From assembly GCA_900315265.1 (NCBI GenBank), contig OMYN01000005.1, positions 1-64,000 on the forward strand: a stretch of 64,000 bases of DNA. The letters run 5' to 3'. The translations under genes and the position numbers were made by a program. How positions within the stretch are numbered: the first letter of the stretch is position 1; each line of letters begins with the position of its first letter. The notes below the pieces were generated by a model. The model searched no databases. It was given only the letters and a program-made list of their open reading frames with translations, and had not been told where the DNA came from. This document shows positions 1 to 64,000 of the stretch, piece by piece. This stretch comes from an uncultured Eubacteriales bacterium. Its GTDB lineage: Bacteria > Bacillota > Clostridia > Lachnospirales > Bianqueaceae.

Positions 1-84
1 AGACTGATACGTCTGGAGCTTCTTCAGGATGTGCTCAGTTAAAACAAATGTGGTTTTGCGAGGTTTCCCCTTGACAATGGCCAT
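1..84 (-). CDS. Possible N-terminal fragment of an unrecognised protein (runs off the left edge)
   Basis: An open frame starts at an ATG at 84 and continues off the window, giving 28 residues that begin MAIVKGKPRKTTFVLTE. The KTTFVLTEHILKKL stretch loosely resembles the start of a ribbon-helix-helix protein, but this is too short to assign. No good Shine-Dalgarno precedes the ATG. It lies just past the tpiA terminator, so it would need its own promoter. It may not be a gene. Confidence 0.25.
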   Translation of the reverse strand, partial: MAIVKGKPRKTTFVLTEHILKKLQTYQS

Positions 85-100
85 TACATATCAGTTTAGC

Positions 101-138
101 AAAAAAGCCATATCCCTCTTATGAGAGATATGGCTTTT
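101..138 (-). terminator. Rho-independent terminator after tpiA
   Basis: A long inverted repeat (AAAAGCCATATC against GATATGGCTTTTTT, with a further CTCT/AGAG pair inside) is followed on the minus strand by a T run. It lies 34 bases after the tpiA stop codon and ends the pgk-tpiA transcript. Confidence 0.9.
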
Positions 139-171
139 CAGCCATGTGATAACAGAAAACAGGGCTGTTGT

Positions 172-918
172 TTATGCTTTAACGATGTCGGCAAAATCTG
201 CCTTCAGGCTGGCGCCACCGACAAGTCCGCCGTCGATGTCAGGCATAGCGAACAGATCGGCTGCGTTTTTGGCATTAACGCTTCCGCCATACTGTACACG
301 GATCTGATCAGCGGTTTCCTGATCGAAGATCTCCGCAAGTACTTTACGGATAGCTCCGCAGACTTCCTCAGCCTGCTCGTTGGTAGCGGTGCGGCCGGTA
401 CCGATCGCCCAGATGGGTTCGTAAGCGATGACACAGTTTACAGCGTCTTCTTTCTTAACGTCCTTCATGGCGATCTTGACCTGCATACGGACAAGGTCCT
501 CGGTGATACCCTGCTCACGCTGCTCCAGCTTTTCGCCGACACAGATGATAGGTTTCAGACCATGCTCAATGGCCTTCAGGACCTTTTTATTGACCTGCTC
601 GTTGGTTTCTCCGAAGTAGCCGCGGCGCTCGGAATGGCCGAGAATAACATATTCACAGCCCGCGTCCTTGAGCATCTCGGGAGCGACCTCACCGGTATAA
701 GCACCCTTTTCTTCGTAGTACATGTTCTGAGCACCGATCTTGATGTTGGTACCCTTGACCAGCTCAACGGCCAGAGCGATGTCTACAAAAGGAGGACAGA
801 AGACAACGTCAACGTCCTTCTCATCACCTACCAGAGGCTTTAAAGTCTCGATGAGTTCCCTGGCTTCGGAAGGTGTCTTGTTCATCTTCCAGTTGCCGGC
901 AACAATTCTTCTGCGCAT
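172..918 (-). CDS. tpiA: Triosephosphate isomerase
   Basis: This enzyme interconverts dihydroxyacetone phosphate and glyceraldehyde 3-phosphate in the cytosol. The 248-residue product has the usual bacterial length. Visible active-site elements are Lys11 in AGNWKMN, the electrophile His95 in GHSERR, the catalytic base Glu167 in [11 protein letters not shown], and the phosphate-gripping GGSV near the C-terminus. I chose the ATG at 918 because an AAGGAG stands about 10 bases upstream; a TTG nine bases earlier would sit directly on that site. The gene follows pgk by 29 bases and shares its transcript, ending at the terminator at 101-138. Confidence 0.97.
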
Positions 919-947
919 TGGAATCAATCTCCTTACTTCAAGTTCGA

Positions 948-2147
948 TCAGTCTTTATCGTTAGCAGCTGCAACGCCGGGAAGCTCTTTGCCTTCCAGGA
1001 ATTCAAGGGAAGCGCCGCCGCCGGTGGAAATGTGGGTCATCTTGTCGCCGTAGCCAAGCTGGTTGACAGCTGCTGCGGAATCACCGCCGCCGATAATGGT
1101 AACAGCGTCTTTCAGGTTGGCAAGAGCCTCTGCGATCGCTTTGGTGCCGTGAGCAAATTTAGGCATTTCGAAGCAGCCCATAGGTCCGTTCCAAACGACC
1201 GTCTTTGCACCCTGAAGAGCTTCGGTGAACAGTTTTTCGGTTTCAGGTCCGATGTCCAGGCCTTCCCAGCCGTCCGGGATCTCACCGGTCTTGGCGACCT
1301 GAGTATTTGCGTCGTTGGAGAAGGAGTCGGCAATGATGTTATCAAGAGGAAGCAGCAGTTTAACACCCTTGTCCTTGGCTTTCTTGACCATATCGTTTGC
1401 ATATTCCAGATAATCGTCCTCGCACAGGGAGTTGCCTACCTTGCCGCCGGCTGCTTTAGCGAAAGTGTAAGCCATGCCGCCGCCGATGATCAGGACATCG
1501 ACCTTATCAAGCAGATTGTTGATAACGGAGATCTTGCTGGAAACCTTGGAACCGCCCAGGATAGCGACGAAAGGTCTCTTGGGGTTGTCGACAGCGTTGC
1601 CAAGGAAGGCGATCTCTTTCTCCATTAGGTAGCCGACAACAGAAGTCTTCACATATTTGGTAACACCGACATTGGAGCAGTGAGCGCGATGAGCGGTACC
1701 GAAGGCATCGTCAACAAATACATCGCACAGAGAAGCCAGCTCCTGGCTGAAGTTATCTTCGTTCTTGGTCTCTTCTTTACGATAACGGGTATTTTCAAGA
1801 AGCACTACATCGCCGTCTTTCATAGCGGCCACGGCAGCTTTTGCGTTGGGTCCGACAACTTCCGGATCAGCAGCAAATTTAACTTCCTGTCCAAGCAGTT
1901 CGCTCAGGCGTTTTGCAACAGGCGCCAGAGAAAGTTCGGGAACAGGCTGTCCTTTCGGTTTGCCCAGGTGGGAGCAAAGGATAACTCTGCCTCCGTCATT
2001 GATCAGTTTTTTGATGGTAGGAAGTGCGGCAACCAGACGGTTTTCGTCCGTGATCTTTCCATCCTGCAGCGGAACGTTGAAGTCGCAGCGGACCAGGACC
2101 TTCAAGCCCTTTACATTGATGTCGTCAACACTTTTTTTGTTCAGCAT
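948..2147 (-). CDS. pgk: Phosphoglycerate kinase
   Basis: Phosphoglycerate kinase makes ATP from 1,3-bisphosphoglycerate in glycolysis. The product is 399 residues, typical for bacteria. The N-terminal substrate domain carries VRCDFNVPL and SHLGKPKG, and the C-terminal nucleotide domain carries the glycine-rich GGGDSAAAV loop. An in-frame extension of 13 residues exists upstream, but the ATG at 2147 has an AAAGGGG Shine-Dalgarno and matches the family start (MLNKKSVDD). It is the first gene of a pgk-tpiA operon. gapA and gpm, frequent neighbours, are not in this window. Confidence 0.97.
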
Positions 2148-2239
2148 GGTAAAGTGAACCCCTTTCGTATAAAGTATTTTGTACACTAAACTTACGCAGT
2201 GATCCAGACGGAATCGTTTTCAAGGGTCCGTCTTTGATA

Positions 2240-2268
2240 ATTTTAGAACATTGCCCTGTAAAAAGCAA
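2240..2268 (-). promoter_or_regulatory. Predicted sigma-A promoter for pgk-tpiA
   Basis: On the minus strand a TTGCTT -35 box (2263-2268) and a TAAAAT -10 box (2240-2245) are separated by 17 bases. The promoter lies just past the 3' end of the mannosidase gene, leaving a leader of about 90 bases before pgk. That leader contains an AGACGGA/TCCGTCT stem that lacks a T run. Confidence 0.55.
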
Positions 2269-2273
2269 GGCAT

Positions 2274-3548
2274 TCACGCCTTTTTGGTGACTTCCAGATA
2301 ATGATAAACAAATTCGCTGAATAAAGAATTGGACCAGGCAAACCAGGGACGGGTAAACTGGGACGGATCGTTGCGGTATACGCCTTCGTGCATAAAGCCT
2401 GTATCTGCGTCGGATGAGATCAGCATGTCGAACAGACGGGTTACCTCTTCCGGATCCTGACTGGTCAGTCCCTGCATGGATAAAGCAATGTGCCATACAT
2501 ATTCGGGCGGAGTATGAGGACTGCCGATGCCGCTTATGGCACTCCCCTCGTAATAATAGGGATTCCGCTTTGAAAGGATCATGCGGCGGGTATTCTGATA
2601 GACAGGGTCATCCGCGGTCGTATAGCCAAGATAAGGAATGGACAGCAGACTGGGTACGTTAGCGTCTTCCATAAAATGATAATGGCCAAGGCCGTCACAC
2701 TCGTAGCAGTAGACATCTCCGAATTCCGGGTCATGGACTTTGCCGAAAGTCTCTATACCCTGGCGGATCTGAGCTGCCAGCCGGGACATTTGTAAAGCAA
2801 GATCACGGTCCTGATACACTTGGGTCAGTATCTCGGATGCATAACCGAGAACCACAACAGCGAACATCTCGGACGGGATCAGATATCCGTAGCGGCAGGC
2901 ATCGTCCGAAGGACGGAAGCCCGACCAGGTCATACCCGTATAGGCGACGGGATTGCCTTTTCCCCCGTTAGGAAGCGTGTCGGATTCAGGACAGTTGGTA
3001 CGCTCGAAGTAGTAAGCGGAATTCTCGTGATGGGTCTCCAGTGTCCATACATCAAAAATGGTCTTCAGGGCCTTGTGGAAGTTTTCATCCAGATGGCTGG
3101 TTTCCCCGCAGCTTTTCCACAGAAGATATGCTAGCTGGATCGGATAGCACAGGGAATCGACCTCATATTTATGCTCCCACACCCATGGGCCCTGCTTGGT
3201 CCTGTCATGGCTCCAGCATTTGCCGTTAGCTTCCTCGTTGAAGGCATTTGCATAGGGGTCGATCAGAATGTATTTTGCCTGGCGGCGGCTGAGGCCGCTG
3301 ATATACAGGCGGATCTCTTCATGATCTTTGGCAAGGGGCAGATAATGGCGTACCTGGGCGGAAGAATCCCTCAGCCACAGGGCGGGTATATCGCCGGTGA
3401 ATACGAAATAGGTGCCGTCCTCTTCCCGGCGGGTCGTCGTTGCCGCCGTGTTGGGATAGCAGTTGGCAAACAGCTTAGCGGCTTTGGAATCCTCTCCCAG
3501 GAGCTTGCCGACTCGGCGGATCTCAGGATCCAGGATCGTTTCAAACAT
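2274..3548 (-). CDS. Glycoside hydrolase family 125, exo-alpha-1,6-mannosidase
   Basis: GH125 enzymes are metal-independent, inverting exo-mannosidases that release mannose from alpha-1,6-linked glycans. The 424-residue product matches the family along its length, with the hallmark [14 protein letters not shown] near residues 52-65, a [14 protein letters not shown] segment and a C-terminal [13 protein letters not shown]. There is no signal peptide, so it probably acts on imported oligosaccharides in the cytosol. The manA gene at 30551-31489 could feed released and phosphorylated mannose into glycolysis (inference). A CAAGGCTC/GAGCCTTG stem (3560-3567 with 3597-3604) lies in the leader close to the ribosome binding site. 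Confidence 0.93.
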
Positions 3549-3659
3549 ACAGGTCTCCTCAAGGCTCTCATATAAATCTTAAACGGTTTTGTATAGGAGC
3601 CTTGGATTCATTTGAACTCAGTTATTCTGTGTGGTCTTGTTTCCCTGTATTATCCGAAC

Positions 3660-3681
3660 AAACGCTATCAAATGGCTATCA
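3660..3681 (+). repeat. Candidate attL: imperfect direct repeat copy 1
   Basis: This copy contains two gctatca units 11 bases apart and matches 12833-12854 at 19 of 22 positions. It is followed by a perfect 12-base palindrome, ggtgatatcacc (3685-3696), which is not repeated at the other end. The repeated gctatca units could also be integrase arm sites rather than the crossover core. Confidence 0.45.
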
Positions 3682-3711
3682 GCCGGTGATATCACCCTTC
3701 ACATAATCATA

Positions 3712-3834
3712 TTATAGGAGCCTCTTGAATCTTCCATTTGTGTCATTATCCAATGTCGAAGTCAGGGTGGTATTATTACGGTTTGTGCGTACATAGAAGC
3801 CCTCCTCGTCAAACTGGACTTTGACAGGCGAGAG
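3712..3834 (-). pseudogene. Possible C-terminal gene remnant next to the element end
   Basis: Directly after the stop of the small membrane protein gene, the same frame stays open for about 40 codons and then ends at TAA. It reads LSPVKVQFDEEGFYVRTNRN and continues to GRFKRLL. The composition looks coding-like, but there is no start codon or ribosome binding site. It may be the tail of a gene cut when this end of the element formed. I do not recognise the family. Confidence 0.25.
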
Positions 3835-4158
3835 TCATTTTTTGAATTTCCGATAAATCTTCCCATAAACTATTGGAAGAAGTGGGATGCCTATGATACA
3901 CCCTGCAATTAAGAGAATTCCACCCGCTTTCATATTCATAGCGCCAAGGATTGTGCCAACCCACATAATTAAAGAAAAGACAAGCCACATGATGCCATTT
4001 GCTCTGTTATAGGCAGAGATATCTGAGATTTCAGATTCTTTTACCGTGCTCCCTGACCAGAACCACATCGGCTTTTTGCATCGCCACGCATAAATCCCAA
4101 TCCCTGTAAACAACAGGCTAACGGGTATCATTATTATCAGCCATATAATGTCATCCAT
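3835..4158 (-). CDS. Small three-helix membrane protein of unknown function
   Basis: The 107-residue product has predicted membrane helices near residues 4-25, 55-73 and 78-98, a conserved-looking YNRANGIMW segment before the second helix and a basic C-terminus ending in KFKK. Similar small integral membrane proteins are widespread and uncharacterised in Firmicutes; the general layout recalls SdpI- or DUF3784-type proteins. It starts 25 bases after the GNAT-deaminase gene and probably shares its transcript. I assign no function. Confidence 0.7.
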   Translation of the reverse strand: MDDIIWLIIMIPVSLLFTGIGIYAWRCKKPMWFWSGSTVKESEISDISAYNRANGIMWLVFSLIMWVGTILGAMNMKAGGILLIAGCIIGIPLLPIVYGKIYRKFKK

Positions 4159-4183
4159 AGTTTTGTCTCCTACAAACGCCGAT

Positions 4184-5092
4184 TTATATCCACCACTCCG
4201 GCGTCAATTCGCCGAGGGTCATAATTCTTTCCTTCTCGTAATCCATCATAATCTCTATGTCCTTATATTTCGGCGGCATCAGCTGAACCATCAGTTCCCG
4301 GCAAGCTCCGCAGGGCGCTCCTGTTTTTCCGTTTGGCATGATTGCCAGCACCTTCTGTATTTCCTGCTCGCCGTTCGTGAGCATGTTAAAGATAGCATTA
4401 CGCTCGGCGCAGATCCCCAGCGTGGAACATGTATCCACACAAACACCAGTATATATCCTGCCGGATGCAGAAAGAATCGCCGCTGCGACACCGCCGGCCT
4501 CCACATAATCAGAAATCTTCCTTCCATTCTGCACAGCACTAGCGGCGGCAAACAGCCTGTCCCACTGCCATTGTTCTTTGGTCATACTGCTCACATGTCC
4601 GGTGCGCTTCTCGTGCATTAGCGGCACATCGACACCTTCCGATTTCCGCTGGTAGCGGAATCCGCATTTCTCCTGAACGCGCTTTGATTTGGTGTTGCCC
4701 TCATAGTAGCCGCACCAGACCTTGCTCATGCAGATGTCCTCAAAGGCATGACGGAGCATTTCCTTTACTGTTTCCGGCATTATGCCCTGTCCCCAGAATG
4801 GCTTCCCCAGCCAATATCCCAGTTCGCATTCATCATCCTGGTCGGTCATATCAGTATGTCCGTTCAACTTAAGCTCGATTGCACCTATAGCTATTCCATC
4901 CTCTTTCAGGCAGATGGCATAGGCTTCTTTACCATTAAAGACATTCTTTATAACATCCCTGCTCTCGCCAACGCTTTGATGAGGAGGCCACCCGGCAATC
5001 GGTCCCACATCGGGATCACTGGCGTATTTGTATAAATCCTCTGCATCGCTTACTTTCCAGCGGCGCAGAATCAGTCTTTTAGTTTCAAACAT
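4184..5092 (-). CDS. Fusion of a RimJ/RimL-type GNAT acetyltransferase and a cytidine deaminase-like domain
   Basis: Residues 1 to about 160 form a GNAT domain (ETKRLILRRW start, ELGYWLGKPFWGQGIMPE acetyl-CoA region). Residues from about 170 to 302 form a zinc deaminase domain with CAERNAIF (Cys228, Glu230) and PCGACRE (Cys261, Cys264). The first zinc ligand is Cys, as in tetrameric cytidine and blasticidin-S deaminases. The ATG at 5092 is chosen for its AGGAGAAAG site; an upstream in-frame extension lacks one. The preceding GNAT gene ends 10 bases before. A role in modifying and deaminating a nucleoside-like compound is an inference. Confidence 0.85.
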   Translation of the reverse strand: MFETKRLILRRWKVSDAEDLYKYASDPDVGPIAGWPPHQSVGESRDVIKNVFNGKEAYAICLKEDGIAIGAIELKLNGHTDMTDQDDECELGYWLGKPFWGQGIMPETVKEMLRHAFEDICMSKVWCGYYEGNTKSKRVQEKCGFRYQRKSEGVDVPLMHEKRTGHVSSMTKEQWQWDRLFAAASAVQNGRKISDYVEAGGVAAAILSASGRIYTGVCVDTCSTLGICAERNAIFNMLTNGEQEIQKVLAIMPNGKTGAPCGACRELMVQLMPPKYKDIEIMMDYEKERIMTLGELTPEWWI

Positions 5093-5102
5093 TTTCTTTC
5101 TC

Positions 5103-5555
5103 CTATTCCCCAGTTGATATATCCACATTCAGGCTCTTATTACGATAGTTCAGGTTCGTCCTGAGTGAATATCCCTGGCTTTCCCAGAATGCGTTAGCGG
5201 GATCGTTATCCTTGAATACAAGCCCGAATATCTTCTGAATACCCTCTTTCTTCAAAGCTTCCTCTGCTGTATGCACCAGTTTTCCGGCTATACCCATACG
5301 ACGATAGTCAGGATGGACGCACATATGATGGATGATCGCTCTTCTCCCATCATGGCCAGTCAGTATCACACCAATAATTTTATCTCCATCAACTGCAGCA
5401 TAGCACGTATTTGGATTCCGCTTCAGATACCTGTCGATTCCTTCACGGGAATCATCTACAGGGTTCAATGCTCGGCGGCTCTGCTCAGTCGCATTCCAGA
5501 GTTCATATATCGCATCATAATCATCTATAGTGACAATTCTTATCTCGTACTTCAT
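5103..5555 (-). CDS. GNAT family N-acetyltransferase
   Basis: The 150-residue protein is a single GNAT domain. It has the N-terminal IRIVTIDDYDAIYELWN helix region, a central MCVHPDYRRMGIAGKLV segment that fits the acetyl-CoA binding motif (R/QxxGxG/A), and a C-terminal ANAFWESQGY motif. The substrate cannot be told from sequence. It precedes the GNAT-deaminase fusion by 10 bases, so the two are likely translated from one message. An AGAGG site precedes the ATG at 5555. Confidence 0.85.
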   Translation of the reverse strand: MKYEIRIVTIDDYDAIYELWNATEQSRRALNPVDDSREGIDRYLKRNPNTCYAAVDGDKIIGVILTGHDGRRAIIHHMCVHPDYRRMGIAGKLVHTAEEALKKEGIQKIFGLVFKDNDPANAFWESQGYSLRTNLNYRNKSLNVDISTGE

Positions 5556-5633
5556 AGTGCCTCTTTTCCTCTATTATTCTTCTCGTTTCAAAGTCTTTTC
5601 CGGCACCTATTCGAGCACCTGATATTTCCGTAA

Positions 5634-6626
5634 TCATATCACCTTATCAGGGTTCAGCAACAGCGCATCAAAGATAGGATGAACCATTGCTGTATTCTCT
5701 ATGGCATTGATTGCACAAACCTTCTTACCTGCATCCTTACTCGATGCGCCACAGTGGAAAACCTTCTCCATTTTTGTTCCATAGTCAAGCACGATAAAAC
5801 GGTCATGGCAGTCAGGGTTAGGCTTGATCTGGATTGTCGGATATTCCCGGTTAAAATCCGTCACCTCAGATAGTGTCAGAAAGTCCCTACTCCTACCGAA
5901 ACCATTCTCTGTAAATAAGATGACATGCACTCCTGTCTTTTTATGCGACAGGAGATGAAGCGTTTTTATGTTCACATAATCATCAACAACATAGATACTC
6001 TTTTTTGCCTTCTGATAAATATCAATATATGCCTTATCTGCCTCGAACTTCTGTCCCTTATAAATCACATAGTTCTTTGTTTCGGTATCCAGTAAAAAAT
6101 TTTCGTTAATCTTGTTAATGTTCTCATGGATTGCCTCAATCTGTATCTCTGTCTCATCTTGCCTTGCGACAATCAACTTGGTTTCCGCTTCAATAGTATC
6201 CGTCAATAGCTTAAGCTCACTCTTTGTAACAAACTGCTGATTTTGACGAATGTAATGCCGCATCTCACGAAATGCCCGCATTATAGCGATGCTCTGAGTT
6301 ACCGCTATTTCATTCTTTAAAACTGTGGCGAGCATGTATGTGCCCTGTTCCGTGTAGACAAAAGGATTTGTCCTGCTCATGCTGTTAATATTTGCGGCCG
6401 CATTTTGCGACCACACCAAATCAACTTCATCATCCGTGAGTTGAAACATAAAGTCCTCGGGAAAACGATCAATATTACGTTTTGCCTGTTCATTGATTCT
6501 TTTTACGGTATACCCGTAAAGCATTGCTATATCAGCATCAAGCATTACGTAGTAACCACGGATTGTATAGACAAGGCCATTGAGATTTCCTACAGGAACA
6601 ATTTCAACCTGCTGTTTTTCTGCCAT
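5634..6626 (-). CDS. ORF6N-domain protein with a C-terminal PLD-like region
   Basis: The 330-residue product begins with an ORF6N domain (about residues 10-110), a DNA-binding-associated module first known from phage antirepressors. It includes YYVMLDADIAMLYGY, FPEDFMFQLTDDE and PFVYTEQGTYMLATVL. A coiled-coil-like middle (about 135-180) leads to a C-terminal region with HDRFIVLDYG near residue 274 and HCGASSKDAG, which resembles phospholipase D-like folds. The start at 6626 has an AGAGGAGAAAG site. The codons for WSQNAAA (residues 72-78) lie in a near copy of the upstream intergenic palindrome. Its cellular role is unknown. Confidence 0.8.
   Translation of the reverse strand: MAEKQQVEIVPVGNLNGLVYTIRGYYVMLDADIAMLYGYTVKRINEQAKRNIDRFPEDFMFQLTDDEVDLVWSQNAAANINSMSRTNPFVYTEQGTYMLATVLKNEIAVTQSIAIMRAFREMRHYIRQNQQFVTKSELKLLTDTIEAETKLIVARQDETEIQIEAIHENINKINENFLLDTETKNYVIYKGQKFEADKAYIDIYQKAKKSIYVVDDYVNIKTLHLLSHKKTGVHVILFTENGFGRSRDFLTLSEVTDFNREYPTIQIKPNPDCHDRFIVLDYGTKMEKVFHCGASSKDAGKKVCAINAIENTAMVHPIFDALLLNPDKVI
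6391..6415. repeat. Coding copy of the ORF6N palindrome
   Basis: Twenty-three of 25 bases match the intergenic stem-loop at 6653-6677. This copy lies inside the ORF6N gene and encodes part of WSQNAAA. Its arms pair less perfectly than the intergenic copy. Confidence 0.75.
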
Positions 6627-6652
6627 GGTTCTTTCTCCTCTGTATTCTTTAA

Positions 6653-6679
6653 TTTGCGGTCGCATTTTGCGACCGCAAA
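6653..6679. repeat. Perfect 11-base inverted repeat between the small HTH gene and the ORF6N gene
   Basis: The arms TTTGCGGTCGC (6653-6663) and GCGACCGCAAA (6669-6679) flank an ATTTT loop. Neither strand has a T run after it, so it is unlikely to be a terminator. Its position ahead of the ORF6N ribosome binding site suggests an operator or an RNA stem. Confidence 0.85.
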
Positions 6680-6680
6680 A

Positions 6681-6893
6681 TCATTCTTCCCGTTTCACAT
6701 AGGACAGCGTTATATCGTAGCCTAAAGCCTCAATCATTTTAACAAATGTATTATTAACAACGCCTTCCTTCCGTCTGATCAGCTTGTTTACATACGAAGC
6801 AGGCGTCCCAATCTTTTTTGCAACTTGAGCCTGTGTCATCTGTTCTTCAACGCATTTAACCTTTACATCAATTTCTATATTATTTCTTACCAT
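6681..6893 (-). CDS. Small XRE-type helix-turn-helix protein
   Basis: The 70-residue product is essentially one HTH domain (TQAQVAKKIGTPASYVNKLIRRKEG, about residues 19-43) followed by TFVKMIEALGYDITLSYV. Single-domain XRE proteins like this are often antitoxins or local repressors. No toxin-like gene lies next to it, so a regulator of the downstream ORF6N gene is the simplest idea (inference). An AGAGG site precedes the ATG. It begins after the terminator that closes the mobilisation operon and so has its own promoter. Confidence 0.75.
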   Translation of the reverse strand: MVRNNIEIDVKVKCVEEQMTQAQVAKKIGTPASYVNKLIRRKEGVVNNTFVKMIEALGYDITLSYVKREE

Positions 6894-7048
6894 CTGATCA
6901 ACCTCTGATAATCCTATAATTTGGTTATGCGTATCACATAATAAAATATATCATAGTAAGGTTGATTTGTACAGCAAAACCTCCTGCAAACGCGGAGGCA
7001 AACACGGATTCTATCTATCGCGCCACACCCCACAAAAAGAAAAAGAGG

Positions 7049-7085
7049 TTCACCGCAAGTCCTCCATTGTAAGACTTGCGGTGAA
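7049..7085 (-). terminator. Terminator after the mobilisation operon
   Basis: A perfect 13-base inverted repeat (TTCACCGCAAGTC at 7049-7061 with GACTTGCGGTGAA at 7073-7085) is followed on the minus strand by CCTCTTTTTCTTTTTG. It lies 13 bases after the relaxase stop codon. Confidence 0.85.
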
Positions 7086-7098
7086 GCAAGAAACTGCC

Positions 7099-8352
7099 TC
7101 AAGACAGTTCCATATCCTGCTGTCTTCGCTTTGGCAGCATACCACGTTCAGTTCTCCGTCTGGCGTTCAATTCATCCGCTTGCTTCTGGCTCCTGGCAAG
7201 CCTGTCACGAATCGACTCTTTGATCGGCTCTTTGATTTCTGCCTTCTTCTCTGAAGATCGAAAGATCGCAGCCATTCTTTCAGAGATATACTGAGTCATT
7301 CCCTTGAACCGATTCATAAGCCCGGCTAAGATCCGGCTCGCAAGTTGCCGCTCCCTGTCAGAGAATCCCGCGTTATTCAGGACGATCCTTCTTTGCTCTT
7401 CAATAAGACCGAAGTCTTCATTTCGGATCTCTTCCTGAACCGTCTTTGTCACGACTTCAACGGCCTGTTCGTAGGCGGCATCCGCCACTTCTTCCACAAA
7501 AGCCTCGGTGTCTTCAATACGGATCGTGATCGCTTCCAGTTCCGCTTCTTTCGACTCGATCTGCTGATCCTGAACCGCCAGTTTCTCCTTTTGCTTCATC
7601 AGGATATAGTCCTGCTTATCCAGATAAGCCCGTCCACCATACTCCGGTTCATGATCCAGATGCAGACCGTGCCTCGCGCAGATGTCGAACAGCATTTCTC
7701 TGCACGCGGCATCGAATGTCATTTTTCTGTTATTGAGCTTTCCTTTCTTCTGATCCGGAAGCGGCAAATCGAATCCAAGAGTTTCCAACGCTTTTTCCTG
7801 TTGCGGCTGGATTTCCCCGTAGCCGTTTTCACAATCGAAAACGTGTCGCTCATGGATATGCGGCGTTGCCTCATCCAGATGCAGTGACCAGTCCAGGATG
7901 TGGATGTGATTACCGAAACGACGTTCAAATTCCTCAAAAAACTCCATCGCGATTTCCGCAAGAACCGCCGGGGAAACAGATTGTTCCATTGTCCCGATCT
8001 GGATCAGCGATTCCTCCGGACAAGTCTTTTTATCACGCCAGAGATCTTCCGTCGACCGGTCTCTGTTTGAATGTCCGGACTTCCGGTTCCGCTCATGCTG
8101 CGCTTCACAATAAGCATCATAATGCTCGGAGTAAAACGCCTGCTCAATCTGTTCAAAAGAATAAACGATCCGATCCTCCTGCTCTTGGTCTTTTGGAAAA
8201 TGAAATCCCTGATAACAGTCCCAGTAAACATTTTGTTTCGCACGTTCCTGATCGATGTGTGCACTGTTTTCCAAATCAAACCGGCGGTCATTATGCTTTG
8301 GATTATAAGCACCGTGCCTTCCTGACCGGCCATTGTGCCTTGTTAATTTCAT
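7099..8352 (-). CDS. mobV: MOBV-type relaxase (Mob/Pre family)
   Basis: This protein is predicted to nick the element at oriT and lead the strand into a recipient cell. The 417-residue product carries the MOBV metal-binding motif HLDEATPHIH at residues 158-167 (HxDExxPHxH). The N-terminal half also has an YNPKHNDRR segment, and residues from about 240 to 300 form a long charged coiled coil. It is the last gene of the xis-int-mobC-repA run. A large intergenic region with inverted repeats lies directly upstream, where an oriT would be expected. Confidence 0.88.
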   Translation of the reverse strand: MKLTRHNGRSGRHGAYNPKHNDRRFDLENSAHIDQERAKQNVYWDCYQGFHFPKDQEQEDRIVYSFEQIEQAFYSEHYDAYCEAQHERNRKSGHSNRDRSTEDLWRDKKTCPEESLIQIGTMEQSVSPAVLAEIAMEFFEEFERRFGNHIHILDWSLHLDEATPHIHERHVFDCENGYGEIQPQQEKALETLGFDLPLPDQKKGKLNNRKMTFDAACREMLFDICARHGLHLDHEPEYGGRAYLDKQDYILMKQKEKLAVQDQQIESKEAELEAITIRIEDTEAFVEEVADAAYEQAVEVVTKTVQEEIRNEDFGLIEEQRRIVLNNAGFSDRERQLASRILAGLMNRFKGMTQYISERMAAIFRSSEKKAEIKEPIKESIRDRLARSQKQADELNARRRTERGMLPKRRQQDMELS

Positions 8353-8440
8353 TGATAACGTTTCCTCCCTTTTTTCAAAATCATGTTTTCCCCTGCCTCA
8401 TAAAATCCGCGAAAACAGGAAGTTGTGTCGGCAGGTAATA

Positions 8441-8477
8441 CCCAGTACGAAGTGTCGATTCTCAACACTTCACTGGG
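8441..8477. other. Candidate oriT: inverted repeat upstream of the relaxase gene
   Basis: An imperfect inverted repeat, CCCAGTACGAAGTGT (8441-8455) against ACACTTCACTGGG (8465-8477), lies about 90 bases ahead of the relaxase start in a 280-base non-coding region (8353-8632). On the minus strand the stem is followed by TATTACCTGCC. The same region holds a CCGGTT/AACCGG pair and a perfect ACAGGGACGT/ACGTCCCTGT hairpin at 8590-8612. Relaxase genes usually sit beside their oriT. No nick site is proven. Confidence 0.45.
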
Positions 8478-8632
8478 CAGGGCTGCCGCCCTTGACCCGC
8501 TTTCCGGTTCCGGATGTTCTTAATCCCAACCCGAAACCGGATGGATCTGCGCCGCGGCCTTCTCAGCAGCTTCTTCCTTCGCTGCTTTCACAGGGACGTG
8601 ACACGTCCCTGTCAGTATCGGACAGGGAGAAA

Positions 8633-8869
8633 TCACCATCGGAAGTCCTCCGGGATTCCCCTGCTGTCCAGATACTTTTGCCTGGCCTCTTCGCGCTCCA
8701 CATCGGTGCCCGCTGTTTTGTATTTCGTATAAAGCTCGCGGTCACACATGGTATTCAGCTTTCGCTCCAGATCCGTTCGGATCCTTGCCTCATTTTCATC
8801 GAATCCGAAGAGATGGAACTTAACCAGATCGATGAAAAGCTCATATGGTATCTGTACGTTTTTCTGCAT
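8633..8869 (-). CDS. Small conserved mobile-element protein of unknown function (often labelled complexin-2-like)
   Basis: The 78-residue, highly charged product begins MQKNVQIPYELFIDLVKFHL and ends RGIPEDFRW. Near-identical small proteins recur beside RepA-like ATPases and relaxases in Lachnospiraceae mobile elements, where the automatic name complexin-2 is misleading. The predicted structure is mostly helical. Its location between repA and mobV suggests an accessory role in replication or transfer. An AGGAGATAAC site precedes its ATG. Confidence 0.75.
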   Translation of the reverse strand: MQKNVQIPYELFIDLVKFHLFGFDENEARIRTDLERKLNTMCDRELYTKYKTAGTDVEREEARQKYLDSRGIPEDFRW

Positions 8870-8882
8870 CGTTATCTCCTCC

Positions 8883-8963
8883 GTGACAGTTGTGACGGCT
8901 GTGACAGTTATTTCTATAGCGGTCCGGTATCTGAAAAACCGTCGCAGCTGTCACAGCCGTCAC
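8883..8963. repeat. Candidate iteron origin: 9-base repeats forming a 16-base inverted repeat
   Basis: Three tandem 9-base units, GTGACAGTT, GTGACGGCT and GTGACAGTT, run from 8883 to 8909. Related units in the opposite orientation (GTCGCAGC, TGTCACAGC, CGTCACGC) occupy 8941-8964. The two blocks contain a perfect 16-base inverted repeat, 8892-8907 with 8948-8963, around a 40-base AT-richer centre. The array lies between the RepA-like gene and the small conserved gene, where a replication origin for the excised circle would fit. Confidence 0.55.
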
Positions 8964-8968
8964 GCTTA

Positions 8969-10201
8969 TTATTCTTTCTTTTCTGTTTCTTCCTTCGGCT
9001 TCATCTTCGTCAGCTTTATGCATCTGCCGAAATGAGATCTCGTGCTTTCATACCGGATGCCGTATTCGTTAAACAGTCGTTCCGCGCTGACATTCAGCTT
9101 TCGTCCGAGTGAGTTCGCCGCGATCAAAATATCGGGATCAATTTTCTTCAGGTCTTCCAAAAGCAGTGATGCTGGTCCTTCCACTCTAATCGTGTTGTCA
9201 GTGAACAATCCCGAAACTGCTTCCAGCACCGGATCCGGCGGTTCCTTCCAGGGCTCGGTCTCAGCGGAAACGAATTTCCAGAAGCACCTCTCCTGATCGA
9301 ATTCGAGACTCAGTTCCTGATCCTGCTGATCCCTGCCGACGATGGAGAGGACCGCCGTCCTGTCCGTTCTCTTTTTCTTTTTCAGGACAAATGCCCCGTC
9401 AGCTGCACCTAAAAGACCGTTCGTGCCGGAGATCATATCGAAGCTGTCCTCTGCCTCCATCTTCCTCGTATGATGAACGATCAGGAAGCAGATGCCATAC
9501 TTGTCAGCGAAGGCCTTCAGGCTTTTGATTACTTCATAGTCTCTGGCATAGCTGTACTGCTCGCCGCCGAGTTCACGGATCCTCTGCAGGGTATCGATGA
9601 TAATCAGCACCGTATCCGGATGTCTTGTAATGAACTGCTCCATCTGTGCCTCAAGACCGTCTGCCATGCTCCTGGCATCTGTCGCAAGATACAGATTGTC
9701 AGTGCCTTCCACATCAAACATCCGGGACAGCCGTTTCTGGAGTCTTGCATAGTCATCTTCGAGAGCCAAATACAAAACAGCTCCCTGCCGCACTGGGTAC
9801 TCCCAGAGTGGGATACCAGCCGCGACATGATAGGCCAGCTGGGCCATGAAGAAGGACTTTCCGACCTTTGGCGATCCGGCAAAAATATAAGTTCCCGGAT
9901 AGAGAAGGCTTTCCACGACCGGCACCTTCGGCTCGTACACCCGGTCGTAGAGTTCCGTCATGGAGATCTCCTGAAGCGAGCTCTTATCCGATTTCTTTTC
10001 ACTTTCCTCCACCGCTCCGGATTCGATCGAATCTGAATTCAGGGCGGCAGAGTTTGATCTCTGGCGAGCCTCCGGGCCGGCAAAGTTTTCGTTGCCGGCC
10101 AGAGCCTCATTTGCTATACTTGACTTGTCATTACATAGATGCTGTCCCGTGGCTGTTCCAGCAGTCACATCCGGGGCGGCATTTTCCTTGTTTAATGCCA
10201 T
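8969..10201 (-). CDS. repA: RepA-like RecA-fold ATPase (hexameric helicase type)
   Basis: The 410-residue protein resembles RepA of RSF1010 and AAA_25 ATPases that unwind plasmid origins. A low-complexity N-terminus (1-75) precedes the RecA core with Walker A GSPKVGKS (109-116), Walker B VLIIIDTLQ (about 196-204), a LIVHHTRK segment and an SGTNGLLGAADG loop. The C-terminal 90 residues resemble a winged-helix segment. It overlaps the mobC-like gene by 10 bases. The 9-base repeat array just downstream is a plausible target. Confidence 0.85.
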   Translation of the reverse strand: MALNKENAAPDVTAGTATGQHLCNDKSSIANEALAGNENFAGPEARQRSNSAALNSDSIESGAVEESEKKSDKSSLQEISMTELYDRVYEPKVPVVESLLYPGTYIFAGSPKVGKSFFMAQLAYHVAAGIPLWEYPVRQGAVLYLALEDDYARLQKRLSRMFDVEGTDNLYLATDARSMADGLEAQMEQFITRHPDTVLIIIDTLQRIRELGGEQYSYARDYEVIKSLKAFADKYGICFLIVHHTRKMEAEDSFDMISGTNGLLGAADGAFVLKKKKRTDRTAVLSIVGRDQQDQELSLEFDQERCFWKFVSAETEPWKEPPDPVLEAVSGLFTDNTIRVEGPASLLLEDLKKIDPDILIAANSLGRKLNVSAERLFNEYGIRYESTRSHFGRCIKLTKMKPKEETEKKE

Positions 10202-10524
10202 ACACCGTCCTCCTTCATTCCGTCCATCACTTCGGTCATGAACCGGATAAGATCGAGCAGATACGGACTCACCGCGCCGCCTGCCGTGATCCGCTCCAGT
10301 TCAGTTTTAATCGCCGCCATTTCATCCTTCAGGGCCTTGTAGACCTTCGGATTACCCTGCACTACGACGTCCCTGTTCAGGAGCCGATTCGCAATGAAAT
10401 CCCGCTTGCAGAGCCCGGAGATGTGAACCATCCGTTCAAAGAGTTCGTCCTCCTCCGGCGACATGTTAAAGGTCACGGCCTTGCTCCTCCAGTTACCGTA
10501 TTCATCCAACTTTCTCTTCGACAT
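10192..10524 (-). CDS. mobC: MobC-like relaxosome accessory protein
   Basis: The 110-residue product has a ribbon-helix-helix-like start (KAVTFNMSPEEDELFERMVH), then LCKRDFIANRLLNRDVVV and a helical C-terminus. Proteins of this pattern help relaxases bind oriT and are encoded with them in mobilizable elements. It overlaps the integrase gene by 23 bases at its start and repA by 10 at its end, so translation of the three is likely coupled. Confidence 0.72.
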   Translation of the reverse strand: MSKRKLDEYGNWRSKAVTFNMSPEEDELFERMVHISGLCKRDFIANRLLNRDVVVQGNPKVYKALKDEMAAIKTELERITAGGAVSPYLLDLIRFMTEVMDGMKEDGVWH

Positions 10525-11635
10525 TGTTCCTGTCTCCCTCCTTTTTGTTTGTTTCCTGATTCAGTTCCCGTGCATCATTGAGCCGGTCCGCCATTTCTGT
10601 CTGTCGGCTGGGGAACAGATGCGTATAGTGGTTAGTGATATGCTCACTCTCGTGACCGACACGATCGCCGATCGCCTTCGCCGTAAACCCCATATCCACA
10701 AGCAGAGAGATATGGGAGTGCCGCAGATCATGGACACGGATCTTTTGTACACCGGCCGCTTCGCTTCCTCGTATCATCTCCCGGTACAGTCCATGCTTCG
10801 TGAACTGGAAGATCCGGTCGCGTTTCCCGATGTGATAAAACATCTTCAGGCAATCCTTCATCTCTTCACACAGGAAATCCGACATGATAATCACTCTGTT
10901 GCTCTTAGGCGTTTTCGGTGTCGTGATCACATCTTTGCGCTGCAGCCGCTGATAGGATTTGTTGATTCGCAGCGTCTTTTTCCCGAAATCAAAGTCCTCC
11001 GGCGTCAGCGCCAGCAGCTCACCTTCCCGGATCCCTGTCCAGTAAAGAAGCTCGAATGCGTAATAGAACATCGGCTTATCCATCACGGCTTCCGCGAACT
11101 TCAGATATTCTTCTTTCGTCCAGAACAACATTTCCCGGCTTTCCTCCGCACCCATTCCGCCTGCCTTATTGGCCGGATTGATGGAGAGTTCATAATAGCG
11201 GGTGGCATGGTTGAAGATGGATGAGAGCGCGGCGTGGATCGTTTTCAAATACGTCTGGGAATATGGTTTCCCGTTCTGTCCGATCATCGTCCGCAGTTTG
11301 TTCTGCCAGGTGATAACATCCCGTGCCGAGATCTCACTCATCTTCTTATCGCCGAAGAATGGGAGAATTTTCGTCCGCACGATATGCTCTTTCGACAGCC
11401 AGGTGTTCAGCTTCAGCCGCGGCTTCATATCCGCCTCATACAGCTCCCAGAATTCCGAGAAGCGCATATCGACATCGGCCTTTTCCTTGATCTTGAACTT
11501 GCGTTCCCATTGTTCTGCCTCTTTCTTTGTGGCGAATCCGCGCTTCATCTTCTGGCAGCGCCTCCCGGTCCAGTCCACGTAACGGAACTGTACATACCAT
11601 TTACCGGAATCCTTCTCTTTATAAGCAGGCATCAT
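10502..11635 (-). CDS. int: Tyrosine recombinase (element integrase)
   Basis: The 377-residue protein integrates and excises the element. It has an AP2-like arm-binding N-terminus (KWYVQFRYVDWTGRR), a SAM-like core-binding domain (about 60-155) and a catalytic domain. The catalytic residues visible are Arg203 in TGIREGELLAL, a Lys near 241-244, His302 and Arg305 in HDLRHSH, His328 in GHES and the nucleophile Tyr337 in NHYTHLF. All are present, so the enzyme looks intact. The ATG overlaps the xis stop codon (ATGA) behind an AAGGAGGTGAG site. Confidence 0.95.
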   Translation of the reverse strand: MMPAYKEKDSGKWYVQFRYVDWTGRRCQKMKRGFATKKEAEQWERKFKIKEKADVDMRFSEFWELYEADMKPRLKLNTWLSKEHIVRTKILPFFGDKKMSEISARDVITWQNKLRTMIGQNGKPYSQTYLKTIHAALSSIFNHATRYYELSINPANKAGGMGAEESREMLFWTKEEYLKFAEAVMDKPMFYYAFELLYWTGIREGELLALTPEDFDFGKKTLRINKSYQRLQRKDVITTPKTPKSNRVIIMSDFLCEEMKDCLKMFYHIGKRDRIFQFTKHGLYREMIRGSEAAGVQKIRVHDLRHSHISLLVDMGFTAKAIGDRVGHESEHITNHYTHLFPSRQTEMADRLNDARELNQETNKKEGDRNNVEEKVG

Positions 11636-11832
11636 CTCACCTCCTTCGCTGCCGCATCCGCAGTTCCGTAAAACTGATCGTAGAAATACTTCCGGTCAAT
11701 TCTTCCCTGCATCGTGATAAATCCCTTCTTTTTAAGCTCCTTGTTCATCCGCTGAATTACCTTATAGGCGTATGCGGTGGAAATACCCATCACTTCTGCA
11801 ACCTCTTCAGCACTTAAAAACAGTTTCTCCAT
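11632..11832 (-). CDS. xis: Excisionase-like small HTH protein
   Basis: The 66-residue product has a MerR/Xis-like winged helix (LFLSAEEVAEVMGISTAYAY) and a basic wing. Such proteins direct the neighbouring integrase toward excision. Several in-frame ATGs lie upstream; the one at 11832 is chosen because GGAGGAACGT stands directly before it and the family starts MEKLFLSAEE. It overlaps int by four bases. Confidence 0.82.
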   Translation of the reverse strand: MEKLFLSAEEVAEVMGISTAYAYKVIQRMNKELKKKGFITMQGRIDRKYFYDQFYGTADAAAKEVR

Positions 11833-12048
11833 ACGTTCCTCCATCTGCATTTTTACCATTCCTGTTTACAGTTACTGCCGTTCTTCCCTCCCCGGTTTCC
11901 TGGCAGGCATATCCCCTTTTCGGTGCTGTGTCGTCTCCGCTGCGCTGTATGCAGCTTCGCGCTCCCCTTTCGGATCATAGCGGTATCATCCGGTTCAGAC
12001 GGTCATTCAATTGTGTTTACTAAGCGTTTTCGCTTAGTTCTTTGTTCT

Positions 12049-12077
12049 AATATACTATACATATTCGTTTAGTTCAA
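12049..12077 (-). promoter_or_regulatory. Predicted promoter for the xis-int-mobC-repA operon
   Basis: On the minus strand TTGAAC (12072-12077) and TATATT (12049-12054) are 17 bases apart. An operator-like half-site overlaps the -35 box and the palindrome at 12019-12038 follows the start site. The leader to xis is about 210 bases. Confidence 0.65.
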
Positions 12078-12134
12078 GATTGGCTGTGCTCTCCTTTTCT
12101 TAAAATTCTCTAAACTTTTACGCTTAATTTCTTC

Positions 12135-12163
12135 TTGATGTCTCCTGTTGTTCGTGCTATACT
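12135..12163 (+). promoter_or_regulatory. Predicted promoter for the XRE regulator
   Basis: TTGATG (12135-12140) and TATACT (12158-12163) are 17 bases apart, about 30 bases before the regulator start codon. The half-site CGCTTAATTT ends five bases before the -35 box, which would allow autoregulation. Confidence 0.65.
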
Positions 12164-12195
12164 TTATAAAACAGATTTGTTTAGGAGGGTATGCC

Positions 12196-12678
12196 ATGGC
12201 AATCGCTGAACGTATCAACTATTTCCGCAACAAATGCGGTATGACCATGAAATATCTCGGTCAAAAGCTTGGTTATGCCGAGAAATCTGCCGATGTACGG
12301 GTTGCGCAGTATGAGGCCGGTACCAGAAAGCCCAAAGAGGACACCGTCCGGGCACTGGCTGAGATTTTTGATGTTGCACCGGCTGCACTGGATGTCCCCG
12401 ACATTGACAGTTACATAGGCATCATGCACACCCTTTTCACACTGGAAGACCAGTACACAATCCACGCCGAGCTGATTGACGGCGAACCTGTGCTCCGGTT
12501 TGGCACGGACATCAAAAAGCGCTCACATCTCTGGGATCTTTTTTATTACTGGGCTGCAGAAGCAAGCCGCCTCCAAAACGGCGAGATCACCGAAGAGGAG
12601 TACAACAACTGGCGTTATCACTATCCGAGATTCGACAAGGGAAATATGTGGGCGAAGGTACCGCCCGAGTTGAAATGA
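12196..12678 (+). CDS. XRE-family transcriptional regulator of the mobile element
   Basis: The 160-residue product has an N-terminal HTH (ERINYFRNKCGMTMKYLGQK to about residue 60, with VAQYEAGTRKPKEDTVRALAEIF) and a C-terminal region of unknown ligand or multimer function. The ATG at 12196 follows TTAGGAGGGTATGCC. It is transcribed divergently from xis-int across an array of CGCTTAG-type sites, the usual arrangement for a repressor that keeps an element integrated. It ends at the terminator at 12720-12762, close to the proposed attR. Confidence 0.85.
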   Translation: MAIAERINYFRNKCGMTMKYLGQKLGYAEKSADVRVAQYEAGTRKPKEDTVRALAEIFDVAPAALDVPDIDSYIGIMHTLFTLEDQYTIHAELIDGEPVLRFGTDIKKRSHLWDLFYYWAAEASRLQNGEITEEEYNNWRYHYPRFDKGNMWAKVPPELK

Positions 12679-12719
12679 TTCCGGAACAGATCCAATGAAA
12701 AATCCATCCCGAAACGCAG

Positions 12720-12762
12720 AAAACCCTGCCGAACTTCACTTGCGTCAGTTCGACAGGGTTTT
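12720..12762 (+). terminator. Terminator after the XRE regulator
   Basis: The stem AAAACCCTG-CGAAC pairs with GTTCG-CAGGGTTTT with one unpaired base on each side. The T run is short (TTTT), so efficiency may be moderate. It lies about 40 bases past the stop codon. Confidence 0.7.
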
Positions 12763-12832
12763 AAGATCTTATGAAACCATATACCCCGAAGGTCAATGGC
12801 AAAACATGCCTTCAGAATAATGGCGACAGAAT

Positions 12833-12854
12833 AAATGCTATCAAAATGCTATCA
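12833..12854 (+). repeat. Candidate attR: imperfect direct repeat copy 2
   Basis: This copy reads aaatgctatcaaaatgctatca and is followed by aaaac. It contains two perfect atgctatcaaaa-type units 11 bases apart and matches the copy at 3660-3681 at 19 of 22 positions. It lies 80 bases from the 3' end of ansA. Confidence 0.45.
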
Positions 12855-12933
12855 AAACAACCTTGGGCATCCGAAAAAGTCAGTATTTATGCGGCTTCCC
12901 GGACATGCCTTCATTATTCGTACTCTCTTGTGA

Positions 12934-13941
12934 TTACTGTCCTCTGCTCATGAGTATGTCACGGGCGATCGTGGTGGTGAATAGGGAACGGATCTTCTCA
13001 GGTTCTTTGGTTTGTCCCAGGATCCACATCAACTTGGTCACGGTCGCCTCCAGCGTCATATCGCCGGATTCAAGGACACCGAACTCAGTCTTAGCGACGT
13101 GGCCGGAATGATAAACGGTGATATCCGAGCCTTCGTAAATAGCCTGGGTGGTCAGGACGATGGTCTTTCCGCGGCGGATCAGTTCCTGCAGACAGCTGTG
13201 GAAATTATATTTGTCCCCTTCCGGGATGCCTCCCACACCGTAGCTTTCCAGCACGAAGGCGTCATACTCATTGGCAGCCATTTTCAGAATATTCGCGTCG
13301 ATGCCGGGGATCAGTTTCAGAACAAAGACACGGGGATCCATCTTGTCATAAAAACGGCAGGGGCCCTCTTCCAAAGGCGCTGGGATATACTGCACGATAC
13401 TGTGATCCTGGATCGAGGCGATCTCCGGATAATTGATGCTGCTGAAGGCATTGAAACTCTTGGTGTTCATTTTACGGGCCCGGGTCCCCAGAATGACCTT
13501 GCCTCCGAAGACGATGCAGATTCCGCGGGCCTGGTCACAAGCCGCATAGCGGAGACTGTCCAGAAGGTTTTCTTTGGCATCCGTCACGTCCATGCTGATC
13601 GGTCTTTGAGATCCGGTGATGACGATCGGTTTGCGGCTGTTCTGGATCAGATAAGACAGAGCTGCTGCCGTGTAGGCCATAGTATCCGTACCATGGGCGA
13701 TCACAAAGCCGTCATACTGATCATAATACGATTTGACTGCCCGGCTGATCCTGACCCAGTGATCCGGGTGGATATTGGTGCTGTCGATGTTCATCAGCTG
13801 TACCGTATCGATGGTACAAAAATCGGTGGCCGACGGAATGTACCTGAGAAGCTCCTCGGACGAAAGCATAGGGGTCAGCCCGTCTTCGGTCGCTTTACAG
13901 GCAATCGTTCCGCCGGTCGCTAGTAAAAGGATCTTTTTCAA
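12934..13941 (-). CDS. ansA: Type I L-asparaginase
   Basis: Asparaginase hydrolyses asparagine to aspartate and ammonia. The 335-residue product has no signal peptide and matches cytosolic type I enzymes. Visible catalytic elements are the nucleophile Thr in ATGGTIAC (about residue 12), the second Thr-Asp pair in HGTDTMAYTAA, and the Lys in MDVTDAKENLLD. It is the last gene of the Gfo/Idh-TIM-nagA-mscL-ansA run, starting seven bases after mscL. The mobile element entered just past its stop codon and left the coding sequence intact. Confidence 0.95.
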   Translation of the reverse strand: MKKILLLATGGTIACKATEDGLTPMLSSEELLRYIPSATDFCTIDTVQLMNIDSTNIHPDHWVRISRAVKSYYDQYDGFVIAHGTDTMAYTAAALSYLIQNSRKPIVITGSQRPISMDVTDAKENLLDSLRYAACDQARGICIVFGGKVILGTRARKMNTKSFNAFSSINYPEIASIQDHSIVQYIPAPLEEGPCRFYDKMDPRVFVLKLIPGIDANILKMAANEYDAFVLESYGVGGIPEGDKYNFHSCLQELIRRGKTIVLTTQAIYEGSDITVYHSGHVAKTEFGVLESGDMTLEATVTKLMWILGQTKEPEKIRSLFTTTIARDILMSRGQ

Positions 13942-13948
13942 TTGTTTA

Positions 13949-14332
13949 TCAGTCTTTCTTTAACGAATCGCGGATCTCAGTCAGAAGTTTGACTTCTTCG
14001 GAAGGTTCTGCCGGAGCTGCGGGTTCTTCTTCTTTCTTGTGATGCAGTTTATTGATCCCTTTGACCATCAGGAAAATGACCAGAGCGATCAGAAGAAAAT
14101 CAATGATGTTCTGGATGAACAGACCGTAATTGATCGATGCGTCGCCGACCTTGATAGCCAGAGAAGAGAAATCGACCTTGCCGATGATCAGGCCGATCAC
14201 GGGCATCAGGATATCGTTGACCAGTGAGTTAACGATAGCCGTGAACGCGGAGCCGATGATCATGCCGACAGCCAGGTCCATTACGTTGCCGCGGGAGATG
14301 AACTCCCTGAACTCTTTTGCGAATTTACTCAT
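13949..14332 (-). CDS. mscL: Large-conductance mechanosensitive channel
   Basis: MscL forms a homopentameric pore that opens under membrane tension and protects against hypo-osmotic shock. The 127-residue product has the conserved N-terminal amphipathic helix ([20 protein letters not shown]), TM1 with [18 protein letters not shown], a short periplasmic-side loop and TM2 ([19 protein letters not shown]), then a charged C-terminal helix. Its start codon overlaps the end of nagA by eight bases, which ties its translation to the sugar operon. That placement is unusual for a stress channel. Confidence 0.96.
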
Positions 14333-15515
14333 TTTTTTCTACCTTCCTGTAGATTATTTTTCCTCCCACCATGGTGAGAAGGATGTTTATGGATTCGTCG
14401 AAGAAGATCAGATCGGCCAGCCGCCCCTTCTCCAGGGTGCCGGTCACATCTTCCTTTCCTATAATGGCAGCCGGCCTTGCGGTCATCATGTCGATGGCTT
14501 CGGGAAGGCTGACATGTGCCATATTGATCATTGTGCGCACCAGACGGTCGCAGGTAGCGACGGAGCCGGCAAAAGCTGACCGGTCCGGAAGCTTGGCAAC
14601 GCCATCTTCAATAATGACTTTCTGGCCGTTCTCAAGGCTTCCCAGGATGCTCTCCCCGTCCGGCTGTCCTGCTCCTCTGGAAGCATCTGTGATCAGACAG
14701 GTCCTTTGAGGTCCGATGAAACGCATGACCATCTGCAGTAAAGGAGCCGGCAGATGACAGCCGTCCGCGATGATCTCTACGGTCAGTTCATCGATCAGGT
14801 AAGCGCTCTCGATCACACCCGGATAGCGGAAACCGCCCTTTCGGGTAATGGTCGAGCAGCCGGAATACAGGTGGGTCACATGGGTGAAACCATGTTTGAC
14901 TGCTTCTTTGACCTGGTCATAAGTTGCATTGGAGTGCCCGATCGAGGGAAGGATGCCGCGGCCGCGCAGAAATTCGGCCATTTGGAGCGCTCCTTCGACC
15001 TCCGGCGCAATGGTCCAGCGCACGATATAAGGACAGGCATCAGCCAGCATTTTATATTCGGCAGGATCTGGTCTGCGGATGTATTTGGGATCCTGAGCCC
15101 CGGCCTGCTGGGGGCTTACATAAGGCCCCTCCAGATGAAGCCCCAGAAAACGGGCTCCCTCCCGCTGATCTTTGACTTGGTCATAGACTTCGAATGTTTT
15201 CAGAAGTTCCTTTCGGGACGCGGCCAGAGTGGTAGGAAGCATGTCGGTCGTGCCGTGGGAGGCATGAAAGGCAGCTGCGCCTATATAGGCATTGGGGGTG
15301 GCGTCCATGAAGTCGCAGCCGTTTCCACCGTGCAGGTGGATGTCGATAAAGCCGTGGGACACGTAATGGCCCCCGGCGTCAAGGACGAGGCAGTCTGTCG
15401 CGTTCGAAAAAGCACCTTTAGGTCCGATCTCTACGATACGGTCCTGGTTGATCAGGATCTCCGACGGACGGATCCGGCCGGATTGGACCAAGTTTGCATT
15501 GATTATTTTAATCAT
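14325..15515 (-). CDS. nagA: N-acetylglucosamine-6-phosphate deacetylase-like amidohydrolase (copy 1)
   Basis: NagA removes acetate from GlcNAc-6-phosphate. The 396-residue protein has the metal-dependent amidohydrolase motifs: HLHGG for HxH, HLEGPY with the metal Glu, [16 protein letters not shown] and the catalytic Asp in [17 protein letters not shown] replaces the THLFNAM of classical NagA, so the substrate may be a different acylated amino sugar. The ATG at 15515 overlaps the stop of the preceding isomerase gene (ATGATTAA) behind AGAGG. A second, more classical copy is at 18637-19791. Confidence 0.85.
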
Positions 15516-16401
15516 AAAAAGCCTCTGTGACAAGTCCTTTTAAAGCAGACATACTCTCCCGGCAGGCATCTTCCCCTCCGGCGCTGAAGGAACTTCCGCC
15601 GGGATGGGTCAGCAGATCGCCTGTGATCGCTGTCCGGCTCCCCGTTACTTTGCGGTAATGCGTTTCCAGCGACAGATAGTCCTGATAGCCCAGCTCTTTC
15701 AGAGCCTGCAGGATCCCCTTGAAATCAACCGAACCGGTACCGACTTTGACACAGACCGGACCCTGCCCGGTAAGAACCGCGTCTTTGATATGGACGTGGG
15801 CAAGATACGGTTTTATGGCCTCCAGGCCGTCCGGATAAGGGATTTCCTTCTGAGGATCGTAGATATCGTTGCCGGGGTCGTATATGGCACCTGCGGCAGG
15901 AGAATCCAGCATTTCCAGGAAAGAAGCCAGCTGCCGGTGATCGGTAACGGTGACCGAAGGGTCGCATTCAAAAAGGAGGCGGATCCCTTCTGAGGAGGCT
16001 TTTTCCAGAAACGGCTGATACCATGCAGCGATCTCTTGAAGGACCTGTCGGGAGGTTACTTGTCCGGGATGATCGGACAGGAAGGTAAAACAGCGGATAG
16101 ACCTGACTTCCAGAAGGCTGGCGGCATGAATCAGCTTTTCGAACTTTTCCGTTAATGCCTTAGAATCCTCTTTGGCCTGCGTGAACGTACATTTGGCAAA
16201 GGAAGAGGCAAGGTCGGAGACTGCCAGCCCCTGATGGGCCAGAGTGCGCCGTATCGTTGTAAGCTGAGTGTCCGACATCTCTTCCGGCGGCAGTCCTTCC
16301 ATCGTCCGGATCTCGATCCCGTCCAGCCTATATTCCCTTGCAAAGGAAACGACACGTAACAGATCCTGGGAATATTCATCCGAGATTATGGATAATTTCA
16401 T
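15508..16401 (-). CDS. TIM-barrel sugar isomerase/epimerase family protein
   Basis: The 297-residue product belongs to the xylose-isomerase-like TIM-barrel fold. The visible metal-site pattern is EIRTMEGLP early in the barrel, LLFECDPS for the central Glu, YDPGNDIYD, HVHIKDA and the closing LSLETHY with the second Glu. These residues bind a divalent ion in family members that isomerise or epimerise sugars and keto-acids. It overlaps the Gfo/Idh gene by four bases and nagA by eight. The exact substrate is unknown; with its partners it probably processes a modified amino sugar or glycoside. Confidence 0.82.
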   Translation of the reverse strand: MKLSIISDEYSQDLLRVVSFAREYRLDGIEIRTMEGLPPEEMSDTQLTTIRRTLAHQGLAVSDLASSFAKCTFTQAKEDSKALTEKFEKLIHAASLLEVRSIRCFTFLSDHPGQVTSRQVLQEIAAWYQPFLEKASSEGIRLLFECDPSVTVTDHRQLASFLEMLDSPAAGAIYDPGNDIYDPQKEIPYPDGLEAIKPYLAHVHIKDAVLTGQGPVCVKVGTGSVDFKGILQALKELGYQDYLSLETHYRKVTGSRTAITGDLLTHPGGSSFSAGGEDACRESMSALKGLVTEAFYD

Positions 16402-17480
16402 CGGTCGAATACCACAGGAAGAGAAGCCTGGCGGTGGGCTTCCTGATAGACCGCTACCTGCTGGCGGACCTGTTCCAGAGTGACCTTGAGCGGACTATTG
16501 TTGACCAGATGGTCGTACATCATATCGTAGTATTCGGCTACGGCGCTGTCGAAGGGGCCGTTGGGATCCCCGTCCCAGCACTTTTCTGTCCATTCCAGTT
16601 TTTCACCGCAGTAGGCAGGTGTACCGTCCTCATGGCACAGAGGAGTCTTGATCAGGTGCTGCTCAGGGGCTTTGTCAAGGTCGAAGTATTTCCAGTCCAT
16701 GTGGGACATGGTGCCTTTAAGGCCGCCTCTGGAGCCGTGGATCTTATAGGTATATGAAGGATATGCATCACAGCAGGAGATGGTCAGATCGATCAGCGGC
16801 CTGCCGGGCTCTGTCAGGATCAGTTTGCAGAAATCTTCTGCATCGCCGAAAGTATTTACCTTATCCATATGACAGAAAACGGACGGCATGGTCAAAGGAT
16901 CTCCCAGTATATCCAGAGCCTGATCCAGAGGATGAGGACCGGTATTGCGAAGGCTGCCGCCGTTATAGGAAAGCAGGGTCTGCCAGTCCCAGCGGCGCTG
17001 GAAGGAATTGAAACGGATATCGACGTCGACCAGGCGGCCCAGGACACCGCTGTCGATGACTTTTTTTACCTGTTTATAATAAGGTGCAAAACGTGACTGC
17101 TGGAAAATATCCAGGAAACGATCATTGGCTTTCGCGGCTGCTGTCATGGCATTGAATTCTTCAAGACTGCAGCAGGCCGGCTTTTCGCATAAAACGTTGA
17201 ATCCATGGTTGAGAAGATCGATGGCAATAGGCGCGTGCTGATAGCTGAAAGTGGAATTGACGACCAGATCGATCTGACCGGTCAGGTTATATAAGTCGGT
17301 ATAAGAAGCAAAAACCGGAACGTTCCATTCTTTTTCGGCACGTTTCCGACGGTCTTCCAGCTGATCAACGACAGCGGCGACTTGAAATTTTTCTTTAGCT
17401 TTATCGGTATGAAGGTAGGCGCCGTGTATGTCACGGCCGCTCCTGCCTTGTCCGATGATCGCGACTCGCAGCTTTTTCAT
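16398..17480 (-). CDS. Gfo/Idh/MocA family NAD(P)-dependent oxidoreductase
   Basis: The 360-residue protein starts with a Rossmann fold (VAIIGQGRSGRDIHG) and has the family CEKPACCSLEEF motif with the conserved Lys (about residue 99). Its C-terminal substrate domain includes YNGGSLRNTGPHPLDQALDILGD, in which the GPHPLDQ segment carries the usual catalytic His and Asp region. Members oxidise or reduce sugar hydroxyls. It is the first gene of the five-gene operon and has its own promoter 85 bases upstream. Confidence 0.88.
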   Translation of the reverse strand: MKKLRVAIIGQGRSGRDIHGAYLHTDKAKEKFQVAAVVDQLEDRRKRAEKEWNVPVFASYTDLYNLTGQIDLVVNSTFSYQHAPIAIDLLNHGFNVLCEKPACCSLEEFNAMTAAAKANDRFLDIFQQSRFAPYYKQVKKVIDSGVLGRLVDVDIRFNSFQRRWDWQTLLSYNGGSLRNTGPHPLDQALDILGDPLTMPSVFCHMDKVNTFGDAEDFCKLILTEPGRPLIDLTISCCDAYPSYTYKIHGSRGGLKGTMSHMDWKYFDLDKAPEQHLIKTPLCHEDGTPAYCGEKLEWTEKCWDGDPNGPFDSAVAEYYDMMYDHLVNNSPLKVTLEQVRQQVAVYQEAHRQASLPVVFDR

Positions 17481-17564
17481 GATGATCTCTCCTCATTTAG
17501 GATCGGTGTTATCCAAAAGCCTGACCCCTGCCTCTTAAAGCAGGGCAGGACCAATATCAATGCC

Positions 17565-17593
17565 ATTGTAAGGCGGGGGTATGGAAAAGTCAA
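17565..17593 (-). promoter_or_regulatory. Predicted promoter for the Gfo/Idh-nagA-mscL-ansA operon
   Basis: On the minus strand TTGACT (17588-17593) and TACAAT (17565-17570) are 17 bases apart. The leader contains a CCTGCC/GGCAGG stem at about 17525-17550 that could be an operator or RNA structure. The -35 box abuts that of the divergent promoter at 17594. Confidence 0.7.
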
Positions 17594-17622
17594 TTGAAGA
17601 CACAAGGTGCTGATGGTATAAT
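17594..17622 (+). promoter_or_regulatory. Predicted promoter for the divergent TIM-barrel gene
   Basis: TTGAAG (17594-17599) and TATAAT (17617-17622) are 17 bases apart. Its -35 box starts at the base after the opposing -35 box ends, so one bound regulator could control both directions. Confidence 0.75.
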
Positions 17623-17679
17623 CAGCATGATTTTGAATCTGTTTTACTATGCCTGTGATAAAAGGAAGGAGAACATAGA

Positions 17680-18537
17680 ATGCAAAATCCGATCATTATG
17701 CATATCAATTACTGCGAACAGGGCCAGAGCCTGGACCGTGTTTTTGAAGTCGCGACTTCTATCGGTTATGACGGAGTCGAATTCAGGCGGGCTCATAAAG
17801 GTCAGGACCTGGAAGAATATCTAAACGAGATCTATACATTAAAAGACAAATATCAGCTGGAATATACCCTGTTCGGCGGTCCTCAGCTGGACACTTCCTT
17901 AGCCGATCCGGCCTTGAGGCAGGAGCAGATCGACCAATATGTTCGCTTTTTGAATATTGCGAATAAATTAGGACTGCTATCGACGGTCAACATGATGGCA
18001 GGTCCTTCCTGCGATCCTTCGGTCCCGCAGGATCTGTATCACTGTGAGGCCCACGGCTCTTCCTGCATCGATCAGAAGGTCTGGGATCAGACCGTGGAAG
18101 CTGTTCGCAGCATTGCTGCTCAGTTTCCCCAGGTACATTTTGCTTTTGAGACACATATGTTTTATCTGCATGATCTGGTCCAGTCAGCTAAGGCTTTGGC
18201 GGATCAAATCGGGCTTGAAAATGTCGGTATCAACCTGGACTACGGTAATGCCCTGTTCTTCCCCCATCGGCTGCCTTTGCCGGAGACTATCAAAACAGCA
18301 GGCGAACGGCTTTTTTATACTCATTTCAAGAGTTATCAGCCAATCGGTGAAAAGGCAGGTCAGCTGCTGCCCACTTCCCTTGCAGACGGCTGTGTCAATC
18401 ACAGAGAGTATGTAAGGCTGCTGAAGGAAGCCGGGTTTACCGGCCCGATCGGCATCGAAGCTCCCCGTCCCGGGGATCGGGAGCATTTCGCTCAGGAGGA
18501 TTATGATTATATCGCTCCTTTGATCCGGGAAGCTTGA
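17680..18537 (+). CDS. TIM-barrel sugar isomerase/epimerase family protein
   Basis: This 285-residue protein starts MQNPIIMHINYCEQG behind AGGAAGGAG. The barrel shows DGVEFRRAHKG, FAFETHMFYLHD, GINLDYGNALFF and a closing IGIEAPRPGD, which fit the Glu/Asp/His metal site of xylose-isomerase-like enzymes. It is a monocistronic unit, read away from the Gfo/Idh operon and ending at a bidirectional terminator. Two Cys-rich segments (CDPSVPQDLYHCEAHGSSC) are unusual for the family and could add a structural metal site. The substrate is unknown. Confidence 0.8.
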   Translation: MQNPIIMHINYCEQGQSLDRVFEVATSIGYDGVEFRRAHKGQDLEEYLNEIYTLKDKYQLEYTLFGGPQLDTSLADPALRQEQIDQYVRFLNIANKLGLLSTVNMMAGPSCDPSVPQDLYHCEAHGSSCIDQKVWDQTVEAVRSIAAQFPQVHFAFETHMFYLHDLVQSAKALADQIGLENVGINLDYGNALFFPHRLPLPETIKTAGERLFYTHFKSYQPIGEKAGQLLPTSLADGCVNHREYVRLLKEAGFTGPIGIEAPRPGDREHFAQEDYDYIAPLIREA

Positions 18538-18574
18538 ATAAATTGAGTAAAGAATAAGTTGCATTTACATGAAA

Positions 18575-18614
18575 AGTCCCGAAGACCTCCGGCCTTCGGG
18601 ACTGATTTTATTTT
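18575..18614. terminator. Bidirectional terminator between convergent genes
   Basis: AGTCCCGAAG pairs with CTTCGGGACT (18575-18584 with 18594-18603), followed on the plus strand by GATTTTATTTT and on the minus strand by TTTTC. It separates the TIM-barrel gene from nagA copy 2. Confidence 0.88.
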
Positions 18615-18636
18615 AGGTATTCAATTGTCACAGTAT

Positions 18637-19791
18637 TCAGCGGAGTTTGGTGCCGCCGACAAAGACACTGTCTACAGAAAGATCCTTGTTAAGGATCACC
18701 ATATCCGCTGCTTTGCCGACATCGATCGATCCGTAATCTTTTTCGACACCCAGGTCACGGGCAGGATTGTAGGAAGCCATTCGGACAGCGTCTTCCAGGG
18801 GAATGCCGATGGATACCATATTCTGCATTCCCTTCATCAAAGAGATGATGCTGCCGCATAAGGTCCCGTTGGGAAGGTATGCGGCATCTTTCATGATGAC
18901 GGGATATTCTTTGGGGATCTCTTCCTGTTTCAGACCGGCCAGCAGGTCTGAATCCGTGATCAGGGTGACTTTATCAGGGCCTTTAGCCCTGTAGATCAGA
19001 CGGCAGGTCCGGAAATTCAGGTGGACCAGATCGCTGATCATTTCACATTGAACTCTGTCATCCGTAAGGACTGTACCTAATACACCGGGCTTCCGGTGAT
19101 CGAAAGGAGCCATAGCGTTAAAGGTATGAGTAGCCCGGCTGGCTCCCGCTTCGATGCCTCGTTCGGCTTCTTCGCTGGTCGCCATGGTATGGCCGATCGA
19201 CATTTTTATGCCTTTTGATGCTCCGTAGCGGATCACATCCAAAGCCCCCTTGATTTCGGGTGCAATGGTCATGATCTTTACCTGAAAAGAAGATGCCTCG
19301 ATAAACTGCTTTAAGAGATCGACAGAAGGCTTTTGCAGGTACTCGAGGGTCATACCGCCCTTTTTGACAGGATTGAGGAATGGCCCTTCCATATGAAAGC
19401 CCAACATCCGGGCACCGGTGCGCTTTTTTTCTTCCTGCCGGGCCATCGACAAGTTGGCGGCGATAGCCGCAAACGCATGTTCGTCCGGTTCGGAAGCTAA
19501 GGTGCAGGCATAACCGGTGACCCCTTCTTGAGCCAGGCGCCGTCCTATGGTCTTTAACTTTTCAGGATCCGCCTGGTCACATCCCACGCCGCCCCAGCCG
19601 TGCATGTGTACATCGATCAGGCCGGGGATCAGATACTTGCCCTCGGCGTTGATGACGGTTTCATTGGCAAGGCCGAGGGCGTCCCTTTCCGAAGACGGCC
19701 CTATGCGGGTGATCCGGTCTCCGGTAACAGTCACGTTGCAGGGATGAAAATGATAATCCTGCTGATAAACAGATGCACCGATTATTTTCAT
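18637..19791 (-). CDS. nagA: N-acetylglucosamine-6-phosphate deacetylase (copy 2)
   Basis: The 384-residue protein carries all classical NagA elements: HMHGWGG, the metal-binding Glu in HMEGPFLNP, IGHTMATSEEA, THTFNAMAPFDHRKPG and the catalytic Asp in LITDSDLLAG. It releases acetate from GlcNAc-6-phosphate, giving glucosamine-6-phosphate for glycolysis or wall synthesis. It follows a penicillin-binding carboxypeptidase gene by 26 bases in the pfk operon, a setting that suggests recycling of wall-derived amino sugar (inference). No nagB is in the window. Confidence 0.92.
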   Translation of the reverse strand: MKIIGASVYQQDYHFHPCNVTVTGDRITRIGPSSERDALGLANETVINAEGKYLIPGLIDVHMHGWGGVGCDQADPEKLKTIGRRLAQEGVTGYACTLASEPDEHAFAAIAANLSMARQEEKKRTGARMLGFHMEGPFLNPVKKGGMTLEYLQKPSVDLLKQFIEASSFQVKIMTIAPEIKGALDVIRYGASKGIKMSIGHTMATSEEAERGIEAGASRATHTFNAMAPFDHRKPGVLGTVLTDDRVQCEMISDLVHLNFRTCRLIYRAKGPDKVTLITDSDLLAGLKQEEIPKEYPVIMKDAAYLPNGTLCGSIISLMKGMQNMVSIGIPLEDAVRMASYNPARDLGVEKDYGSIDVGKAADMVILNKDLSVDSVFVGGTKLR

Positions 19792-19817
19792 AAAACCTCC
19801 TGATTAGAAAAAGAGGA

Positions 19818-20912
19818 TCAATAAGTCGTCGAAAGGACCAGTTCCTTAAGGACAGGTGTGGTCTGGGAATCCTGGTACAGCCGCAGCGGATCAAAATGGT
19901 TGTCGTAGATCAGCATGGTGTTATAGGAAGCGTCCCAGGAATCCATGACACAGCCGTAATAGGCGGTACCGTCTTTTTCGAAGACAGAAGCCAGGCAGCT
20001 TCTGGCTACGTAGGTAAAACCGGTCTTTCCGGCCTTGTAGGTCATGGAAGGCACCGAATATGTCCCGTTGAGGAAATTACTTGAAGCCGTCAAGGTTTCC
20101 GTATACGTCTGCCCGTCCAGGGTGTAGCTGATATCATAAGTGGATTTTGACATCACATCCCTGAGAAAATCGTTCTGGTAGGCCGCTTTCATGATCTGAG
20201 TCATGTCGTATGCGCAGGTATAATGGTCATCGTCATGAAGCCCGTGCGGGGTCACAAAATGAGTGTTGGTAAGTCCAAGCTCCTGGGCTTTCTGATTCAT
20301 CATTTCCGCGAAATGATCCAGTGATCCGCCTACCTGCATAGCAATTGCGGTCGCGCAATCATTATATGAACACATGAGCATGGCATGGATGACATCTCTC
20401 ATACTGATTTCTGTCCCGGGCTGAAGGTCCATCAGCATGCTGTCGGGCTCGTAGCAGCCTTCCAGATCCGCCACGGTAAACGTTTTGTCCAGGTCCGGTG
20501 TATTTTCGGCCGCTACCAGAGCCGTCATAAGCTTGGTCATCGAAGCGGGGAAATGCTGATCATGTTCATTAAGGCTGAACAGGACGTTGCCGTCCTGATC
20601 TTCTACATAGGCCGCATTGGCATGAAAATTATCAGCAAACAGATCGTTGCTGAACGATTGAATGGTATTGGCAAGGTCAACAGCAGACAAAGATCGTTCA
20701 TAGCTGAGGGCAGTTTCTTCGCCGCTGACCTGAAGCCAGGCTACTGTCGTAAGGTCTTCCTGGAGAGACGTCTTTTCAGCACCGATGGCATTACGGCGTG
20801 TCATTAGACATATCAGAACGGCGGCAGCCAGCAGCAGGAAAAACAGAATGGGAAGCAGGACCCGAAAGCCTCTTCCCTTCCGATTGGTTGAATACGATTT
20901 GCTATGATTCAT
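19818..20912 (-). CDS. D-alanyl-D-alanine carboxypeptidase (S11 family, PBP5-like)
   Basis: This enzyme trims the terminal D-Ala from peptidoglycan stem peptides outside the membrane. The 364-residue protein has an N-terminal membrane anchor (about residues 17-37) and all three penicillin-binding motifs: SMTK at 124-127 with the nucleophile Ser124, SYN at 182-184 and KTG at 296-298. A PBP5-type C-terminal beta domain and amphipathic helix appear to be missing, so the N-terminal helix is probably the only anchor. It overlaps the pseudo-M50 gene by four bases. Confidence 0.93.
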   Translation of the reverse strand: MNHSKSYSTNRKGRGFRVLLPILFFLLLAAAVLICLMTRRNAIGAEKTSLQEDLTTVAWLQVSGEETALSYERSLSAVDLANTIQSFSNDLFADNFHANAAYVEDQDGNVLFSLNEHDQHFPASMTKLMTALVAAENTPDLDKTFTVADLEGCYEPDSMLMDLQPGTEISMRDVIHAMLMCSYNDCATAIAMQVGGSLDHFAEMMNQKAQELGLTNTHFVTPHGLHDDDHYTCAYDMTQIMKAAYQNDFLRDVMSKSTYDISYTLDGQTYTETLTASSNFLNGTYSVPSMTYKAGKTGFTYVARSCLASVFEKDGTAYYGCVMDSWDASYNTMLIYDNHFDPLRLYQDSQTTPVLKELVLSTTY

Positions 20913-22078
20913 AGGTCTTGGATGACGGACGGCTTCAGAGACAGCATCGATCTTTGCCAGCCCTCCCGGGCACCGGTAAAAGCAACTTCGCTGTTGCTGT
21001 CCTTTGCTTTCTTTTGATATTGTTGAAGTTTACCCGCTTCCTGATCGTGTGCACTCTTATCTGCACTGCAGATAGAAGTGTAATATGCCAGCAGGGACCG
21101 CTGGGAAACGGAAGATAGATCGCCGGCATAAACGGCTTCTTTGACATGGTCCAGCAGTCTTTTAGACAGCTGCCTCTCCTCTTTGCCGTCGGCTGCGGAC
21201 AAGGTATACACAGCTTCCTCAACGATACGGGTTTTCAGTTCCTCGGGCAGATCCAGGCGGTGGTAATACAAGGAAGCAAGGACTTCCTGAGCCCGGTCCA
21301 TATTTCCCTCCCAGACCAGTTTTTCATAAACTCTGAGCAGGTAGCAGGCCCGGAAAATACTCATCGGCTCAACATCGTCATCCTCATCCAGATCGACCTG
21401 ATATAAAAAGTCATGGCCGGAAGCGGATGCAGCCAGGTCGTAAATAATAGCGACATCTTTTTCAAAACTGTTTTTAGCAAGTTTTGAAGAAGAGCACATA
21501 AGAGCCTTCATCGCGTCATTGGGAAGAGGTCCCAGATAAGCGGGAAGTCCGTAGATGGCAAATATCCATAAGCCCGAGAAAAAGACCCCGATCAAAGGGC
21601 ATCCCAAAGGAGAATCGACCCTGACCAGGCCGGTAAGCAAAAGAACCAGGCTGATGACCAGAACTGCCAGGTTCAGCAAAGGACCGCCCATAAAATAGAT
21701 AAACGAATTGATATAAGCCGGCTGCCCGTCTTCTGAACCTGCTTTTCCCATAATATATGGAGCGATCAGGCTTTCCGGGACCATTTCCCGTGAGGTCATC
21801 CTGCCGTTTTCCAATACTTTTGAACCGGAACCTTTGCGGACGATCAGCGTCTTAAAGCCGCCTAAATGTCCGAACAGGCGGGCGCCGATCCGGTGAAGAT
21901 ACAGGTTAACGATTATACCGAACAGAAGAGAAGCCAAAAGAAAGAGGGTATGAAAAGCACCCTCTTTCTGCTGTGTCAGATAGGAAACCGCCCGCAGACC
22001 GACCCAGGTGCTGACCAGGATGTATATCGCGATCAGCCAGCCGGATGCAGCCTGCACGGCGCTTTTTCTTTGTTTCAT
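20909..22078 (-). CDS. Membrane protein related to M50 metallopeptidases with a lost active site
   Basis: The 389-residue protein has four to five predicted membrane helices in its first 185 residues and a soluble helical C-terminal half. Its layout follows M50 proteins, but the HExxH position reads HRIGA (residues 62-66), so the catalytic Glu and second His are gone. The other signature segments remain in modified form: FMGGPLLNL (about 129-137) and LPNDAMKAL (about 185-193), where M50 enzymes have NDG or LDGG. It starts six bases after pfk and overlaps the carboxypeptidase gene. A non-proteolytic membrane scaffold is my inference. Confidence 0.65.
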   Translation of the reverse strand: MKQRKSAVQAASGWLIAIYILVSTWVGLRAVSYLTQQKEGAFHTLFLLASLLFGIIVNLYLHRIGARLFGHLGGFKTLIVRKGSGSKVLENGRMTSREMVPESLIAPYIMGKAGSEDGQPAYINSFIYFMGGPLLNLAVLVISLVLLLTGLVRVDSPLGCPLIGVFFSGLWIFAIYGLPAYLGPLPNDAMKALMCSSSKLAKNSFEKDVAIIYDLAASASGHDFLYQVDLDEDDDVEPMSIFRACYLLRVYEKLVWEGNMDRAQEVLASLYYHRLDLPEELKTRIVEEAVYTLSAADGKEERQLSKRLLDHVKEAVYAGDLSSVSQRSLLAYYTSICSADKSAHDQEAGKLQQYQKKAKDSNSEVAFTGAREGWQRSMLSLKPSVIQDL

Positions 22079-22084
22079 CAAATC

Positions 22085-23161
22085 TCAGTCTCCGAAAGAA
22101 ACACCGATATCCCTTGCCGATTTGACCAGATCCGATTCCGGATCGACAAATTTGGTCTTGCCGGCTACTTCACTTAAGGGGTTATGCCCTACTTTGCCGC
22201 CGATCATGGCAACGGTCTGCCCGTAGTTTTCATCCTTGATCAGATGAGCCGCGTAAGTGCCGAAAATAGTAGCCAGGACACGGTCGTAAGCGGACGGGCT
22301 GCCTCCGCGCAGATAATGTCCGGGGTTGCAGACTCTGGTCTCAAAGCCGGTAGCCTGCTGGATCTGTTCTGCTACCATGTAGGATACGGACGGATACTTC
22401 ATCTCAGCACGCTTTGCCAGCCGTTCCTTACGTTTCATCTTGGCCTCTTCCTGACTGAAAGCGCCTTCCGCCACCACGACGATGGAGAACTTTCTCTTTT
22501 GCTTTTCGGCTCTGTCCAGGATCGCCTTGTTCACCTTGTCCGGATCATAAGGGATCTCGGGAAGCAGGATCACATCGGCGCCGCCGCCCAGACCGCAGTA
22601 AAGGCTCAGCCATCCTGCCTTGTTGCCCATGATCTCAATGACCATGACACGTCCATGGCTGTTAGCAGTGGTATGGATACGGTCAACGACATCCGTACCG
22701 ATATCGACAGCCGTATGGAAACCAAAGGTCACGTCGGTGGCCCAGATATCATTGTCGATGGTCTTGGGCAGGCCGATGACGTTCAGACCCTCTTCCGACA
22801 GAAGATTAGCCGTTTTATGAGTACCGTTTCCGCCTAAGGTGACCAGGCAGTCCAGCCCCATTTTCTTGTAGTTCTTTTTCATGTTCTCGACTTTATCGAC
22901 ATTATCGTCTTCGATAACTCTCATATATCGGTAAGGCCGTCTGGAAGTACCTAAAATAGTACCGCCCAGGGTCAGGATGCCATGAAAGTCTTCCGGTTTC
23001 ATAACCGTATAATCGCCTTCGATCAGGCCGCGGTAGCCGTCGGCGATACCGACGATCTCCGCATCGAACAGTTCATAAGAGGCGCGGGCAACGCCGCGGA
23101 TACAAGCGTTGAGTCCGGGGCAGTCGCCGCCGCTGGTAAGGATTCCGATTCTTCGTTTCAT
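22085..23161 (-). CDS. pfkA: 6-phosphofructokinase (group III type)
   Basis: The enzyme phosphorylates fructose-6-phosphate in glycolysis. The 358-residue protein has TSGGDCPGLN, LGGNGT (110-114) and PKTIDNDI with Lys133. Gly113 at the phosphoryl-donor position favours ATP over pyrophosphate, while the Lys in PKTIDND is shared with PPi-dependent enzymes. This Gly/Lys mix marks the group III clade common in Clostridia and Actinobacteria. It leads an operon with the pseudo-M50, DD-carboxypeptidase and nagA genes. Confidence 0.95.
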   Translation of the reverse strand: MKRRIGILTSGGDCPGLNACIRGVARASYELFDAEIVGIADGYRGLIEGDYTVMKPEDFHGILTLGGTILGTSRRPYRYMRVIEDDNVDKVENMKKNYKKMGLDCLVTLGGNGTHKTANLLSEEGLNVIGLPKTIDNDIWATDVTFGFHTAVDIGTDVVDRIHTTANSHGRVMVIEIMGNKAGWLSLYCGLGGGADVILLPEIPYDPDKVNKAILDRAEKQKRKFSIVVVAEGAFSQEEAKMKRKERLAKRAEMKYPSVSYMVAEQIQQATGFETRVCNPGHYLRGGSPSAYDRVLATIFGTYAAHLIKDENYGQTVAMIGGKVGHNPLSEVAGKTKFVDPESDLVKSARDIGVSFGD

Positions 23162-23227
23162 AATACAGACCCCTTTCTATTTGATTAATAACAGGCTTTA
23201 AACGAACCAACGACACATCTTGAAAAA

Positions 23228-23256
23228 ATTATAGTCCAGACCGCACAAAGATGCAA
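23228..23256 (-). promoter_or_regulatory. Predicted promoter for the pfk operon
   Basis: On the minus strand TTGCAT (23251-23256) and TATAAT (23228-23233) are separated by 17 bases, about 65 bases before the pfk start. The gene is preceded by AGAAAGGGG. Confidence 0.7.
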
Positions 23257-23261
23257 TTCAT

Positions 23262-24404
23262 TTATTTGAAATACATGTTCAAAAAGCACTTAAGCATACC
23301 GTTGTAGAGCTTGCGCTTTTTATCCGCCCTGCGCCCGAACTGAGTTTCGAATTCCTCATCGGGGGTAATGATGTAGTAGCCGTGATCCGGAAGAGGCTGG
23401 AAAACGACTCCCAATGTGCGGTAAAGCTTTCTTGCCTGATCCACGTCCAGCATACGTTCGCCGTAAGGCGGGTTGCAGAGGATAATGGCTTTTTTATGCC
23501 CGTCCATTTTGATCCTGTCCGCGTGAAAATCCTTTATATCAGCCTGCTCTGCCCGGATGCGGGATCCTACATGAGCCTTCTGAGCGTTTGCTTTTGTCAG
23601 CTCGACCGCCTCGGGATCTACGTCATAACCGGTCCCTTCAAAAGCTGCATCCGTACGGACCTTGGACAGGGCGTCTTCCCTGACCTCTTTCATGAGCTGG
23701 GCCGGGAAACAGCCCCATTTTTCAAGGGCGAAATGTCGGTTGATACCGGGGGCTATGTTAAGGGCTTTCAAAGCGGACTCGATCAGCAGCGTTCCGCTTC
23801 CGCACATGGGGTCGACCACAGCTGAATCGTGATGTACCCGGGCCAGGTCGGCTATGCCGGCAGCCAGAGTTTCCCGGATGGGGGCCGCATTGGCATTGGC
23901 CCGGTAGCCCCGTTTATGGAGTCCCGCTCCCGAAGTGTCCAGCATAAGGGTCACTTGGTCTTTCATAATGGAAAACTGGACCTGCATCAAAGCGCCTGTT
24001 TCCTGGAACCAGGAAGTCCCGTAGCTTTCCTTTAACCGTTCGACGATAGCTTTTTTGATGATCTTCTGGCAGTCCGGTACACTGTGAAGCTGCGAGTTCA
24101 AACTCCAGCCCTTGACCGGAAACTGGTCCAAGGAACCGATAAAACCTTCCCAGGGGCAGGCTTTGGTCCCTTCGAACAGATCGTCGAAGCTTACTGCCTT
24201 AAAGGTCCCGACTACGATCAGCACCCGCTCACCGCAGCGGACCCAGACATTGGCCCGGGCGGCTTCTTTCCAGTCTCCGCTGAAAAGCACCCGCCCGTTT
24301 TGAGCTTCTACGTCTTCAAATTGCTGGTAGCGCAGTTCATCTGCAACCAGACCTTCCAGTCCGAACAAGGTGGGAATAACCATCTGAAATTGTTGTTTTT
24401 TCAA
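23262..24404 (-). CDS. THUMP-domain class I SAM-dependent RNA methyltransferase (RlmL/YpsC-like)
   Basis: The protein is predicted to methylate guanine N2 in 23S rRNA. An N-terminal THUMP-type RNA-binding region (VIPTLFGLEGLVADEL onward to about residue 150) precedes a Rossmann methyltransferase domain with VDPMCGSGTLLIE, GYDVDPEAVELTKANA and the catalytic NPPYGERM motif. I place the start at a TTG at 24404 (380 residues) because GTAGGA precedes it and KKQQFQMVIPTLFGLE matches the family start. The first ATG, 21 bases downstream, has no ribosome site. It follows folA by 50 bases. Confidence 0.88.
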   Translation of the reverse strand: MKKQQFQMVIPTLFGLEGLVADELRYQQFEDVEAQNGRVLFSGDWKEAARANVWVRCGERVLIVVGTFKAVSFDDLFEGTKACPWEGFIGSLDQFPVKGWSLNSQLHSVPDCQKIIKKAIVERLKESYGTSWFQETGALMQVQFSIMKDQVTLMLDTSGAGLHKRGYRANANAAPIRETLAAGIADLARVHHDSAVVDPMCGSGTLLIESALKALNIAPGINRHFALEKWGCFPAQLMKEVREDALSKVRTDAAFEGTGYDVDPEAVELTKANAQKAHVGSRIRAEQADIKDFHADRIKMDGHKKAIILCNPPYGERMLDVDQARKLYRTLGVVFQPLPDHGYYIITPDEEFETQFGRRADKKRKLYNGMLKCFLNMYFK

Positions 24405-24454
24405 GGATTGTCCTACTCTTTCTGTGGCAGTAAACGAAAAACAGCGGGCGAAGA

Positions 24455-24949
24455 TCACCCGCGTTCGTAATCGACGAATTCATACACCAGACCGCTTTCC
24501 GGGTCAGTCATTTTACCGGATGAAAATGTGACCATAAAGTCCCGGTCGGAAAATTCGGGGAAAAAGGTATCCGCTCCTTCAAAGGAGCTGTCGATATGGG
24601 TCAGATACATCTTTTGCGCCATGGCGATGCTCTGCTTATACAGGGACCCGCCTCCGATCAGAAAGACCTCTTCCGGATCCTGAACGGCTTCCTTCAGTAC
24701 CCGGTCCAGATCACCGGATACTTTTACGCGGGGATCACTGACCGTAAAGGAAGGATCCCGGCTGATAACGATATGCGCCCGTTTGGGAAGGACGCCGGGC
24801 AGAGACTGGAAGGTCCTGCGTCCCATGATGATGGTATGGCCAAGGGTCAGCCTTTTGAACCGCTTCAGATCTTCCTTCAGATGCCAGGGCATGGTCCCGT
24901 CTTTGCCGATCTCACCTTTTTTGCCGACAGCGCAGATGATGGAAAGCAT
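24455..24949 (-). CDS. folA: Dihydrofolate reductase
   Basis: DHFR regenerates tetrahydrofolate with NADPH after the thymidylate synthase reaction. The 164-residue protein has the IGKDGTMPWHLKEDLKRFK segment, including the Trp and the acidic-position region of the active site, the MGRRTFQSLPG cofactor motif, VISRD and the glycine-rich LIGGGSLY. Its ATG overlaps the thyA stop codon by one base (TGATG), so the two enzymes of the thymidylate cycle are translated together. Confidence 0.96.
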   Translation of the reverse strand: MLSIICAVGKKGEIGKDGTMPWHLKEDLKRFKRLTLGHTIIMGRRTFQSLPGVLPKRAHIVISRDPSFTVSDPRVKVSGDLDRVLKEAVQDPEEVFLIGGGSLYKQSIAMAQKMYLTHIDSSFEGADTFFPEFSDRDFMVTFSSGKMTDPESGLVYEFVDYERG

Positions 24950-25740
24950 CAGACAGCCACCTCCATGGTCAGCTTATCGTGGTGTTTATACCCCTTTAAC
25001 TTGATATCGTTGATGGTAAATTTATAAAAATCCGTGATCTCGGGATTGATCCACAGGGCGGGAGCCGGATAGGCCTGACTGCGGCGGCTTAGCTGGATCT
25101 TTAATGCATCTACCTGATTTTCGTATATATGGGCATTGTTGATGACATGGGTCAGAAGGCCGGGCCTGTAACCGGTCGCCTGGGCTACCAGATGCACCAG
25201 GACGGCGTACTGGGTAGTATTGAAAGGTACTCCGAGACCCATATCGCCGCTCCTTTGCACCAGCATGCAGTTGAGGCGCCCGTCGGTCACGTCCCACATG
25301 GATAGAAAGCAGCAGGGATACAGCGATCCGGTATCCAGATAGGGGATCTGCCAAAGGTTGACCATCATGCGGCGGTTCTGAGGGTCTTCTTTCAGATTTT
25401 TTAAGAGAGTATCCATCTGATCGAATTTTTTGATGACCCAGCCGTAGGAGGTTCCGATGGTGCCATCCTCCTTTTCCCACTCATCCCAGATATGAACATT
25501 TTCTTCCTGCAGTTTGCGGACATCGTTGGACTGCTGCTGATAGATCCAAAGGATCTCCTTGACGGCCGTCTTAAAGGCCACTTTTTTAGTGGTCAGGATG
25601 GGAAACTCCTTTTCAAGATCGAACTGCATGATCTGGTGAGGCAGCTTATAGGTATTGATGCCGGTCCGGTTGGTACCGTACCAGCCGTGATCCAGGATAG
25701 CCTCTACAATGTCCAGGTACTGTTCGTCATAGTTGCTCAT
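24949..25740 (-). CDS. thyA: Thymidylate synthase
   Basis: ThyA methylates dUMP to dTMP using methylene-tetrahydrofolate. The 263-residue protein has the RTG phosphate-binding loop near the N-terminus, a catalytic Cys143 in LYPCC, the [12 protein letters not shown] segment and the Asn/Asp and HIY-type residues in NNAHIYENQ. It is bracketed by overlapping neighbours: the ACT-domain gene upstream (ATGA) and folA downstream (TGATG). No thyX is seen. Confidence 0.97.
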
Positions 25741-26174
25741 ACGGTAAGCCTTTCTTCCAATTGGGCCCGGTCAAGACTGGCCACGCCTATGGTTTTCAGC
25801 AGGGATACGGTTTTATCGTCATCATCCGTTTTGATGATGATCATCGCTTTCTGGGAGAGTTTGGTGCCGAAAGCATAGACATACTGAATGTTGATGGCGT
25901 TTTCGGCTAAGATCGTAAAAGATTTCTGCAAGGCCCCGGGCACATCCGGGATCTCGATGGCAAGGACCGTCGACATTTTAATGACAAAACCGGCCGCCTT
26001 AAGGGCCGCCGACGCTTTTTCGGGATCCGAGACGATCATGCGGCACAGTCCATAGTCAACACTATCCGCTATGGTAATACCATTGATATCGACCTTTTCA
26101 TCCGCAAGGGTCTTTAAGATTTCGGACAGACGTCCGGGGCGGTTTTCCAGAACCGCCGTTACCTGATCGATCAT
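25737..26174 (-). CDS. Tandem ACT-domain protein
   Basis: The 145-residue protein is two ACT domains, one at about residues 4-70 ([20 protein letters not shown]) and one at about 73-140 ([20 protein letters not shown]). Each has the small-ligand pattern of a strand, then PGxL and a helix. Stand-alone double ACT proteins usually sense amino acids, and homologues often sit beside aromatic or phenylacetate metabolism genes. Here it is the first gene of the thyA-folA operon, so a regulatory link to one-carbon or amino acid supply is possible but unproven. Confidence 0.85.
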
Positions 26175-26200
26175 ACAAACCTCCCGCTGTGATTTGGTTC

Positions 26201-26229
26201 AGTATACTCCCCCAGCCTTGAAAAATCAA
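26201..26229 (-). promoter_or_regulatory. Predicted promoter for ACT-thyA-folA
   Basis: On the minus strand TTGATT (26224-26229) and TATACT (26201-26206) are 17 bases apart. Its -35 region interlocks with the opposing promoter at 26218-26246. Confidence 0.65.
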
Positions 26230-26246
26230 TGACGGGGCTTTATACT
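26218..26246 (+). promoter_or_regulatory. Predicted promoter for the TIM-TIM-Gfo/Idh operon
   Basis: TTGAAA (26218-26223) and TATACT (26241-26246) are 17 bases apart, 56 bases before the first start codon. It shares its upstream half with the divergent promoter, so polymerase could occupy only one at a time. Confidence 0.7.
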
Positions 26247-26301
26247 CAGATCGATATGGCTTTAAAAGCCTTACGATGAAAGCATTACAAGGAGGAACAA
26301 G

Positions 26302-27081
26302 ATGATTCGTTTAGGTCCGCAGCTGTATACCGTCAGGGATTTTATGCAGTCGGAAGAAGGAATCGAAAATACCTTCGCAGTCTGTCATGAAAAAGGCTAT
26401 GAGACGGTCCAGTTATCCGCCAATAAATACATCCCGGCCGATCGCATGAAAGCGCTGACCGATCGGTATCAGATCCATGTCTGTGCCACCCACTCTCCCC
26501 TGGAGAGAATGAAAAACGACCTGGATCAGCTGATCGAGGAACACAAAGAGGTCGGTGTCCCTGTTATCGGATTGGGCTCCATGCCGGCCGAATACACGGC
26601 TTCCGCGGCGAAACTCAGGGAGTTTACCGAGATGATGGCTCCCATTGCCCACAAGATCAAACAGGCGGGCCTGCAGTTTGCTTATCATAATCACTGCACG
26701 GAATTCCACCGCCTGGACGATGGAAAATGGATCTTTGACCACCTGCTTGAAGATACGGATCCGGACGAGTTCCATTTTATTCCGGATACCTACTGGCTGC
26801 AGATCGGCGGTGTCGATCCGGCCCGTTTCATCCGGACCCGCCTGAAGGGACGTGTCGAGGTCTGCCACTTTAAAGACCTTGCGATCGAAGATTTCAAACC
26901 GGTATTTGCTGAAGTAGGCGAAGGAAATCTGGATCTTGCCGACTGTTTCCGGGCCTGCATGGAGATCGGTGTCAAAGCGATCGTCATCGAAGAGGATGTA
27001 TGCCCGCGTGATCCCTTCGACTGCCTTGAAAACAGCTACCGCAATCTGGAAAAGATCGCCCGCCTGGCCGGAGACCGCTGA
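26302..27081 (+). CDS. TIM-barrel sugar isomerase/epimerase family protein
   Basis: The 259-residue protein begins GPQLYTVRDFM, a start typical of the IolE/xylose-isomerase-like family that includes inosose dehydratases. The metal-site elements are FAYHNHCTEFH, the WLQIGGVDPARF segment, VEVCHFKDL and VIEEDVCPRDP. It is preceded by AAGGAGGAACAAG and followed by a second barrel gene 10 bases later. The three-gene operon resembles degradation modules for rare sugars or cyclitols; no transporter is adjacent. Confidence 0.85.
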   Translation: MIRLGPQLYTVRDFMQSEEGIENTFAVCHEKGYETVQLSANKYIPADRMKALTDRYQIHVCATHSPLERMKNDLDQLIEEHKEVGVPVIGLGSMPAEYTASAAKLREFTEMMAPIAHKIKQAGLQFAYHNHCTEFHRLDDGKWIFDHLLEDTDPDEFHFIPDTYWLQIGGVDPARFIRTRLKGRVEVCHFKDLAIEDFKPVFAEVGEGNLDLADCFRACMEIGVKAIVIEEDVCPRDPFDCLENSYRNLEKIARLAGDR

Positions 27082-27090
27082 GGTAAAACG

Positions 27091-27936
27091 ATGGCTGCAT
27101 TTATACTATCCGGTTTTGCCGATGAGATCGACCCAAGTATGGATGTACAGATCCGTGCCTTGAAAAAGCTGGGCATCCGCTATGTAGAACTGCGCGGTGT
27201 GGACGGACGCAATATCACCAGTCTTACAGAAGAAGAAACAGTGCGGCTGAAGGAAAAGTTGGACGCGGCCTCTAGAGGCGTTTCCGCGATCGGCTCTCCT
27301 CTGGGAAAAATTTCCATCTATGACGATTTCGCCCCTCATCTTGCCCTGTTCGATCATGTGGTCCGCCAGGCTCAGATCCTGGGGACTCGTTATATCCGCC
27401 TGTTCAGTTTTTATGACGCTTTCGACGAACGGGAGGAGGTATTGAGGCGGCTGGGCCTGTTTCTCGATCACACTCCCAAGGGGATCGTCCTTTTACACGA
27501 GAATGAAAAGGCTATCTATGGGAACACGGCTGAACGCTGCCTGGATCTGATGCATTATTTTGAAGGAGCTCCTTTCCGGGCAACTTTCGATCCCGCCAAC
27601 CTGATCCAGGAGCACGGAGAGGTTTTGGAAGGCTTTGATATGCTCGCACCTTATATCGATTACATCCATGTCAAAGATGCTCTGATGAAAGACGGTAGCG
27701 TAGTCCCGTCCGGTCAGGGAGATGCTGACTGGCCTTCTCTTCTGGACAGGCTGCGCCGCATGGATTTTCAGGGATTTACCTCGATAGAGCCGCACCTGAC
27801 GGATTTCACTGGTTTTGCCGCTCTGGAAAAGGATGCGGATACCGCCGGCAAAGAAGATCAGGGAAAGGGAGAAGCTCTGTTTGGCCTGGCTGCAGCCAGT
27901 TTCCGCGCAATGCTTTTGAAAGGAGAAGAACAATGA
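27091..27936 (+). CDS. TIM-barrel sugar isomerase/epimerase family protein
   Basis: The 281-residue protein opens FILSGFADEIDPSMDVQI and contains RYVELRGVDG, IVLLHENEKAIYG with the central Glu, ATFDPANLIQEH, DYIHVKDALM and the closing FTSIEPHLTDF. These are the metal ligands and substrate loops of the fold. Residues HENEKxIYG and GExLEGFDMLxPYIDYIHVKD closely follow a subfamily found beside Gfo/Idh genes in gut Firmicutes. It overlaps the next gene by four bases. Confidence 0.85.
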   Translation: MAAFILSGFADEIDPSMDVQIRALKKLGIRYVELRGVDGRNITSLTEEETVRLKEKLDAASRGVSAIGSPLGKISIYDDFAPHLALFDHVVRQAQILGTRYIRLFSFYDAFDEREEVLRRLGLFLDHTPKGIVLLHENEKAIYGNTAERCLDLMHYFEGAPFRATFDPANLIQEHGEVLEGFDMLAPYIDYIHVKDALMKDGSVVPSGQGDADWPSLLDRLRRMDFQGFTSIEPHLTDFTGFAALEKDADTAGKEDQGKGEALFGLAAASFRAMLLKGEEQ

Positions 27937-29099
27937 ACACAGTACGATTCGGGATCATCGGTATCGGAAACATGGGCAGCGCTCATGCCTTGAATCTGGC
28001 AGCCGGCAAGGTCAAAGAGGCCGTGCTCAGCTGTGTCTGCGATATCGATCCTCAGCGCCGTCAATGGGCTAAGGAAAAACTGCCCGCAGATGTGGAGATC
28101 TTTGACGACGCTGAAAAAATGATCGCACAAGGCAGAATGGACGCGGTCATCATCGCGGTCCCCCACTATTATCATCCGGTCTACGCCAAGATCGCCTTTT
28201 CCAAGGGCTTGAACGTACTGACCGAGAAGCCGGCAGGTGTCTTTACCAAGGCCGTCCGGGAAATGAACGAAGCAGCCGCGGTAAGCGGCAAGCTGTTCGG
28301 CATCATGTATAACCAAAGGACCAATCCTGTCTATAAAAAAGTGCGGAGCCTTCTTCAGTCGGGAGAACTCGGCCAGGTCAAACGGATCATCTGGATCATC
28401 ACGGACTGGTATCGTTCGCAGAGCTACTATAACAGCTCTTCCTGGCGGGCTACCTGGTCCGGCGAAGGCGGCGGCGTCCTGCTCAATCAGTGCCCTCACC
28501 AGCTGGATCTGTGGCAGTGGATGTGCGGCATGCCCGATGAGATCCGCTCTTTCATGCGCTACGGCGTTGAACGCGACATTGAAGTCGAAAATGATGTAAC
28601 CACCTACTTCAAATATCCCAACGGAGCGACGGGGGTCTTCATCGCATCGACTCATGACACACCCGGTACCAATCGCCTGGAGATCAGTGCGGACATGGGC
28701 AAACTGGTCGTCGAAAAGAACAAGATCACCTATATCCGCAATAAGATAGGCGAAAAGGAGTTCAATGAGACGTGGAAAAACGGCTTCGGCCAGCCGGAAA
28801 CGGAAACCATTGATATTCCGGTAGAAAAAGAGGATTTTGATGAACACGTCGCTATCCTTCAAAATTATACCAATGCTCTGCTGCACGGGGAGGAGCTCAT
28901 CGCTCCCGGCAAAGACGGGATCAAGGGCTTGTCCATTTCCAATGCCATGCACCTGTCCGACTGGACGGATCACAGTCCCGTCGATCCCAATCACATCGAT
29001 GAGGACCTGTTCGTAAAACTTCTTCAGGAGCATATTCAGAAATCGACCTTCGTTAAGACAACGGAAAAACAGGTACTGGATACGGAAGGAAGCTACTGA
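27933..29099 (+). CDS. Gfo/Idh/MocA family NAD(P)-dependent oxidoreductase
   Basis: The 388-residue protein has the Rossmann start IIGIGNMGSAHALNLA, the TEKPAGVFTKAVREMN motif with the conserved catalytic Lys, and GGGVLLNQCPHQLDLWQWMCG, where His and Asp complete the active site. The C-terminal substrate domain is longer than in the paralogue at 16398-17480, and the two are not close copies. With the two upstream barrel proteins it forms a compact set that could oxidise, isomerise and re-reduce a sugar. It ends at the bidirectional terminator at 29121-29154. Confidence 0.88.
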   Translation: MNTVRFGIIGIGNMGSAHALNLAAGKVKEAVLSCVCDIDPQRRQWAKEKLPADVEIFDDAEKMIAQGRMDAVIIAVPHYYHPVYAKIAFSKGLNVLTEKPAGVFTKAVREMNEAAAVSGKLFGIMYNQRTNPVYKKVRSLLQSGELGQVKRIIWIITDWYRSQSYYNSSSWRATWSGEGGGVLLNQCPHQLDLWQWMCGMPDEIRSFMRYGVERDIEVENDVTTYFKYPNGATGVFIASTHDTPGTNRLEISADMGKLVVEKNKITYIRNKIGEKEFNETWKNGFGQPETETIDIPVEKEDFDEHVAILQNYTNALLHGEELIAPGKDGIKGLSISNAMHLSDWTDHSPVDPNHIDEDLFVKLLQEHIQKSTFVKTTEKQVLDTEGSY

Positions 29100-29120
29100 T
29101 CTTTTCTTTTTGTGGGAAAT

Positions 29121-29154
29121 AAAAAAACTGCAGATACTAGTCTGCAGTTTTTTT
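29121..29154. terminator. Bidirectional terminator shared by the sugar operon and rnpB
   Basis: A perfect 14-base inverted repeat, AAAAAAACTGCAGA and TCTGCAGTTTTTTT around TACTAG, gives a T run on both strands. It lies 21 bases past the Gfo/Idh stop and 11 bases past the 3' end of RNase P RNA. Confidence 0.92.
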
Positions 29155-29165
29155 ATCTGAATTTT

Positions 29166-29540
29166 GAGTTTCCCTGTAAGCCGAGTTCTGTCGTGGACGA
29201 TCATCTATCTTGGGCAGACGTTGCCGCCTGTCTCACGCGACCTACCCGAAAACACGACGGGCCGCCGTGTCGTTTTCTGTTCGGTCTTGCTCCGGATGGG
29301 GTTTGCAGAGCCTTTTCTGTCACCAGAAAAGCGGTGAGCTCTTACCTCGCCTTTTCACCCTTACCAAAACGATAGGTTCTGGCGGTATCTTTCTGCTGCA
29401 CTTTCCTGAAGGTCACCCTTACTGGACGTTATCCAGCATCCTGCCCTGTGGAGCTCGGACTTTCCTCACAGGCACCCTTTCGGACCGGGTAAAGTAAGCT
29501 GCTTTATCCGGTTTACCTGCGCGATCGTCTGGGAAACTCA
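29166..29540 (-). ncRNA. rnpB: RNase P RNA, bacterial type A
   Basis: The catalytic RNA that matures tRNA 5' ends is read on the minus strand. The ends pair as P1 (GAGTTTCCC with GGGAAACTC). Diagnostic conserved segments are GAGGAAAGTCCGAGCTCC in the P3-P4 region and ACAGAACTCGGCTTA near the 3' end, which form the P4 pseudoknot. The remaining length of about 375 bases and layout fit type A rather than the Bacillus type B. It follows glcK by 30 bases, so it may be co-transcribed with it or use a weak promoter around 29545-29565. Confidence 0.93.
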
Positions 29541-29569
29541 AATATCTAACCTTATAGTTTTCTTCTGTT

Positions 29570-30502
29570 TTACAGAAGGGCCGCACCAATGATACCGGCG
29601 TCGTTGCCCAGGGTCGCGCACAGGATCTTTGGCATGCTGACCTGTTTGCAGAAGACGTCGGCCGCTACCTGACGGCGCAGCGGAACCAGGATCTTTTCAC
29701 CCTGAGCGGAGATACCTCCGCCGAGGATGACGGCCTCCGGCTGGAAGATATTGACAAAATTGGTGATACCTTCCGCCAGGTAGAAGAGGTAAGTATCGAC
29801 GACCTCTTTAGCAGCTTCGTCGCCCTTGTCCAGGGCATCAAAGATCAAAAGTCCGGTCAGACGGCCATTCTCTTTATAAGCACGGGCCAGCAGACTGTCC
29901 GGGTGCTGAGCCGCTGCCTTTTTACCCATGCGGATCAGGGCCGTTGCGGATGCATAGGCTTCCAGACAGCCCCTGCGGCCGCAGGTGCAGGGCTCTCCCC
30001 CGCTGACGATGACCGTATGGCCTAGTTCCGCCCCGGCATGATTGATGCCGGCATAAACCTTGCCGTCCAGGATGATGCCGCCCCCGACACCGGTCCCCAG
30101 AGTCAGAAGGATGGTGGAACGGGTCCCTTTGGCAGCTCCTGCCAAAGTTTCTCCCAGAGCGGCGCAGTTAGCGTCGTTGTCCAATCGTAAAGGCTGTTTG
30201 ATATACTTTGCAAGCTCCGGAAGAAGAGGCACGTTTTCCCAGCCAAGGTTGTTGGAATACAGGATCTCTCCTGTTTCAACGACAGGGGTACCGGGGCAGC
30301 CGATACCAACGGATTCAACATCCGATAAAGGAATACCTGCCTTGTCGACTAAGGTCATGACCAGAGCGGCCATGTCTTTGACGATCTCCGTATAGGGGCG
30401 CTCACTTTTGGTGGGCAGACTGCTCTTGCAGACGATCTTCATGTCATCGTTGACAAGACCGGCGGCAATATTGGTCCCCCCCAGATCAATACCGATTCTC
30501 AT
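29570..30502 (-). CDS. glcK: ROK-family glucokinase
   Basis: The enzyme phosphorylates free glucose with ATP. The 310-residue protein has the phosphate-1 loop IGIDLGGTNIAAGLV, the catalytic Asp in LDNDANCAALGE, and the ROK zinc signature EPCTCGRRGCLEAYAS (CxCGxxGCxE) preceded by the HxxGH-type AELGHTV. No N-terminal HTH is present, so it is a kinase and not a repressor. manA lies 48 bases upstream, giving a hexose-phosphate pair. rnpB follows. Confidence 0.93.
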   Translation of the reverse strand: MRIGIDLGGTNIAAGLVNDDMKIVCKSSLPTKSERPYTEIVKDMAALVMTLVDKAGIPLSDVESVGIGCPGTPVVETGEILYSNNLGWENVPLLPELAKYIKQPLRLDNDANCAALGETLAGAAKGTRSTILLTLGTGVGGGIILDGKVYAGINHAGAELGHTVIVSGGEPCTCGRRGCLEAYASATALIRMGKKAAAQHPDSLLARAYKENGRLTGLLIFDALDKGDEAAKEVVDTYLFYLAEGITNFVNIFQPEAVILGGGISAQGEKILVPLRRQVAADVFCKQVSMPKILCATLGNDAGIIGAALL

Positions 30503-30550
30503 AGTTGTTTGTTTTCCTTATCCTATTGGTTTTTCCGGATGAATCTTCGA

Positions 30551-31489
30551 TCAGAGGATCTGCAGATAAACAGCCCGTCCGTCCAGTCCGACCGTCTCGC
30601 CGGCTGCCGGAAGCAGGATGGTATCGCCTTTTTTGAAATCGATGCCCTCGATCCGGCCGCTGCCTTCCAGGATCATCAGGATCTGGAAATGTTCGTTGGT
30701 AACGGCGATCTCCTGAAGGCCTCTTAATTCTCGGCGGTAGGTCTGGAAGAAGGGGCAGATGATCCCCTCATCGATGTTGCTGTATTCGTTTCCTTTGCTG
30801 GAAGAAAGGTTGGTGCACTGCAGGGCTTTATCGATATGCAGTTCACGCGGTTTCCCGTCCAGGCCCTTGCGGTTGTAGTCGTATACACGGTAGGTGGTAT
30901 CGCAGTTCTGCTGGATTTCTGCGATCACGATGCCGGCTCCGATCGCGTGCAGGGTGCCCGCCGGAATAAAGAAAGAATCGCCCTTTTTAACGGGTACGTA
31001 GTTAAGATATTTCTCGATGGTATTGTTTTCGATGGCTTCGCGGAAGGAATCCTGTGTCATGTCTTTTTTGAAGCCGTAAACCAGCTGAGCTCCCTCTTTG
31101 GCATCGACCACATACCACATCTCGGTCTTGCCGCTGACGCCCGGCCCTTCCAGCTTGGCCGCCATCTCATCATTGGGATGGACCTGAACGGACAAGTTCT
31201 GGGCAGCGTCTATAAATTTGATCAGTAGGGGAAAATGAGAACGTCCTTCCTGCATCAGAGAATAACCAAGGATCTCAGCCGGATATTCTTCAATGGCATC
31301 CCTGAGGGTCCTGCCGGCCAGAAAGCCGTTGCGGATGGTGCTGTTACCGTTTTTATGAGCAGCCACTTCCCAGGATTCGCCCGTATGAGCGGAAGGGATG
31401 CGTTTCTGGAACAGCGTGATCAGATCCGTGCCGCCCCAGACGGTCTCCTTATATTCGGGATCCATGAACATAGGCACCCACTTTTCCAT
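30551..31489 (-). CDS. manA: Class I mannose-6-phosphate isomerase
   Basis: ManA interconverts mannose-6-phosphate and fructose-6-phosphate using a zinc ion. The 312-residue protein is the short Firmicute type I form: a cupin core with SVQVHPND for the first metal ligands, the EMWYV segment with the Glu ligand, IPAGTLHAIGAGIVIAEIQQ with the His ligand and YDYNR with the conserved Arg. It could use mannose released by the GH125 enzyme at the left end of the window. It precedes glcK on the same strand. Confidence 0.94.
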   Translation of the reverse strand: MEKWVPMFMDPEYKETVWGGTDLITLFQKRIPSAHTGESWEVAAHKNGNSTIRNGFLAGRTLRDAIEEYPAEILGYSLMQEGRSHFPLLIKFIDAAQNLSVQVHPNDEMAAKLEGPGVSGKTEMWYVVDAKEGAQLVYGFKKDMTQDSFREAIENNTIEKYLNYVPVKKGDSFFIPAGTLHAIGAGIVIAEIQQNCDTTYRVYDYNRKGLDGKPRELHIDKALQCTNLSSSKGNEYSNIDEGIICPFFQTYRRELRGLQEIAVTNEHFQILMILEGSGRIEGIDFKKGDTILLPAAGETVGLDGRAVYLQIL

Positions 31490-31554
31490 AACATTCCTCC
31501 TTAGATTATTATTTATTCGGTCAGACGGTATTTACGGGCCCGGATACCTGTATT

Positions 31555-32079
31555 TCAGGCGCCTTCGTATTGAACCAGAGAATTTACGTTATAACCTTCC
31601 AGAGTTTTTCTAGGTTTCAGATCGACCAGCTCGATCACGAAGTTAAGGCTGACGACTTTGGCTCCGACAGATTCTACCATCTTGCACATAGCTTTTGCGG
31701 TGCCGCCGGTGGCTACCAGATCGTCAACGATAACGACCTTATCACCGGGCTTTAAGGCGTCTTTATGCATTTCCAGGCGGTTAGAACCATATTCCAGGTC
31801 ATAATCCATGGAAATGACTTCAGCCGGAAGTTTGCCGGGTTTACGGATCGGGATGAAGCCTTTACCAAGCGCATAGGCTACCGGGACACCGAAGATGAAA
31901 CCGCGGGACTCAGGTCCGATGACATAGTCAAAATCAACGTCTTTGAGCTGCCCAGCGAGCTGGTCGATGGACTCGTGAAGAGCCTCAGGATCTTTTAACA
32001 GGGTGGTAATATCACGGAAAAGGATTCCCTTTTTGGGGAAATCAGGAATGGTACGGATCGATTGTTTCAGATCAACCAT
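31555..32079 (-). CDS. apt: Adenine phosphoribosyltransferase
   Basis: Apt salvages adenine to AMP with PRPP. The 174-residue protein shows IPDFPKKGILFRDIT, ESRGFIFG, the adenine-site RKPGKLP loop and the PRPP signature VVIVDDLVATGGTAKA. The length is standard. It lies about 65 bases before manA and about 150 after recJ on the same strand; recJ-apt adjacency is common in Firmicutes, where relA often follows. Here relA is replaced by sugar genes. Confidence 0.96.
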   Translation of the reverse strand: MVDLKQSIRTIPDFPKKGILFRDITTLLKDPEALHESIDQLAGQLKDVDFDYVIGPESRGFIFGVPVAYALGKGFIPIRKPGKLPAEVISMDYDLEYGSNRLEMHKDALKPGDKVVIVDDLVATGGTAKAMCKMVESVGAKVVSLNFVIELVDLKPRKTLEGYNVNSLVQYEGA

Positions 32080-32227
32080 TTTGAAACCTCCATAATTAAG
32101 TATCTTTTTTTATGGCGCCGCCCCTCGGGCTTCGGGCATAAATCATGCAGGCAGTGTCAAAACACAGTTCATTATAACAGATATCGATAAAAAAGAACAT
32201 ACCTCTCTAAAGATGTGATGGGACGTT

Positions 32228-34000
32228 TCAACTATGCCGGATAGCCCGCAGGATAAACTGAGGCTTTTCCAGACCATGGTACTCGTTGATACCTGCTTCA
32301 TAGACAAGATCTACCGTGACCGCAGGGTCGACGACAAGCCCATCGTACATCCGGTCCTGAGCATCCCTGCCCAGGCATTTTCCGATAAAATCAGAGATAT
32401 AGGGTACCCGGAAACTGATGACATCGACGTCTCCCCCCGGAGTCATCAGGCTCAGTCTGGCTACGTTTTTACGCTGTCCGTATACGCTTACTTTATGAAG
32501 GTGCACCTTTTTGCAGGCGATCAGGGGCCTCGGATTGCCGGTCCCCATGGGCTCCAGGATATCCAACTGACGGATCCGGTCCAGTGTCATCAAGGCAGGA
32601 TCGGCGACTGCATCGATATAGATGGAAGGGACGCAGTCTTTTTCTTCCAGGGTACAATTTTCGTTCAAGGCTCTGCTCATGGTCCGGGCCATGTCCTCTT
32701 CGGTCCCCTTTGGCCCGTCGATGGAAAAGCCGGCAGCCATTTGGTGGCCTCCGTAGCGGGTAAAGACCTCTTTGACCTTATCCATTTCCTGTGACATGGG
32801 GTAAGCCTCGATAGACCGTCCGGAACCTTTGATGCCCTTTTCCGATTTGGTGGCCACAAAAACGGGATGATGGATCTCGTCCTTGATCTTGCCGGCCACC
32901 AGTCCGGCAATACTTTCGTGTACGTCCGGCAGATAGATGACTTTGACCATGTCGCCGGAGGTATCCTTATTGATCCGGTCGAGTCCTTTCGCGATTCCGT
33001 CTTCCTGCATCTTCTGCCTTTCTGCGTTTAGGGCGGCCAGCTCTTTAGCCAGGGTCTGACATTCGAATACATCATCCGACAAAAGGATGCGGATATATTT
33101 ATTCTGAGAACCCAGCCTGCCTCCCGCGTTGATCATAGGCCCGATCACGTAGCCGACCGTATAGGGGCTCAGAGTTCGGATGTTTTTTTCCTTCATAAGG
33201 CAGCGGATACCTGTCGGGGGATTGTAATTCAGGGCACGCAGGCCCTGATAGACAAGCTTACGGTTTTCCTTCATCAGAGGCATGATGTCACAGATGGTCC
33301 CTATGGCGGCCAGACCTGTCAGTTCGCTCATGACAAGGTCCCCCTTTTCATCCATCCTCTTGCGCCGCCACAGAGCCCGGATCAGCTGAAGAGCGGTAAA
33401 AGCTCCGCAGATCGTTTTCTGAGGAGAATGATCGTCCGTGCGGTGGGGATTGATGATGGCTTCTGCGTCGGGGATAGCCTGTACCCCGTCCGGGCTGGTC
33501 ATAATGTCGTGGTGATCGGTAATGATCAGAGGGATGCCCTGCTCTTTCAGATACCGGCCGGTTTCAAATTCACGGATACCGTTATCGCAGGTCAGCACCA
33601 TCTGCACACCCTTGGCTTCCAGTTCCCGGGCTATATCGATACTGAAGCCGTAACCGTCGCTGATGCGTTCGGGTATGCGGTAATGAATGGAAGCGCCGGG
33701 ATATAGATGAGACAGGCCTTTTAAAAGGATCGTCGTCGAAGTCAGACCGTCGACATCATAGTCGCCTACGATGGTCAGCTCTTTATCCATGCTCAGATGA
33801 TCGTCGATCAGGTCGACGGCCCGGACCATATCTTCCATAAGGAGGGGATCGAAGAGCTGTCCCTCACGGTTCAGATATTCTTCAACGGATTCTTCCTTGC
33901 AGCGGACAGCCAGGATACGGGCCAGATATGGATCAAGATCGTATTTTTTTGCGATCGCGGCCCCGCGTCCTCCGCGCAGGATCCAATTTTCCGAAGGCAT
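32228..34000 (-). CDS. recJ: Single-stranded-DNA-specific exonuclease RecJ
   Basis: RecJ degrades 5' single-stranded ends in recombination and repair. The 590-residue protein carries the DHH phosphoesterase motifs: GDYDVDGLTSTTIL, CDNGI, ITDHHD with the DHH triad, and NPHRTDD, followed by the DHHA1 domain with the GGHQMAAGFSI motif and a C-terminal OB-like region. I chose the ATG at 34000, which has AAGGAG just upstream; a TTG six codons earlier would not. A GC-rich hairpin lies between secF and this gene. Confidence 0.95.
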   Translation of the reverse strand: MPSENWILRGGRGAAIAKKYDLDPYLARILAVRCKEESVEEYLNREGQLFDPLLMEDMVRAVDLIDDHLSMDKELTIVGDYDVDGLTSTTILLKGLSHLYPGASIHYRIPERISDGYGFSIDIARELEAKGVQMVLTCDNGIREFETGRYLKEQGIPLIITDHHDIMTSPDGVQAIPDAEAIINPHRTDDHSPQKTICGAFTALQLIRALWRRKRMDEKGDLVMSELTGLAAIGTICDIMPLMKENRKLVYQGLRALNYNPPTGIRCLMKEKNIRTLSPYTVGYVIGPMINAGGRLGSQNKYIRILLSDDVFECQTLAKELAALNAERQKMQEDGIAKGLDRINKDTSGDMVKVIYLPDVHESIAGLVAGKIKDEIHHPVFVATKSEKGIKGSGRSIEAYPMSQEMDKVKEVFTRYGGHQMAAGFSIDGPKGTEEDMARTMSRALNENCTLEEKDCVPSIYIDAVADPALMTLDRIRQLDILEPMGTGNPRPLIACKKVHLHKVSVYGQRKNVARLSLMTPGGDVDVISFRVPYISDFIGKCLGRDAQDRMYDGLVVDPAVTVDLVYEAGINEYHGLEKPQFILRAIRHS

Positions 34001-34020
34001 AGATACTCCTTTCGACAAAT

Positions 34021-34043
34021 CTGCCCCGGAAAATCCGGGGCAG
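34021..34043 (-). terminator. GC-rich hairpin between secF and recJ
   Basis: CTGCCCCGG pairs perfectly with CCGGGGCAG around ATTTT. The downstream tail on the minus strand (ATTTGTC) is a poor T run, so it may only attenuate transcription or stabilise the secDF message. Confidence 0.5.
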
Positions 34044-34069
34044 AAAATTTCAGAATGCTTGTGCCTGGC

Positions 34070-34984
34070 TCAGCGGCGCTTTGAAGTGGATCTGGCCTTT
34101 GTTTTGTGGAATGCCCTCTCCAGGATGACCCACATGGGGCTGGCGATGAAGATGGACGAATAGGTGCCGGCCAGAAGACCGATCAAAAGAGCCAGGGCGA
34201 ACCATCTCAGGGATTCGACTCCCAGGATGACAAGGAAGACGACGGTGATAATGGTCGTAAAGGAAGAGGCAAGAGAACGGCCCAGGGTCTGCATGATGGA
34301 ATCGTCGCACAGGGATTCAAGGTCATCCTTTTTGTAGTACTTGCGGTTTTCGCGGATACGGTCGAAAACAACGATGGTGTTGTTGATCGAATAACCAACG
34401 ATGGTCAGAAGGGCGACGATGAAGCTGTTGTTGATGGGGATCTGCAGGATGGTGTAGAAGGAAACCATGATCAGCACATCGTGAATCAGGGGGACCAGAG
34501 CGCCCAGTCCGAAGGCCACATCGCGGAAACGGATGGTGATGTAGATAAGCATCAGGATGCCCGCGATGATGGTGGACAGGATCGCGGCCCGCTTCATCTC
34601 GCCGCTGACCAGAGAACTGATACTGGACTGCTCTACCAAGTCGGATTTGCCGTCTTTATCCAAACCATATTTATCGGCGATCTTTCCGTACAGTTCGTCG
34701 ATCTTATCGGTGCTGATCTCTTTGACTTTGATGGAGACCATGTTTTCGCCGCCGTTTCCGGTAACAGCCTGTACCTTAGGATTGCTGTCCCCGGTCACGT
34801 CTTTAACGATAGCGGTAATATCGGAATAATCTTTTACATCCTGGTGCAGGTTGACTTCCAGGTAGGTACCGCCGATAAAATCGATATCATAGTTGAATCC
34901 GCGGAAGATCAGCGAAAGGATACCGATAAGGATAATGCAGCCGGAAAGGATGAACCAGTATTTTTTCTTTTCGATGACTTTCAT
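34070..34984 (-). CDS. secF: Protein translocase subunit SecF
   Basis: SecF works with SecD and the SecYEG channel, using the ion gradient to pull exported proteins outward. The 304-residue protein has the first helix at about 10-30, a periplasmic-type domain to about 130, and five more helices. The family motifs FNYDIDFIGGTYLEV and VGYSINNTIVVFDRIREN are present. Its start overlaps the end of secD (ATGA). The two remain separate proteins here and are not fused as in Bacillus. Confidence 0.95.
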   Translation of the reverse strand: MKVIEKKKYWFILSGCIILIGILSLIFRGFNYDIDFIGGTYLEVNLHQDVKDYSDITAIVKDVTGDSNPKVQAVTGNGGENMVSIKVKEISTDKIDELYGKIADKYGLDKDGKSDLVEQSSISSLVSGEMKRAAILSTIIAGILMLIYITIRFRDVAFGLGALVPLIHDVLIMVSFYTILQIPINNSFIVALLTIVGYSINNTIVVFDRIRENRKYYKKDDLESLCDDSIMQTLGRSLASSFTTIITVVFLVILGVESLRWFALALLIGLLAGTYSSIFIASPMWVILERAFHKTKARSTSKRR

Positions 34985-36459
34985 GCCTTAGCCGCCTCCT
35001 TCTTTTCTTTTTGGGGAAGGCAGTAGAGGCTTGCCTTGTCCGGAGCAAGGGCAACGAACTGGTTGACCAGAAGACGGGTGACCAGCAAGGCCGAGACCAT
35101 GGACAGAATGATACCAAGAGCCAGCGTCTGAGCAAAGCTGATGATAGTACCGGTCCCGAAGAAATACAGGACGATCGCCGCGATCAAGGTAGTGATGTTT
35201 CCGTCAAGGATGGCCGAAAGGGCCTTTTTAAAGGCGTTGCGGACAGCTACCCTGGGCGTGCGTCCTACCAGGATCTCTTCGCGAAGGCGGGCCCAGATGA
35301 TACAGTTGGCATCGACTGCCATACCGATGGACAGGATGATACCGCCGATACCGGGCAGGGTCAGTGTCCAGCCGAGGACGCTGATCATGAGAAGCTCCGC
35401 GGATACATAGAAGACAAGGGCGATGGCGGAGGCAAGGCCGGGAAGACGGTATACAGCGATCATAAAGATGCAGATCGTGATAAAGCCGAGGATACCGGCA
35501 AGGATACTGGATTTAAGAGCGTTCTGGCCTAAGGTGGCACCGACGCTGTTGTGCTCTATATCTGTCAGTTCGACAGGAAGAGCACCTCCCGTGATATCGG
35601 CTGCCAGGTTTTTGGCTTCTTCTTCGGAACTCATACCGGTGATGGTGGCATCGCCGGTAGAAATGATGGATTTGACATTGGGGATGCTGATGCAGGTGTC
35701 ATCCAGCAGGATGGCGATCTGCTTGTTCAGGTATTTTTCCGTACCGGATGCAAACAGCTTGGTCCCGTCGGAGTCAAATTCCAGTTTTACGTAAGGTTCG
35801 ATCGAACCGGAAGAGGAAACCTGTCCCTTCTGGTAAGTAGCGGACGATACATTTTTACCGGTTACGACTTCTTCGGCCAGTCCCTGATCGATGGCGTCCT
35901 GCAGAAGCTGCGGGAACTGGGTGATCGCGTCAGCCGGGTAACTCTGGAAGTACTGAGCGGCGTCTGATTGGATCGTATCATCCGTCAGGGTCGAAGTATC
36001 CTGACCGTTGTCTTCCATCTGCTTTTTCAAAGCTTCGCCGTATTGATCATAATAGTTTTTATCCAAGCCCTGAGCAATGACCTGGCTCCAGTCAATGCCG
36101 ACGAAACGCAGCATTGCGGTCTTGCCGATCTCCTCGACTGCCTGGCTGGCGTCTTTTACACCGGGGATCTCAACACGGATACGGGTATCGCCGTCAAGGT
36201 AAGCGTTGGCTTCGGTATAACCCTGGGCGTCAAGACGCCGCTGAATAACGGCCAGCGTGCCCTGCATCTGGTCTTTGGTAGGGTTGGACCCATCAACAGC
36301 CTGATAGGTGATGCTGACGCCGCCGTTAAGATCCAGACCCAGCTTGATGTTGCGCGCGTCCAAAGGGGTGCTGCCGACTCCGAACACTGTCAGCAGGGCC
36401 AGGCCCGCTATGATCACAAGGCATACAAGAAGGATCAGGACATTTTTCGACTTTTTCAT
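34981..36459 (-). CDS. secD: Protein translocase subunit SecD
   Basis: SecD is the partner of SecF in late protein export. The 492-residue protein has an N-terminal helix (about 7-26), the D1 motif KLGLDLNGGVSITYQ, a P1 domain of about 250 residues and six membrane helices with GIGGIILSIGMAVDANCIIWARLREE. The P1 domain holds an inserted segment rich in Gln, Asp and Ser (about 150-225). A strong promoter lies 60 bases upstream. Confidence 0.95.
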   Translation of the reverse strand: MKKSKNVLILLVCLVIIAGLALLTVFGVGSTPLDARNIKLGLDLNGGVSITYQAVDGSNPTKDQMQGTLAVIQRRLDAQGYTEANAYLDGDTRIRVEIPGVKDASQAVEEIGKTAMLRFVGIDWSQVIAQGLDKNYYDQYGEALKKQMEDNGQDTSTLTDDTIQSDAAQYFQSYPADAITQFPQLLQDAIDQGLAEEVVTGKNVSSATYQKGQVSSSGSIEPYVKLEFDSDGTKLFASGTEKYLNKQIAILLDDTCISIPNVKSIISTGDATITGMSSEEEAKNLAADITGGALPVELTDIEHNSVGATLGQNALKSSILAGILGFITICIFMIAVYRLPGLASAIALVFYVSAELLMISVLGWTLTLPGIGGIILSIGMAVDANCIIWARLREEILVGRTPRVAVRNAFKKALSAILDGNITTLIAAIVLYFFGTGTIISFAQTLALGIILSMVSALLVTRLLVNQFVALAPDKASLYCLPQKEKKEAAKA

Positions 36460-36520
36460 GTGAAAATGTGCCTCCTTACGTCCGCAGAGTCTTTTGCCCT
36501 ACGGAACAAACAACTTGTTT

Positions 36521-36550
36521 ATTATAATCATTTAACAAGGTTTCTGTCAA
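36521..36550 (-). promoter_or_regulatory. Predicted strong promoter for secDF
   Basis: On the minus strand a consensus TTGACA (36545-36550) and consensus TATAAT (36521-36526) are 18 bases apart. The -35 box overlaps the last codons of the upstream metalloprotease gene. Confidence 0.8.
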
Positions 36551-38238
36551 TGTTTTCGGCGGTTTGAGGACCTTCTCTTTTTCTTCTTTTTCTTAGGATC
36601 CTTTAGCAGTATCGCGCAGACGATCAGAAAACCGACAATAAAGACAGCCGCAGGGATCGTTTTTTTCGATGCCTGCCCCTTTGAGGAAGACTCCTCTGCC
36701 CCGCTCTGATTCGTATCGGGCCCGGTTATATCAGAGGCATCCGTTCCGGCCCCGCTGTCTGAGAAAGACCCTCCGTCCGCCTCCTGCACATAGGAGCCTT
36801 CCGTGTTTTCAGGACCGGTACTCTCTTCTTCTTGAGTACCGCTGCCCTGGGATCCATCCTCCGCTGCCGCAGCCGATGTATCGCCGGGATCGTTACCATC
36901 GGCAGTTCTGTCCTGATCGACCGCTCCGGACTGCTCAGTCTCTTTGCTGCTGCCTTCGTTCTCTGTTTGACCTAGACCGGAGCTGTCCGCCTCGTTACCG
37001 TCCAGGGGTGAATTGGCCGGCTGGCCCGCAGGCATGGTCCCGTTTCTTGAAACGTAGATGTCAGCCGTATGACCGTCCAGACGGCTGATGTAAATAAGAA
37101 GGTCTGAGGAAGAGTCGGACAGGACCAGTCCGCTTTGACTGTCCCCCTGCCCGTACCATACCTTGTCTTTGTCGGCCGCGGTCAAAAGCTGAGGGCTCGA
37201 GGAACCGTCATTGGAATATTTGTACATGTTACGGCTAATATCGTCGGTAAAGGCTGAAGTTGCCGCATTTACGCGCCAGATACGTACCGAACCCGAGCTG
37301 CCGACCGGCTGCTTTTTCTGATTATTGTCCGCTGTCACATACTCGACCAGATAATAGGAAGACAAAAGATTGCCGTCCCATCCTTCAGGAGCGACCAGCA
37401 GTGCGTCCCCATCCGTCGACTCGCTTTTGATCCGGTACCAGCCCGACTCATCCGCCTGCTGGGGGGTCAGCCATCCCAGGATCATCTTGGAAAAAGGATC
37501 TTCGTCACCGGAAGACAGATCCATCATGCAGTCTGTGCCGGTGCCTGACTGGCTTCCGCTTTTATACAGATCGGGAAGGCCCAGCTGGTGGCCGGTCTCA
37601 TGGATCGCGGTAAACTGCTGTATAGGGCTGTCCTGTTTCAGCATCGAATAGCTTAAGAAACTGTAACTGCCGACACGGATACCGTTGGACCTGAAGTCAT
37701 AATAAAAAGTGTCGGAATTAGGCCACCAGGACGAATAATACCCTTCATTCGGCCCTGCCCAGATCAGATACAGACCATCCAGGGTCCCATCGCCGTTGGA
37801 ATCAAAATCCGACAGCGTAAGCCCCTGTTTGCTGACGGCCGCGGACAATACATCATCGATCAGCTTTTCCGGTTTCCGGCTGTAGGAAGAACGGGAGGAC
37901 GGTAAAGCGACGGTATCCGCAATGACAGGTTGTATGGATAAGGAACCATAGGAAGCCTCGGTAAAGTATTCCGAGAGGGAGGGGGCATATTGGCTGCCGC
38001 CGCCGGAAAAGACGTCGGTAAGATAAGGAACCGGGTCTTCTTCGAAGGAATAGTCGGAAAAACTTACCGGGACGGCCAGAACTTTGATGACGCCCCGGGA
38101 AGGCATGAACGATTCCGGAAAGATGGAAGAACCATAGCCGGTCACCGTAACTTTCGGCGCAAGACCACAGCAAGCAGGAAACAGGGAAGGCAGTACCACA
38201 AGCACTGCCAGAAAAGATCGGATCAGTTTTAAGATCAT
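36547..38238 (-). CDS. Membrane-anchored M6-type metalloprotease
   Basis: The 563-residue protein has a signal peptide (about 1-25), a zinc protease domain with HETGHQLGLPD (His213, Glu214, His217, Asp223, the HExxHxxGxxD pattern of immune inhibitor A relatives) and an EF-hand-like DSNGDGTLDG loop near 146-155 that probably binds calcium. A stalk of about 120 residues rich in Ser, Glu, Gly and Asp (about 400-525) leads to a C-terminal membrane helix (about 528-548) and a basic tail. It therefore looks tethered to the cell surface. The substrate is unknown. Confidence 0.85.
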   Translation of the reverse strand: MILKLIRSFLAVLVVLPSLFPACCGLAPKVTVTGYGSSIFPESFMPSRGVIKVLAVPVSFSDYSFEEDPVPYLTDVFSGGGSQYAPSLSEYFTEASYGSLSIQPVIADTVALPSSRSSYSRKPEKLIDDVLSAAVSKQGLTLSDFDSNGDGTLDGLYLIWAGPNEGYYSSWWPNSDTFYYDFRSNGIRVGSYSFLSYSMLKQDSPIQQFTAIHETGHQLGLPDLYKSGSQSGTGTDCMMDLSSGDEDPFSKMILGWLTPQQADESGWYRIKSESTDGDALLVAPEGWDGNLLSSYYLVEYVTADNNQKKQPVGSSGSVRIWRVNAATSAFTDDISRNMYKYSNDGSSSPQLLTAADKDKVWYGQGDSQSGLVLSDSSSDLLIYISRLDGHTADIYVSRNGTMPAGQPANSPLDGNEADSSGLGQTENEGSSKETEQSGAVDQDRTADGNDPGDTSAAAAEDGSQGSGTQEEESTGPENTEGSYVQEADGGSFSDSGAGTDASDITGPDTNQSGAEESSSKGQASKKTIPAAVFIVGFLIVCAILLKDPKKKKKKRRSSNRRKH

Positions 38239-38270
38239 GACGGTACGGCCTCCTTTCGCGCGATAGAAAT

Positions 38271-38299
38271 ATAGTAAAGAAATTCAGGAACGTTGTCAA
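38271..38299 (-). promoter_or_regulatory. Predicted promoter for the M6 protease gene
   Basis: On the minus strand TTGACA (38294-38299) and TACTAT (38271-38276) are 17 bases apart. Its -35 box overlaps the -35 box of the divergent ABC-F promoter, so the two promoters exclude each other. Confidence 0.7.
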
Positions 38300-38322
38300 C
38301 AAAGCGCTTTCTGTGGTAAGAT
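38293..38322 (+). promoter_or_regulatory. Predicted promoter for the ABC-F gene
   Basis: TTGTCA (38293-38298) and TAAGAT (38317-38322) are 18 bases apart, followed by AAAGAGG and the start codon 38 bases downstream. Confidence 0.6.
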
Positions 38323-38359
38323 AAACCGATTCTGTCAATTTCTACGAAAGAGGTTCTTC

Positions 38360-40258
38360 ATGGTACTATCAGTATCCGGAGTAAAAAAACGTTTTCTTTC
38401 CCAGGATGTACTCAAAGATGTTTCGTTTCATCTGGATGATAAAGAAAAACTTGCTTTAATCGGGGTCAACGGCGCAGGAAAAACGACCTTGTTCAATATC
38501 ATCCTGGGCAATATCGAACCGGACGAGGGTACGGTCTATCTGGCTAAAAATGTCAAGGTCGGCTATCTTCCCCAGAACGCGGAGTATACCAGCAGCAACC
38601 GGATCGAAGAAGAATTGATGACGGTCTTTAAGGATCTGGCAGCTATGGAGCAGCAGATGCGCCAGCTGGAAGTGCAGATGCAGACAGACTCGTCTTCAGA
38701 ACTGATGGACCGTTATGCCAGCCTGACCCATGAATATGAACAAAGAGACGGCTATTCCTGGCGCAGCCGGGTAAGAGGTGTTTTGAACGGCCTTGGCTTC
38801 GATGAGTCGGAATACAATATTCCGATCGAACTTTTGTCCGGCGGCCAGAAGACACGGGTCATGCTGGGCAAGCTGCTTTTGGAAGATCCGGACCTGCTCC
38901 TTTTGGACGAACCTACCAACCATCTGGATATCCAGTCACTGACCTGGCTGGAAAATTACCTCTCCTCTTTTAAAGGGTCCTGTATCATCATTTCCCATGA
39001 TCGTTATTTTCTGGACCGCCTCTGCGGCAGGACGATGGAACTGGAACTGGGAGTATCAACGGTCTATAACGGTAATTACAGCTATTATATCGACCAGAAA
39101 GAGTTTCGTAAAAAGATCGCCATTAGGGAATACGAAGCCCAGCAGAAAGAGATCAAGCGTCAGGAAGGCATCATACGTGATCTTAGGTCCAGAGGCCAGG
39201 AAAAATTCATCAAGCGGGCCCAGAGCCGGGAAAAAGTCCTGGATAAGATGGAAGTGAAGGAAAAGCCGCAGGAGCTCAAAGCTTCTATGCGCCTTCATTT
39301 TACCCCTTCTATCGAATCGGGAGATCTGGTCTTATCCGGTCAGGAAGTCAGCAAGCAGTTTGACGGCAACGAACTCTTCCACGGCCTTAACTTTGAGATC
39401 CATAAAAGAGAGAGGGTCGCGCTGATCGGAGCCAACGGCATCGGAAAGACGACTCTGTTTAAGATGATCATGCAGGAGCAGACGCCTACCTACGGCGACC
39501 TTCATCTGGGTGTCAATGTAAAACCGGGCTATTATGATCAGGCTCAGGAGAATTTGTCCCCCGAAAAGACCATCCTGGACGAAATATACGACGCCTATCC
39601 CAGCCTGATCATTCCCCAGATCCGCAATATTCTGGGATGTTTCCTCTTCCGCGGGGACGATGTTTACAAACAGATCAAGTCGCTGAGCGGCGGTGAAAAA
39701 GCCCGGGCATCCCTATGCAAGATCATGCTGAGCAACTGCAACTTCCTTTTACTGGACGAACCGACAAACCACCTGGACATACAGTCCCGGGAGGTGCTGG
39801 AAGCCAATCTGAGGGAATATGAAGGAACGATCTTCTTCATTTCCCATGACCGGTATTTTATCAATCAGGTCGCGACCCGTGTGCTGGAGCTGAGACCGGA
39901 CGGGATGATCTCCTATCTTGGCAATTACGACTTCTACATGGATCATAAACGGGAAGAAAAGGCCGAAGAAAAGGTAAGTCAGGCTCCTTCCGAAAATAAA
40001 GCTTCCTTTGCCGCCCATAAATTGGCATCCAGTGAAGTAAGGCGCAAAAAAGCCAGGGCCGCCAGGATCGAAAAGCAGATCGACGAAAACGAAAAGACTA
40101 TCGAGGAGATCCGGCAGAAGATGCTCCTTCCCAAGTACTACTCTTCTTCTTCCGCTTTTAAGGATCTGGAAAAGGAAATCAATGACCTGCAGGATCAGAA
40201 CGAAGAGCTGACGGAGGAATGGAGCCGGCTCGAAGAAGAACTGGAAGAAAACGAATAA
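38360..40258 (+). CDS. ABC-F family ATPase (YdiF/Uup-like)
   Basis: ABC-F proteins are cytosolic twin-ATPase factors that act on the ribosome and have no membrane domain. The 632-residue protein has two cassettes. The first has GVNGAGKTTLF, LSGGQKTRV and LLLLDEPTNHLD; the second has GANGIGKTTLF, LSGGEKARA and LLLDEPTNHLD. A charged linker of about 80 residues separates them, and a C-terminal coiled coil (about 560-632) matches the housekeeping subgroup with a Uup-type arm. It is monocistronic, ending at the hairpin at 40281-40343. Confidence 0.92.
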   Translation: MVLSVSGVKKRFLSQDVLKDVSFHLDDKEKLALIGVNGAGKTTLFNIILGNIEPDEGTVYLAKNVKVGYLPQNAEYTSSNRIEEELMTVFKDLAAMEQQMRQLEVQMQTDSSSELMDRYASLTHEYEQRDGYSWRSRVRGVLNGLGFDESEYNIPIELLSGGQKTRVMLGKLLLEDPDLLLLDEPTNHLDIQSLTWLENYLSSFKGSCIIISHDRYFLDRLCGRTMELELGVSTVYNGNYSYYIDQKEFRKKIAIREYEAQQKEIKRQEGIIRDLRSRGQEKFIKRAQSREKVLDKMEVKEKPQELKASMRLHFTPSIESGDLVLSGQEVSKQFDGNELFHGLNFEIHKRERVALIGANGIGKTTLFKMIMQEQTPTYGDLHLGVNVKPGYYDQAQENLSPEKTILDEIYDAYPSLIIPQIRNILGCFLFRGDDVYKQIKSLSGGEKARASLCKIMLSNCNFLLLDEPTNHLDIQSREVLEANLREYEGTIFFISHDRYFINQVATRVLELRPDGMISYLGNYDFYMDHKREEKAEEKVSQAPSENKASFAAHKLASSEVRRKKARAARIEKQIDENEKTIEEIRQKMLLPKYYSSSSAFKDLEKEINDLQDQNEELTEEWSRLEEELEENE

Positions 40259-40280
40259 TATGCAGTAATTGTCTGCATAA

Positions 40281-40343
40281 TAAATCCCCTGCTTTTCAGG
40301 CCCTTTAGCAGAAAGACCTGAAAACAGGGGGATTTATTTTTTA
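40281..40343. terminator. Bidirectional terminator between the ABC-F and HAD genes
   Basis: Arms of about 20 bases (TAAATCCCC-TGCTTTTCAGG with CCTGAAAAC-AGGGGGATTTA) carry T runs on the plus strand (TTTTTTT) and a T/A tail on the minus strand. It separates convergent genes. Confidence 0.88.
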
Positions 40344-40378
40344 TGGCAGGACCTTATTCAAATGATTCAATGAAACCA

Positions 40379-41050
40379 TTATTGACCGAAGCGGCTTTTT
40401 AAATATTCCAGAAGGGTCAGAAGACTGGGTTCGACCCGAAAGCACAAAGAAGTCAACTCCTCTGTGGGGGGGATCAGGTCGGGCACCATGACCGTCAGCA
40501 TACCGGCTGCATGAGCCGACCGGATGCCGTTGGGCGAGTCTTCAACAGCGATGCATTCGGAAGGATCCTGGTTCAAGGCTTGGCAGGCTTTGAGATAAAT
40601 ATCGGGCTTTGGTTTACTATGTTCTACCATGTTACCGCCTATGACGGCATTAAAACACCCGTCCAGGCCGGTTTGTCTTAAATGATCCTCGATGGTGGGG
40701 ACGACGGTCGAACTGCAGATGGCAGAAGGAATCTTTTTCTCTTTGAGCCAATAAACGATCTCGCGGGCCCCCTCTTTGACAGGCAGCCCTTCCCTGCGGA
40801 GTTTTTCCTGCATATTCCGGCCGCACCGCTTCATAAAGCCTTCCGCGTCGAAATCCTGGCCGTAATTTTTCTTAAGCCAGGCGGACCCGTCTGTATGGTT
40901 CAGTCCGCAGGCCCCGCGATGGACGTATTCAATATTGGAAAGGCCCAGGCGATCCGCTTCTTCTTTCCAACAGGTGTAGGCAACTTTTTCCGTATCATAT
41001 AGGACACCGTCCATATCGAAAACGACCGCTTTGATCAGAGGATCTTTCAT
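40379..41050 (-). CDS. HAD-superfamily sugar phosphatase / beta-phosphoglucomutase-like
   Basis: The 223-residue protein has all HAD motifs: the nucleophile pair in VVFDMDGVLYDTE, the Ser/Thr motif ICSSTV, the Lys in SKPKPDIYLKA and the acidic VEDSPNGIRSA. A four-helix cap sits between motif I and motif II, as in PGM-like and sugar-phosphate phosphatases. The substrate is not predictable. Its start overlaps the tcdA stop (ATGA). Confidence 0.88.
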   Translation of the reverse strand: MKDPLIKAVVFDMDGVLYDTEKVAYTCWKEEADRLGLSNIEYVHRGACGLNHTDGSAWLKKNYGQDFDAEGFMKRCGRNMQEKLRREGLPVKEGAREIVYWLKEKKIPSAICSSTVVPTIEDHLRQTGLDGCFNAVIGGNMVEHSKPKPDIYLKACQALNQDPSECIAVEDSPNGIRSAHAAGMLTVMVPDLIPPTEELTSLCFRVEPSLLTLLEYLKSRFGQ

Positions 41051-41841
41051 GAGATCGGTTTCTCCTTATTTTCTGCTGTCCGCTCGATCCCTTTGATCAG
41101 ATCCCTTACGATTTCCGAAGCAATGATCATACCGGCCACGGGAGGAACGAAGGAAGTACTTCCGGGGATATCCCTGCGCACTGTACATTTACGGACCGTA
41201 CCCGGAGGGCAGATACAGTTGGTGCGGCAGCTGTTTTCAATGTCATCCAGCGGTTTGATGGGCTGCTCTTCCGAATATACGACTTTCAGATGCTTCACTC
41301 CGCGCCTTTTCAGTTCATAACGCATGACCTTGGCCAGCGGGCACATTTTGGTTTTATAAATGTCCGCTACCTTTAATTTGGTGGGGTCCAGTTTATTGCC
41401 GGCTCCCATACAGCTGATGATAGGGACATTCAATTTCCGGCACTGCATGACCAGTTCGATTTTAGCCGTTACCGTATCGACGGCATCGACAACGTAATCA
41501 TAGGTTGTAAAAGGAAACTGATCGGCCGTATCCGGCATAAAGAAAGTCTTGTGAATGACCACATCGACCTTAGGGTTGATGTCAAGCATCCGGTCTTTCA
41601 TCACATCTGCCTTATATTTGCCGATGGTATTGCGGGTCGCTATGATCTGCCGGTTCAGGTTGGTAAGGCAGATGCGGTCATCGTCGATCAGGTCAAAGTG
41701 ACCGACACCGGCCCGACACAAGGCTTCGCAGACATAGCCGCCTACTCCGCCGATGCCGAATACCGCAACACGGCTTTTTTGGAGTTTTTCGAGGGCTTTT
41801 GTCCCGATCAGCAGTTCTGTTCTTGAAAACTGATTTAACAT
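41047..41841 (-). CDS. tcdA: tRNA threonylcarbamoyladenosine dehydratase
   Basis: TcdA activates and cyclises the t6A base at tRNA position 37 using ATP. The 264-residue ThiF/E1-like protein has the nucleotide loop VFGIGGVGGYV, the IDDDRICLTNLNRQ substrate and ATP-binding segment, CMGAGNKLDPT, and a C-terminal region with RTNCICPPG that carries Cys residues. This combination distinguishes TcdA from ThiF and MoeB. It starts 18 bases after the serine hydrolase gene and overlaps the HAD gene. Confidence 0.93.
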   Translation of the reverse strand: MLNQFSRTELLIGTKALEKLQKSRVAVFGIGGVGGYVCEALCRAGVGHFDLIDDDRICLTNLNRQIIATRNTIGKYKADVMKDRMLDINPKVDVVIHKTFFMPDTADQFPFTTYDYVVDAVDTVTAKIELVMQCRKLNVPIISCMGAGNKLDPTKLKVADIYKTKMCPLAKVMRYELKRRGVKHLKVVYSEEQPIKPLDDIENSCRTNCICPPGTVRKCTVRRDIPGSTSFVPPVAGMIIASEIVRDLIKGIERTAENKEKPIS

Positions 41842-41859
41842 AAAAAATTCTCCGACACG

Positions 41860-42735
41860 TTACAACTGGGGATAAATCAGGTCGTAGACATCCGTAAGCA
41901 CGGCTCTGGGTCTGCGGGATTCGGCGACGGTCGTTACAACAGCATTCTTCTCAGGGAAAATAATGGAATACTGTTCATATTTTCCGTCCGCCCGGAACGA
42001 ATCATACTTACCGCGCCAGAACAGATATCCGTAACCTTCTTCTCCGTTATCGACCTGTTTTCGGGTAGACTCTGAGATCCATTCCCGGCTGATCAGCTGG
42101 CGTCCTTTCCAGAAGCCTTGCTGAAGGTAAAGGGTCCCGAAGGTATGCAGCTCGCCTAAAGTCAAAAACAGTCCGCCCGCTCCGAAGGTCCTTCCCAGAG
42201 GATCCGCCTCCCAGGTGGGAAGCGCCATCCCCAGCGGTTCAAACAAGCGGGGATACAGATAGTGGACCAGGTCGCATCCGGCCCGCCTTTGTACCAGCAC
42301 GCCAGCTAAATAAGGCCCGGCATTATTATAAACAAAGCGGGTCCCGGGCTGGTAGGGAAATGACTGTCTCAGGCTCAGCTTTACCCAGTCCCTTTCTGTG
42401 TAATAGGGCCTGTCTTCCCCCATCAGAAATCCCTTGTCCTGTCCCAGACACATAGTCAGCAGATCTTTGACCGTTGCCTTTTCCAGATTATCCGGCACCC
42501 GGTCGGGAAGATCTTCGCTAAAGGCATCGGTCAGTTTTTCATCCAAGGCCAGGAGCCCTTCTTTGACAGCAATACCGACTGCGGCGGAAGTAAAGCTTTT
42601 GGAAGCAGAATAGATATTTCGCCGGCAGGGGCCCTCGGACAAATATCTTCCTACTTCTTTTTGGTTTTGGGTAACGATAAGTCCCAGGCAGCGGTCCTGC
42701 TCTGCTTTGTCCGAAAATTCCCTAAGATCGATCAT
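41860..42735 (-). CDS. Serine hydrolase of the class C beta-lactamase family
   Basis: The 291-residue protein has the SxxK nucleophile motif SASK (Ser43, Lys46) and a YNNAG segment for the YxN motif. The KTG-equivalent is less clear. No signal peptide is present, so a resistance beta-lactamase is unlikely; cytosolic members are esterases or DD-peptidase-like hydrolases. The ATG at 42735 follows AAGGAGGA and is preferred over an upstream in-frame extension that lacks a site. It lies between DUF308 and tcdA genes in one transcript. Confidence 0.82.
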   Translation of the reverse strand: MIDLREFSDKAEQDRCLGLIVTQNQKEVGRYLSEGPCRRNIYSASKSFTSAAVGIAVKEGLLALDEKLTDAFSEDLPDRVPDNLEKATVKDLLTMCLGQDKGFLMGEDRPYYTERDWVKLSLRQSFPYQPGTRFVYNNAGPYLAGVLVQRRAGCDLVHYLYPRLFEPLGMALPTWEADPLGRTFGAGGLFLTLGELHTFGTLYLQQGFWKGRQLISREWISESTRKQVDNGEEGYGYLFWRGKYDSFRADGKYEQYSIIFPEKNAVVTTVAESRRPRAVLTDVYDLIYPQL

Positions 42736-42772
42736 GAAAGTCCTCCTTGTAAGGCACGTTCGGTTCCCGGTC

Positions 42773-43267
42773 TTACAGCTGAACCCCGAATAAAAGGCCC
42801 AGAAAAGCATCGATGATCATGACGATTCCGGAAACACGGACCAGAACGGTCATCGTCGTGAAAGGATTGAACATGATTACGATGCCTAAGATAAGAAGGA
42901 CAACATTGGCGGCGATCAGGCCCCAGGTCCTGCCGGTTTTTACGGAAGTGCCGAACAGCTGGACCAGATGAAGGATACTTTCAACTACAATGACTGCTCC
43001 CAGAAGGAAAGGATAGATGGATACGATGAAGGTCGGTTTAATAACAAAGACCAGACCGATAATGGCTGACACGATACCTTCGATCAGCTTGGGTGTTTCT
43101 TTGTCCTGGAAATAGCTGATAAAAAGAGCTACGGCTTCCAGAAGAAGGAGGACCCCGATCACAATGGCGGTGATTTTTAAAGCACTGCCCGCCCAGATCA
43201 CAAGGATCAAACCGAAGACGGCCATCAGAATAGCAGAAACGGTATTTAATTTTTTGTCCTGAAGCAT
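42773..43267 (-). CDS. DUF308 (HdeD-like) membrane protein
   Basis: The 164-residue protein has six short predicted membrane helices in three pairs. Characteristic repeats are LLEAVALFISY, GLVFVIKPTFIVSIYPFLLGAVIVVESILHL and LGIVIMFNPFTTMTVLVRVSG. DUF308 proteins are related to E. coli HdeD, linked to acid resistance, but their function in Clostridia is not known. An AGGAGG precedes the ATG. Confidence 0.85.
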   Translation of the reverse strand: MLQDKKLNTVSAILMAVFGLILVIWAGSALKITAIVIGVLLLLEAVALFISYFQDKETPKLIEGIVSAIIGLVFVIKPTFIVSIYPFLLGAVIVVESILHLVQLFGTSVKTGRTWGLIAANVVLLILGIVIMFNPFTTMTVLVRVSGIVMIIDAFLGLLFGVQL

Positions 43268-43291
43268 GATGATAAACCTCCTAATATTATT

Positions 43292-44059
43292 TCAGTATTG
43301 CGGTTTCCGGGCAAGTGTCGCCCAAAAAGTATCGATATGGTGCTCGTGAAGGAAACCTCGTCCGTTGGTGTCCCCGTAAATATCTTTTAAGGTAAAACCT
43401 GCTTTGAGCTGCCCGCCTATCTGTTCTTCGACGGTATGCGAAAATTGAAAGCCGGATCCATCCTTCAGCATGGCTTCCCGCTGCTTGGGATTCGTCAGCG
43501 GATCCACCGGCATGGTTTCCGTAATGGTCCCGGTTTCCTCATCCGCGAACCAGAAATTGACTCCGTTATCCAAACCGGCCAGCAGGAGACCGCCCGGTTT
43601 CAATACACGGAAACATTCGTCCCAGACGTGCTGAACATCTTTGACATAACAGTTGGATACGGGGTGAAAGATGACATCGAAGCTGTCCTTTTCGAAAGGA
43701 AAAGGTTTGGTCATATCTCCCCGGATAATGCGGATCGAGTATCCTTCGCGGCGGGACATCATCTCTTCGCTTTCCAGCTGTTTGGGAGAATAATCCATCA
43801 CGGTACAGTCAGCGCCGGCGGCGGAAAATATGGGCATCTGCTGCCCTCCGCCCGATGCCAGGCCCAACAGTTTGCAGCCTGCCATATTGTCCGGGAACCA
43901 CTCTTTCGGAACAGGAACCGTAGGGGTAAGGAATACTTTCCAATCGCCCCTGACGGCTTTCAGATAGGTTTCATGATCGATGGGTATGCCCCATTCCCAG
44001 CCGCCTTCCACCCATTGATCGATCTGAGCGGCATTGACGTCGGTATAATTGAGATCCAT
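43292..44059 (-). CDS. Class I SAM-dependent methyltransferase
   Basis: The 255-residue protein has the glycine-rich SAM loop GLASGGGQQMPIF, the acidic VMDYS turn at the end of beta 2, and a FDVIFHPVSNCYVKD segment followed by ECFRVLKPGGLLLAG typical of small-molecule methyltransferases. The substrate is unknown. It begins seven bases after the EamA transporter gene, so export of a methylated compound is conceivable (inference only). Confidence 0.87.
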   Translation of the reverse strand: MDLNYTDVNAAQIDQWVEGGWEWGIPIDHETYLKAVRGDWKVFLTPTVPVPKEWFPDNMAGCKLLGLASGGGQQMPIFSAAGADCTVMDYSPKQLESEEMMSRREGYSIRIIRGDMTKPFPFEKDSFDVIFHPVSNCYVKDVQHVWDECFRVLKPGGLLLAGLDNGVNFWFADEETGTITETMPVDPLTNPKQREAMLKDGSGFQFSHTVEEQIGGQLKAGFTLKDIYGDTNGRGFLHEHHIDTFWATLARKPQY

Positions 44060-44066
44060 CGACTAT

Positions 44067-44942
44067 TCACCGTGCCCAGATAGCCATGACAAGGGTGCCT
44101 ATGACCATAAGAGCCAGCCCCACGCCTGCCTTCTTACTGAGCCGTTCATGGAATACGATCGCAGAGAAGGCAATGGAAACAAGGATACTTAGTTTGTCGA
44201 TCGGAACTACGACGCTGACGATACCGTTCTGAATGGCATAATAATAGCAAAGCCAGGATGCGCCGGTCGCGATACCGGAAAGGCAGATGAATACCAGTTC
44301 CTTTTTGTCCAGATCGTGCAGTTGGGACTGTTTTTTCTTGAGAAAGACGATGACCCAAGCCATGATCAGAACGACACAGGTACGGATAGCTGTTCCAAGA
44401 TTAGACTCTACTCCTTCGATGCCGATTTTTGCCAGGATAGAAGTCAGCGCAGCAAAAACAGCCGAACCGATGGCGTAAGGAAGCCATACCCGTTTGGGCT
44501 CCTGATTACCGTTAGTGCTTTCTTTCTTTTCGATCATCAGAAAGACACCGGCTGCCAGAAGTGCGGTGCAGATCAATTTGATCCATAGATGATTGGTCTC
44601 ATGGAAGAGGATAATGGCTAAAAGGACCGTCAGGATGGTGCTGGACTTATCGATTGGAACGACTTTATTGACGTCGCCAAGTGACAGAGCCTTGAAATAG
44701 CAGATCCAGCTGGCTCCGGTGGCAAGGCCTGATAAAACCAGGAAAATCATAGATTTCGCTGAAATCTGACTGATATCTTTATAAGAACCGACGATAAAGA
44801 CCATGATCCATGAGAACAGAAGAACGACTATGGTCCGAATCGCGGTAGCGATATCGGAATCTGTTTTGCGGATACCGCATTTTGCCAGGATGGAAGTCAA
44901 TCCGGCAAAGAAGGCAGAGCCTACGGCCATTACGATCCACAT
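44067..44942 (-). CDS. EamA/DMT-superfamily transporter with two internal repeats
   Basis: The 291-residue protein has ten predicted helices formed by two similar halves. Each half starts AGLTSILAKCGI or AALTSILAKIGI and continues to SGxATGASWxCYxxA and VVPIDKxS. This repeat is the hallmark of EamA carriers that export small metabolites. The halves are unusually alike, suggesting slow divergence after duplication. It leads the operon that runs to the HAD gene, with a TATAAT box near 44980-44990. Confidence 0.9.
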   Translation of the reverse strand: MWIVMAVGSAFFAGLTSILAKCGIRKTDSDIATAIRTIVVLLFSWIMVFIVGSYKDISQISAKSMIFLVLSGLATGASWICYFKALSLGDVNKVVPIDKSSTILTVLLAIILFHETNHLWIKLICTALLAAGVFLMIEKKESTNGNQEPKRVWLPYAIGSAVFAALTSILAKIGIEGVESNLGTAIRTCVVLIMAWVIVFLKKKQSQLHDLDKKELVFICLSGIATGASWLCYYYAIQNGIVSVVVPIDKLSILVSIAFSAIVFHERLSKKAGVGLALMVIGTLVMAIWAR

Positions 44943-45009
44943 AATTAAAAATTCCTCCCGGGATGTAATAAATAATTACTGTGTCATTATATACCAAATC
45001 ATATGTATG

Positions 45010-45053
45010 TGGTAAGAAAAAGAAAAAACACCGGGTAAGGTTACACGGTGTTT
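45010..45053 (-). terminator. Terminator of the pst-pho operon
   Basis: AAACACCG pairs with CGGTGTTT (45026-45033 with 45046-45053) and the minus strand continues TTTTTTCTTTTTCTT. It starts at the stop codon of the histidine kinase gene. Confidence 0.88.
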
Positions 45054-46744
45054 CATAGGTTCCCGGTGCCTCTTAAGTCTTCCGGAACGTCCTTGAGAAA
45101 AGTTACGGTAAAGGTACTGCCGTCCCCGAGGGTACTGTCGACCCGGATCTTAGCATGCAGGATCTGACAGGCATGTTTCACGATCGAAAGCCCCAGTCCG
45201 GTCCCCCCTATTTCACGGGAATGACTTTTATCGACACGATAGAAGCGTTCGAAAATGCGGTACTGATCTTCCTCCGGGATGCCGATCCCGGTGTCCTCCA
45301 CTGTCAGGACGACCGAATCATTACGGTTTTTCAAGGCTATATAGACAGCCCCGTTGTTATGGTTATATTTGATGGCGTTGTCGATCAGGTTGTAAACGAT
45401 GCTTTCTACCAGACGCGGGATACCATCGATATCCGAAGACAGTCCTGTAGGATATAACCGGATCCCCCGCTGCGCGGCAGTAGGTGTCAGCTGATCCACA
45501 GCTTTTTTGACCGCTCCCATCAGATCGGTTTTTTCCCATTTAAGATCCTGAGCACCCTCGTCAAGGTGTGAAATGTAAAGGATATCCTGAACCAAATCGA
45601 TCATGCGGTGGGCCTGTGTATATATGGTGTGGATAAATTTTTTTGTATCTTCCGGTTTTACCTCACCGGACTCCAAAAGCTCCGCACATCCGGAGATGGT
45701 ATGAAGCGGGGTCTTCAGCTCATGAGACACATTAGCGGAGAATTCTTTCCGCATCTGCTCCGCTTTTATCCGGTCGGTCACATCAAACAGAAGCAGTACC
45801 ATACCAGTCAGCGAATCATTATTATAAACTGGAGTAATATCCATCTGATAACTCCGCCCCGAATAACTCAGGATCAGTTCCTGATGGTTACCTTTGGCGG
45901 CCAGGTCAAGAGCCTTTTCGAACTCTATTCTGCGTTCCAGATAAAGGATATCTTTTCCCACACAGCCGGCGGTGGTATTCAGAAGTGCCATGGCAGGACG
46001 GTTGATGGTCAGGATGCGGCCGTCCGGGTTCAGCAGGATCAAGCCTTCTTTCATGTTATCGGTTACGGATACGAAACTTTTTTCCGATCGGTATAGATGT
46101 TCTTTCTGCTGCTGGATCTGTTTCTGCTGTTCATAGATCCGGTGTGCAAATGGCGACAGTTCCGGATATTCCTCATTTTCCAGGGGATGGTCGAGGTCAA
46201 AACTATTAATAGGCTGTACGATCTTCCGGGACATGCGTGATGAATAAAACCAGGAAATAAGAAGCAGCACAGCCAGGACCAGAGTCATGGGAAATAAGGC
46301 TGCAAACGCAGCACGCAGGACAGAATCTCTGCCTTCCGAAAGGCGGATGACGGTACCGTCCGGAAGTTTCCGGGCGTTGTAGAGCATCTGCCTGGACAAA
46401 GTCTCTGAATATCGTGAACTTTCACCGATGCCTTCCTTAAGGGCCTGAACGACTTCAGGGCGATCCCCGTGATTTCCCATCTTGGAAGCATCGCCCTGAT
46501 TGTCATAGATTACCGTACCATCCGCTGCGATCCAGGTGATCCTGGTCTTGGTAAGATGGAGTTTATAAAGATAATTCAGCCCGTCTTTTTCGACTGCTTC
46601 GGCAGTCATCTTCGACTCGGTACGCAGCTGATCCAGCTGGACCCTGCCGAAATAATTGTACAAAATAAGCATGACAGCGCAGGATCCCAGAAGGAGAGTC
46701 AGCAGGACTGTGCGGAACATGTAGCTGAAAATACGTTTTTTCAT
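45053..46744 (-). CDS. phoR: Sensor histidine kinase PhoR-like
   Basis: This membrane kinase is predicted to report phosphate status to the PhoB partner. The 563-residue protein has two membrane helices (about 11-30 and 148-168) flanking an extracellular sensor, a HAMP-like stretch, a PAS domain (about 220-325), and the kinase core with phosphoacceptor His341 in HELKTPLHTISG, the N box LIDNAIKYNHNNG and G boxes. Its start overlaps the end of the regulator gene by four bases. It is the last gene of the pst operon. Confidence 0.92.
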   Translation of the reverse strand: MKKRIFSYMFRTVLLTLLLGSCAVMLILYNYFGRVQLDQLRTESKMTAEAVEKDGLNYLYKLHLTKTRITWIAADGTVIYDNQGDASKMGNHGDRPEVVQALKEGIGESSRYSETLSRQMLYNARKLPDGTVIRLSEGRDSVLRAAFAALFPMTLVLAVLLLISWFYSSRMSRKIVQPINSFDLDHPLENEEYPELSPFAHRIYEQQKQIQQQKEHLYRSEKSFVSVTDNMKEGLILLNPDGRILTINRPAMALLNTTAGCVGKDILYLERRIEFEKALDLAAKGNHQELILSYSGRSYQMDITPVYNNDSLTGMVLLLFDVTDRIKAEQMRKEFSANVSHELKTPLHTISGCAELLESGEVKPEDTKKFIHTIYTQAHRMIDLVQDILYISHLDEGAQDLKWEKTDLMGAVKKAVDQLTPTAAQRGIRLYPTGLSSDIDGIPRLVESIVYNLIDNAIKYNHNNGAVYIALKNRNDSVVLTVEDTGIGIPEEDQYRIFERFYRVDKSHSREIGGTGLGLSIVKHACQILHAKIRVDSTLGDGSTFTVTFLKDVPEDLRGTGNL

Positions 46745-47415
46745 GCTGAAACCAGTTTATATCCGACACCGCGTACCGTCTGGATCATGTTGGAAGCTTT
46801 TCCGAGTTTGGAACGAAGCGTTCCGACATGGACGTCGACAGTGCGCGTATCGCCGGAGTATTCGTTATTCCAGATCTTCAGCAGCAAAGTATCCCGGTCA
46901 AAAACACGGTCCGGATTGCGCATGAATAATTCCAGCAGGGAATATTCCTTTAAGGTAAGCTCCAGGTGTCTTCCGTCTACCGTGACCTGATGGGCGGTAT
47001 CGTTCATTACGATGGGCCCGATGGCCAGAAGATCGTTTTCCGGTTTATGAGCAGATACTCTGCGAAGGACCGCTTTCACTCTGGAAACCATTTCGAGCAT
47101 CCCGAACGGTTTTACCAGATAGTCGTCGGCCCCCAGATCCAGTCCCTTTACCTTATCGAATTCAGTCCCTTTTGCTGTAGTAAGAATGACCGGGATCTCA
47201 CTGGTAGAAGAATCCGCGCGCAGCTTTTTCAGGATGGAAAGGCCATCCTCGCCGGGCAGCATGATATCCAAAAGGATCAGCTCCGGCTCTGCTGACTCAA
47301 GAGCTTTGAAGAAAGCCTGACCGTTCGGAAAGATCTGTACATGGAAACCGGCAGATTCGAGAGCATAGGCAGCCAGATTTCCTGCTGCTTCGTCATCTTC
47401 TACACAGAAAATCAA
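46741..47415 (-). CDS. phoB: OmpR-family response regulator PhoB/PhoP-like
   Basis: The protein has a receiver domain with phosphoacceptor Asp50 in LLDIMLPGEDG and the Lys in LTTAKG, then an OmpR-type winged helix with VDVHVGTLRSKLGKA. I propose a TTG start at 47415 (224 residues): GGAGGGC lies upstream, and the TTGA overlaps the phoU stop codon, which would couple their translation. An ATG about 45 bases further up would lie inside phoU without a ribosome site. Confidence 0.9.
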   Translation of the reverse strand: MIFCVEDDEAAGNLAAYALESAGFHVQIFPNGQAFFKALESAEPELILLDIMLPGEDGLSILKKLRADSSTSEIPVILTTAKGTEFDKVKGLDLGADDYLVKPFGMLEMVSRVKAVLRRVSAHKPENDLLAIGPIVMNDTAHQVTVDGRHLELTLKEYSLLELFMRNPDRVFDRDTLLLKIWNNEYSGDTRTVDVHVGTLRSKLGKASNMIQTVRGVGYKLVSA

Positions 47416-48065
47416 TTTGTGTTGCCCTCCAGATTGCCGGTGATCATATATAACACCCACTGGGCAATGTTAACAGAGTGATCGCTGATGCGCTCGAAAT
47501 ATTTGGAAACCATGAAGATATCCAGGATCGCGTCGATCTTAAGCTGACCGTCGGAAACATTATCGGTCAGTTCGACTTTGATCTTATCAAAGTAATCATC
47601 GATCGTATCATCCCCGTCTATAACACTTTGAGCCAGTGTTCCGTCTCTTTTGACAAAAGAATTGATCGAATCGCTGAGCATTTCCATAGACGCTTTCGCC
47701 ATAGGAAGCAGGACGGAATTTTCTACTTCGGACGCTTTGATGTTATGCATAGAAACAATTTCTGAAATATCATCCGCGTTATCGCCTATACGCTCCAGGT
47801 CGGATATCATCTTCAGTGCGGCGGAAATCGCACGCAGATCGGAGGCTACCGGCTGCTGCTGGAGCAACAGACGCAGACACATATTTTCGATCTCACGTTC
47901 TTTATGGTTGATCTGCTCTACGATCTCTTTGACTTCATTCTGAATATCGTCATCCTGAGATAGCAGATATTGTACGGATGTTTTGATCGCGTTCTCGCAT
48001 AAAGCGCCGGTTGAAATAATGTCTTTGTTTAACTGATTGAGTTCTTCGTCGAAAATCTGTCTCAT
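47412..48065 (-). CDS. phoU: Phosphate-specific transport system accessory protein PhoU
   Basis: PhoU links the Pst transporter to the PhoR kinase. The 217-residue protein is all-helical with two related three-helix bundles, each with the metal-contacting pattern ERIGDNADDISE or ERISDHSVNIAQW. The N-terminal [12 protein letters not shown] is typical. Its start abuts the end of pstB. Confidence 0.95.
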   Translation of the reverse strand: MRQIFDEELNQLNKDIISTGALCENAIKTSVQYLLSQDDDIQNEVKEIVEQINHKEREIENMCLRLLLQQQPVASDLRAISAALKMISDLERIGDNADDISEIVSMHNIKASEVENSVLLPMAKASMEMLSDSINSFVKRDGTLAQSVIDGDDTIDDYFDKIKVELTDNVSDGQLKIDAILDIFMVSKYFERISDHSVNIAQWVLYMITGNLEGNTN

Positions 48066-48829
48066 TAGCCGAACCTCCCTGTGATATAACGTTCTGTTCT
48101 GGGATCCTTGGGATTTGCGAATACTTCGGAAGTTTCACCGTATTCGACCATTTCGCCCAGAAGCCAGAAAGCGGTTTTATCAGAAATACGGACTGCCTGC
48201 TGCATGTTATGAGTAACGATAACGATCGTATAATCCTTTTTGAGCTGCTGTGCCAGATCCTCGATCTTAGAGGTGGAAATAGGGTCAAGGGCGCTGGTAG
48301 GTTCATCCATCAGGATGACTTCGGGCTGGACGGCAAGGGTACGGGCTATGCACAGACGCTGCTGCTGGCCGCCGGAAAGCCCTAATGCACTTTTATGAAG
48401 ACGGTCTTTAAATTCATCCCAGATCGCTGCCTGCCTGAGACTGCGCTCGACGATCTCATCCAGCTTTGCTTTACTTTTTATTCCGTTGATACGGGGACCG
48501 TAGGCTACGTTATCGTATATGGACTTGGGGAAGGGATTTGGCTGCTGGAAAACCATGCCGACACGTTTTCTCAGTTCGATGACATCAAGGTCTTTATAGA
48601 TGTCAACGCCGTCCAGTTTTACGCTTCCTTCGATCTTAACGCCTTTTACAAGGTCATTCATGCGGTTCAATGTCTTAAGGAATGTGGATTTTCCGCATCC
48701 TGAAGGACCGATCAAAGACGTGATCTCGTGTTCCTGAATATCGATATTAACTTTCTTTAATGCGTGAAACGTACCAAAATCATAATACAGATCAAGATCT
48801 CTGATTGAAAATTTAACCTTATCTCCCAT
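48065..48829 (-). CDS. pstB: Phosphate ABC transporter ATP-binding protein PstB
   Basis: PstB powers phosphate import. The 254-residue ATPase has Walker [10 protein letters not shown], the Q loop in [15 protein letters not shown], the signature LSGGQQQRL, Walker [12 protein letters not shown] and the switch His in IVTHNMQQA. The [11 protein letters not shown] segment is specific to PstB within the ABC family. Confidence 0.97.
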
Positions 48830-48847
48830 CTTTATTGTCCTTCCCCA

Positions 48848-49747
48848 TTATTTTTCGCCGGTATTTTTCTTATTCAGTCTTCTGGAAATATAACGGGCCA
48901 GCAGGCTGAAGATCAATGTCATGACCACCAGAATGGCAGCTGAAAAGTTGGCCATTTGTGTTGAGTTAGCGTTCAGGGCGCCATCCGTACGCAGGACCCA
49001 GATATGTAGCGCAAGCGTTTCGCCGGAACGGAAGGGATTCAAAGGACACATTTTAGAAGTAATGTTCCAGTTGTCCCAGCGAAGGATCGTACTTTGACCG
49101 GCCGTATACAAAAGCGCTGCGGCTTCACCGAAACCTCGTCCTGCCGCCAGGATGACACCTGTAATGATGCGGGGAAGACAGGCCGGAACAAGGACTGAAG
49201 TGATTGCCTTCCAATGGGTAGCACCGAGGGCCATACTTCCCTGTTTATAACTGGGAGGAAGGCTTCTCATGGCATCTTCTGTCGTCGTGGTGATCGAGGG
49301 AAGACTCAGAATGGATACTGCAAGGGCTCCGGCCAGAAGGTTCCATTTCATCCCTGTCATCAGGATGAAGACCAAATATCCAAACAGGCCTACTACGATA
49401 GACGGCAGAGAAGAAAGAGATTCGATACTGATGCGGATAGCTGCTGTAAACTTATTATCCGCAGCATACTCAGCCAGGTAGATACCGGCTCCGACGCCTA
49501 AAGGAACACTGATCAGAAGGGACAGGAAGACTAGGTAGACGGTATTGAACAGCTGGTTGCCGATGCCGTTTTTATTAAAGCCCAGAAAAGCAGGGTCGAA
49601 ATCGATGATCCCCTTTATTATGATGTAACCTGCCATCACGATCAAAAGGAGCAGGAAGAAACCGCCGACGCAGTAAAGAACGGTCGTCATGATTTTGTTT
49701 GTACGGTTTGCTTTTTTTATGACACGCTGAAGTTTTTTATCGATCAT
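48848..49747 (-). CDS. pstA: Phosphate ABC transporter permease PstA
   Basis: PstA is one of two membrane subunits of the importer. The 299-residue protein has six predicted helices and the EAA-type cytoplasmic loop with GATHWKAITSVLVPACLPRI and GRGFGEAAALLYTAG. It starts 15 bases after the apparent end of pstC. Its reading frame is intact. Confidence 0.95.
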   Translation of the reverse strand: MIDKKLQRVIKKANRTNKIMTTVLYCVGGFFLLLLIVMAGYIIIKGIIDFDPAFLGFNKNGIGNQLFNTVYLVFLSLLISVPLGVGAGIYLAEYAADNKFTAAIRISIESLSSLPSIVVGLFGYLVFILMTGMKWNLLAGALAVSILSLPSITTTTEDAMRSLPPSYKQGSMALGATHWKAITSVLVPACLPRIITGVILAAGRGFGEAAALLYTAGQSTILRWDNWNITSKMCPLNPFRSGETLALHIWVLRTDGALNANSTQMANFSAAILVVMTLIFSLLARYISRRLNKKNTGEK

Positions 49748-49762
49748 AATGCCCTTCTCCTT

Positions 49763-50667
49763 TTAATGTGCAGCATTCTTTTTCTTGTTTTTCGCCGCGA
49801 TCAGGTGGATCAGAAGGATGCAGACGATCGAGATGATAAACAGAAGAAGGCCGATGGACCAAAGAGCCATGTTGTACTCACCGTTGTTAGCGGTATTTCC
49901 CATATCCGATGCAATGACTGCGGTCATGTTATGAGTCGGATAAAGGATATTTTCGGAAATTCACGTTTTCTTCCGATAACCATGGCAACAGCCAGTGCTT
50001 CGCCGATAGCACGGGTCAGGCCCAGGATGACGCCGGTAAGGATGCTGGGAAGACCTGCCGGAAGAACCACGTGCCAAATCATCTGCCATCTGGTAGAGCC
50101 AAGACCGTAAGAAGCCTGGCGATAGCTGTCCGGAACACTTCGGATAGCATCAGCGGACACGGTAGTGATGGTCGGGAAAATCATGATGGCAAGTACGATG
50201 CTGCCCGCCAGTACAGAGTAGCCTCCGACCGGAGCATGAAAGACATCGCGGATAAAGGGTACAAGAATGGTAGCACCCAGCCAGCCGTAAACAACGGAAG
50301 GGATTCCGACAAAAATCTCGATAGCCGGCTGAAACAGCCGGGTACCGAGATTAGGTGAGATCTCCGTGATAAAGATGGCAGCCGCAATGCTAAAAGGAAC
50401 CGCGATCAGCATGGCCAGCCCGCAGGTAAGGAGTGAACCGACAATGTAGATGGCAGCACCTACCTGCCCGCCTCCTTCACCCGGGACATCCTTGGGATCC
50501 CACTTTGACGAGAAAAGGAATTCAAGGATGCTGTGATGATATTCGGTGAAAGTTCCCATACCTCGAATGATCAGGAATACACCGATCGTTATCGTAAGAA
50601 TGATCAGGAATATACCACAGAACGTTACAAGCGCCCTGCCGCCGTATCCTTTTGAGGATTTTTTCAT
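49763..50667 (-). pseudogene. pstC: Phosphate ABC transporter permease PstC, frameshifted near the 3' end
   Basis: The first 239 codons from the ATG at 50667 encode PstC up to AVAMVIGRKREFPK, including the EAA loop. The frame is then lost at a run of four A on the minus strand (49950-49953) and stops after nine more codons. Adding one A restores NILYPTHNMTAVIASDMG and a final helix to the TAA at 49763. The last transmembrane segment is therefore missing from the 0 frame. This could be a real mutation, slippage at the run or an assembly error. Confidence 0.85.
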
Positions 50668-50698
50668 AACTGCCTCTTTCAAAGAAGATCAGATTGGA

Positions 50699-51730
50699 TT
50701 ATTCGTGGGTCTTAATAGCTGCATCGGATAGTTTGGAAGTAACTCCGTAACCCATCTTTTCGATGTTAGGAGCAAATTCGTCGCTCATGATGTAGTTGAT
50801 GAAAGCCTGGGCCTGTTCGGAGCCTTCACCGTTGGTATACATATGTTCGTAACCCCAAACTTTGTAGGTGCCGTTATAGGTGTTTTCCAGAGTAGGTTCA
50901 ACACCGTCGATGGAGACGGCCTGTACAGAGTCGTTGTCTACCAGGTAGGACAGTGCCAGGTATCCGATAGCGCCTTTGTTCTGGGCAACTGTAGTCATCA
51001 GCTCACCGGAGTTATCGTTTTCAAGGCCGGTAGTCTCTTCTTGGCCGTTCAGTGCGTAGGTCTTGAACAAAGCACGGGTACCGGAAGAAGCAGGACGGGT
51101 GCAAAGCATGATTTCCAGATCAGGACCTCCGACGTCTTTCCAGTTGGTAACCTTTCCGGTGAAAATGTCGATCAGCTGATCGGTGGTAAGGTTGGTGATG
51201 CCCAGATCCTTATTAACGATGGCTGCGTTAGTGATGATGCAGACTTTATGGTCGACCAGAGCTTTGGCAGCATCTGCATCGATCTTTTCGGAAGCATCGA
51301 CATCCGAGTTGCCGATATCGATGGTTCCTGCGGCAACCTGTTTGCATCCTTCACCGGAGCCGCCTCCGTTTACATTGACAGCAAGGTCGGGATTTTTCTC
51401 CATAAATGCTTCAGCGGCTGCCTGAGCCAGAGGCTGCAGGGCGGAAGAACCTGCGGCGTTTACTTCACCGGACAGGGGTGCTTCGGAAGAAGCCTCAGCA
51501 GCGGTTGAAGATTCGGCAGTGGAAGATTCTTTCGTAGAAGACTCCGCAGCGGAAGACTCTGCTTTGCTGCTCTCAGAGGTGCTGCTCTCAGTCGTACTGC
51601 TCTCAGTCGTATTGCTTTCAGTCGTGCCGGAACTTTCATTAGTAGAAGAGGAGCATCCGGTAAGGCTGGCAGCGACCAGCGCGCCTACCAGAAGCATCGA
51701 CGCTACTTTTGCGAACATGTTCTTTTTCAT
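50699..51730 (-). CDS. pstS: Phosphate-binding lipoprotein PstS
   Basis: PstS captures phosphate outside the membrane for PstCAB. The 343-residue protein has a lipoprotein signal with LTGC at about residues 23-26, then a spacer of roughly 55 residues built from imperfect TESS and AESS units, then the binding domain with NAAGSSALQPLAQAAAEAF, GGGSGEGCKQVAAGTIDIGNSD and RPASSGTRALF. The Ser/Thr-Glu linker is longer than usual and its repeats invite length variation. It is the first gene of the operon. Confidence 0.95.
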   Translation of the reverse strand: MKKNMFAKVASMLLVGALVAASLTGCSSSTNESSGTTESNTTESSTTESSTSESSKAESSAAESSTKESSTAESSTAAEASSEAPLSGEVNAAGSSALQPLAQAAAEAFMEKNPDLAVNVNGGGSGEGCKQVAAGTIDIGNSDVDASEKIDADAAKALVDHKVCIITNAAIVNKDLGITNLTTDQLIDIFTGKVTNWKDVGGPDLEIMLCTRPASSGTRALFKTYALNGQEETTGLENDNSGELMTTVAQNKGAIGYLALSYLVDNDSVQAVSIDGVEPTLENTYNGTYKVWGYEHMYTNGEGSEQAQAFINYIMSDEFAPNIEKMGYGVTSKLSDAAIKTHE

Positions 51731-52059
51731 AATTACCCTCCAGATTTATATCTGTGAATGTATTTGTTCCTCAAGAAACACTGTCATTGTTCATTTATGC
51801 ACTGTTTCCTTGGACAGTGTTCCTTTGGAACAAGGAAAAGTTTATCGTGACTGTGTAATTTATTAAGGAGTCCTTGTATAAAAACTGCGTAAAATCTGTG
51901 TGTTCGTCTGTTTTATAACAAGTGCCTGTTATAGTTCTGACCCTAAGTGGATGATTTGTAAATAGTACATAAAATTACCGCTGCTTTCAGTGTTTTTCAG
52001 CGCTGAAGGCAGCGGTCGGATTTTACATTACATATATTATTGTTCGGAAAAATAAAATA
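51731..52059. promoter_or_regulatory. pstS upstream region: leader hairpins and a terminator
   Basis: This 329-base gap has no supported gene. The outer part (51977-52016) is a terminator-like stem for the upstream peptidase gene. The inner part is the pst leader, with overlapping stems TTTCCTTG/CAAGGAAA (51805-51812 with 51831-51838), CACTGT/ACAGTG (51800-51819) and GTTCC/GGAAC (51819-51831). A phosphate-regulator box is expected here, but I could not pick one out with confidence. Confidence 0.4.
51976..52016 (-). terminator. Terminator after the M61-like gene
   Basis: ACCGCTGCTTTCAG pairs with CTGAAGGCAGCGGT (51977-51990 with 52003-52016) with one mismatch. The minus strand continues AATTTTATG, a modest T run. 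Confidence 0.65.
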
Positions 52060-53496
52060 TCAGAACGAATCTGCGTCGCGTTTCGGCTCCCATATAAAGC
52101 CGTCGACCAGCGGACCGCTTTGATCGTGTTCCCAGCGGTGCTGGGAATTATCCTGGCGGACCTTTATTCTTTTCACAGTGAACAGGCCGTCAAATGCGTC
52201 CGGGTCAGGCTCAATAAAGCCGCCATTGCACATTGCCCGGTAACCGGGTTCCAGATCCATGTGTAAAAATTCTTTACCGACTCTGATAAAATCGTCGGGA
52301 GTCGGTTCCGGGATCTTCATCAGTTCATTGGAAAGGTCCAGCAGACATTTTTTCCCGCGGCTGAACCGTTTGATCTGAGCATCCAGGTTGGAAAGATACA
52401 GCATACCCCTGTGATACGGCAGTCTTTGCGCTCTCAGGTCCTGCCAGTAGATTTTTCCTAATTCGAGGTTGGATAGATTTATCAGAGGATTTTTATAATA
52501 GCTGCCGGCTTTTTCATTAATATCATCTGCGATCTCATCTAAGGTGGATAGATTATTTTCCAGGAGGATCATGGTCGAAAAATATTCGGCGCATCCCTCC
52601 CCGTACCAGGTGCCAAGGCCGGCCGGCTCATCTTTCATACACGGCCAGTTGTGGACCATTTCATGACTCATCAATGAACGCAGGTCTTTTTCCCGTATCA
52701 CCTGGCCGTCGCAGTAAGAATAGATATAGCTTCGATTATATGCCGTACCTCCCCCGCTGCCCGGAAAGCCGTTGTGGCGGGTCATGACCCGGTAAGGTCC
52801 TCCCTGATCATGAAAAGCCTTCTGCATGATCCGGAACATGGTTACGATCAGCCTGCCTGACTTTTCTCCATCAAAAGGCAGTTGATCGAACCAGTAAAAA
52901 CCAATATCCCCTTCTTCGTAACTGTGCATGCATCCGCATGCGTACAAAGCCTGCAGGACATGCCGGTCATCCGTTTCCGGCATTTCAAAATGATCGGCAG
53001 CCGAATAAGCATACAATCCTCTAGCACCTGCAGGAAGACCAGCCAGATCCCAATCCAGAATAAAATCGAATTTCAGCGTATCATTGGTGATATCCGGCAG
53101 TGAAAACAGGATGGTCTCTCCGCTTCCGCTTGCCCCGCCCTTTTCTGCGACAAAATCAAGATAAGGACTGGAACGGTATCCAGGCGGCTGCAGGCGCGGC
53201 AGGATCCGGTAGGACAGGGACAATGATCCCTCTGTATCCCGGCAGACGATCAATTCTTCGCGAGTCGAAAAGGAGCGGTCCTGCTGTGCATCGCAGGCAT
53301 CATAAGGAACGATGCCCCGGTCGTCAGTCAGCTTGGGACGGCCCTCGATGGGACAGAAGGGGATCTTTACGTATTCGGTGATCCGGGCAAAGGCGGCCTG
53401 GCCCTTTTGAACAGTACGGTCCGTCTGTATGCGGACGGACATGGCTGAAATAGTATCATTTTTCCATTCCGGGGTCAGTGTAACGTGTAGAAACAT
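52060..53496 (-). CDS. M61/M1-like zinc metallopeptidase (predicted, cytosolic)
   Basis: The 478-residue protein has no signal peptide. An N-terminal beta-rich region (about 1-165) precedes a gluzincin-like catalytic part with HEMVH at 278-282 and a downstream GEGCAEYF in which Glu300 fits the third zinc ligand. The gap of 17 residues is one shorter than the usual M1 spacing. This layout matches glycyl aminopeptidase (M61) relatives. It follows the nuclease-like gene by 44 bases on the same strand. Confidence 0.7.
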   Translation of the reverse strand: MFLHVTLTPEWKNDTISAMSVRIQTDRTVQKGQAAFARITEYVKIPFCPIEGRPKLTDDRGIVPYDACDAQQDRSFSTREELIVCRDTEGSLSLSYRILPRLQPPGYRSSPYLDFVAEKGGASGSGETILFSLPDITNDTLKFDFILDWDLAGLPAGARGLYAYSAADHFEMPETDDRHVLQALYACGCMHSYEEGDIGFYWFDQLPFDGEKSGRLIVTMFRIMQKAFHDQGGPYRVMTRHNGFPGSGGGTAYNRSYIYSYCDGQVIREKDLRSLMSHEMVHNWPCMKDEPAGLGTWYGEGCAEYFSTMILLENNLSTLDEIADDINEKAGSYYKNPLINLSNLELGKIYWQDLRAQRLPYHRGMLYLSNLDAQIKRFSRGKKCLLDLSNELMKIPEPTPDDFIRVGKEFLHMDLEPGYRAMCNGGFIEPDPDAFDGLFTVKRIKVRQDNSQHRWEHDQSGPLVDGFIWEPKRDADSF

Positions 53497-53540
53497 AAAG
53501 ACCTCCTTTTAGTTTTAACAAAGCGATTTAGAATAGAAAA

Positions 53541-54851
53541 TCATTCACCATTATCATTTGATTTGTCAGAAAATTCCTGCCCATTGGTGCTTTGTTTAAG
53601 CATGGTGTCCGCATTCTCCTTCGTTGCTTCCAGATCATATGGCCACTCGATCAGCCTTACCCCATTTACGACGCAAAGATCGTGTTTTTGCTGGTCCAGC
53701 TGGCGGCGGTGATCCAGGGCTTCCTGTCCGCCGAAAAAATCTACCGCGGCCGAATGCTGCAGCCCCTGATATTCGATCCCGGTATTTAGCGATGGGATAT
53801 ACATATCCAGGCTCTGCCGGCCCAGCCACGAAGGCCGGTACTGGTACAGAGTATCGGGATACATGTCTTTCAGCAGTTTAAAAAGTTCAACTTCATGCGT
53901 CCATTTTGGGTTGATTTTTCCTTCTGCTGTTAATCTTGTCCTTATCTTCGTTCTTTCCAGGCGCCAGTCGGACCGAAAGCCATCCTTTTCTTCATAAGTC
54001 GAAATGTCCGAGTACCACCACTGAAAGAGCGGCATAATTTTCTGGTTGAGGTTGCGGAAAAAGTCTAGTTCATCGCTGAAATATCCCTTTTCCAGAATGT
54101 GGCCGATATTGCGGCGCACATATACGGTTTTAGCGGGATTATGGTAAAATTCGGGATTCCCCTGATATTTGGCCAGCCTGTCCGGAAGATAGGGCGAGCG
54201 CAGTACGACATTATTATATTGAAGATGACTTAGATACCAGGGCAAAGGATAATCGTAAAGAAGGAAGGTGCCGGGAGTTTCGGACAAACCGCCGCTGTAG
54301 ACTAAATGAAAAGCCAGCAGAACAGTATCCATGTCTCTTTTATCAAAAACAGCCATATAATGGAGAGTTTCCTGATCGGGAAAGAGGTTCCGGACAGGAG
54401 TTACATTATCTGCTTTTTTCAATACCTCTTTTAAGACCAGGAAGGATGGACGGACCGGATCCGTGACCGGAAACATGAAATAGGCTTTATGGTCATAATC
54501 CAAATGAGCAAACTGGCTCATAAAACTGTCAACATAGGAATTAGGCCTCAAAGGGCCTGCTTTTTCGATCGATTCTTTAGCGGCCCAGCGATAAGGAAGA
54601 TCCGACCAGGACAGTTGTACCAGAAATTTTTCAAGTCCTTTTTCCTTGTATTCCTTCTGCAGTTCTTCAGAATCGAAATCATCCTGATAGGACGCATGAT
54701 CTGCCAGCAGCTGGTCCAAAGACGTGAACAGGGTCCTTTCGCGGTACTTGGGATATCGATTATATAAAAACTCCAGCCGATCGAAATCAGCCGGGATCAG
54801 TGGATCCGGCTGATGATGGGCCTCAGGATAAGATACATGATCTATGTTCAA
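53541..54851 (-). CDS. Uncharacterised protein with a C-terminal Vsr-like PD-(D/E)XK nuclease domain
   Basis: The 436-residue protein has an unassigned N-terminal part (1 to about 310) rich in Tyr and Asp. The C-terminal part (about 315-408) has the pattern of Vsr-like nucleases: a helix with WTHEVELFKLL, a strand with LDMYIPS (Asp349), then GIEYQGLQH (Glu360, His366), FFGGQEALDHR and DQQKHDLC with Lys389, closing with VRLIEWPY. No restriction or phage genes are adjacent. The start codon lacks a clear Shine-Dalgarno. The function is unknown. Confidence 0.7.
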   Translation of the reverse strand: MNIDHVSYPEAHHQPDPLIPADFDRLEFLYNRYPKYRERTLFTSLDQLLADHASYQDDFDSEELQKEYKEKGLEKFLVQLSWSDLPYRWAAKESIEKAGPLRPNSYVDSFMSQFAHLDYDHKAYFMFPVTDPVRPSFLVLKEVLKKADNVTPVRNLFPDQETLHYMAVFDKRDMDTVLLAFHLVYSGGLSETPGTFLLYDYPLPWYLSHLQYNNVVLRSPYLPDRLAKYQGNPEFYHNPAKTVYVRRNIGHILEKGYFSDELDFFRNLNQKIMPLFQWWYSDISTYEEKDGFRSDWRLERTKIRTRLTAEGKINPKWTHEVELFKLLKDMYPDTLYQYRPSWLGRQSLDMYIPSLNTGIEYQGLQHSAAVDFFGGQEALDHRRQLDQQKHDLCVVNGVRLIEWPYDLEATKENADTMLKQSTNGQEFSDKSNDNGE

Positions 54852-54889
54852 AATTAGCGGCCGCTTTCTTCATAAAAGATTGTTATCTA

Positions 54890-54925
54890 TAACATCAGAT
54901 CTTGATGTAACATCAAATCTTGATG
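54890..54925. repeat. Tandem 18-base palindromic repeat across the MATE stop codon
   Basis: Two copies of TAACATCARATCTTGATG lie head to tail (54890-54907, 54908-54925), differing at one base. Each unit is itself nearly palindromic. The inner copy encodes the last residues and stop codon of the MATE protein. Confidence 0.85.
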
Positions 54926-56271
54926 TTTACCCATTTGCCCTGACGGAAGCGGATGCTGAGCAGAATGAAACGGGAGAACTGATCGGAAAAGACACCGATC
55001 CAGATACCGACCAGACCGAGATGGAAAACAGACACCAGCAGGATAGTTACCAGGGTACGGATGATAGCTACGGAAATCAGTGAAACAAAAAGGCAGTATT
55101 TAACGTCTCCGGCACCTCTTAAGCAGCCTGCATAAATGATCTGCGAGACCTGGAAAAGAACGATGACGATGATGAAACGTGAAATCAGGACACCCATCTC
55201 AATGACATCTTCTGCCTTAAAGAACAGTCCGAAGATCTGCCTTCCGAAGAAAAACAGGACGATGGCCAGGATAACGGATATAATAAAGCCCATCCTCTGG
55301 CACAGGCTGCCGTATTTTTTAGCTTTATCAGGCCTTTCCTCACCAAGTGAACGGCCGATCAGGGCTACCGCGGCTACCTGCATGCCATCGCCGAACGAGA
55401 AGCCAAGGCCCAGTATATTCATGCCGACCTGATGGGCTGCAAAAGGATCCGTCCCCAATTTTGCCGCCAGATAAGCAGTCGAAATGAAACCGATACGCAT
55501 GGCGAAATTCTCGATCAGTAAATTGATGCCCAGCTGCCAGATAGACTTTATGGCTGCAGCCGTCGGCTTGATATGATGTTTGGCCATGTACTTGAACTGT
55601 ACGTAACTTTTCTTTTTGAACAGCGACTGGATCGACATGACACAGGCAACGACCGTACCCAGGACGGTAGCGATGGCGGCACCGTAAATCCCCAGTTTTG
55701 GAAATCCAAAATTGCCTCCGATCAGCAGATAATTGAAACAGATATTAACTAAAGAAGAAACAATGTTGGTGGTCATGGCGATCCTGGTATTGCCGGCTCC
55801 CCGCTGGGCGGCGTTTATGACCATGCACAGCACGTTGAAGATCATACCGCCCTGGATGACACGGAAATAGGTGACAGCCGGATCATGAGTGTCTTCATTG
55901 GATCCGCAAAGACGGATGATCGGATCGGCCAAAACGACGGAAAGGATGGAAAGGAAGACACATAACACGATAGAAAGGACCAAAGCTGTTAATAGAACTT
56001 CATTAGCGCCGTCCTGGTTCTGCTGCCCCTTGCGCCGGGCTACCAGTGCCGACACAGCCACGTTGATGGAAAAGAAAACAGCCAGGGTGATGAATTTCGG
56101 CTGTGTCGTCAGACCTACGGCTGCAACGGAAGCCGTACCCATCGACGATACCATCATGGTATCGATCATACCCGCCAGGGATATAAAAAATGACTCCAGT
56201 ACGGCAGGCCAGGCGATACGGATCGTTTCTTTGATCATTGCCTTCTGGTCCAACTGCTGCGTGATTTCCAT
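54913..56271 (-). CDS. MATE-family multidrug/Na+ antiporter
   Basis: MATE proteins export drugs and cationic compounds in exchange for Na+ or H+. The 452-residue protein has twelve predicted helices in two similar halves, with motifs PAVLESFFISLAGMIDTMMV, GGMIFNVLCMVINAAQRGAGNTRIAM and AAHQVGMNILGLGFSFGDGM. The ATG at 56271 is chosen for its TAGGAGG site; the upstream in-frame ATG lacks one. It is divergent from the Lsa-like gene, and both could take part in drug tolerance. Confidence 0.93.
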   Translation of the reverse strand: MEITQQLDQKAMIKETIRIAWPAVLESFFISLAGMIDTMMVSSMGTASVAAVGLTTQPKFITLAVFFSINVAVSALVARRKGQQNQDGANEVLLTALVLSIVLCVFLSILSVVLADPIIRLCGSNEDTHDPAVTYFRVIQGGMIFNVLCMVINAAQRGAGNTRIAMTTNIVSSLVNICFNYLLIGGNFGFPKLGIYGAAIATVLGTVVACVMSIQSLFKKKSYVQFKYMAKHHIKPTAAAIKSIWQLGINLLIENFAMRIGFISTAYLAAKLGTDPFAAHQVGMNILGLGFSFGDGMQVAAVALIGRSLGEERPDKAKKYGSLCQRMGFIISVILAIVLFFFGRQIFGLFFKAEDVIEMGVLISRFIIVIVLFQVSQIIYAGCLRGAGDVKYCLFVSLISVAIIRTLVTILLVSVFHLGLVGIWIGVFSDQFSRFILLSIRFRQGKWVNIKI

Positions 56272-56524
56272 ACCAGGCCCTCCTATTTCGGTATCCAAGG
56301 ATTATGAAATAAAATATAACTTTTTAAAGAATGATTAAAATAATTCTATCATATTTGCTGCCTTTTGAGGAGACCTATTTACCTGTTTATTAAATAACAG
56401 CCGATGGAAGCCGCCTTTGCGTCTGACGGATCTTTTGTCCTTCTCTCCTTGGAATTGCATTTGACCGGTCACTATGGTATTTTATCTACACATTCATGCG
56501 TAAAAAATGGGAGGTGATTTAAAG

Positions 56525-58066
56525 ATGGCACAGATCCGTGTCAATGATCTGAGTTTTACCTATGAAGGCAGTTCGGATCCGGTGCTGTCTCATGTTACCT
56601 TTCAAATAGATACCAATTGGAAGTTAGGACTGATCGGCCGCAACGGAAAGGGAAAAACAACACTGCTGCAGCTGATGATGGGAACTTATGACTATCAGGG
56701 GTCGATCTACTCTCCGGTCGCCTTTGATTATTTCCCCTATTCTGTATCTGATAATGACGGTTCCAGGACGGCCTCGGAACTTATGGAACAATGGAAACCT
56801 TCTGTCCAGTTATGGCAGGTCCTGATCCAGCTGGACCAGATCCATATGGATGCTGAATGCTTGTTCCGTCCTTTTTCTACTTTGAGTTTCGGAGAGCGCA
56901 CTAAAGTCATGCTGGCGGTTTTATTTGCCGGGGAAAATGAGTTCCTGCTGATCGATGAGCCTACCAATCACCTGGATGAAAAGGCTCGTCAGGTCGTTAA
57001 AGATTATTTGTCTTCCAAAAAAGGATTCATTCTGGTTTCGCATGACCGTGATCTTTTGGATGCCGTCTGCGACCATATCCTGGCTTTTAATAAAAGCACC
57101 ATTGAAGTGCAGTCCGGTAATTTTACTTCCTGGTGGGCCAATAAGGAACGAAGCGATACTTTCGCTCAGTCTGAAAATGAAAAGCACCTGAAGGAAATCA
57201 GTAAGCTGAAGACAGCGGCAGACCGGAGCAGCCAGTGGGCCGCTAAAAACGAAAGTACCAAGATCGGTTTTGATCCCATCAAAGAACAGCGCGGTATGGG
57301 GACCAGACCCTATATCGGTTCAAAAACAAAGAAGATGCAGTCTCGGGTCAAAGCGGTCGAAAAAAGGATCAACAGGGAAATCGAAGGAAAGAAGGACCTG
57401 CTGCAGGACATCGAACGGGTCGATGATCTGAAGATCCCACAGTTGTCTTTCTACAAAGACTTAATGATCAATGTCTACGATCTTTCCCTCCGGTACCAGG
57501 ATGCGGAAAAACCTCTTTTTGAAGGCCTTCGTTTCCAGGTGACAAAGGGTCGGCGGGTACTTTTGAAAGGGCCGAACGGATGCGGAAAATCCAGTATCCT
57601 TAAAGCGATCCTGCAAAAATCAGATCTTCCCGACAAAAGCGAACGGGCACGCCTTCCTGGGAACCTGATCGTTGAAGGAACTTTACAGGTGACTTCCGGG
57701 CTGATCATATCCTATGCAAGCCAGGATACGTCTTTTCTGAAAGGCACGGTCCAGGATTTCTGCCTCGAGAGGCAGCTCGATCTAAGTTTATTTCTATCGG
57801 TTCTCAGGATACTTGATTTCAGCCGTGAACAGTTTGTCAAGGATCTTTCCGACCTCTCCGAAGGCCAGAAAAAGAAAATACTGCTTGCCGCGAGTCTGAT
57901 CACTCCCGCCCACTTATATGTCTGGGACGAGCCATTAAATTATATCGATGTCTTTTCAAGGATGCAGATCGAAAAGCTGATCCTGACCTATCAGCCGACC
58001 ATGCTTCTGGTCGAACACGATGTTCGTTTTGCTCAGACGGTGGCAACCCAGATCGTAGAGCTGTAA
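56525..58066 (+). CDS. Lsa-type ABC-F protein (possible ribosomal protection factor)
   Basis: The 513-residue protein has two ATP cassettes: GRNGKGKT (38-45), LSFGERTKV and FLLIDEPTNHLDEKAR in the first, then GPNGCGKSS, LSEGQKKKI and LYVWDEPLNYIDVFSRMQIE in the second, ending near the switch region LLVEHD. That second-cassette wording is typical of Lsa and Vga proteins, which protect ribosomes from lincosamides, streptogramin A and pleuromutilins. The linker carries the charged segment that reaches the ribosome. The ATG at 56525 follows GGGAGGTGA. Resistance is not shown by sequence alone. Confidence 0.85.
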   Translation: MAQIRVNDLSFTYEGSSDPVLSHVTFQIDTNWKLGLIGRNGKGKTTLLQLMMGTYDYQGSIYSPVAFDYFPYSVSDNDGSRTASELMEQWKPSVQLWQVLIQLDQIHMDAECLFRPFSTLSFGERTKVMLAVLFAGENEFLLIDEPTNHLDEKARQVVKDYLSSKKGFILVSHDRDLLDAVCDHILAFNKSTIEVQSGNFTSWWANKERSDTFAQSENEKHLKEISKLKTAADRSSQWAAKNESTKIGFDPIKEQRGMGTRPYIGSKTKKMQSRVKAVEKRINREIEGKKDLLQDIERVDDLKIPQLSFYKDLMINVYDLSLRYQDAEKPLFEGLRFQVTKGRRVLLKGPNGCGKSSILKAILQKSDLPDKSERARLPGNLIVEGTLQVTSGLIISYASQDTSFLKGTVQDFCLERQLDLSLFLSVLRILDFSREQFVKDLSDLSEGQKKKILLAASLITPAHLYVWDEPLNYIDVFSRMQIEKLILTYQPTMLLVEHDVRFAQTVATQIVEL

Positions 58067-58107
58067 AGGTTTATTTACGGTAATTTCGGAAAGGAAGGTT
58101 GACTATC

Positions 58108-58560
58108 ATGGAATGGGTTCAGCATTTGATGAGCAATAAGATCTTCTGGGCAAGCGCATGCGGTTGGCTGACCGCCCAGGTCTTAAAAACCATTATTTAC
58201 GCGATATCCAATAAGGGCAAGATCAATTGGAGCCGTCTGGTCGGCGACGGAGGTATGCCCAGCGGTCATTCGGCAACGGTTTCCGCTCTTGCGGTCGAGT
58301 GCGCCATGACCCAGGGACTGGCTTCTCCTGCTTTTGCGATCGCTTTCTTTCTTGCCATCATCGTCATGCATGATGCCATGGGAGTAAGGCTGGAAACAGG
58401 AAAACAATCCAAGGCTTTGAACGATCTGATGAGCATCGTATACAATAAAGACTTATCCAGTAATGAAAGACTCAAAGAATTCGTCGGGCATACACCTATC
58501 CAGGTAGCGGCCGGTTCTTTACTGGGGATCGCCATAGCCCTCTTATTCTACTTTATCTAA
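58108..58560 (+). CDS. Divergent PAP2 family membrane protein (YuiD-like, DUF212)
   Basis: The 150-residue protein has four predicted helices and the conserved GGMPSGHSATVSAL and DAMGVRLETGKQSKALN motifs. It is related to the PAP2 phosphatase fold but lacks the complete acid phosphatase signature, and its role in Firmicutes is not settled. It starts 41 bases after the Lsa-like gene, and its tail overlaps the convergent P1 peptidase gene by 18 bases. Confidence 0.88.
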   Translation: MEWVQHLMSNKIFWASACGWLTAQVLKTIIYAISNKGKINWSRLVGDGGMPSGHSATVSALAVECAMTQGLASPAFAIAFFLAIIVMHDAMGVRLETGKQSKALNDLMSIVYNKDLSSNERLKEFVGHTPIQVAAGSLLGIAIALLFYFI

Positions 58561-59574
58561 CAGATCACGCAGACTCAGGCAGGGGCTTCCATCTAATTTA
58601 GCGCAGGAGACAGCGTTGAGCATGCTGTTATAGACAGCTTCCTGGCACATGTCCGTAACAGCCAGAAAGGCCCTTTCCAGCATGGCATCCGGATAAACAG
58701 TCATGGTCATTTCTTCTTTATTTCGATTCAAGCGGTTGGCTGTGCTGAATCCGATGACGACTTCCCCGCTGCCGTTACCGGTATATGACCCTGTCCGGGC
58801 AAGGCCGTTGGGTACTCTTCTGACCACTCTTTTGAGCTGCCTGGCGCTTAAAGGACAGTCTGTCGCAACAATCATCATGATCGAGCCTCTGTCATCGGCA
58901 GAGGCTTTTTTAATACTCTTTTCCAACCCGGGTCCGATGAGGCGGTCACCGAAACGGAAATTGCGGGTACGGCCGAAGTTGGACTGGACCAGGATTCCGA
59001 AGGTGTAGGTTCTACCGCCAATGGAAACCAGCCTGGAAGCGCTGCCGATACCGCCCTTTAAGCCGTAGCAGATCGTTCCGCGTCCCGCTCCGACGGATCC
59101 TTCTTCAAATTGGACAGAAGCTGCTTTGAAAGCTTCCTCCAGCTCCATGAGACCCAGGACCCTGTTTCCGATCCGGTTGATCTGAGAGTCATTGCACTCC
59201 CCCACCACTGGGTTTACGGTAGTGACCTCAATGCCTTTGGAGGCCTCTTCCTTCAGCACATGTTCGATCAGAGCGTCACAGATCTTACCCACATTTAACG
59301 TATTTGTCAGAACGATCGGTGTTTCCAGACTGCCCAGCTCATCGATCTGCATCAGTCCTGTAGTTTTTCCGAAGCCGTTTTGGACATGGCAGGCTGCGAT
59401 CAACGGCTCCTGATAGACATCGCCGGGAGGGATGATGACGGTCAGACCCGTATGGGCCGTATCATGGTCGATTGTTGTATGACCGACACGTATACCGGCA
59501 ACATCCGTGATCTGGTCAAATTTTCCCGCAGGAAGATCGCTCTGATAACCGAACTGACTGGCTTTAACGTTCAT
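58543..59574 (-). CDS. P1 family N-terminal nucleophile peptidase (DmpA-like)
   Basis: DmpA-type enzymes are aminopeptidases and D-amino acid amidases that cut themselves into two chains. The 343-residue protein has GIRVGHTTI, NPVVGECNDSQINRIG, the self-cleavage Gly230-Ser231 in DDRGSIMMIVATD, and the following LSARQLKRVVRRVPNGLARTGS segment. Ser231 is the predicted nucleophile after cleavage. It follows azlD by 11 bases. A role in processing imported peptides is likely. Confidence 0.9.
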   Translation of the reverse strand: MNVKASQFGYQSDLPAGKFDQITDVAGIRVGHTTIDHDTAHTGLTVIIPPGDVYQEPLIAACHVQNGFGKTTGLMQIDELGSLETPIVLTNTLNVGKICDALIEHVLKEEASKGIEVTTVNPVVGECNDSQINRIGNRVLGLMELEEAFKAASVQFEEGSVGAGRGTICYGLKGGIGSASRLVSIGGRTYTFGILVQSNFGRTRNFRFGDRLIGPGLEKSIKKASADDRGSIMMIVATDCPLSARQLKRVVRRVPNGLARTGSYTGNGSGEVVIGFSTANRLNRNKEEMTMTVYPDAMLERAFLAVTDMCQEAVYNSMLNAVSCAKLDGSPCLSLRDLLDKVE

Positions 59575-59585
59575 GACAGCCTCCT

Positions 59586-59909
59586 TTACAAGGCACGGAT
59601 CAGGATCATATAGGCAGCTGTCCCGGCGGCGATGCTTATAAATGTGTTATGCTTCCATTCATAAGAAAGGGCCGTGATAAAAGCTGCAATGATACCGAAC
59701 AGACCGGAATGCCCAAAATCACTTTGAATATTTTTCAAACAATATACGATCAATACGCCCATTATAGCAGACGGCAGTATTTTCCCCAAGCGGTCCAGCC
59801 ATATAGGCATAGTCCTGCGGCCGTTGAAAAACAGGAAAACGGCCGAGCGCAGAAAATAGGTTATCAGAGCGGAAATCAATATGGCAGTAAAAATATAACC
59901 GGTCTGCAT
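59586..59909 (-). CDS. azlD: AzlD family branched-chain amino acid transport protein
   Basis: The 107-residue protein has four predicted helices with ALITYFLRSAVFLFFNGRR and LGKILPSAIMGVLIVYCLK. AzlD pairs with the larger AzlC to export branched-chain amino acids. Its start abuts the azlC stop codon. Confidence 0.9.
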   Translation of the reverse strand: MQTGYIFTAILISALITYFLRSAVFLFFNGRRTMPIWLDRLGKILPSAIMGVLIVYCLKNIQSDFGHSGLFGIIAAFITALSYEWKHNTFISIAAGTAAYMILIRAL

Positions 59910-60617
59910 TCAGGAGTCCTTTCCTTGCGGGAGTCCTGTCCCGGATCGTTTCGTGAACTGATCGTATATAATGAGGAAAGCAGAAACGATCAGTAAAGAC
60001 GGAAGCATGAATTTATCAGGACCGAAAATAAAGAGGCAGACCAGGCCGCAGACAAGGCCTGCAACAGCCGAGACATGCACATCAGATTTTTCCCACTGAT
60101 CAATAAAAATAGTGATGAACAGGGCTGTCATGCAGAAGTCGATCCCTTCCGCAGAAAAAGGAAGAAGACTTCCGGCTACTCCTCCCAAAACAGCTCCCGC
60201 GCACCAGTAAAACTGGCACATAAGAGCCATATACAACATGACCTGTCGCTTTTGGCTGCCCGTAAGATCCAAGGTGTGGAAAACAGCGTAGGTCTCATCG
60301 GTCAGACTGTGTATCATATAAGGTTTGGCCTTGCCTATTTTATTGAAATCATCAACAAAACTGATGCTGTAGAAAAGCTGGCGGCTGTTCATAAATAAAG
60401 CCGTCAGCGCGATCGTTATCAGGGAAGTTCCGGCTGCCATCATTGACGTCAGCACGTACTGGAAGGCACCGGTGTAGACGACCAAACTGATCAGCAGGGA
60501 ATAATACCATCCGAATCCCGCTTTTTGCATAAGGATGCCGTATGCTGCTCCCAGGAATACATAGCTGAAAAGGATGGGGATGGATTTTTTAAATGCGATA
60601 CCGATACTTTGTTTCAT
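59910..60617 (-). CDS. azlC: AzlC family branched-chain amino acid exporter subunit
   Basis: The 235-residue protein has about seven helices and the AzlC motifs GAAYGILMQKAGFGWY, YTGAFQYVLTSMMAAGTS, FMNSRQLFYSISF and a DETYAVF segment. Homologues export leucine analogues or valine. It begins nine bases after the AhpD-like gene, forming an operon with azlD and the P1 peptidase. Confidence 0.92.
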   Translation of the reverse strand: MKQSIGIAFKKSIPILFSYVFLGAAYGILMQKAGFGWYYSLLISLVVYTGAFQYVLTSMMAAGTSLITIALTALFMNSRQLFYSISFVDDFNKIGKAKPYMIHSLTDETYAVFHTLDLTGSQKRQVMLYMALMCQFYWCAGAVLGGVAGSLLPFSAEGIDFCMTALFITIFIDQWEKSDVHVSAVAGLVCGLVCLFIFGPDKFMLPSLLIVSAFLIIYDQFTKRSGTGLPQGKDS

Positions 60618-60626
60618 AGATCAGCC

Positions 60627-61172
60627 TTAAACATCGACCTTAAGGGCATCATTGACATAATTGTTGGCGACCATCATGGCTCCTTCCGCAACCAGGCATA
60701 CCATGATCTCCTCTGCCTTTTCCTCATCGACAGGCTCGCCGTTTTTCCCTCCGTTATCAAGAAAATCCTGTTATAAGGCGTTGAATTCCGCATCTGTGAT
60801 CGATTTGGGATCATGCCCCATTTTCTGAGCAAAATGCATGAGCAGGTCCTGGCGGTGCGTCATGGCAAAGTTGTTAGGATCGATGTGGTGCTGCTCTTTC
60901 AGAAGGCGGCTGAAATATGTCGTGCAGACAAGGCAGTCGTTGGTTACAGAAATGGCATATTCATACAGATCGGCATCCAGTTTCCCGATCAGCTGCTGCA
61001 GGTCATCGTCCAAGGCATATGATGACTCTTCGACCGCTAGAAATGCATGGAGATTATGCAGCAGCGTCTTTTTTTCGTTTGTCAGTTTTCTGCCCTTGGC
61101 TACATGCTCTTTTACGGCATTTTGTATCTCCTGAGGGGCTTTTTCCGGATCGATCATCGATATTCTTCCCAT
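60627..61172 (-). pseudogene. AhpD/carboxymuconolactone decarboxylase-like protein with an in-frame TAA
   Basis: The gene starts at 61172 and encodes 133 residues with a redox CLVC pair (Cys80, Cys83), then meets TAA at 60771-60773. The same frame reopens at once and runs 47 more codons (QDFLDNGGKNGEP to NYVNDALKVDV) before a second TAA at 60627. The tail looks coding, so the gene was probably about 181 residues long. The first part keeps the CxxC motif and could still fold; the loss of the C-terminal helix is likely to matter. Confidence 0.75.
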
Positions 61173-61198
61173 TTTGCTCTCCTTTATGCAAACAGATA

Positions 61199-61223
61199 AA
61201 TACCCATTTATTCCATGGGTATT
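61199..61223. promoter_or_regulatory. Operator-like palindrome at the AhpD-like promoter
   Basis: AATACCCAT and ATGGGTATT form a perfect 9-base inverted repeat separated by seven bases. It lies directly after the -10 box of the minus-strand promoter, around the expected start of transcription, where a repressor could bind. Confidence 0.6.
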
Positions 61224-61228
61224 ACCGT

Positions 61229-61256
61229 ATTATAAAGGATTTTTTTCGTAAGTCAA
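61229..61256 (-). promoter_or_regulatory. Predicted promoter for the AhpD-azlCD-P1 peptidase operon
   Basis: On the minus strand TTGACT (61251-61256) and consensus TATAAT (61229-61234) are 16 bases apart. Confidence 0.72.
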
Positions 61257-61259
61257 GAC

Positions 61260-61287
61260 TTGTCTTCTTTTGATCCGTATGTATGAT
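61260..61287 (+). promoter_or_regulatory. Predicted promoter for the cysteine synthase homologue
   Basis: TTGTCT (61260-61265) and TATGAT (61282-61287) are 16 bases apart. Because the in-frame ATG at 61283 lies inside the -10 box, translation must start downstream. Confidence 0.55.
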
Positions 61288-61318
61288 GTACAATAACAGA
61301 AAGGTTGGATATAAGAAC

Positions 61319-62293
61319 ATGGTTTATACATCGATTACACAGCTGGTCGGCCGGACTCCCCTGATAGAGTTCGAAAAATACGAAAAAGCGAATCAGTTAC
61401 CTGCCCACTTACTGGGAAAGCTGGAGTATCTGAATCCTGCCGGCAGTATCAAAGACCGGCCTGCTTTATTTATGATCCGTCAGGCGGAACAGGACGGTAT
61501 ACTGAAACCGGGCGATACGATCGTCGAACAGACCAGCGGCAATACGGGGATCGCCTTGGCTGCTTACGGAGTCGCCCTAGGCTACCATCTTGAGATTTTT
61601 CTGGAAGCAGGCGTCACTCCTGAAAGGAAAACCATGCTGAAGGGATACGGTGCCGTACTGAGGGATTACCGGGATCTTCCGGGAGAAGATCCCGATCAGC
61701 CTTTTGATGAATTCCGGGAAGCGACCATGGCAGAGATCGAGGGCTACTGCAAAGCTCACGGCCCACGTTATCATTATTTGAATCAGGTAACCAATAAGGC
61801 AAATCCCCGTTCTCATATGGTGACGACCGGTCCGGAGATATGGGAAGACACGGACGGCATGGTTGATGCCCTGGTCTGCATGGTTGGCACGGGAGGTACT
61901 CTCCACGGTCTTTCGACTTACCTGAGAGGGAAAAATCCGGATCTTTATGTTTTGGCCGTACAGCCTGCCCCCTGTTCAAGACGCAGCCGTCAGAATCCCT
62001 ACTGCCCTATCATCGACGGCGTTCTGAACTTTAATGATGTGGATGATAAGGAACTGACCGATTTTATTCTTCGCAGTGATTATCAGGAGTGCATGGATAT
62101 AACCTGCGCCGAAGCCTATCAGACTGCCCGCTCTATCGGCCGTCTGCAGGGTATCTTGCTGGGCACGAGTGCTTCCGCGGCCCTGACAGCCGCTGCCCGT
62201 TTAGCCAAACGGCCGGCCATGAAGGGCAAAAATATCGTTGTGATCTTACCTGACGGCGGCGATAAATACCTGTCGACCCGCCAGTTTTATTAA
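61319..62293 (+). CDS. Cysteine synthase / cystathionine beta-synthase family PLP enzyme
   Basis: The 324-residue protein is a fold type II PLP enzyme with the cofactor Lys in [11 protein letters not shown], the TSGNTGIAL loop, the phosphate-binding GTGGTLHG and a C-terminal GTSASAA in place of the usual GxSSGA. It may use O-acetylserine or serine. The start at 61319 follows AAGGTTGG. The partly lost luxS gene next to it suggests a former place in homocysteine-cysteine interconversion. Confidence 0.87.
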
Positions 62294-62307
62294 AAAAGGA
62301 GTTTACT

Positions 62308-62595
62308 ATGGAAAAAATTGCCAGTTTTACGATCAACCATCTGAAGCTGATGCCGGGTATATATGTGTCAAGAAAAGACCACATCGGCAAGGAGACCATT
62401 ACTACCTTTGATATCCGGCTGACCGCTCCTAACCGGGAACCGGTCCTGAATACGGCAGAACTTCATACGATCGAGCACCTTGGAGCCACTTATCTTAGAA
62501 ATGACAAGGAATTCGGAAGCAGGATCGTGTATTTCGGACCCATGGGCTGCCGGACCGCCTGCATTATCCCCAGTGAGTTAACGTATCTCCAATAA
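62308..62595 (+). pseudogene. luxS: Truncated S-ribosylhomocysteine lyase (LuxS)
   Basis: LuxS cleaves S-ribosylhomocysteine to homocysteine and the AI-2 precursor. The 95-codon frame matches LuxS from its start through [13 protein letters not shown] (metal ligands His53, His57) to GPMGCRTA with the catalytic Cys81. After that the sequence turns to [11 protein letters not shown] and stops. About 65 residues are gone, including the third metal ligand (Cys126 in intact enzymes), so it cannot be an active classic LuxS. The end overlaps the convergent exonuclease III gene by 18 bases. Confidence 0.9.
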
Positions 62596-63402
62596 GATGG
62601 GTGTATGATCCTGCCTTTTGCCTGAGTCCATCATTTCAGACTTTACGACACGGTCTTTGATGCGGTCGCTGACCAGAAAGTAGTCGATCCTCCATCCTGA
62701 ATTGTTGATCTTACTGGTTTTGATACGCTGGGCCCACCAGGAATAGGCACCCTTGACGTCTCCGTGAAGATAGCGGAAGGTATCGACAAAGCCTTTGCCT
62801 AAAAGGTTGGTGAAGCCTGCCCTTTCTTCATCGGTAAAGCCGGCAGACTGATGGTTGTTTTCCGGATGGGCAAGGTCGATCTCCTGATGGGCAACATTGT
62901 AATCGCCGCAGGCCACGACCGGCTTCTCGGCGGAAAGGCCGGCAAGATAATCCGCATACTTTCGGTCCCAGACCTGGCGCTGGCCAAGCCGTTTGAGACC
63001 GTCTCCGGCATTGGGGGTGTATACCAGATTGAAGTAGAGATCCCCAAGATCCAGCGTGATCATGCGCCCTTCCAGGTCCATAGGCTCAGGAGCTCCGATG
63101 CTGGGATAAGCCGCCGAAACAGTTAGTCCTCTTTTATACAGGGCCATCACCCCGGCATAGCCCTTACGGGCGGGTTCGCGCGAACTGACAGATACATAAT
63201 CATATTCAGGAAAATAACTGTCCAGGGCTTCTTTTTGTTTATTGTTCATGCCGTCAGCAGGAAGCTTTGTTTCCTGAACAGCGATAATGTCGGCGTCCTG
63301 ATCGGCGATCTTTTGTAAGACTTCTCTGGTCAGAAGGGCCCGGTCGCTGGTACCGGTCAGAGCTGCATTTAATGAATCGATATTCCAGGAGATGAATTTC
63401 AT
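62578..63402 (-). CDS. xthA: Exodeoxyribonuclease III
   Basis: The enzyme cuts DNA at abasic sites and trims 3' blocks in base-excision repair. The 274-residue protein shows the catalytic elements: [15 protein letters not shown] with the metal Glu, [24 protein letters not shown] with Asp and Asn, WRIDYFLVS and the final SDH-type [10 protein letters not shown]. The ATG at 63402 follows AAAGGAACC; a TTG seven codons earlier is less likely. Confidence 0.95.
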
Positions 63403-63505
63403 TGGGATAGGTTCCTTTCGCAAAGATTATCATTATTGTAGCATATCTGGGACAGACTTCTGAAAGATTATTCGTGTTTATAAGAATCGACTTTCTTCTT
63501 CATGC

Positions 63506-63535
63506 TTGACTTCATGCTTAGTACATTTGTATAAT
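63506..63535 (+). promoter_or_regulatory. Predicted promoter for the lysine riboswitch transcript
   Basis: TTGACT (63506-63511) and consensus TATAAT (63530-63535) are 18 bases apart. Transcription would start near 63542, just ahead of the aptamer. Confidence 0.8.
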
Positions 63536-63552
63536 CCATTCATGTCTAACAG

Positions 63553-63709
63553 AATAGAGGTAGCGGTGCAGATCAGTAATCAGGACAGCCGGCAGGCAGC
63601 GACCCTGATGAAAGGCAATCACCGCCGAACGCGGAAAACCGGCAGGTTTTTCGCGTGGGGACAGTTGAGAAGATCTCTGCCACTCCTTCGTACGTGAAGA
63701 GGCGCTATT
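63553..63709 (+). ncRNA. Lysine riboswitch aptamer (L box)
   Basis: The sequence follows the lysine aptamer order: AATAGAGGTAGCGG with GC, AGTA, GAAAGGCAATCACCGCCGAA, a GGGGACAGTTGA segment, and a closing AGGCGCTATT. The ends pair as P1 (AATAG 63553-63557 with CTATT 63705-63709). GAAAGG followed by CGCCGAA is the most specific part. A terminator lies 13 bases further on. ACAGTTGA at 63661-63668 can pair with TCAACTGT at 63721-63728, giving the alternative fold. Confidence 0.85.
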
Positions 63710-63722
63710 AGCATTGAAGATC

Positions 63723-63754
63723 AACTGTATGCGGTAGCCGCATACAGTTTTTTT
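63723..63754 (+). terminator. Riboswitch-controlled terminator
   Basis: AACTGTATGCGG pairs perfectly with CCGCATACAGTT around TAG, followed by TTTTTTTATT. The left arm overlaps TCAACTGT, which can instead pair with ACAGTTGA inside the aptamer, so lysine binding should favour termination. Confidence 0.88.
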
Positions 63755-63827
63755 ATTGTTTATTGGGCTGCTGACGGGACGAAGGATTCAGCTTAGACAA
63801 AAAATACATCCCTAAAGGAGAATCCGT

Positions 63828-64000
63828 ATGATTCAATTTCTCGGCTGGCTGGACGGAGTTCTGTGGGGTACCCCTCTTCTCGTTCTGATCCTGGGCACCG
63901 GCACTTATTTTACCATCCGTTCCAAGTTCTTCCAGGTACGCCACTTCGGCTTTATCATGAAGAACACCTTCGGAAAGATCTTTACCGGCAAGGTCGATGC
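63828..64000 (+). CDS. AGCS family sodium:amino acid symporter (N-terminal part, runs off the right edge)
   Basis: The first 57 residues, MIQFLGWLDGVLWGTPLLVL onward to GTYFTIRSKFFQVRHFGF, match the N-terminus of alanine/glycine:cation symporters. The ATG follows CTAAAGGAGAATCCGT. Transcription is predicted to depend on the lysine riboswitch and terminator upstream. This suggests that the carrier imports lysine or a lysine-linked amino acid, although most family members are described for alanine or glycine. Confidence 0.85.
   Translation, partial: MIQFLGWLDGVLWGTPLLVLILGTGTYFTIRSKFFQVRHFGFIMKNTFGKIFTGKVD

Follow-up and report, generated by a model that had tools for sequence, protein, structure and literature searches.

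A variant lysine riboswitch ahead of an AGCS symporter and amidohydrolase operon in Clostridia

The window, a 64,000-nucleotide stretch of contig OMYN01000005.1 from an uncultured Eubacteriales bacterium, ends in the leader and 5' part of a gene for an AGCS-type sodium symporter. A sequence-only reading had placed a lysine riboswitch before this gene, with aptamer, terminator and AGCS start in that order. This was borne out: all three were located (63547-63715, 63723-63749 and 63828), and the Rfam model RF00168, whose gathering score is 30, scores the aptamer at 65.0 bits. The match covers the full model (1-182) on the + strand with an E of 8e-17 in a 481-base search. The region has three promoter-like sites where shuffles average 1.2, and one terminator where they average 0.2. 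The principal features are as follows.

63506-63535, + strand: promoter-like site, TTGACT-N18-TATAAT (11 of 12 matches; a consensus match only)
63547-63715, + strand: lysine riboswitch aptamer, P1 to P5 (RF00168; covariation)
63588-63592, + strand: L2 segment GCCGG, possible kissing partner of L3 (by eye)
63639-63643, + strand: L3 segment CCGGC, possible kissing partner of L2 (by eye)
63723-63749, + strand: intrinsic terminator hairpin, then T-run (12 pairs, loop of 3, -17.8 kcal/mol)
63814-63820, + strand: ribosome-binding site AAAGGAG (by eye)
63828-64000, + strand: AGCS symporter gene, 5' part in the window (start codon 63828; 498 amino acids)

The AGCS gene runs past the window (contig 63828-65324), and an amidohydrolase gene starts at contig 65325, the next base after its end (3325 and 3326 in the numbering of locus L004). 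Read with the contig beyond the window, the AGCS protein scores 345.9 bits with TIGR00835 (cut-off 272.65) and 336.1 with PF01235 (cut-off 24), and the sole solved structure that it matches is the alanine symporter AgcS (6cse, E 1.8e-58). The second protein of the operon belongs to Amidohydro_3 (PF07969, 340.7 bits against a cut-off of 29.7). It is called YtcJ-like here, a name that we chose from the usage of PF07969/COG1574 in PMC13081902. Its nearest PDB entries, 3igh and 3icj, are both uncharacterised metal-dependent hydrolases. Residues H63, H65, K292, H344, H376 and D439 are the same in all 24 amidohydrolases compared and make up a complete metal-ligand set; the Amidohydro_3 enzyme described in the available text of PMC13081902 has four His, Lys and Asp in the same order, as judged by comparing patterns rather than by alignment. 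Elsewhere in the same genome a second lysine riboswitch (94.8 bits) precedes a dapA-dapB-dapD-type operon, which indicates probable lysine synthesis in this cell and a further unit under such an RNA. These dap-type genes were named by eye from translations, and the M20 protein was checked by profile.

Twenty-one operon aptamers, the window sequence included, were aligned (alignment A2) and used to build a covariance model, R1. R1 recovers the window aptamer in its own genome at 100.6 bits, the window being one of its training sequences. Because R1 matches all 21 of these sequences by construction, RF00168 was run on each, and it scores 64.3-106.9 bits in the 20 relatives. The family's consensus core stretches (AGAGG..GC, AGUA, GAAAGG, GCCGAA, the AA of L4 and the ACU before P5) are kept in the window, as read from its RF00168 match and from alignment A2, and the GCCGG and CCGGC segments are also present, by eye, in the relative L094. 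The covariation score of the 21 aptamers is 0.345 against 0.157 in shuffles, with 0 of 500 as high, and falls to at most 0.282 when the alignment is slid by up to 3 columns. Both the cells paired (64.0 percent) and the cells changed on both sides (159) exceed all shuffles; the pairs changed on both sides (32 vs 31.4) and the further pair types (92 vs 87.7) do not. Pairing is highest in P1 (97 percent), followed by P5 (80), inner P2 (74) and P4, the worst at 33 percent, where covariation is not supported by this alignment. The weak P4 pairing is probably due to the window and L094 being out of register there.

Within this conserved core, two features at the floor of the binding pocket set the operon aptamers apart.

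63685, + strand: C at the place of G141, in ACUC (C in 21 of 21 operon aptamers)
63699-63708, + strand: GAGGCGCTAT, the P5-P1 junction with one extra base, then the 3' strand of P1 (alignment A2)

G141, in the Thermotoga maritima numbering of PMC3764141 (the position was mapped by us), forms with G11, A162 and G163 a purine quartet at the floor of the ligand pocket, according to the available text of that paper. The window has C and an extra base where this quartet would lie under the ligand. All 21 operon aptamers have ACUC in place of the ACUG of lysine riboswitches, and the later segment, GAGG-N-GCTAT in DNA letters, is invariant among them; as RNA it is GAGG-N-GCUAU, one base more than the GGAG-N-GCUA or the like found elsewhere. 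As Rfam membership is decided by score, the window RNA is a variant of RF00168, although G141 is replaced. We infer that a C-G pair replaces the G-A pair at the pocket floor; covariation is absent for this pair because both of its sides are invariant among the 21.

How widespread is this change? G141 is kept in all 70 lysine riboswitches sampled from the same order, and the variant form ACTC...GAGG-N-GCTA occurs in 0 of these 70, which precede genes for DapA (31), Asd (28) and Na_H_antiporter proteins (11). The sample was non-random, consisting of the 30 best-scoring matches and 40 chosen among the matches listed, down to about 108 bits. Ten were read by eye, and one, L167, has UUGUC rather than CUGUC but keeps the G. 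An exact-pattern search of 392 genomes of the order served as a check on sampling bias. The pattern, which fits 21 of 21 known operon variants, was found in 2 of the 392, both times before an AGCS-amidohydrolase operon; an RF00168 match was present in 263 of them. Among 391 genomes of the class (19 of them also in the order set) the only match was the window itself. Reversed-pattern controls matched in 5 of 392 order genomes and 2 of 391 class genomes; taken by itself the pattern is therefore weak evidence, and the true matches rest on their RF00168 scores.

A contig search with the amidohydrolase gave 154 relatives, of which 80 were kept. AGCS lies directly before the enzyme in 16 of these 80 loci, and several others are cut close upstream. 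A riboswitch is present in 14 of 14 AGCS-enzyme loci with an intact leader (L014 and L036 are cut before it): 13 score 79.3-106.9 bits by RF00168, and L085 scores 85.7. L094, from a genome of the same taxonomic order and with an AGCS protein 87 percent identical, has the riboswitch too (68.3 bits). In five of five loci (L089-L093) an APC permease takes the place before the enzyme; the RF00168 riboswitch is found at L089, L090, L091 and L093, and L092 retains only a cut 3' piece. FrlA, a fructoselysine carrier, is the best equivalog model for these permeases at 165-176 bits, a score far below its cut-off of 800 and also below two general subfamily models. The enzyme stands alone behind a lysine riboswitch in L086 and L088 (40 percent identical). 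Compared with the enzyme of the window's operon, it is 38-42 percent identical in the loci with an APC permease or with the enzyme alone, and L025 reaches 64 percent. In L025 a 96.1-bit lysine riboswitch with an unaltered core precedes yfcC-like, M20 and YtcJ-like genes in one apparent unit (882-5602); the carrier scores 259.4 bits with the YfcC model, under the cut-off of 500, and the M20 protein 242.2 bits with TIGR01891, over its cut-off. Taken over all enzyme loci, R1 matches 23 of 80 at E up to 1 and has no match in 57 of 80, several of them cut close upstream. The finding is real and conserved; in kind it is unremarkable, a riboswitch of known class heading a transport operon.

Two broader generalisations were rejected. 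A lysine switch does not accompany every AGCS-amidohydrolase pair, as L095, L096, L097 and L197 are without one. Nor does it mark AGCS genes generally, since 32 other-AGCS loci (a few of them, such as L011, L013 and L101, cut close upstream) have no R1 match and 70 of 70 sampled switches head other genes. L095 has a different leader at about 1260-1420, ending in a terminator-like hairpin by eye, and L096 likewise; Rfam matches to the L095 leader number two, both at chance level (E 1.8 and 4.4). Downstream of the amidohydrolase, a GNAT acetyltransferase-type gene is seen in four loci (L034, L036, L037 and L047) and an Asparaginase_2-type gene in four (L051, L054, L057 and L062), these labels coming from a scan of one protein per cluster.

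The AGCS proteins themselves were compared in a tree of 42 rows: 16 switch-linked sequences, L095-L097, and 23 taken from the 32 loci with other AGCS copies. The tree does not include the cut loci L014 and L036 or the later finds L195-L197. The 16 switch-linked proteins form one group (100/99), and their sister is the enzyme-linked but switch-less L095-L097 (96/98 for both together). L072 sits on a long branch. Residues that are constant in all 16, recur in the sister and are seen at most once among the 23 other AGCS rows include Y293, W299 (in NEAGW) and T301 around NEAG, together with F167, T169 and S384. We read this as suggesting a substrate common to the switch-linked group and its sister, unlike that of other AGCS copies. 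The range of the family already exceeds alanine and glycine, as Campylobacter GutA takes glutamine (PMC12795558, available text).

Control of the operon would depend on what competes with the terminator, and two candidate pairings were compared.

63661-63668, + strand: ACAGTTGA, P4-strand antiterminator candidate inside P4 (exact complement of TCAACTGT)
63721-63728, + strand: TCAACTGT, partner of the P4-strand candidate (exact complement of ACAGTTGA)
63704-63714, + strand: 3' strand of P1 and following bases, P1-type antiterminator strand (pairs with 63729-63738)
63729-63738, + strand: 5' arm and loop of the terminator, partner of 63704-63714 (duplex calculation)

The P4-strand pairing is the one proposed from the sequence alone. 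It stands as an exact complement that can fold (-8.9 kcal/mol), and only 87 of 5000 Markov-sampled aptamer bodies gave an exact complement of at least 8 with 63717-63734; it fails on conservation in the closest relative. There, in L094, ACAGTTGA occurs elsewhere, at leader position 33 (in P2 by reading) and not in P4, and TCAACTGT is absent from the leader. Of four truncated transcripts long enough to include the partner of the P4 strand, those ending at 63728, 63733 and 63741 show this pairing in their minimum-energy folds, and the one ending at 63738 shows the P1-type pairing. The P1-type duplex of the window has a value of -9.6, or -10.2 with more flank, and 57 of 1000 shuffles are as low; that of L094 reaches -12.6 (11 of 1000). 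These shuffles are of the P1 strand, from the GCTA of P1 onward, and the hairpin of L015 was, by reading, picked wrongly. For 11 of the 21 operon leaders, among them that of L094, no more than 50 of 1000 shuffles are as low; examples are L016, from Fusicatenibacter (1 of 1000), and L021, L090 and L091 (0 of 1000). In the other 10, the window among them, the pairing does not beat shuffles at this level, nor is it above shuffles in L089 (963 of 1000) or in the dap leader L005 (624 of 1000). With values of like strength in the window (-8.9 for the P4-strand and -9.6 for the P1-type pairing), the two candidates cannot be ranked firmly. Under either pairing, ligand binding that keeps the aptamer closed would favour the terminator, so that control would be transcriptional and OFF whichever antiterminator is used.

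What would such a switch control? Our preferred reading, to which we give a probability of about 0.47, is a lysine OFF switch that acts on transcription of an operon of two genes for the uptake and hydrolysis of amide-blocked lysine. When lysine is scarce, an antiterminator formed by the P1 3' strand and the terminator 5' arm, or perhaps here by the P4 pairing, would prevent the terminator, and the AGCS symporter and YtcJ-like amidohydrolase would be made. The symporter would import, with sodium, lysine with its side-chain amine masked as an amide (N-epsilon-acyl-lysine or similar); such a molecule would be a neutral zwitterion, of the kind that AGCS carriers take. Inside the cell the amidohydrolase would cut the amide to give free lysine, which would bind the aptamer, hold P1 closed and allow the terminator to stop transcription. 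The aptamer, terminator, promoter-like site, gene order, conservation and complete metal-ligand set were all computed; the ligand, control direction, substrate and exact antiterminator are what we infer from them.

It is the second gene that points to amide-blocked lysine, as it encodes an amidohydrolase; control by lysine need not mean that free lysine is carried. N-epsilon-acyl-lysine or similar is our best guess for the substrate of the enzyme, drawn from two published epsilon-lysine acylases, from lysine-type control in four architectures and from the FrlA-like alternative permease. According to the available text of PMC10699109, the epsilon-lysine acylase SmELA is classified as a YtcJ-like amidohydrolase, and SgELA hydrolyses N-epsilon-acetyl-L-lysine. 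They resemble the operon enzyme in being YtcJ-like and metal-dependent with lysine as product; both are Streptomyces enzymes, likened to it by description (PMC10699109). In L089 and L025 an unaltered core precedes genes for relatives of the operon enzyme, which makes lysine a fitting signal for the pathway.

Other readings have to be weighed against this one. The AGCS protein may import free lysine, with the amidohydrolase serving another peptide- or amide-bound lysine such as an isopeptide available alongside, though this seems unlikely to us. A lysine carrier would be ordinary under such an RNA, as the switches sampled from the order head lysine synthesis genes and nhaC-type carriers, and four relatives of the enzyme adjoin Asparaginase_2-type genes. 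The Asparaginase_2 family includes isoaspartyl peptidases. However, the AGCS carriers reported in the available text of PMC11477304 and PMC12795558 take neutral alanine, glycine and glutamine. Relatives of the enzyme also join lysine riboswitches without any AGCS, so the tie between enzyme and lysine extends beyond the AGCS carrier. Lowest in our estimation, and quite improbable, is an AGCS carrier of the usual kind, taking alanine, glycine or glutamine, with an enzyme for some unrelated substrate, lysine control being an indirect link of the sort proposed for NhaC and pH (PMC11477304). PF01235 membership and the match to AgcS alone among solved structures would suit it, as would the several reactions performed by Amidohydro_3 enzymes, bile salt hydrolysis among them (PMC13081902, available text); the separate grouping of the switch-linked AGCS proteins (100/99), with fixed residues such as W299, speaks against it.

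An altered aptamer core may mean an altered ligand. In its strict form, in which the aptamer senses a relative of lysine, such as an imported derivative, and this rather than lysine controls the operon, the idea seems to us less likely than free-lysine import. It would account for C141 and the extra base being present in 21 of 21 operon aptamers and neither in 70 of 70 sampled others, and for both exact matches in the 392 order genomes lying before the AGCS-amidohydrolase operon. The replaced base belongs to the purine quartet of the pocket floor (PMC3764141), and core-variant aptamers of other classes have switched ligand (PMC9481103, available text). Yet the other core positions are kept, the OFF layout suits an end product better than a substrate, L089 and L025 place relatives of the enzyme under unaltered lysine cores, and the reversed control pattern in 5 of 392 genomes means that the pattern itself is not rare. 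A wider proposal, also doubtful, is that the operon aptamers form a variant lysine riboswitch class in which C141 and the base inserted by G163 shift ligand choice, the RNA either reading a lysine derivative or tuning its lysine affinity to N-epsilon-acyl-lysine salvage by an AGCS or APC symporter and a YtcJ-like deacylase.

Several known systems resemble the proposed lysine OFF switch and its salvage operon in part. RF00168 copies before asd, dapA and nhaC-type genes of the same order share the five-helix aptamer, conserved core and terminator platform, whereas the operon aptamers have C for G141 and the extra P5-P1 base and head AGCS, APC and amidohydrolase genes. In Clostridioides difficile yfcC and an M20D amidohydrolase gene stand behind a lysine riboswitch, so that switch, carrier and amidohydrolase likewise share one unit (PMC11477304, available text), but carrier and hydrolase there belong to different families from those of the window; L025 is a unit of this kind with a YtcJ-like enzyme added. 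Glycine riboswitches precede AGCS genes in Streptococcus pyogenes, Vibrio cholerae and C. difficile, with OFF control reported for two, in the available text of PMC5829553 and PMC11477304. An amino-acid riboswitch thus heads AGCS there too, whereas the window has a lysine-family aptamer and an amidohydrolase as second gene. AgcS (6cse) and GutA (PMC12795558, available text) belong to the same family as the operon carrier but are alanine or glutamine carriers, and the operon AGCS clade has fixed residues of its own.

A lysine riboswitch joined to AGCS was not found in the accessible text of the literature searched, which takes in few subscription papers. There was no co-mention in it of lysine riboswitch with 'lysine acylase' or 'acetyl-lysine', and neither 'symporter' nor 'sodium' appears in the main text of PMC5584792, a survey of lysine riboswitches. 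The RF00168 family already holds the variants, since RF00168 scores them well. What seems new is the link between the core variant and the AGCS-amidohydrolase operon; neither the salvage-type operon nor the co-travelling pocket-floor change was found in print in the accessible text of that literature. Through this association two clades, one of AGCS carriers and one of uncharacterised amidohydrolases, here mostly from gut and rumen Clostridia, are linked to lysine, and a route by which blocked lysine, as in acetylated or heat-modified protein, would be salvaged becomes directly testable. It also provides a natural set of aptamers with one pocket-floor switch, suited to asking how lysine riboswitches choose their ligand.

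The window aptamer is listed neither by a gathering-mode Rfam scan of the whole window nor by two whole-genome RF00168 searches, which, given its 65 bits in the short-region search, we attribute to speed filters acting on a divergent copy. Annotation pipelines that use such filters may therefore overlook divergent copies. The sole gathering-mode Rfam match in the window is a class A RNase P RNA at 29161-29540 on the - strand (315.6 bits).
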